Source: Pleurotus ostreatus/Saccharomyces cerevisiae fusant
Taxonomy: Eukaryota; Opisthokonta
Assembly (NCBI GenBank): GCA_024196135.1
Contig: JAMQCK010000322.1
Location: 1 to 28,298, forward strand
Length of the DNA stretch: 28,298 nt
Direction: 5' to 3'
A program made the position numbers and the translations under genes. This document shows, in pieces, positions 1 through 28,298 of the stretch. The notes under the pieces were generated by a model. That model was not told where the DNA came from, searched no databases, and saw only the letters and a list, made by a program, of their open reading frames with translations. Within the stretch, counting starts at the first letter, position 1. Each line of letters begins with the position of its first letter.

Positions 1-23
1 GTGGCTAGTCGAGATGCACTCAC

Positions 24-532
24 CCAGCACGACGCCCTGCGCACCTCTAAAGAAGTTGTTTGTCAGGGAGCGGAAGCGCTCCTGACCGGCAGTATCCTGA
101 TAACGACACCATCAGCCTTACATACAGACGCGTGCACTATGCTCGCGCTGCCCTCAAGTGGACCTACTCACCCAGATACTCAGCCTGACCATCCGGCCAC
201 CGACTTTCATCGCGTGTAGGTGGAAGTCCATGCCGACGGTGACGGCTGTGTTCGCATTTAAGGATTCGTCCGAGTCGAGGAAGCGGAGGAGGAGAGTGGT
301 TTTTCCTAGGGAAGGGTGAGTCTGCTTCATTCGCGAGAGGAGATAGGTAGTAGGGCGGCGAGTAGCCTGTGTAAGGTTAAAACTTGGTGAGGTAAGGATC
401 TTGATAGGACGGTGGACGTGGGAGGGCGAGGGATCAAAGGGAAGCGCCCCCTCACGCACCGACTTGGGAGTTTCCGATGAGCAGGATCTTGACGTCCTTC
501 GCGGAAGGGTCATGAGACCTGGAAGCGGCCAT
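24..532 (-). CDS. Rab-family small GTPase, 5' three exons only (runs off left edge)
   Basis: Partial gene on the minus strand with exons 460-532, 172-305 and 24-96, and introns of 154 and 75 nt (GTGCGT and GTGAGT donors, TAG and CAG acceptors). The ATG at 532 opens a short N-terminus, then KILLIGNSQVGKTT (P-loop/G1), a switch I region with NTAVTVGMDF (G2 Thr) and [10 protein letters not shown] (G3). It stops at GAQGVVLG, where a GTGAGT donor leads beyond the window, so the G4 (NKxD), G5 (SAK) and prenylated C-terminus are not visible. Such proteins are membrane-trafficking switches. Exon lengths of 73, 134 and 73 nt and all phases match the Rab18-type gene at 6257-10075, so the two are paralogues by DNA duplication. 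This copy is more diverged in switch I (MDF for VDF) and in the segment after FRS. Whether it is intact cannot be judged from here. Confidence 0.85.
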
Positions 533-1789
533 GGTAGTAGCGGGCGCAAGTCTTGGGATGCAGTTTACGATCGGGCCCGGGCAGGGTGCTCGGCACAGGT
601 CAAGGGTACGAGCTGCGGGAAGTCGAAGGAGATGATAAAGATTGAGATAGCTGGACGAAAGGTGGTAAAGGAGGATGGTCAGACGAGGAGTGCCCAGTGC
701 TTGACGGCTGGGAGCAAGCCAGCTACAGGTACGAGGCGCGCGGTAGGCGCGCGTTCAACGCATGGTGGAGGCGAGGCGAGTACGGCATGTCTTCGCTTCC
801 CCGTAATCTTCGCTATACTAGTATCACGGAATTCGATATGCTTGATTACCGATATGCGCCTGATGTGGTATCGCCGCTTGGAGCTTGGAGCCTGCTGCCA
901 GACTCGGATAATGCCGTGACGCTTCCTCTCGTGTATCTCGATTCGACGGCTCTGTATTCTGAGCACATAAACTTCCTCGACGTCGCCATGTCGAAGTCAA
1001 CTGACGATGAGAGTTCAAAGCAAGGGCCGACCGGCCATATTTTGGCCACGTGCCGAGCTGATGGCCATATCAACAAATGCACATGTGGCTGACCTCATCT
1101 TTGTTCTCCGCCATCATGGCCCTTTTGACCATGCCCATTGCCACCGCTTCTCCTACGTCTACGAAAGCCCGACTCTTACGAATACCTGACCAAGGGAACG
1201 TGTATAGATATGGCGCTCTCTTCGCAAAGCTCGAAGAAACGCTAGGACCCCGATGCGGAGCAAAGCCTGGACCCGCGCGACAACGCTCGGTTTTGTCGGG
1301 AAGCATGCCTCGTCAACCTCGGAGGACAACTTTTGCGGACTTGCACGAGATTAGTGCTAGTTCATGGCCGGTCTTGGCATCTGAGCAATGCTACACATGT
1401 CGCGCGCGAAAGCGGCAGACCCTGCATCGATCCCACGATTCCTTACCAAATCCGGCGACGGCGATGTTTTTGTTGGTCGGTATTTGCCTCGTGCGTGCAT
1501 AATTGGCTGCTATGTTGTACAAGCATCTACATAGTGCGTGCTTATGTCGTCGCCATATGAACGGACTCGATATATATATATGCGGATGGCTCGTTTGGGC
1601 ATCTTGCTCTCAGCCACCACTTGCCCACCGCTTGCTGGTCGTCGCGTCCCCTGATTTCTACCTGTTGGCCATCACTGAAGCCTTACTCGTCGCTCCCCCA
1701 TTCCCTCGCTGACTATTGCAGTTGCTACTCGAGCCTGTTTGCCACTGAACTAATTCTTTCGCCACCGACTAACTAACCTCATCACTGTC
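533..1789. other. Intergenic region between divergent genes
   Basis: This 1.26-kb stretch separates the minus-strand Rab paralogue from the plus-strand 1009-aa gene and should hold both promoters. It has an alternating AT run near 1570-1582, about 210 bp upstream of the plus-strand start. Two short plus-strand open frames exist (697-1092 and 1077-1502). The second would start with a hydrophobic, signal-peptide-like stretch ending near ATASP. Neither resembles a family I know and they overlap in different frames. I see no RNA gene. Confidence 0.5.
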
Positions 1790-4700
1790 ATGTTCTTGTG
1801 AGTCCCAATTTCGTCTTCGCCCGCGAGTTAACTAACCGGACGATCGCCTCCCAGATCCAGTCTCATGCCGCAAAGTGGACCCTACAGTCTCCAAAACCCC
1901 TTCATAGCTCAGAACAGCCCTTACATGCCCCAAAGCTCGCCTCTTGGTCCCCGCCACGGCCCGTACAAGACGCGTAGCTACTCCAATCTTCAAGGTCAAG
2001 AGAACCTGCCGCCTCTCGGCGCGCCTTTCGTCCATAAAAAATTGGCGCCCTTGGTCCACCAGACCTCGGCGCCCTTCGTCGCTCAAAATTTGGCTCTCTC
2101 CGCCAACCAGAAGCCGGCTCCCTTCGTCACCGCCCAATTGGTGCCCTTCGTTGCCCCACAATCGGTGCCCTTCGTCACCCCCCAGTTGATTCCCTTCGTC
2201 GACTACCAGGCGCCTCTCGATTCCCGCTTCTCCGCTCACAAGATGCGAGGCTATCCTGGTGCTCGCGATCGAGAGAGTGCCCCTCTACCGACTTCCTTCG
2301 TCGACCCACCGTCTGCCCCCCTCGTGAACGAACATCCGACTCCTTTCGTCGATCAGAAGACCTCCCTCTTCGTCGAGCAGAAAACCTCCCTCTTCGTCGA
2401 CCAAAACTCGCATATCTGCATCGACCGCACGGCGCGCCTCTTCGACGATCGGGATGTCTCCTGTCCTCGGAGCGAGAACAAACTGGCCTCGTTGAAGGCC
2501 CTCGGGCTCGGCTGGCCCTCCTCTATCCCGCTCGGCCATCCCTTCGAGATACCGGGACCTCAACCGCGCAAGTCGAATGCTCTCGAGTCGCATGGTTATC
2601 ATCACCACGACCAACCCTCGGGGTCACATCCTCACGAACACTCCCCGAGGGCTCGTGACCACGGCTACCACCCCTACAAACAACCCTCGCACACACCAAG
2701 TCTTCAACCCTCGCACACGCCCGGAATTCAACCCCGAAAGCCGAGTGCCCTCCACTCCGTCCAAGCCCACGTGCAGCAAAATCTGAAGCCGGCGGCAGGT
2801 CGGGCGGTCCGGTACACGACGCCGGCGGTGGTATATGCGCCGGCGGGGGCGGCGCATGTGCCATTCGTTGCGAGTACGGGTTCGTCGTGGGAGGATGAGG
2901 TGGAGGTGGGATATTGTGGGGAGGTTGCGGCCGAGAACCCGATGGACGAGGACGTTGACTTCCCGGAGGGCGTCGTCGGCGCGAAGGATGTGACGCTCAA
3001 CGACGCCGAGTCTTGCGCGGCCGTCTATCGCGAAGCCCAGTCTAGCGAGGGTGAATCTCGCGACAAGGAGATTGTTTCGTCCTTCGATGTGGCGTCGTGG
3101 GCCTGGGTAGGCTCAGATGACACAGAAACCTCACTCGATGGCGCTGTCGACGGCGACGATCTCTGCGACGACTACGGTACCGATGGACCCCGCGGCGCGG
3201 TCTACGATGACGAACTCTGCGTCTCGCGCGATGTCGGCAATGACGAGAACCTCATCTATCACGACGAGCCCAGCGGCGCGGTCGACACCTACGGCTACGG
3301 CTCGGTCGACACCTACGGCTACGGCTCGGTCGACAACTACGGCTACGGCGCGGTTGACACCTACGGCCACGGCGCGGTCGACAGCTGCGGCTACGGCGCC
3401 AACGACCTCACCACGGTCACCTTCAACAAGGCCGACGACCCTTGGGCTATCATCGCGGACCTCAACTTCGCAATCCCCGACTACAGCAAGGCTGCTTCTC
3501 GCGGTGCCGGCGTGAAAAGGTGTTCCCGTGGCGCCGACGTTCAGAGCTCTTCTCGCGGTGCCAACGGTCAGAGCTCCCCCCGTGGTGCCAACGCTCAGAG
3601 CCCTCCCCGTGGTGCCAATGTTAAGGCTCCTCGTGGCGCCGACGTTGAGGCTCCCTCTCGTGACGCCGACGTCGAGGCTCCCTCTCGTGAGGCCGACAAC
3701 ATGGCCCCCGACTTCAAGAAGGACCACTCCATGGCTACGCCTACCATCACCTACCACACTGCCACCCAAACCACCACCTACAACACCACCGACGCCTACG
3801 GGTACGCCGCGTTCGACGCGCGGCTCGCCGATCTGGAGTCCTGCGAGGCGTTCGAGAAGGATATCGATGCGGCGCTGGCGGGGTGTGCGAGTTGGGCGGA
3901 GGCTGGGCGTGCGAGTTGGGAGGAGGCTGGGCGTGCGAGCGGTGACGCTGCGCTGGCGGGGTGTGCGAGCGGTGACAGTGCGTCGGATGGGTGTGCGAGC
4001 GGTGACAGTGCGTCGGATGGGTGTGCGGGCTTTGACGTGCTCACTGAGTGTGCGAGCTTCGACACTGCGCGCAAGGGGATGGGAAGTTGGGAGGGGGAGC
4101 TGGACGTGGGGCGCTGGGAAGGGGAGGCTGCGATGAGTTTGTGGGAAGATGAGCTCGGAAGCGTCTGGGACGATGAGCTCGAAAGGCACTGGGACGATGA
4201 GCTCGAGAGCTTCTGGGATGATGGCGAGGAGGTGATGAAGGACGATGGCGAAGAGGGAAAGGAGATGGTCGATGGCGGGGCGCGGAATGATGGCGGCGAG
4301 CGCGAGGAGGTGAGGGATATGGATGATGGCAAGGAGAACGGGGACGAGGACGGTGACGGTGGTGAGGGAGGGGAAGGGGAAGGTGGCGCGGGTGGAGGTG
4401 ACAGCGGCGCGGGTGAGAAGGGTGGTGAGGCGGGTGACAATGGAGAGGGAGGGGACGATGGCGACGGCAAGCGCAAGCAAGGCAACTCGGGCAGCGGCGA
4501 CCGAAAGGAAGAAGACCCCGAAGACCAAGACGAGGACGAAGGCGAGGACCATCGCAAGGACGAAGACGAGGACGACGGCGGAAATTCCGCTGAACACAGG
4601 ACCAGTGAGCGTCAGCCCGGCCCCGCAACTATCCCCTTTGTTGCTGCCGTCCCCTTCCATGCCGACTCGACGCTCCCCTTCCATGCCGACTCGACGATCC

Positions 4701-4876
4701 CCTCCCAGAACCCCTCCACCTCCCAAGATCCCGCCTCCTCCGCCATCCCTCGCCCTCGCCCCCAACCCGCCGACTCCTTCTCCACCGCCCTCGACGCGTG
4801 GCACGACCTGGACCGCAACCGCGAAGAATCTTGGGACGCGAAGTTGGACGAATGGTACGCGCCGCTGCGAGGGTAG
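1790..4876 (+). CDS. Low-complexity, repeat-built acidic protein, 1009 aa, function unknown
   Basis: Two exons, 1790-1797 and 1855-4876. The first exon encodes only M-F-L less one base. A 57-nt intron (GTGAGT donor, TTAACTAAC branch point, CCCAG acceptor) joins it in frame, giving MFLSSLMPQ; the alternative start is the ATG at 1865 with no intron. No family is recognised. Visible in order: an N-terminal region of about 15 'PFV/PLV' repeats rich in Q and N (residues about 30-190); a His/Pro-rich stretch; five exact-length 8-residue VDTYGYGS repeats (residues 479-518, DNA 3281-3400, unit 24 bp); Ser-Arg-Gly-Ala repeats ending in AD/AN; CASGDSASDG repeats; four WDDEL-type repeats; a long tract almost entirely of D, E, G and K; two PFHADST repeats; and a short tryptophan-containing C-terminus. 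No signal peptide or clear membrane segment is seen. The architecture suggests a largely disordered protein. The unbroken frame over 3 kb of repeats and the short intron argue that it is real. Confidence 0.7.
1798..1854 (+). other. 57-nt intron after an 8-nt first coding exon
   Basis: The GTGAGT donor follows ATGTTCTT, there is a TTAACTAAC branch-point match about 25 nt before the acceptor, and a CCCAG acceptor. Splicing keeps the frame into the long exon. Without splicing, the ATG at 1790 meets TGA at its fourth codon. Confidence 0.65.
3281..3400 (+). repeat. 24-bp coding minisatellite, 5 units
   Basis: Five head-to-tail 24-bp units encode variants of VDTYGYGS inside the 1009-aa protein. 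Most differences between units are single bases, so the copies are fairly recent or homogenised. The unit length is a multiple of three, as required to keep the frame. Confidence 0.9.
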
Positions 4877-5392
4877 GGAAGCGGTGCGTGCCGCTCCGGT
4901 GGTACGCGCCACGTCGGGCGCAGGAAATCATACGCTCTGCTTCGAGCGTAGGATGCGAGCTTCGCGCCGCTTCGAGCGTGCTTAGGAGGGCCGGGCGAGG
5001 GAAACTACAAGGGTACCAAGATCAGGATGAAAAAGCGCATTGGGGAGGATCAAGACAGGACGTGTGCATTGGGGAGGGTCGAAGCATACCGAGCGCAGTG
5101 CGGTCCATAGGATAAAGATTAAATCGTAGATAATAAACAGATAAACAGAGTGAACATATGATTACGACAGCCGTCTACATGTTCCTACTCTCGACGACCG
5201 TCTATGTGGCCTTCCTCTCTTCACACTTCTCCCCTCCTCACACTTCCACCCCCTTTATAACCTCAGCCAACCACCCACCAGCGACCAACTACCCACTTCC
5301 CCTTCCTCCCCCCACTTGTCCTCGCCCCACCCTCCTCGTCCTCATCCTCCTTCCCGCCCTGTCAAAAAAAAATGACAAAACGATTCCGAACT
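4877..5392. other. 3' flank of the 1009-aa gene; no gene seen
   Basis: Apart from a few short chance open frames I see no coding signal. The plus strand becomes AT-rich near 5112-5155 (AATAAACAGATAAACAG), a plausible 3'-end region for the upstream gene. It ends at the poly-A run at 5364-5372, which read on the minus strand is the Pol III terminator of the tRNA-Asp locus. Confidence 0.5.
5364..5372 (-). terminator. Pol III terminator, nine T residues
   Basis: On the minus strand a run of nine T lies 81 nt beyond the mature 3' end of tRNA-Asp and about 20 nt beyond the last extra 3'-half copy. It sits inside a small inverted repeat, TGTCA..TGACA. A shorter TTTT precedes it at 5377-5380. Because no T4 run lies between the tRNA and this point, a Pol III transcript should read through both extra 3' halves. 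Confidence 0.65.
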
Positions 5393-5453
5393 TCCTCGGC
5401 GGTGCGTCGGACGCCCGCTCCCTCCTCGGCGGTTGCGTCGAACGCCCACTTCC
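5393..5453 (-). repeat. Two extra degenerate copies of the tRNA-Asp 3' half
   Basis: Directly downstream of tRNA-Asp (minus strand) are two further copies, 5423-5453 (31 bp) and 5393-5422 (30 bp), of the T-arm plus 3' acceptor strand. Both keep the acceptor sequence CCGCCGAGGA exactly and a TTCGA or TCCGA loop core. Their T stems have changed in the same way (GCGTTCGACGC and GCGTCCGACGC), so the two extra copies share a history after diverging from the intact gene. Confidence 0.85.
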
Positions 5454-5555
5454 TCCTCGGCGGGGAGTCGAACCCCGCTCTCCCGCGTAAAGTGCCCCAA
5501 ACTAAGGAACGAAAATACTGACAGGCGGGTGTACTAGCCGATATACTACCGAGGA
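5453..5555 (-). tRNA. tRNA-Asp (GUC) with 31-nt intron
   Basis: Acceptor strands TCCTCGG (5549-5555) and CCGAGGA pair over 7 bp, with G as discriminator base. The D arm carries the A box TAGTATATCGG, the anticodon stem is CCCGC/GCGGG, and the loop CTGTCAC gives anticodon GUC. The T arm contains GGTTCGACTCC, a perfect B box. A 31-nt intron (5488-5518) sits at the canonical place, one base 3' of the anticodon. The mature 72-nt sequence is identical to the tRNA-Asp at 20679-20774, but the introns are unrelated. The gene is flanked on both sides by tandem copies of its own halves. Confidence 0.93.
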
Positions 5556-5556
5556 T

Positions 5557-5660
5557 ATACTAGCCGATATACTACCGAGGATATGGTAGCCGATATACTA
5601 CAGAGGACGTACTAGCCGATATACTACCGAGGACGTACTAGCCGTTATGCTACCGAGGAT
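5557..5660 (-). repeat. Four extra 26-bp copies of the tRNA-Asp 5' half
   Basis: Upstream of tRNA-Asp (minus strand) the 26-bp segment covering the 5' acceptor strand and whole D arm is repeated head to tail with no spacer: 5557-5582, 5583-5608, 5609-5634 and 5635-5660. The fifth unit, 5531-5556, is the tRNA itself. Each unit keeps an A-box-like TAGTATATCGG (TAGCATAACGG in the outermost). The unit nearest the tRNA differs from it at one position; the 5583 and 5635 units are more diverged. Confidence 0.9.
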
Positions 5661-6256
5661 GTAGGGGGGAAAAGGGATGGGTGTGTTGTACGTGGTGGTA
5701 GGGATGTGAAGGGGTAGGGGGATGTGGTATGTGAAGGGGTGGGGGGTTGGGATCTGAAGAGGAAGAGAGTGGTGGATGGGAGGGTGGGGATGGGAAGGAC
5801 GGGAAGCGGGTGGAGAGGCCTGACAGCGCTGATGAGGCGCGCGGACGAGGTCAAGGCGCAAATGAGGAGCGAGCAAAGAAGCGACGTCGCAGACCAAGAA
5901 GCGAGTCAGCACACACACAAGATGCGAGTTAGCACACGCATAAGATGGAATCAAATATCATATCATACAAACCAGAGAGTAAGTCGTAAGTCAGTCGTAT
6001 CGCGAAAAGAGAGCAGTCGTATCGCGAAAAGAGAGCAGTCGTATCGTGAAAGATAGCGCGCTGCGCCGGTCCGTATCCATCCCTCCTCGTCTACCATATC
6101 CTGCCCCCTCCTTCGTCACGCATGTCGCATCCCTCGCTCCATCTAACCCCCAAACAATACATCGCGCCTCTGCCCCGCTTCCTTCGCCTTCGCCTTCGCG
6201 CGCCGTTCCCAGCTGCGAACACCCCACCCCACCCCACCCTAACCCTCCCCCTAATC
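5661..6256. other. Intergenic; short repeats, no gene
   Basis: This lies between the tRNA-Asp half array and the stop codon of the Rab18-type gene. It contains G-rich sequence on the plus strand (5665-5790) and a 22-bp tandem repeat, CAGTCGTATCGCGAAAAGAG plus two bases, three times at about 5992-6057. I see no coding or RNA signal. Confidence 0.5.
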
Positions 6257-9200
6257 CTAACACCCACACCCGCCCTCCTCCCTCCCACTCCCACTCTCCC
6301 CGTCCAAACGCACGACCTGCACGCCGCCGGGCACGCCGCCGCGGCCGTGGTCCGTCCTGCAGAGGTTTCAGCATTTGCTCACAATGATGAAGGGGGATGG
6401 CGAAGGGCGGAGACGGAGGGAAGACGAAGGGCGGAGACGAAGAGGGAGGACGAAGGGCGGGGACGAGGGGAGATGGGGGGCGGGGACGAGGGAAGACGAA
6501 GGGCGAGAAGGAGACGGAGGGCGCGAAGGTGAGGAGAGCCGTGGGGCGGCGAGGGGCATAAGTGGGGCGAAGAGAAGAGGAAAAGAAACCGAGAAAGGAG
6601 GAAAGGAAATGAGAAGTCGAAGAACGCAAACAAGTAAAATACGCAATCAAAGAAAAATACGCACCTCGTCTCGCCCCCGCCGACTAACCCCTCGTCCTCG
6701 AGGACCTTCTCGATGAGCTGGGGAGTGCGTCAGTGGACTGGTTGATCTCGGCGAAACACTCTTGATGGCCAGCCGCGTCGATGCCCACTGCCTTCCGCCT
6801 TGACGCCATCCGTCCCCTTGCGCCTCGTCCTTCCGCCTCGACACCTTCGTCCTTCCGCTTCGACGCCCTCCGCACCCCGCCTCGACGCCCTCCATCTGCC
6901 CTCCGCCTCGACACCCACCCCCTTCCGCATCGTTCGCGCAACGGGCGCGCAATGGGCGCAATGCGAGCCGCACTCGGACGCACAAGGGCGGAGGCGCACT
7001 CGGACGCACGAGGGCGAGGGTGAGAGCGCACTCGTACATACGAAGTCGCAGGCGCACCCGGACGCACGAGGGTGGAGGCGCACTCGTACATACGAAATAG
7101 GAGGCGCACTCGTACATACGAAGTCGCAGGCGCACCCGGACGCACGAGGGTGAGAGCGCAGTGCGAGAGATGCGCCATAGGCATCCGCACCGCCACCCCC
7201 ACCACCAACCCCCTCTCACCCCCTTCACCAAGCCCCATCCCTCCACCCCACCCTCCACCCCCACTCCCTCACCCTCCACCCCTCAAACCCTTCACCAAAC
7301 CCCCTCTCACCTTCCCTCAAACTCCCCCCTTACCAAACCCCCCAAAGATTGACGCACAGCTAAAGAGGAATGACAGACAACAAAACCGCACCTTCTCAAA
7401 CACCTCCCTTACCCCCTCGCTCGTCTTCGCGCTCGCCTCGACGAACAGGGAGCCCATCCGGGCCGCGAAGGCGGCGCCTTCGGGGGTGGGGATCTGTTTT
7501 TGAGTTAATATTTTATTTGAAGGGGCGGTTAGTATTTAGCAATGTGTTAATAGTTTATTAGGAAGGGGGTTGGTGGGGATGTGATGAGAGTGAGAAGGGG
7601 GTAGGGAGAAGGAGGGAGGAGGGGTGATTCAAATCGCGCGAGGACGGGCTCCTGTCGCGCGACGAGCGCATCATCTGGCCGAAGACGTGGGAGGCGTGAC
7701 GAGCCCTCACCCCATCACGCGTCCCCTTCCCCCCCTTCCCCCTCTCCCACACCCTTCCCCTTCCCCCAATTCCCCCTCCCCCTTCTCTCCCTTCTCTCTC
7801 CCCCCTTCCCTCCTCTTTCTTTTCCCCCATCATCCAAACACCATCCCCCCAATACTCAAAAAGCCACAAAAAAATTATATAAAGAAAGCCAAAAAACTCA
7901 CCTCCCTCCCCCCCGCCTTATCCACCTTGTTCCCGACGAGCACCTTCGCGGCCGAGGCGGGCACGTAGGTCTCGAGTTCGGCGTACCTGTTAGATGTGTT
8001 TGAGTAGGTGGGTGACGGATGGTGATGGGAGAGAAATTGGGGAGTGGGAGGGAAGTGGGAAGTGGGAAGTGGGAAGTGGGGGGAGTGAGGCGAAGGGAAG
8101 GAAGGTTATGGGTGGGTGGGGGGGCGTGAGTTAGGTGCGGTGGTGGGGGGAGGCGAAGGGGGAGAGGCGGAGGGGGAGGGGGAGGGAGGGGAGGGGGAGT
8201 GGGGGCGGAAGGTGAAGGAGTGGCCGCGAGCGAAGCGGGGGCGAGAACGTGGAAGGGAAGGAGCGGGAGGGAGGGGAGCGAAGGTGCAGAGGCGAAGGAG
8301 GGTGGGCGAAGGGGGCGAGAGAGCGTCCGCACGGGGATTGCGGACAGGGGAATGGAAGCGGGGACGGGGAACAGGGGGATGGAAGCGGGGACGGGGAACA
8401 GGAGAATGGAAGTGGGGCCGAGGGAATGGAGGCGAATGAGCGTCGTGCTGGACGATCCGCCGCGCACTCACGCGCGTCCGACACCATTCGCACGCGCGAC
8501 GTCGCTCCTCCTCCAACCCCATCCAAAAAAACCACAACCACACCCAAAACCAAAAAACAATGTGCAAGCGGGTCGTGCGTATCTCAGCCACTCACCACCG
8601 CGGCAGCGCCTCGAACGACTCCCGGTTCGTCACGTCGTAGACTGGGAGGGGGGGGTTAGTATGTGATTCGTTCGTTTCGTTCGGTTAGTAATTTGTTCGG
8701 ATGTTAAATAGGGGTTAGTGTTTCGTTCGGTTAGTGATTCGTGCGTCTCGTTCGGTTAGTGATTCGTTCGTTTCGTTCGGTTAGTGTGTTTGTTATGTGG
8801 TTAAGGAGGAGAGAAGGGAGGTGGGGCGAAGGAGGGGTGAGGGAAGTGGGGCGAAGGAGGGATGGGGCGAAGGAGGAAAGGGGCGAAAGAGGAAGGGGCG
8901 AAGGAGATGAGAAGGGGAGGCGGTAAAAAAGCGCGCAAACATCTAGAAGGAAGAAAAGTACCCAAACCCCCCACTCACCCAACACAATCCCCTGCGCGCC
9001 CCGGTAGTAGCTCGCCGTGATCGTCCGGAAGCGCTCCTGGCCGGCGGTGTCCTGGCGAGCGTTAGCGAGCGGAGGGCGTGGGTTGTAGCGTTTTGGTTAG
9101 AGCAGTGGGCGGTTTTGTTTTTAGTATTGGGTGGTTTTTTTCGTATTTTGGTTATGAAGGAGGAGTGGGGTGAGTATCTATGTTAGTTTGCGGTAGTTCA

Positions 9201-10075
9201 TGACGAGCGATGGGGAGCGGGAGAGTAGGGAGGGTGAACCGGGCGGGGGAAGGGGGGGGCGAGGGGGTGAAGCGAGTGGAGGGGGAGCGGAGGGGGGGGG
9301 AGAGGGAGGGAGGGTGAAGCGAGTGGAGGAGGCCGGCAGGGACGAGGGGCGACAAGGGAGTGGTGACGCCCCACCTGGCGTTGGGAAGGAGGGAAAGTGG
9401 GACGGTTGGGGGGATGGGAGGGGGCGTGAGTGATGCGGGCGGTGGGAGGGGGCAAGGTGGAAGGATGGCGGAGGCCTCTCCACCTCCAAAAAAAACCCCC
9501 TCCACAAAAAATCACCCTACAAATATAACGAGAGACAACCAAACTCACCCAAATACTCAACTTCACCCTCCGCCCGTTGACATCCATCTTGTGCACGCGA
9601 AAGTCGACGCCGATGGTCGCCGTGGCCTCGTCCTCGGGCAGCCACTGCTCGTCGGAGAAGCGGAGGAGGAGGGAGGATTTGCCTGGGTGGGGAGTGTTGG
9701 AAGGGTGGGATTGTTAGGATGTTTTGTGAGTTGAAGACGAGCAGGTTAGTCAGGATCATGGTTATTATACATAGGGGGTGGAGTTGACGAGCAGTTGGGG
9801 GGGGGGTAAGGGGGGCGGGGTGCGAGGGCGAGGGAGGTGTGGGGAGTGAGAAGGGGGGAGGAGGGGGTGCGAGGGATGGGGTAGGCGAGTGGGAGGAAGA
9901 GCGAGTGAGGTGGGGAGTGGGGGTTGAAGGAGGAGGAGGAGGCGACGAGCACCGAGAACAGACGATCAGCAGAGCTTCCTGCACGAGATCCGACGCACGC
10001 ACCGACGGACGAGTTCCCGATGAGCAGCAGCTTGACGTTCAGGGGCGTGTCCTGGGCGGTGGGTGCGGGCGGCAT
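6257..10075 (-). CDS. rab18: Rab18-type small GTPase, 221 aa, 8 exons
   Basis: Exons on the minus strand: 10003-10075, 9549-9682, 8979-9051, 8596-8641, 7902-7986, 7392-7493, 6665-6717 and 6257-6356; all phases close. The product is a Rab GTPase, a membrane-associated trafficking switch; Rab18 relatives act at ER and lipid-droplet membranes. Motifs: GNSSVGKS (20-27, P loop), Thr47 in ATIGVDF (switch I), DTAGQE (70-75), NKVD (128-131) and SAK (158-160). [14 protein letters not shown] and LLLRF favour the Rab18 subgroup. The protein ends GGCGC, a CXC double-geranylgeranylation signal, which supports the last-exon model. The least certain donor is AAG|GTGCGG after VREVFEK; a GTAAGG lies nearby. 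Introns of 308-674 nt are very long for this genome and filled with short repeats. The partial gene at 24-532 is its paralogue. Confidence 0.9.
6357..6664 (-). repeat. Purine-rich minisatellite in last Rab18 intron
   Basis: On the plus strand the intron contains repeated variants of GACGAAGGGCGGGGACGAGG and GGAGACGGAGGGAAGACG (about 6395-6530). The pattern is irregular, with units of about 18-24 bp. It leaves long stop-free frames on both strands that are artefacts of the repeat. Confidence 0.7.
7016..7160. repeat. Compound minisatellite in Rab18 intron 6
   Basis: Alternating units containing GCGCACTCGTACATACGAAG and GCGCACCCGGACGCACGAGG recur several times, with a block of about 80 bp appearing twice (near 7024-7070 and 7105-7150). 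It lies inside the 674-nt intron between exons 6 and 7 of the Rab18-type gene. Confidence 0.75.
8143..8220 (+). other. G-run tract with quadruplex potential in Rab18 intron 4
   Basis: The plus strand has more than eight runs of at least three G separated by 1-5 bases (for example GGAGGGGGAGGGGGAGGGAG). Similar tracts occur at 9236-9320 and 9795-9880 in introns 2 and 1. They lie on the template strand of the minus-strand gene, so the transcript carries C-rich tracts here. Confidence 0.6.
8330..8415 (+). repeat. 26-27-bp tandem repeat in Rab18 intron 4
   Basis: Two near-identical units containing ATGGAAGCGGGGACGGGGAA, followed by a diverged third copy (ATGGAAGTGGGGCCGAGGGA). It is intronic. 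Confidence 0.7.
8680..8790 (+). repeat. 25-bp tandem repeat in Rab18 intron 3
   Basis: Repeated GTTCGGTTAGTGATTCGT followed by a variable GCGTCTC/TCGTTTC tail, two full 25-bp units plus partial and degenerate flanking copies. It is intronic, between exons 3 and 4. Confidence 0.75.
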
Positions 10076-10302
10076 GGTGGGCGTGGTTGTGTGTGGTGAT
10101 CGAGGGCTTGGGGTGGTGGTGGCGGTAGTGGTGGTGGTGGTGGACGCTGCTAGTGATGGACGCTGCTGGTGATGAACGCTGGTGGACACTGCTGGTGGTG
10201 GTGGCGCTGATTGTATGCGTGAATGGATCGTCGATTATCGGAGGCGCGCTGTGGTGTAACGGATCGGGGGTGGGCGGATCGGGCGCCGGGAGAGGATGGC
10301 GG

Positions 10303-10365
10303 GCGGGTGAAAGGGCGCACGAGGCGGGTGAAAGGGCGCACGAGGCGGGTGAAAGGGCGGACGAG
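10303..10365 (+). repeat. 21-bp tandem repeat, 3 units
   Basis: Three units of GCGGGTGAAAGGGCGCACGA plus G, the last with one change (GGAC for GCAC). Confidence 0.9.
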
Positions 10366-10444
10366 GAAGACGAGCGCGGTGGCGGACGATGAGATGGAGG
10401 TAGTTGGTGCGAGGAAGGACGGAAGCAGACGGTAGGGCAGGCGA

Positions 10445-10548
10445 CGCGAAGCGGTCGGTAGGACAAGCGCGGCGAAGCGGTCGATGGAACGGACGCGGCG
10501 AAGCGGTCGGTGGAACAGGCGCGGCGAAGCGGTCGGTGGAACGGACGT
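10445..10548 (+). repeat. 26-bp tandem repeat, 4 units
   Basis: Four units built on GGCGAAGCGGTCGGTGGAAC with a variable six-base tail (AGGCGC, GGACGC, AAGCGC, GGACGT). Confidence 0.9.
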
Positions 10549-10831
10549 CGGTAAGCTCTCGGTCTCGGACACGGATGAGAGAGGCGCGCGTACGGAGGGC
10601 TGCAAGCGCGTCCGGATGGCTGCGAGGTCGGTCAATCGCGTGCGAGCACGGATGGGTCGACTGCACGCACGGTCGGATGAGAGGCAGGCGCGGTCGCTCG
10701 TTTGGATGTCAAGCACGTCTGACGATAGGGAGGTTTAGGTCAAAGTAGGACGACAAGAAGGATCACGGTCAGACAACAGTCAAGCACTTGCCAGACAGAC
10801 GCGCCCCCGCCGCGTGAGGGCAGCATGCGCA

Positions 10832-10839
10832 TTACGTCA
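10832..10839. promoter_or_regulatory. bZIP/CRE-like site TTACGTCA
   Basis: TTACGTCA is a typical binding site for ATF/CREB-type bZIP factors. It lies about 760 bp upstream of the Rab18 start. A single occurrence in 28 kb can arise by chance, and no function is shown. Confidence 0.2.
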
Positions 10840-10959
10840 TGCGGCGCGCGCCGTCATCGGTGATCGGGGGAGGTGGGGGTGGCGCGTCTGTGCGATAGCT
10901 TCTCGCGGTCATTGACGCGTCGAGGGAGTTGCTTGCCTGACTTGGGCTGACGCGCCACT

Positions 10960-12330
10960 AACCCGCGTTCTATGGTCCGTTGACTGTCTGCCCTCTGTCG
11001 CTTCCCGCTTCCATACTTCCTCCTGTGCCTTTAAATTTGCCTTTACCTTCCGCCCGACCACAACCACATTCGCTCTTCGCGTCCATGGCTCTCGTTTCCG
11101 CCACTCCTCCTACACCGCATCCAATACTACTACTTCTCTGCACTGGCGTCCGTTACGCGCGTCATATCCCGCCCCGCCACCTCCCCGCTTCGTCCCACAA
11201 CCGGGCGCAAGACACAGGTGCGTATATGCTCTTGTCCGCTTCGATCGCGCTGCTGCCTTCTCCTTGACCCTCCCACCCTCCTCGCCCGCGCGCTCGGCCC
11301 CGTCCTCGACCTCGCTTACGCCGTGAGGACTAATTGACCTTCTCTTTGTCCTCCTATTTCAGTCTACCGCTTCCCCGTTCTCCCCCTCTCTCCCCCCCTC
11401 TCTCCCCCTCTCCCCTCTCTCCCCCCCTCTCCCCCCCTCTCCCCTCTCTCCCCACCCCACCCCCCCTCTCTCTCCCCTTCCTCCACCCCGCCCCTTGCAA
11501 CCCCTACGCAAACCACGCTCCCCTACCCAAACCACGTTCCCATACCCAAACCACGCTCCCATCCCACCACTGGCGCGTCTGCTTGGTGGCCTCTCGCGGG
11601 CCTGCTTGTTGGCCTCTCGCGGGTCTGCTTATCAGCCTCTCGCGGGTCTGCTTGGTGACCTCTCGCGGGTCTGCTCGTTAGCCTCTCGCGGACATGCACG
11701 CGTCGAGGTCGATGGTCTGCTTGACGTCTGCCTGATGGTCTGCTTGACGTCTGCCTGATGGTCTGCTTGACGCGCTGCTTGATGCCTGCCTGATGCTTGC
11801 CTGACGCGCTGCGTGCCCGCGTCCTATAGTCCATCGACTGACCCGCATCCTATAGTCCGTTGCCTGACCCGCGTCCTATAGTCCATTCCATCGACTAACT
11901 GCTCACTTGTTCTTGTCCTGAACGTCCCGCTTTCAGCCCTCCTCCGCGTCCCTTTCCCTCCGCCCGACCAAAGCCACGGTCCTCTTTACGTCGCTTGGCC
12001 TCGACATGGGCATACTTGTCCTGCATCTCCTTACCTACCCTTGTCCTGCGCCGCCCTCAATGCTACTATCTTAACCTGCGCCACCTTCGCTGTCACTATT
12101 TCCCGAAACCGACGTCCGTCGTGCGCGTCAGAACCCGCGTCGCTGCCTCGCCGCTAGTTCGAATGACCGGCCGCAATCTGCGGTGCATATATGCTCTTGT
12201 CACCTTTGGTCGTGCCGCTACCTTCTTCTCCTCCGCCTTCCCAACCTTCCCGACCCGCGGGTAACCCTCGTGCCCGCGCGCACGGACCGCTCTCCAGGTC
12301 GCTCGCGCCGCGACTGATGCAAGGTCACAT
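10960..12330. repeat. Decayed tandem duplication, two copies about 0.9 kb apart
   Basis: Segments of about 10960-11340 and about 11840-12330 share collinear matches. ACCCGCGTTCTATGGTCCGT aligns with ACCCGCGTCCTATAGTCC; CCGCCCGACCACAACCAC (11050) with CCGCCCGACCAAAGCCAC (11960); and GCGTATATGCTCTTGTC (11220) with GCATATATGCTCTTGTC (12185). Both continue into a CT-rich block and GCCCGCGCGC. The sequence between matches has diverged, and the array at 11580-11820 has grown between the copies. Confidence 0.55.
11580..11694 (+). repeat. 23-bp tandem repeat, 5 units
   Basis: Five 23-bp units of the form TGCTTNNTNNCCTCTCGCGG plus three bases. It is followed by a second, related 23-bp array (GATGGTCTGCTTGACGTCTG plus three bases) to about 11815, and by a 26-bp repeat with CCTATAGTCC at 11820-11890. 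Confidence 0.9.
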
Positions 12331-12749
12331 TATCCTCCTTCTCTTCCTTCCTACCCCGACTCCCTAGTCTCTTTCCTCTACCCCTTGATCTCTCCCAGAC
12401 TCCGTCTCCTCCTCTTCTCCTCTTCTCGTCGATCCTGCGCCCTTTCTTGCCCTTCCTTCCCCCCCCCCCGACTCAACCCCCCCTTTCCTCTTCTCCTTCA
12501 TTTTACGTCCTCTCCTTCATTTTACGCCCTCTCCTTCTCCCTCCTTTCCTCTTCTCCCTCCCTTTCCTTCTCCCTCCCTTTCCTTCTCCCTCCCTTGCGC
12601 CATCACGCGCTTCCGCTGTTGGCCACTTCAGGTTGTCCTGCGATGGACACACTGGCGGGCGCATAGAGGGAGACAGATGCGGGCGCATAGAGGGAGACGA
12701 GCGCGGACGAGCGCACGTAGGCAGACGAGCGCGGACTAGCCCATACAAT

Positions 12750-12803
12750 CAGACGAGCGCACCTGTCCAGACGAGCGCACCTGTCCAGACGAGCGCACCT
12801 GTC
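12750..12803 (+). repeat. 18-bp tandem repeat, 3 units
   Basis: Three exact copies of CAGACGAGCGCACCTGTC, followed by a degenerate fourth. Confidence 0.9.
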
Positions 12804-12833
12804 CAAATGAGTGCGGACGAGCCCACGCAACTC

Positions 12834-12940
12834 ACCCCCCACAGAAGAGCACTCACCTCCAACAGAAGAGCACTCACCCCCCACAGAAGAGCACTCACCT
12901 CCCACAGAAGGGCACACACCTCCCACAGAAGAGCACACAT
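12834..12940 (+). repeat. 21-bp tandem repeat, about 5 units
   Basis: Units of the form CTCCCACAGAAGAGCACTCA plus C, five times with scattered substitutions. Confidence 0.85.
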
Positions 12941-12995
12941 CATGTCTCTCGAACGCCCACGGCTGCCAACCCCATCCCCACGCGCGTCCCTGAGC

Positions 12996-13163
12996 CTTTT
13001 CGATGGGCGTCCTTGACCCTATTCGACGCGGGTCCCTGAGCCCTTTTGGCATGCGTCCTCGAGATTTTCGGCGTGCGTCCTCGAGACTTTTCGATGTGCA
13101 TCCTCGAGACTTTTCGACGTGCGTCCTCGACCCTATTCGATGGGCGTCCTCGGCCCTATTTGG
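12996..13163 (+). repeat. 24-bp tandem repeat, about 7 degenerate units
   Basis: Units around TTTTCGATGTGCATCCTCGA plus GAC, alternating with CCCTATTCGA variants. It is more diverged than its neighbours. Confidence 0.75.
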
Positions 13164-13331
13164 CGTGCCTCTTTCAACGTTTCGTGCCTTAGAGTCTCAC
13201 TCTTTTGCTATACGACGGACTCACTCTTTTTGTGCACGACTATCACTCATCTCGCGCTTAGGAGCAGCGCCCCCTTCGCCTCTTGGCTCACAAGCGCCAA
13301 GTCCGGCCCGCACACCGACCTACCGACCCTG

Positions 13332-13478
13332 GCTCCTCGCACGCCGACGTTAGCTCCTCGCACACCGACGTTAGCTCCTCGCACACCGACGTTAGCTCCT
13401 CGCACACCGACCGTAGCTCATCGCACACCGACCGTAGCTCATCGCACACCGACCGTAGCTCCTCGCACACCGACCGTA
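13332..13478 (+). repeat. 21-bp tandem repeat, 7 units
   Basis: Seven units of GCTCCTCGCACACCGACGTT plus A. Two point variants (GACGTTA or GACCGTA, CTCC or CTCA) are shared by adjacent units, which shows unit-by-unit spread. A (TTCC)n microsatellite of about ten units follows at 13519-13557. Confidence 0.92.
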
Positions 13479-13789
13479 GCTCCTCTGCGCAGTACCCCCT
13501 CCTCGCCTGAATAGCCAACTTCCTTCCTTCCTTCCTTCCTTCCTTCCTTCCTTCCGTCCCTCTTTCCCTCGCAGCCCGCCCGCAACAGTCCTTCCATCGC
13601 ATCGCGCTACCCGCCACTCGCCAGCACCTGCTTTCCTCGTGCCAGCACCCTGCTTTCCTCCTCGTGATAAGTCCCTTCTTCCTTCGTCGTGTGGCCATCC
13701 TCCCTTCGTCGTGCGGCTGACCACCCTTCGTCGCGCCTCCATCCTCCCTTCGTCGTGCGGCCGACCTCTCTTCGTCGCGCCAACACCCT

Positions 13790-13875
13790 GCTTTCCTCGT
13801 CGTGATAACTCCCTGCTTTCCTCGTCGTGATAACTCCCTGCTTTCCTCGTCGTGATAACTCCCTTCTTTCTTCGT
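13790..13875 (+). repeat. 25-bp tandem repeat, about 3.5 units
   Basis: CTGCTTTCCTCGTCGTGATA plus ACTCC, repeated. Related TTCGTCGTGCGG motifs extend upstream to about 13670 in a looser form. Confidence 0.85.
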
Positions 13876-13920
13876 CGTGCGGCCTCTGCAGGCGTGCAAG
13901 CCCTCCCTGCCCTCACCTCA

Positions 13921-14035
13921 GTACAAGCCCTCACACCGCACGCGTACAAGCGCTCGCACCACCTGCGTACAGGCCCTCGCACCGCACGCGTACAGGCCCT
14001 CAAACGGCACGCGTACAAGCGCTCCCCTCGCAGGG
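13921..14035 (+). repeat. 23-bp tandem repeat, 4-5 units
   Basis: Units of GTACAAGCCCTCACACCGCA plus CGC. It is followed directly by a 26-27-bp array with GCAGTCGCTGCTCCGGCTGA (about 14065-14180) and then a CTACCCGGCGCG array (about 14235-14330). Confidence 0.88.
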
Positions 14036-14369
14036 TATTTTCCTCTCTCAGTCTGGCCCGCAGTGCAGTCGCTGCTTAAGCTGAGCGGTGCAGTCACTGC
14101 TCCGGCTGAGCGATGGAGTCGCTGCTCCGCTGAGCGGCGGAGGCGCTGCTCCGGCTGAACAGTGCAGTCGCTGCTCCCCGAAGGGTCCTCCCCAGCGGGT
14201 CCGCAACGGCTTCCCGGCGACCTGGCGCGTCCTCGAAGGCTACTCAGCGCGTCCTCAGCGGCTACCCGGCGCGTCCGCAACAGCTACCCGGCGCGAAGCA
14301 AATGAAGACGGCTGCCCGGCGCGAAGCAAATGAAGACGGCGACGCCTCGATCTCTGCAGGAGGGTGACG

Positions 14370-14606
14370 TTCCAACCGACGCGCCGCGAAAGCGACATTC
14401 CACGCGACGCGAGAGGGGGCGACGTCCAGACCGGTGCGATAGGGGGCGACATTCCAGACCGACGCGAGGGGGGGGGACATACAGACCGGCGCGAGAGGGG
14501 GCGACATCCAGACCGGCGCGCCGCGAGGGCGACGTCCAGACCGACGCGAGAGGGCGACGTCCAGACCGCGCGAGAGGGGGGGACGTCTAGTCCGCGCGAT
14601 AGGGGG
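14370..14606 (+). repeat. About 27-bp tandem repeat, 8-9 units
   Basis: Variants of GACGCGAGAGGGGGCGACGT followed by CCAGACC, with length variation in the G run. Confidence 0.85.
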
Positions 14607-15117
14607 GACCCGACGTGAGGGTAGCGAAGGTCGGCGGTGCAGTCCCCAATCAGCCGTGCAGGATCCCAGCAGTCCCCGTTCAGCAATCGCACTCTCGACG
14701 GTGCTGGACCTGCGCTGATTCCCCCTCCCTCCCCGTCACCTCCAGTATCGCTTCGCCCAACGCTACGTTCGCCCACCGTCTACTCCATTCTCTTTCCCAC
14801 CCTCTCCTCCTCTCTCCGTTCCCACCTCTTCCCTCACCCTCTCCTTCTCGCTCCCACCCTCACCATCTCCTTCTCGCTCCCACCCTCTCCTTCTCACTCC
14901 GACCCTCACCTTCTCGCTCCGACCCCCAACCTCACGCTCTGGCTCTCCCCGGTCGCTGTACGATGTTTTATTTGGCCTGAGCCTTTGACGGGCACTGGAA
15001 GGCGAGGCTCTGGCGGCGACTGGCGACTGCAAGAGGAAGCGCTGGTGACTGGAAGAGGAAGCGCTGGCGGTGACAGGAAGGCGAGAGACGGTGCTCCGAC
15101 GACGACTGGGGGCCGGA

Positions 15118-15183
15118 GCGCGGTGGACTAGATAACGAAGCGCGGTGGACTGGAAAACGAAGCGCGGTGGACTGGAAAACGGA
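15118..15183 (+). repeat. 22-bp tandem repeat, 3 units
   Basis: GCGCGGTGGACTGGAAAACG plus AA, three units and a partial fourth. Confidence 0.9.
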
Positions 15184-15446
15184 GCGCGAAGGACTGGCAC
15201 ACGACGTTGGTGATATCGTCCTGGTATATGAGTCTGCGGCATCGTCCAAATGGGTGTCCCTGGTGACATCGTCCAGCTGTACAGCCTGGCCGACATCATC
15301 CGAATGGGTGCCCGTGGTGATATCTTCCAGCTATACGACGCACAATATCGACGCCACCGGATGCCCCGTGCGATGGTGAATTGGCCGGCTTTTCAAGTTC
15401 TTCCTGCGCCGCGACGTCTTGCGCCTGGCCTTTTCGTGCGCTCTTG

Positions 15447-15560
15447 CGCCCGACCGTATACGACGTTCTGCGCCCGACCCTATTCGACGTCTTGCGCCCG
15501 ACTATATTCGACGTTCTGCGCCCGACCCTATTCGACGTTCTGCGCCCGACCTTTTTGTGC
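15447..15560 (+). repeat. 24-bp tandem repeat, 4-5 units
   Basis: CGCCCGACCCTATTCGACGT plus TCTG, four full units and a decayed fifth. Confidence 0.92.
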
Positions 15561-15682
15561 GCCCTGAGCCGTTAGCTCGTAAGCGCCCTGGGCTATTAGC
15601 TTATCACCACCACGATGTTACAGTACCATCACCTCTCCGATTCACGCATAGCGGGCTTCTGGGACGAGAGCGCCGGGACTGG

Positions 15683-15882
15683 GATGCTCGATGGGAATGG
15701 CTCGCTGAACGGAACGGCTCGCTCGACGGAACGGCTCGCTCGACGAGAATGGCTTGCTCGACGGAACGGCTTGCTCGACGGAACGGCTCGCTCGACGAGA
15801 ATGGCTCGCTCGACGGAATGGCTCGCTCGACGAGACTGGCTCGCTCGACGAGAACGGCTCGCTCGACGTCAACGGTCCGCCG
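15683..15882 (+). repeat. 15-bp tandem repeat, about 13 units
   Basis: GGCTCGCTCGACGGA and GGCTCGCTCGACGAGAAT variants in head-to-tail order. Both the ACGGA and the ACGAGAA forms occur several times. Confidence 0.9.
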
Positions 15883-15937
15883 AGGCGGGGGTCCGTGCTG
15901 GTCGACGGGATGGCGGAGGAGACTCCGCTCGCAGGCC

Positions 15938-16070
15938 ATGCAGGTACGACGAGCCTGTCATGCAGGTACGATGAGCAGGCCATGCAGGTACGACGAGCCT
16001 GCCATGCAGGTACGATGAGCCTGCCATGCAGGTACGACGAGCCTGCCGTGCAGGTATGACGAGCCTGCTC
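15938..16070 (+). repeat. 22-bp tandem repeat, 6 units
   Basis: CATGCAGGTACGACGAGCCT plus GC, six units. Some carry GATGAG for GACGAG. An independent 22-bp array (GGCTGTGGAATCTGGCGAGG plus AA, three units) follows at about 16328-16393. Confidence 0.9.
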
Positions 16071-16578
16071 GCGTTCGTTCACTGCGAGTGTCGGTCACGA
16101 CAGAAACAACGAAGAAGCGCCTGGTACTAGCCCGCAGCTCTGGTCCGACTTTTCGCCCGCACCCCCACACCCACGCAGGCCTCTCCCACACCCCCGCAGA
16201 CCTCTCCCAGCCCACCCGCACGCCGAATCCATTGTATCGAGGCGGCCGAGGATCTGCATCGAGGCGAAGAGTGCGCGGAGAGAAGGGAAATGCGAGGGAG
16301 ATGGGGAGAACTCGGCGTGTAAAGACTCGGCTGTGGAATCTGGCGAGGAAGGCTGTGGAATCTGGCGAGGAAGGCTGTGGAATATGGCGAGGAAGGGAGG
16401 GCACACCCATGGATACCGTACCTCGATCCGAGCTCGCCTTCGTATTTGTTCGCGTGCCACGAAGATTGGATACTACAATTCAATACATTGACTGCTTTCT
16501 TTCTTTATCTTTCCATCTCCTTCCTCCTCCTCTCCTCCCTCCTCCTCCTCCTGCTCCCTCTCCTTCCTCCTCCTCCCC

Positions 16579-16690
16579 CTCCTCCTACCCCAACCACCCC
16601 CTCACCTCCTCATCCTCCCCCTCCTCCTAACCCAACCACTGCCTCGCCCTCCTCCTACCCCAACCACCCCCTCACCTCCTCGTCCTCCAA
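16579..16690 (-). repeat. 68-bp direct duplication over the PNC1 stop region
   Basis: The segment containing the last codons and stop of the nicotinamidase gene (plus strand CTCCTACCCCAACCACCCCC, at about 16651) recurs about 68 bp further on (about 16583), in the 3' flank. The copies are nearly identical over about 40 bp. Confidence 0.7.
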
Positions 16691-17969
16691 CCCCCTCACT
16701 TTCACGCCCTTGCTCTCCAGCTCCTCCTCCAACGCGGCAAGCTTGTCGGGCGATGGGTCGACGGCGCGGGTGGCGTCGCGCACCAAGATGACGTCGAGTC
16801 CTGGATTTCGTGTCAATTTATAGCTGAGTAGGTGGTTTGCCCTTGCGAGCTATGCAAGTGGTTTGCCCTTGCGAACAATACAAGTGGCTTGCCCTTGCGA
16901 GCAATACGAGTGGTTTGCCCTTGCGAGCTATACAAGTCGTGAGCCGCGCACCTTCCGCGCGGGCGTCCAGCGCACTCGCCCGCACACAGTAGTCGTACGC
17001 GAGGCCGACGACGTAGACGTGCGTTATGCCCTTCTCCCCATCTGTCTCTCCGTGCTCGCCTCCAGCTCTCTCTCCGTGCTCGCCTCCAGCTGTCTCTCCG
17101 TGCTCGCCTTCAGCTCTCTCTCCGTGCTCGCCTCCAGCTCGCACCTCCTTCAACACCCCAGCGAGACCCGAATCCTCCACCCGCAGCGGATCGTAGAACG
17201 CGGAGTACATCTCGACGCGCTGGTCGGTGCCTTTATCCAATACCAGATCCACCTTGGTCGTATCAAGGTTGGCGACCAGGTCGGCTCCGGGGGTGTGCTG
17301 GACGCAGTGGGTGGGCCAGAGGCGGGTGGTGTACGCCCGTTGGGTCGAGTGGGAGGGGTCCTTAGCGAGGTCTCCTGGGTCCTCAGCAAGGTCTTCCGGG
17401 TCTCCCGGGTCTTTAACGAGGTCTTCCGGGTGCACGATCTCCACCTCATCCGTGAACGCCTTCTTTCCCTATTCTCCTTTAGCATCCCGTTGGACATCAA
17501 AAGCAAAAGGAACGTACCGAATGATTCTCCGCGAACGAGATGTGATTCCGTGGATGCCAGTCCCGGGTCGCTACCCTGTAGACGAAAGCGGGGCGCGCGA
17601 GGAGGTCGTTTATGGTGGGGATGATGTCGCGGCCGCCGGGGACGGCGAGGGCGCCGTTGGGTATGTCTGGGGAGGATGTGTGGTCAGCTTGCTGGGTCGA
17701 AAAGAAAGAATGGATACAGGGCAAGGTCCATGGTGCGACATTGCAGAGGAGATGGGAACTATTCCCTCGACATTGAGGACGAGACAGTGAGGACGAGACA
17801 GGATCTTCCTTTGCTAGAAGAAGGAAGACCATTCCTTGCGAGTCCTTGATGGCCTCGGGAAATGGAGAAGAAGACGAGAAGCGCGCCACTCACCACCATC
17901 CCCCGGACAGAAGTCGTTTTGCATGTCAATCACGAGCAGCGCGGGGCGGAAGGGGGCGGGTGGGGGCAT
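16655..17969 (-). CDS. PNC1: Nicotinamidase (isochorismatase-like hydrolase), 295 aa, 4 exons
   Basis: Exons 17894-17969, 17518-17666, 16952-17468 and 16655-16800 (minus strand); all phases close. The enzyme hydrolyses nicotinamide to nicotinic acid and ammonia in the NAD+ salvage pathway. Active-site residues are in place: Asp15 in VIDMQNDF, Lys154 in LDKG and Cys236 in GLAYDYCV form the catalytic triad. Asp61 and His63 in DWHPRNHISF and His129 in WPTHCVQ are the usual metal ligands. At 295 aa it is about 70-80 residues longer than typical fungal nicotinamidases (about 216-220). The excess lies in an acidic repeat at about 91-115 (DPGDPEDLAEDPGDLAKD) and in four 8-residue AGGEHGER-type repeats at about 186-218, between the catalytic Lys and Cys. 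The last intron (16801-16951) is also a tandem array. The ATG at 17969 starts right before the conserved N-terminal strand. Confidence 0.93.
16832..16935 (+). repeat. 26-bp tandem repeat inside PNC1 intron 3, 4 units
   Basis: GTGGTTTGCCCTTGCGAGCA followed by six variable bases, four full units of exactly 26 bp. They make up most of the 151-nt last intron. The intron would be close to 50 nt without them. Confidence 0.92.
17043..17138 (-). repeat. 24-bp coding repeat in PNC1 exon 3, 4 units
   Basis: Four 24-bp units (plus strand TGTCTCTCCGTGCTCGCCTC plus CAGC) encode the 8-residue AGGEHGER/T insertions. The exact multiple of three preserves the frame into the catalytic-Cys motif. Confidence 0.92.
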
Positions 17970-19129
17970 GGTGAGATAGCTGTTGGATGAGGATGGGATG
18001 GGATGGAATGGGATGGGATGAGATGAGTCGCGGATCGCTGGGCCAAGTCCGTGAGATGGTTGTCCGGTCGTCCGTCTCGAGCGCAAGTCGCAGGTAATGC
18101 AGCAATCAGGGAAGGCGTGGAAATGCGGGCCAGGAAGGCGTGGAGATGCGGATGCGAAGCCGCGTAGTGCTGGTGGCTGGAGCCAAGTTGTCGTATCGCC
18201 CGACTCGAACCTCGATAAGCGCGCGTGATCGTGGGAGCAGACGAGGACGGAAGCAATGACAATGTCATGCTGCGGAGGGTTCGAATCCTCCCTTTCCCAG
18301 CCACTTCGCTTCACCGTCAGATCGTGCCCTTGACTTTCGCGTCTGTTGTGCTGATATCCTCTTTGAAAGGACGTCTCCGAATATTTGCCTCGCATGATTA
18401 CTTAACCACGACTGCCCCTTCCGGCTCGAGTACTCCTCGAACGGCCGTCGTCCCGACCCTGCTTGTCAATGGGTCCAGCCAGCACCCGCTCTGCTTTAGC
18501 TCCCTGCCAGATTATGCTCCCAGGTATACCCAGGCGCGCCTCAGACCGACGCCCCCCGGTGACTCGCTGACTCGAGCCCCACTGGCCGATGTCTGTGCCC
18601 ATGGCGCGCTGGTTGCCGGCCCGAACGGTGTCGGCGACGTTGTGCACTCGATGAGGACGCTCAGTATTGCCGCGGTCCTCCGGAAAACACTTGTCGCTAA
18701 ATACTCGCAGACCTCCGGGAGCACTAAATGGTGCAGCCTTTCCGACCGCGTCGAACGATGCAACCTTTTCGACAGGTCTTGCCAGCGGCGGCTCCCTTGG
18801 ATAAATATGACTGGCGGCAGAATCAGCGCTAGCCTGCGAGCGTACTACTCTGCAGGAAGCGTTGATCTCGCAAAGAGGAGGGCGGCTCGCTGGGTTCAGA
18901 GTCAATCATGACTACGTGCGCAGATTCGACGTCCGTCTCAGTTCTCTTGCTCACGTCGCACTGGCAGTGCAATGCTCCTCACCTCCTCCATCTTCCCATC
19001 TCACCGGCGCTTCTTTTTTGCCATCTTAGCGTTTCCTCTCCCGTCACCCTCTCCTCCTACTCCTCTCTTCGGCTTCTATCCGCACTTCTTCGACCCCCTG
19101 TATAAAAATTGGCTCGACCTTATTGCACC
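17970..19129. other. Intergenic between PNC1 and tRNA-Asn
   Basis: Just upstream of the PNC1 start is a pentanucleotide microsatellite, (GGATG)n with interruptions, at 17991-18025, in the presumed 5' leader or promoter. Overlapping open frames of 228 aa (plus, 18225-18911) and 167 aa (minus, 18402-18905) resemble nothing I know and neither shows splice structure. A perfect B-box sequence, GGTTCGAATCC, at about 18278 could not be folded into a tRNA. Confidence 0.5.
19101..19107 (+). promoter_or_regulatory. TATA-like element upstream of tRNA-Asn
   Basis: TATAAAA begins 29 bp before the mature 5' end of tRNA-Asn, the position at which TFIIIB/TBP contacts DNA. An upstream TATA is known to assist some fungal tRNA genes. 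Confidence 0.45.
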
Positions 19130-19230
19130 TGCCCCGTGGCCCAGATGGTTAAGGCGTGTGACTGTTATGCAATCTCAAAACCGATGATCTAGCAATCACA
19201 AGATCGAGAGTTCGAGCCTCTCCGGGGCAG
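19130..19230 (+). tRNA. tRNA-Asn (GUU) with 27-nt intron
   Basis: Acceptor strands TGCCCCG and CGGGGCA pair over 7 bp, with G as discriminator. The D arm is GGCCCAGATGGTTAAGGC (A box), the anticodon stem is TGTGA/TCACA, and the loop CTGTTAA gives anticodon GUU. The T arm is GAGAG TTCGAGC CTCTC. The intron, 19168-19194, lies one base 3' of the anticodon. The mature length is 74 nt. It closely resembles yeast tRNA-Asn over the D and anticodon arms. A T5 terminator follows at 19250-19254. Confidence 0.95.
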
Positions 19231-19249
19231 CTTGTGCACGTAACGCCAC

Positions 19250-19254
19250 TTTTT
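19250..19254 (+). terminator. Pol III terminator of tRNA-Asn
   Basis: Five T residues, 20 nt after the mature 3' end. A second TTTT follows about 7 nt later. Confidence 0.7.
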
Positions 19255-19273
19255 GGCCGATTTTGGGCGAGTA

Positions 19274-19710
19274 CAGTAGAATTTCCCCTATGGAATCACC
19301 CCCTAAGGAATATCCCCGCTACGGAATAGGTTTGGGCAATCTCCCGACGCGGGAGGCGGGGATATTCCAAAATCCCCGTTATCTCATACGGAATAGGGCT
19401 GCGAGGCAGTCGCCCAGCCAAAATATTCCATACCATCGACTCAGTCCGGAGGCTGCCCCCTGCTCGTGGCTTATGAGTAGCATGCCTAACCACAATCTTA
19501 CTCTGAGTGCACAGGCTATGCCTGAACGGTATCCTAAAGGCCATCTGAGAGCTCGGTGTGCCACAAAAAGGACTGATAATTGCCACCGAGAAGCAAAATA
19601 AAATATTCAGAATTTCCGAGCATTTATTGCCTATTTTCCGAACGGAATATCCCTTCTAAGGAATACAAAAAATCGTCGCCCGACCGTATTCCTTAAAGGA
19701 AATTCTACTG
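19274..19710. mobile_element. MITE-like non-autonomous DNA transposon, 437 bp, TA target duplication
   Basis: The ends are inverted repeats: CAGTAGAATTTCC is perfect for 13 bp and extends to about 23 bp with three mismatches. The element is bounded on both sides by TA (19272-19273 and 19711-19712), as expected for Tc1/mariner-pogo superfamily insertion. Near both ends the motif CTAAGGAATA and close variants (CTATGGAAT, CTACGGAATA, ATACGGAATA, AACGGAATA, TTAAAGGAAA) recur at least six times, like subterminal transposase-binding sites. A perfect 13-bp internal inverted repeat, GGAATATCCCCGC / GCGGGGATATTCC (19307-19319 and 19356-19368), lies near the left end. No transposase is encoded; a 112-aa frame across it has no recognisable domain. 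It sits 43 bp downstream of tRNA-Asn. Confidence 0.85.
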
Positions 19711-19712
19711 TA

Positions 19713-20678
19713 GTAAAGTAGAGAGGCGGTGTGAGTACGTGAGACGACGGCGCGGAGTCCGTAGATAATATCCGCTTTCTATGAAGGTAGGTGTATTCTT
19801 TCCAAGCGAGTGGATAGGTACCGCTCGGTTTCGCGCGAGGGAACTCGCTGCCCATTCTTGGTAAGTTAGGCAGTGAGGTTCAACGGGCGAGGTAACGCCG
19901 ATGTTGGAGGAATGGCGCGAAGCACCATGCGCGGGTTTGATGACGCAAAGGGATTTTCGAGAATAGAGGAATCATCGTGGTCCTCCCTTCCACCACCCCT
20001 GTCCATTCCAGACGTCCTTTGGCCCATCCCGTCGAGGCACCACGCCCGCCGTCATCGACCTCGCGTTCACCGCAAGCTAAGCGCCTTCAGACAGACCTAT
20101 GGTCTGTCTGAAGAGAGGGAAGAGAAGAGAGGAGGGGAGAGCAGACTACGTCTGCTCACTATACAGATGATGTTCGTAGATGAGAGGGATGCGGTGCTTG
20201 GACCCATAAAACATCGCGTGCGACGTTCCGGGTTTGCCTTGTCGGCTTCGCCGACCGGCCGCGGGCGGGGAAGGCAACGGCCACGTGACACGTTGAACTT
20301 TCCCCGACCCACGCGAGCGGTCGCGCGTCGCCGGCAGTACACAGCGAGGCGACCCCGACCTAGCGAGCGGCCGCATGAAGCGACCGTCGGCCAAGGCCGA
20401 GGCAGCCCCGAGCGTAGCGAGGGAGGGATGGTGGGTGGGGCGAGAAAATGAGGACGGGGACGTGGAAGCGCTGCCGGACGAAGCGGTCGTGGACGCGTCT
20501 GCTAAGATGTGGGCGACGCGTCTCAAAGGCCCGTGATCGTCGAGAGCGTAACGTGGCAATCACGGGTCACGACCGACGTTCGTCCGTCGTCTGCTTAGCT
20601 TGCCTCACACCGGGGGCTGGCGTTCGTGCTACTCTCTGGCCCGCGGCTCACACTTCTCTTCTTTAATGTCCAATCGCA
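19713..20678. other. Intergenic with a cluster of perfect short-loop hairpins
   Basis: No gene is recognised; a 192-aa plus-strand frame (19873-20451) is Arg-rich and without domain. Perfect inverted repeats with 2-3 nt loops occur at 20085-20113 (13-bp arms CTTCAGACAGACC / GGTCTGTCTGAAG), 20139-20157 (GAGCAGAC / GTCTGCTC), 20241-20255 (GTCGGC / GCCGAC) and 20387-20400 (TCGGCC / GGCCGA). Confidence 0.55.
20085..20113. repeat. Perfect 13-bp inverted repeat with 3-nt loop
   Basis: The arms CTTCAGACAGACC and GGTCTGTCTGAAG flank TAT. At this length and perfection it is unlikely to be chance. A second 8-bp hairpin, which shares CAGAC, begins 26 bp on (20139-20157). Confidence 0.85.
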
Positions 20679-20774
20679 TCCTCGGTAGTATATCGGCTAG
20701 TACACCCGCCTGTCATAATATGGGAAGCGGAACGTCTTACGCGGGAGAGCGGGGTTCGACTCCCCGCCGAGGAG
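20679..20774 (+). tRNA. tRNA-Asp (GUC) with 24-nt intron
   Basis: The 72-nt mature sequence is identical to the tRNA-Asp at 5453-5555: acceptor TCCTCGG/CCGAGGA, A box TAGTATATCGG, loop CTGTCAC with anticodon GUC, and B box GGTTCGACTCC. The intron, 20716-20739 (24 nt), is unrelated in sequence and length to the 31-nt intron of the other copy. Here the gene is single, with no duplicated halves. Five T residues at 20814-20818 can terminate Pol III. Confidence 0.95.
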
Positions 20775-21354
20775 ATAGATCTGCAAAAATTCTTTGCGCT
20801 GAGGTTTCCCGAGTTTTTATTAGAGGTAATCTTGGTGTAGAAGCGGACGCTTCTTGACTTTTTTTTTCGCTCCTTGATTGCGAGAGTGTGAAAAGGAGAG
20901 GCGGTTGGAACAGGATTGAGGGAAGAAAACAATTTCTTTGACACCCACCCCAGACAGAGTCGATCGTGAAGACTGCACGAAGGATTGCAGGTAGCACACA
21001 TATTATTGCAACCAATCAGAATCTTAGACAAGGCATGGAACAGATGGATAGAGCATAGCAACAGGTAACGACAGACACCTAGGTGATTGAAGGAGATAGG
21101 CATAGAGCGACTCGGAGGGACGATATTAGCGAGTAGGTAAACAAAGAACCAGCGAAGCGGAGGGGGTTATAATGGTTAAATTACAAGGATGTAAGTACGA
21201 GTATGTTGACCGGCGATGGACAGAGTAAGTAGGTGAGGCCAGAGAGAACCGTAGCAGGAAGAGAACAAGAAAGACTCAGAAAACAAGAACGTCTAGCAAA
21301 TCACAGCGCCCAACCTCCTGCTGACCACAGTGCGCAATTTCCAGCCGACCAACC
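20775..21354. other. Intergenic / 3' flank of the 690-aa gene
   Basis: Moderately AT-rich, with no coding signal. A T9 run lies at 20859-20867 on the plus strand. It presumably includes the 3' UTR of the minus-strand gene that ends at 21355. Confidence 0.5.
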
Positions 21355-23482
21355 TCACGCGCTCCTGGGAACTGCCAGCGTGCGGTCCGACCCCTGCTCG
21401 GAGGACGACTCCTGGTTCGAACTCATGGACGCGTCGTAGGCGGTGTCGGATGGCCCATTGGAGTCGGGCTCAGTTGACGCGTCCGACTGGGCGATGGGAG
21501 AGGTGGCGAAGTCAGCAGGGGAGCTGGTGGTCTCAACGATAGTGGGCAACGGATCACGCTTGGCGATGCCACCACCGAGCTCGACCGGTGAGACCTGAGC
21601 ATTCTTGTTACCACCCGCAGAGTGGTCAGCGCCAGCCGCAGAGCGAACATCCGCGGCCGAGGAGAGATAGCTCCTCGCGATTGCCGAAAAGTCGTACGCG
21701 GGGCGGCGCGGTTGGACGCCCCAGGTGAGAGCGCTGTTCCCGAAGGTGGGCGAGGAGCCGTTGTCGAGGGAAGGAGAAGGCGCGTTTCCGAGGGTAGGGG
21801 AAGGCTCGTTCGCGAGGCGATGCTCTTGCTCGTCCTCGACATCTGTCGCCTCATCCTCATGAATCTCTTCCATTGCATATCCTACCCCATGAATCTCGTC
21901 CGCCCACATCTCTGGCGCATCCTCCGGCGCGAGGCCCGCCTGCACGCTGCGCGCCCATGCGGAGATGTTCTTGCGGATGGCGCCGGGGACGCGGATAGGC
22001 TCGCCAGAGTCGGTAGCTTGAATATCTTGACCATAGCTAGCGTGCTCCGCACAGGGCTCGTCGAACTTTGACGCGCAATTGACGCGCGACGCGAGCTGGG
22101 CGCGCCGTGCACGCTCGATGCTCGCCTCGATGTCGCGACGAGACCAAGGCAGAGCACGCACAAGGTCGATCGGCAACAGATGAGAGGGCGGGACGCCGTC
22201 GACCGGCGACGAGGGGGGAGCGGTGGGCAGAGGCGGGAGCGGGCGCCGGCGCGGCGGGGAGAAGGCAGTGTTCTCGAGCTGAGACGCGGTGTTCACCCGC
22301 GGAGAGAGGCTCTCATTGATGGGCTGGGGAGGGTTGACCTGGGCGAGTAGCGCGCGAGAGGCAGCGTCGATCTTGAGAGGGGGAAGCGGGCCATCTGGCC
22401 GGGTGAAGACCGGTTGGGCCCCTTGCACGACAGAGGGGAACGGAGGGACTGGCTTGGGACGCGTCGGGCGCGTGAAGACGGGGTCCCTCGCAGTAGCGAC
22501 AATGAGGATGTCGCCGGTCGAGGTTTGAACAGCGCCCAGGATTTCACCAGCGTTACCACCTAGCTCTCCCTTGCCACCATGATGCACCTTCTCGCCCTCG
22601 CCCTTGCCTTCCACAACCGGCTCCACGCCCGGCGGGTAGGCCACCGGCTTCCGCTTCACCTTCTTGTCCGCAGGCGGCGGCGGCGCGGGTCTCGTCGGCA
22701 CCGGGTACGACCCGGGGGGCAGGGTCGGCTTGGAGTACGGGCGGATCGGACGAGGCTGCGCGAGCGCGCCATTGGTGGTCTGCTGAGGCTGAGAGGACGC
22801 GGGAGGGTTTGGTGGGTGATGCGTCGCGGGTAGGGCCGGTTGGAACTGTTTGGCGGGCACCAAGAACCGACCAGCTGGAAGGGCACCCTGCTTGCTGGGA
22901 ACCAGATACCGACCAGCGGGGAGCGCTTGCTGCTTGGGAGGCGAGAGCTGCTGCTTGGGAGGAGAAGGGAGCGCGCGTGGCGCCACCTGCTGCTTCGGAG
23001 GCTGGGGCAGCTGGCGCTGCTGACCGCCTTGCGCACCAGACGCTTCGTTCAACGACATCACAATCGTCTCGGTACGCGCGAGACCCTTCTTGGCGCGCAA
23101 CGGTGTCGGCTTTGCGAGCACGGGGCTCGGCTGCCCGAGCACCGGGCTCGAGTTTGCGCTGACAGGAATCACTTCTAGGGATTGCGCGGGTGAGATGGTC
23201 TGGAGGGCACGGCGAGCGGGCGGGATGGGCGATCCGTCCGAGCTCGTGAAGGTGTCGCTCTACAGGGGTAGGGGTCAGTCCTGGATACCCAAAGAGTCGA
23301 AAACTTGCGCGTACGATCTCGAAATCGGACCCGTAATTTGACTTCAAGCCAAACACCGACGGGTAGCGTTCGACCTCGGGCGAAGGTACGTAGATGTTCT
23401 CCGCATCTTCTACCACTGAGCGACCAGAGGCCGTCTTTGCGAGAGCCTTAGTAGGCGTGCGCGGAGTGGCGCGCGTGTCCAT
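21355..23482 (-). CDS. Proline-rich, probably disordered protein, 690 aa, function unknown
   Basis: Two exons, 23315-23482 and 21355-23259, joined across a 55-nt intron (GTACGC donor, GACTGAC branch point, TGTAG acceptor) between FEI and SDTF, phase 0. The start is the ATG at 23482 (MDTRATPRTPTKALAKTASGRS...). No known domain is recognised. The N-terminus contains VPSPEVERYPSVFGLKSNYGSDFEI, the least repetitive and perhaps best-conserved part. Residues about 140-200 hold three PPKQQ motifs and two copies of LPAGRYLVPSKQ/LPAGRFLVPAKQ. Further Pro-rich stretches (PPLPPLPTAPPSSP) could bind SH3 or WW domains. A moderately hydrophilic segment near LLPIDLVRALPWSRRDIEASIERARRAQLASR may form a helix. 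The C-terminus is Ser/Asp-rich. No signal peptide or membrane segment is seen. Confidence 0.8.
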
Positions 23483-24752
23483 GTTTAAACTAGCAAGAAC
23501 ATGAGCTCGACGTCGCGCGACAGTGACAACTCGTGCTCACCTAGCCATCGGAAACCTATAGGGCGAGAAAAGAGCAGTGGCGAGACGGTGACAGACAGCA
23601 CGAAGTGGCAAAAGCACCAACGGACACTGCTCAAAGTGGCGGGGCGGGTCGACGAGCAAAGCTAGCCGTCGGTCTTCTGCCTTTATACCCTGGCCCTTTG
23701 CCTTGATCATGGCCCATTTGGTAACAACTGGCTTATGATCTCGTTTGCGGCCTCGTGTACGACGCCGCACTGCGGATGAATGGTCGGACTTCGAAAGCAT
23801 GATGGCCAGAGCGCGCCGGTGCAACGACCCGATTGGGAGGACAATGAGCGGTCGGGGGTTTTACACGTAAGCGAAGGCTGATCCGTTCAGGCACGTCCGG
23901 CATCCGTGGGTTCTGTGCTTGCAATTGGCTTGGATGGTCGGGAAGAGGGTGACTCATGGGGGACGAGGCGAGGGTGAGACGAGCCGTCGAGAGTTTCGGG
24001 GTGATCTTCAGCGGGAGATTGGTTCGGAATGCGTCAGGTGAAGCACCCTGAGGTCAATTGGTTTGATTGGAATGCATACCACGCCGACTGTTTTGTTGCT
24101 TATGCTCGGATGTCGCTGCTTAGTATGAAAGAGGCTGTGACGCGTACGCTCTTCGACTTTCTCAAAGACGTCGATCAGGACATGAATAGCATCAGGAATG
24201 CAATTAGAGTATGGTTGCGATGGAGTATTCAGTCTCGGAGACTCGCCTGAGACTTTGGACATGGCGCAAAGTTGCTGATGAGCAGCCTCGCGCGCAGGGC
24301 GACCTTTCACACTGCACAGACCACGGACAGTTTCGCATTTCCTGTGACACACTGGTTTCGCAGCCCTCTCGGCTATTCTCGCTCATTGTCGGAGTGCGTG
24401 GAAGTCAGCGGCCAACGTTCCGGTCAAGCTTGGGTCAAGCCCGCTCAACTGTGATTGAGGTGAACACAGAGTTGAATCGCCGGCGCCACGTGCCCCGCTG
24501 TGTTGATGGCCGATGTCACGGTTCGTCACGGTTCGAATTTCACGGCTGGGCACAAGCCCAAACACCCTGCTCAAGGGTACGTTGATGATGCAGATTCCCT
24601 CGGCCATAGACCACAAGCTTAGAAAAAATATAGATAATGAAGATATATTGCATGGAATTAGTGAGTACAACAACAACGGGCGGGCATAAATATATGGCCG
24701 AGCCGCGCTTTTCGTGGCATACAAGAAAGTCATGAGCGTGTCGTGAATACGT
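23483..24752. other. Intergenic; no convincing gene
   Basis: This 1.27 kb holds the promoter of the 690-aa gene and the 3' UTR of the MFS gene. A 73-aa plus-strand frame at 24029-24250 (MRQVKHPEVNWFDWNAY...) has ordinary composition but no recognised domain and no supporting context. Three direct copies of TCACGG occur at 24516-24543. An AT-rich stretch near 24620-24665 is a plausible polyadenylation region for the transporter. Confidence 0.45.
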
Positions 24753-27700
24753 TCACAAAGCGGCCTTGCCGGCCGTCTGCACAACATTGTCAGCAATCTC
24801 GCTTCCACACACAAGTTCCAAGCTGTAGCTCACCTCAATCGGCAACAGCGTCATCGCTATCGACGCTACCACGAATAGGGATGCGGAGACGAAGATCGGT
24901 CCGTTCGCCTTCGCAGCTGCGGCGCCGCCCGCGGACGACGTGGTCGCAATCTTGATGACTGGCGCAAGAATGCCGGTGATGCGGTTGAAGGCGGAGCAGA
25001 CGGCGTCGCCGGTGCCGCGGTGAGGGGCGGGGAAGACCTTGAGATACGTTAGCATGTTGTTCGATAGGACTTGTAGGTCAAGCCGGAATACAGATGAATG
25101 GACACGCACCTCCGGCGTATACGCATACAAAACACCATACATCGCATTCTGCGTCAAACCGGACGCACATGAGAAACCCAAGACAGCAGCCTCGTTCGCG
25201 CTTGTGGTGAACAAGAACAGGAAAATCCCCGTCAGCAGCGTGCTGATCGCCATGCTCAGCTTCCGGCCGCCCAGGCTGAACTTGGTCTTGCGCTTCACGG
25301 GAGTGGCCTCGGTCTTCTCTCCGTCGCCGCCCTCTGAAGAACTACCACCCTCTTCCTCGTCCACCGCATCCTTCCCACCGCGTGTCCAGTCGACGATGAG
25401 GCAGGCGAGGACGGAGCCGGGGATGCCGACGACGGAGATGATGGTGTAGTTCCGGTAGGTGGTATACGTGGAGGAGTCCGCGTCGACGCGCTCGGCGAGG
25501 TAGAGCGGGAGGAAGGCGTTGTAGAGTGGATATGCGAGACCGATGAGGCTGAAGCACAGGTGAGTCGAAGCTCAGTGTAAGTAGGGACCAATCTGCTCAC
25601 CCCCATAGCAAAATGGTCAAGCTGGTGTTTATAGCGAGCTTACGACCAGCGAAGAGAGGCTTGATGTGCGAGCTGTATGAACAAACATCGTCAGTAACCG
25701 TGAGTACAGCCTTCGACCGCCTTTAACCATCTACTCACAGGTTCATCTGCGAGAACGTCCTCCGCAAGATATCCTTCGTCGTCACATGCACCTGGCCGCC
25801 CTTGATGCTCCGGAAATCCTCAATCGTGAGGCTGATCTGCCGCCCGTTGCGTTTCGCGAGGTGTTGGAGGACCTGAAAGAACGAACGAGATTAGCAACAA
25901 AATTCATCAGAAGTGGCAGGCCGCCGAAGGTCGAAGACAAGGAAGTCGAGACTCACGGCCAAGGCCTCCTCATCCCGGCCCTTCGCGATCAGGTACTTGC
26001 TCGACTCCTGCAGGTCGAAGATGATGAAGCGTGCGACGAACATGAGGAAGGTGATCGAGCCTCTGTGGGTAGGAATGAGCATGGTCCTCGTGCAGAGATA
26101 GCATACCCGCCATCCGATGCGATGCGAGCCAGGTACTCACAGGAGGTAGCTGTAAGTCTCATGTTAGCACGACGTGTCGCTCAAAAGGGCATGTTTGTAC
26201 GCAAGAGGAACACCTACTCACCAAGTATACCTCCACCCCATGTTATCCGCCTTCATGCACTCGCCTTGCGCGATGCTCGGATCGCAGGAGTAGTTCGCGA
26301 TGAAGCCCCATGCGACAACGGAGGCGACAAGCTGGCCGATGGCCCACCAGGCGGAGAGGAGAGTGAGTGTCCACTGAAGGGGTGGCTGGTCAGTTTTTCT
26401 CCTCGATAGAATTATTGGGCGTCGAGGGAGAACAAGAAGTGTAGGGGTGTGATGACCCGTGTAGGAAGAAGGAAGATAGAGTGGGAAACGCCTTCCCAGA
26501 TTCGTGGGAGTAAACGCAGTCAGATACGAGCAAGAGAGATATGGGTGGAAAGAAATGCATGACGCTGATACGCATAAATTCAAAGCAGATACGAAACTAC
26601 GCACCTGATGCGACTGGGGGATATGCTCCAAGAACAGCGCCCCGTCCACAGGCAAATTCCCGCCAATCCCGAATCCAACGCACGCGACGAGCGCGCCAAA
26701 GGCGGTGAAGTTGGGGGCCGCACCCGCGGCGATACCGAAGACGCCGGCGATGAAGAGGGTGATCTGGGAGGGGAGTTAGTTGAGGAGTCAGCTTCAGTCT
26801 CGTTTCGTAGTCATGACCCCAGCGACGGTGATAGGGATGGAAAGGGTGGAAGGATGCTGGAAAGGTGGGTATGATAGATAGGTGGGGAGGACAGACAGGT
26901 GGGGAGGATAGACAGGTGAGGGGGATAGACAGGTGAGGACGGTAGACAGGTGGCAGATAGAGTATCGGTGGATGAATGGTGATAGAGAGGGGGCAGAATC
27001 AATGGGTTGACGGGGAAGCATCAACGGGAGGCGGGGGAAGAGTAGATAGCCAATGATGAGTGGGGTTTAGCAGGTCGTGTGCGCGATAGTCGCCGTTGTG
27101 CGTACGATAGGAGCGGACGTGCACACGATAGCGGTGGTCGTGTGCACTGGCGTACTAGTCGCGAGGGCCGACCGACGCGGTGATGCGAGTGGTCGTGTGC
27201 GCACCGAGGTCGCGTGCGACTATCACACCACGTTCGCTCGTGGCGTGTTAACCTCTGCCTCGCTCGCGTACGACACATGCACCCAAAAACGACACTCACA
27301 TTGAACGACAACTTCCGCCCGATCACGTCCGCGAGCACGCCCCATGTCGACGCGCCGATGATGAGGCCGACGTAGAGCGCGAGCGTGGCGAACTCGATGC
27401 GTGTAGGGTCGAGCTCTTGTTGGACCTGTCCGAGGACGACAGCGATTCCTTGAAGCCAGATGTCTATGTGGGGGTGGTGAGCGGTTGGTTAAGAGATACA
27501 GATGGTGGAGGAATAGTGAGGGAGGATTGTTCGGTGAGAGGGGAGGGAGAGATGTGGGAGGGGAAGGGAGGCGCGGAGACGCAGGGGTAAAAGGTAAGGG
27601 GGGAGGTAGCAACGTACTGTCTGCCATCCAACCGAGGCCGGTGAGGGCGAAGAGTTCGAGCTGGTAGCGACCGAAGCCAATCCTAGGACGAGGTTAGAGG

Positions 27701-27939
27701 GTGTTGCACACGATCGAGCGAGGCGTACTCTTCCTGCAGCGTCCGGTTTACTAGTAGACCTCATCAGCCACACTGTCTCCTCGTACCGACTCCCCTAGCT
27801 ACGCACCGAGGGCACACTTGAGCTCATACGCCCGATCGACGCCCGTCTCTGTGTCGAGCTCGTCCACATCGTCCGCCAGCTGGTCCTTCACGTCAACCGC
27901 CTTGAGCTTCTCAGGGTCCTGCATCTGCGCGCGCGACAT
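24753..27939 (-). CDS. MFS transporter of the SV2/SVOP-like (sugar-porter related) type, 579 aa, 12 exons
   Basis: Exons (minus): 27807-27939, 27729-27750, 27618-27682, 27300-27463, 26605-26763, 26222-26373, 26141-26149, 25957-26062, 25739-25872, 25601-25672, 25110-25548 and 24753-25037. Every phase closes. The protein is a secondary carrier of the major facilitator superfamily, expected in the plasma or an internal membrane; the substrate cannot be read from sequence. Landmarks: GFGRYQLELFALTGLGWMADNIWLQG at the first membrane segment, motif A GVLADVIGRK (115-124), NLPVDGALFLEHIP (about 164-177), LQESSKYLIAKGRDEEAL before the central loop, LLWGLIGLAYPLYNAFLPLYL, and TPEVFPAPHRGTGDAVCSAFNRITGILAPVI near the C-terminus. 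A charged cytosolic loop (about 394-433) is rich in E, G, S and K. The N-terminal 45 residues are acidic and cytosolic. Two exons are microexons (22 and 9 nt). Confidence 0.92.
26141..26149 (-). other. 9-nt microexon of the MFS gene
   Basis: CTACCTCCT is flanked by a TTACAG acceptor and a GTGAGT donor. The upstream intron is 72 nt with GCTAACA as branch point; the downstream intron is 78 nt. It completes the split codon TG|C and supplies Tyr and Leu with part of a second Leu, giving WRYTCYLLGSITF. Skipping it would join TG to A and create TGA, and retaining the first intron also reads TGA. Confidence 0.8.
26875..26960 (+). repeat. Short tandem repeat in MFS intron 4
   Basis: GGTGGGGAGGATAGACAG-type units of about 18-20 bp, four to five times with variation, in the 536-nt intron that separates exons 4 and 5. 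The rest of that intron has loosely repeated GTGTGC and TCGCGTGCGA-like stretches (27070-27230). Confidence 0.75.
27729..27750 (-). other. 22-nt microexon of the MFS gene
   Basis: TAAACCGGACGCTGCAGGAAGA lies between a TAG acceptor and a GTACGC donor. It encodes NRTLQE between split codons for Val and Glu, linking the acidic N-terminus to the first membrane segment. The next intron is only 46 nt. Confidence 0.75.
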
Positions 27940-28298
27940 GATCGTTCGTGTGCTGCCGACAATGACGGGGGGAAACAAAGCGCAAACAAGGAGCCCAGGA
28001 AATCAATCAACCAGCAAATACTCCCCCCGGGCAGTGCGGCCTGCCGCCGCGCTGTTCCTGTTCGGTAGAGCGTTTATCAAACGGTGGAGCGGCTCATGTG
28101 GGAGGGTTCACTTCCCCGCGACGGGAATACAAACGAGGCCCGGGGGTCGGCCGGGCGCCCAGCAGGCGCGCTCCCTCCGTATCATCACCCGCGGCAAGGT
28201 TCAACAAGGGGCACCTAATCCGGACGGCGGCTGCGCAAGGGGCACAGGGGCGGGGGAGCATGACGAGGAAGCACGCAACATGCGCGAGCGCAAAGGGA
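27940..28298. other. Upstream region of the MFS gene; no gene seen
   Basis: GC-rich sequence 5' of the transporter start. It contains no clear TATA or CCAAT element on the minus strand and no open frame of note. It presumably holds the promoter. Confidence 0.4.

Follow-up and report, generated by a model that had tools for sequence, protein, structure and literature searches.

The locus analysed here raises the question of how a tRNA gene can come to lie between tandem arrays of its own halves. The gene is located in a window of 28,298 nucleotides, which is contig C528 of a 40.05 Mb assembly comprising 1277 contigs. Direct reading of the minus strand from position 5659 to 5392 gives five 5' units, an anticodon arm with an intron, and three 3' units. 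Half-arrays nested around a tRNA-Asp gene with a single anticodon arm had been described in a first-pass annotation of the window. The nesting is borne out by the reading, by TRF and by shuffled controls (0 of 200), and on the minus strand only the halves are repeated. The arrays are probably a product of ordinary minisatellite turnover that reached the tRNA-Asp gene, and no system specific to tRNA genes has to be assumed.

The intron of the tRNA-Asp gene is positioned after tRNA position 37. Of the 12 further tRNA-Asp genes identified, 10 match this gene at all 72 exon positions; with the C528 gene included, the exon sequence is identical in 11 of 13. Neither ARAGORN (bacterial settings) nor Rfam called the intron-bearing C528 gene. 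Two other intron-bearing tRNA-Asp genes (L012 and L014) likewise received no Rfam call, when tested alongside three intronless paralogs that each scored 57.3 bits against RF00005. All five intronless paralogs with identical exons were called tRNA-Asp(gtc) by ARAGORN, and the identity of the C528 gene follows from its sharing their exons. Judged by exon identity, the gene qualifies as a putatively functional tRNA-Asp gene. Among the 13 tRNA-Asp genes (L012–L023 and C528), one of which occupies window positions 20679–20774 on the plus strand, five have no intron and eight have introns of 10–33 nt at position 37/38. Except in C528 and its counterpart on contig C1253, these introns look unrelated by eye despite the identical exons in 11 of the 13 genes, which we read as fast turnover of introns within one tRNA family.

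Table 1. Positions of the tRNA-Asp gene, its half-arrays and their surroundings in the window
Feature	Position	Strand	Remarks
Minisatellite-dense stretch	2001–18000		26–56% per 2 kb in arrays, period 10–80 bp
tRNA-Asp(GUC) gene	5453–5555	minus	103 nt; exons identical to paralogs
Exon 1	5555–5519	minus	
Intron	5518–5488	minus	31 nt
Exon 2	5487–5453	minus	
5' array as a whole	5659–5530	minus	Five 26-bp copies; TRF: 5532–5660, period 26, 5.0 copies, 89% matches, score 195
Four extra 5' units	5556–5659	minus	tRNA positions 1–26; 5659–5634, 5633–5608, 5607–5582, 5581–5556
Innermost 5' unit	5530–5555	minus	Inside gene
Outer 5' border	5660–5664	minus	CTACA flank ahead of outermost copy; directly precedes gene in C1253
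3' array as a whole	5482–5392	minus	Three 30–31-bp copies; TRF: 5393–5480, period 31, 2.9 copies, 83% matches, score 125
Innermost 3' unit	5453–5482	minus	Variable loop, T-arm, acceptor; inside gene
Second 3' unit	5422–5452	minus	T-arm degenerate; TRF and reading
Third 3' unit	5392–5421	minus	T-arm degenerate; changes common to second unit and C1253 outer unit
Putative Pol III terminator	5364–5380	minus	T4 5380–5377; GTCA-T9-TGAC, T9 5372–5364

Both arrays consist of head-to-tail tandem units within the range of about 10–100 bp that characterizes minisatellites, as identified by TRF. The first and last 38 nt of the gene align locally to their own flanks with scores of 52 and 34, respectively, and neither score was reached with any of 200 flanks shuffled in dinucleotide blocks. 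Counted by eye from the outermost inward, the extra 5' copies depart from the gene sequence at 3, 1, 4, and 1 of 26 positions. The two outermost units have TACG as their last bases, and a T stands at position 25 in units 3 and 4; these shared variants suggest that the 5' array grew stepwise. The copies were compared with the A- and B-box consensus sequences. By eye, the A-box-like motif TAGYATAWCGG is intact in all five 5' copies, in agreement with the five A boxes noted previously. The outer two 3' copies are degenerate in the B-box region, with about 3–4 mismatches to GGTTCGANTCC by eye.

Both outer 3' units of C528, and the single one of C1253, differ from the gene by an inserted C, a T-to-G change, and a C-to-A change around TTCGA. 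Therefore, one old outer unit likely predates the divergence of the two contigs. The proposal that both arrays expanded outward is not supported for the 3' array, because its outer copies share changes that the gene lacks. The coincidence of unit borders with the structural halves of the tRNA is only loose: TACA precedes the gene in C1253 and the outermost copy in C528, and recurs at tRNA positions 23–26, so the register of the 5' units is ambiguous by 4 bp and their border is not sharply the end of the D-arm. Furthermore, units of this size are commonplace in the window, where 69 of the 116 TRF rows with a period of at least 10 have a period of 20–30. The terminator has a counterpart in C1253, GTCA-T6-TGAC. 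The first T4 lies 72 nt downstream of the gene in C528 and 49 nt downstream in C1253, and the median over 76 tRNA genes is 5. The transcript is thus predicted to run on for about 72 nt beyond the gene, a 3' trailer in which two decayed T-arm/acceptor copies would lie.

Contig C1253 (13.4 kb) starts at the same base as the window and is collinear with its first 12.5 kb, with an identity of 97% in the first kilobase and 46–91% per kilobase after that. It carries the same tRNA-Asp gene with a related intron and terminator. The unit counts of C528 and C1253, contigs whose allelism is inferred, are five versus one for the 5' half and three versus two for the 3' half. Extra half units are absent from the other 11 of the 13 tRNA-Asp genes. 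Because of these 11 genes and the single 5' unit of C1253, the single copy is the likely ancestral state. The first-pass annotation had held that absence of the arrays elsewhere would speak against its description. C1253 is partly such a case, and the smaller numbers of both units in this likely sister haplotype would mark the tRNA arrays as variable.

From sequence comparison, C1253 probably represents the second haplotype of a dikaryon, both haplotypes of which were partly assembled. In the RNA polymerase second-subunit family, two genes are present as pairs (92% and 94%), and a third, partial match on contig C447 has no partner. The pair of C528 and C1253 may instead represent a segmental duplication, because window positions 23.8–26.3 kb have no close second copy; the longest match elsewhere is 66% over 568 query bases. 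The open reading frame at 1865–4876 on the plus strand has as its only match, among the best 7995 candidates, a hypothetical protein from Schizophyllum commune (51% identity over 94%). The C1253 counterpart of the frame shares 67.7% identity with the same protein, and between C528 and C1253 the frames are 67% identical in the first third and 54% in the last. These identities make the three proteins look like variants from one very diverse species, and the genome is likely that of the split-gill mushroom S. commune. Haploid assemblies of this species have been published, 34 from the USA and 21 from Russia (PMC9187340). The frame encodes 1003 amino acids, contains repeats of 24–54 bp, and has no Pfam match at an E value of 0.01; it appears to be a fast-changing, repeat-bearing protein.

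The tRNA arrays are embedded in 16 kb of DNA rich in minisatellites, the coverage of which drops to 0–5% in the remaining window. At a resolution of 2 kb, the dense stretch ends fairly abruptly. Coverage is 2.4% over 144,469 bases of 83 other loci, a background that is mostly tRNA-centred, counts L066 and L072 again within L114 and L115, and also takes in L013, a piece of the window from beyond the dense stretch. Within the 12.5 kb shared with C1253, merged TRF output with periods of 15–60 contains 39 arrays in the window and 38 in C1253. By hand count, 32 of the 39 window arrays exceed the aligned stretch of C1253 by at least 0.8 copies, and 27 of the 38 C1253 arrays exceed the window by the same measure, where both counts derive from a rough alignment and units taken from one contig. 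The two tRNA arrays are among these arrays.

Short tandem duplication by replication slippage or unequal exchange, with units of 20–30 bp, would account for both tRNA arrays, and the same process likely filled the surrounding 16 kb. Local slippage, which had already been named as a possible source, is supported by these observations. The first 26-bp duplication may have used the TACA before the gene and the TACA at positions 23–26. A duplication from TACA to TACA is exactly 26 bp long and would place CTACA ahead of the outermost unit, which is what C528 has. The TACA match is suggestive only, because at the tRNA locus 12% of control periods match as well as the true offset and there is no general excess: in 22 arrays that are approximately single-copy in the other contig, the longest offset match averaged 3.5 for both true and control periods. 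Microhomology was accordingly dropped as a general source of arrays and kept as a local suggestion. The 3' array would have grown from an already decayed outer copy that was re-duplicated in C528. A tandem duplication across a gene end spares one complete copy, whereas an internal one would destroy the gene. Since only end-spanning duplications leave a complete gene, the single anticodon arm would require no special mechanism; selection or gene conversion may keep the arm single and the core perfect. The arrays are predicted to be near-neutral. Slippage alone does not explain why both arrays begin at a gene end.

To place the locus among other tRNA genes, 76 genes were surveyed, a part of all those in the genome: 63 of 921 family candidates and the 13 tRNA-Asp genes, none of which is among the 63. 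Half copies stand out at four genes, the tRNA-Asp genes of C528 and C1253 and the tRNA-Val genes of C1265 and C218. No clear half copy was found at the other 72, including L062 and L088, which have short weak matches only. The tRNA-Val gene of L114 (C1265:1–5000) lies at 2174–2247 on the minus strand, and L115, from C218, is likely its allelic partner. In C1265, the 3' end of the gene with its T-run terminator is repeated imperfectly several times downstream, and C218 has one extra copy. For the 3' end, exact 12-base copies occur in C1265 at distances of 45 and 203 bases from that of the gene itself, and in C218 at 26 bases; on other contigs containing this sequence, none of the matches listed lies within 900 bases of another. 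The like 3' repetition and unequal copy number of the tRNA-Val pair support minisatellite turnover as the source of such arrays.

Flanking minisatellite other than the half copies amounts to 0.26, 0.32, 0.08, and 0.00 at the four half-copy loci versus a mean of 0.013 at the 72 (Mann-Whitney p 0.0004, with the alleles of two likely pairs counted as independent). Within 400 bp of the half-copy locus on C1265 there is no other minisatellite (0%), and L073 and L070 have flanking fractions of 0.22 and 0.20 yet no half copies. The pyrimidine content of the 100 bases upstream, measured beyond the arrays, is 0.88 in L072, 0.83 in L066, 0.77 at the C528 tRNA-Asp gene, and 0.68 in L012, and averages 0.49 over the 72 genes; it is also high in L070 (0.84) and L018 (0.87), though these have no half-arrays. 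Generic scans for further half-arrays were unproductive: pairs of canonical B boxes starting 23–53 nt apart gave 7 matches versus 8 for the control, none of them on contigs of the surveyed tRNA genes, and two TAGCTCAG motifs with 8–38 nt between them gave 1 match versus 10. A B box followed by T4 was matched 455 times versus 71 for the control, with longer T-runs counted repeatedly, which suggests that the genome contains tRNA genes beyond the 76 of the survey, and nothing further.

Alternatively, the ends of tRNA genes might themselves be hot spots of tandem duplication, where Pol III complexes and replication pausing would seed half-arrays. Half-arrays occur at two unrelated tRNA loci with the gene end inside the repeat both times, and a paper on Entamoeba tRNA arrays discusses tRNA genes as hot spots of recombination, and pausing as favouring slippage (PMC2652664). 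However, the 72 surveyed genes without a clear half copy make a general hot spot improbable, as do the window's two other tRNA genes, which lie outside the dense stretch and have no half copies, and the association of half copies with local minisatellite density. One of these two genes, at window positions 19130–19230 on the plus strand, bears an intron and scores 49.1 bits against RF00005. A version confined to repeat-prone DNA, in which Pol III-bound ends of Schizophyllum tRNA genes duplicate outward and seed minisatellites until the genes end up between their own halves, is a tentative and rather doubtful proposal.

It is highly unlikely that the arrays are under selection because extra A boxes recruit TFIIIC/TFIIIB, or because the decayed 3' copies in the trailer modulate processing or compete with the gene for its acceptor stem. 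In the first-pass annotation, the arrays were proposed as a possible cause of altered TFIIIC binding or alternative transcripts. The five intact A-box-like copies would fit such a role, and the distance to the first T4 is exceeded in only 1 of the 75 other genes; however, the likely sister haplotype has different copy numbers, and the B boxes of the outer 3' units are decayed. Predicted pairing of the tRNA with its own acceptor falls from 0.94 for the core to 0.51 with the trailer and 0.17 with all copies. In contrast, the array-free gene L013 gives only 0.004–0.02, and for C1253 the value ranges between 0.11 and 0.91 depending on 6 nt of leader. Because control genes are equally erratic, nothing is concluded from acceptor-stem competition in the folds; folding as a sign of functional effect, computed with 0–4 extra 5' copies and for 13 tRNA-Asp genes, was rejected as too unstable in the controls. 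We consider the arrays real and an assembly artefact unlikely. Mis-joined repeats might be expected in so fragmented an assembly, but each copy carries its own substitutions, the arrays are short (about 130 and 90 bp), and C1253 independently holds a partial form, which leaves this explanation hardly credible. Ordinary turnover of the surrounding minisatellites remains our preferred reading. If it is correct, a Pol III gene has been caught becoming part of a minisatellite, with the likely sister haplotype as an earlier state. The locus would then offer a natural test of two points: how far a tRNA gene tolerates the multiplication of its 5' A box and the lengthening of its 3' trailer, and whether tandem duplication is favoured at tRNA ends. 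Were seeding by gene ends true, one dikaryon would carry natural alleles of one tRNA that have several A boxes and long trailers.

Half-arrays are uncommon among the surveyed genes, yet they work like known repeat processes. The literature searched, including the available parts of PMC2652664 and PMC2888827, contained no half-specific array of a nuclear tRNA gene, and nor, as judged by titles, did the papers found on Schizophyllum commune and minisatellites. In the tRNA arrays of Entamoeba (PMC2652664), tandem repeats likewise adjoin tRNA genes and strand slippage is proposed, but those arrays consist of whole tRNA genes, and the short tandem repeats are microsatellite-like. The C528 locus is not a multi-copy array of this type, because its repeats comprise only the halves of a single gene, around one anticodon arm. 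Circularly permuted tRNA genes and split ones (PMC3978253) resemble it in having gene halves as separate pieces. The locus belongs to neither class, since its pieces follow the normal order, the gene is interrupted by the intron alone, and the extra halves lack partners. A further likeness is to mitochondrial genomes. Tandem repeats there can contain partial tRNA duplications, so that tRNA pieces lie within repeats; in C528, however, the gene is apparently a nuclear Pol III gene and the arrays flank it on both sides. Minisatellites, or VNTRs, arise by local tandem duplication. The C528 arrays share with them head-to-tail units of 20–30 bp, copy-specific substitutions, and a copy number that differs between likely haplotypes, and differ from them in that the repeated unit comes from a tRNA gene, which itself forms the innermost copy of two arrays.
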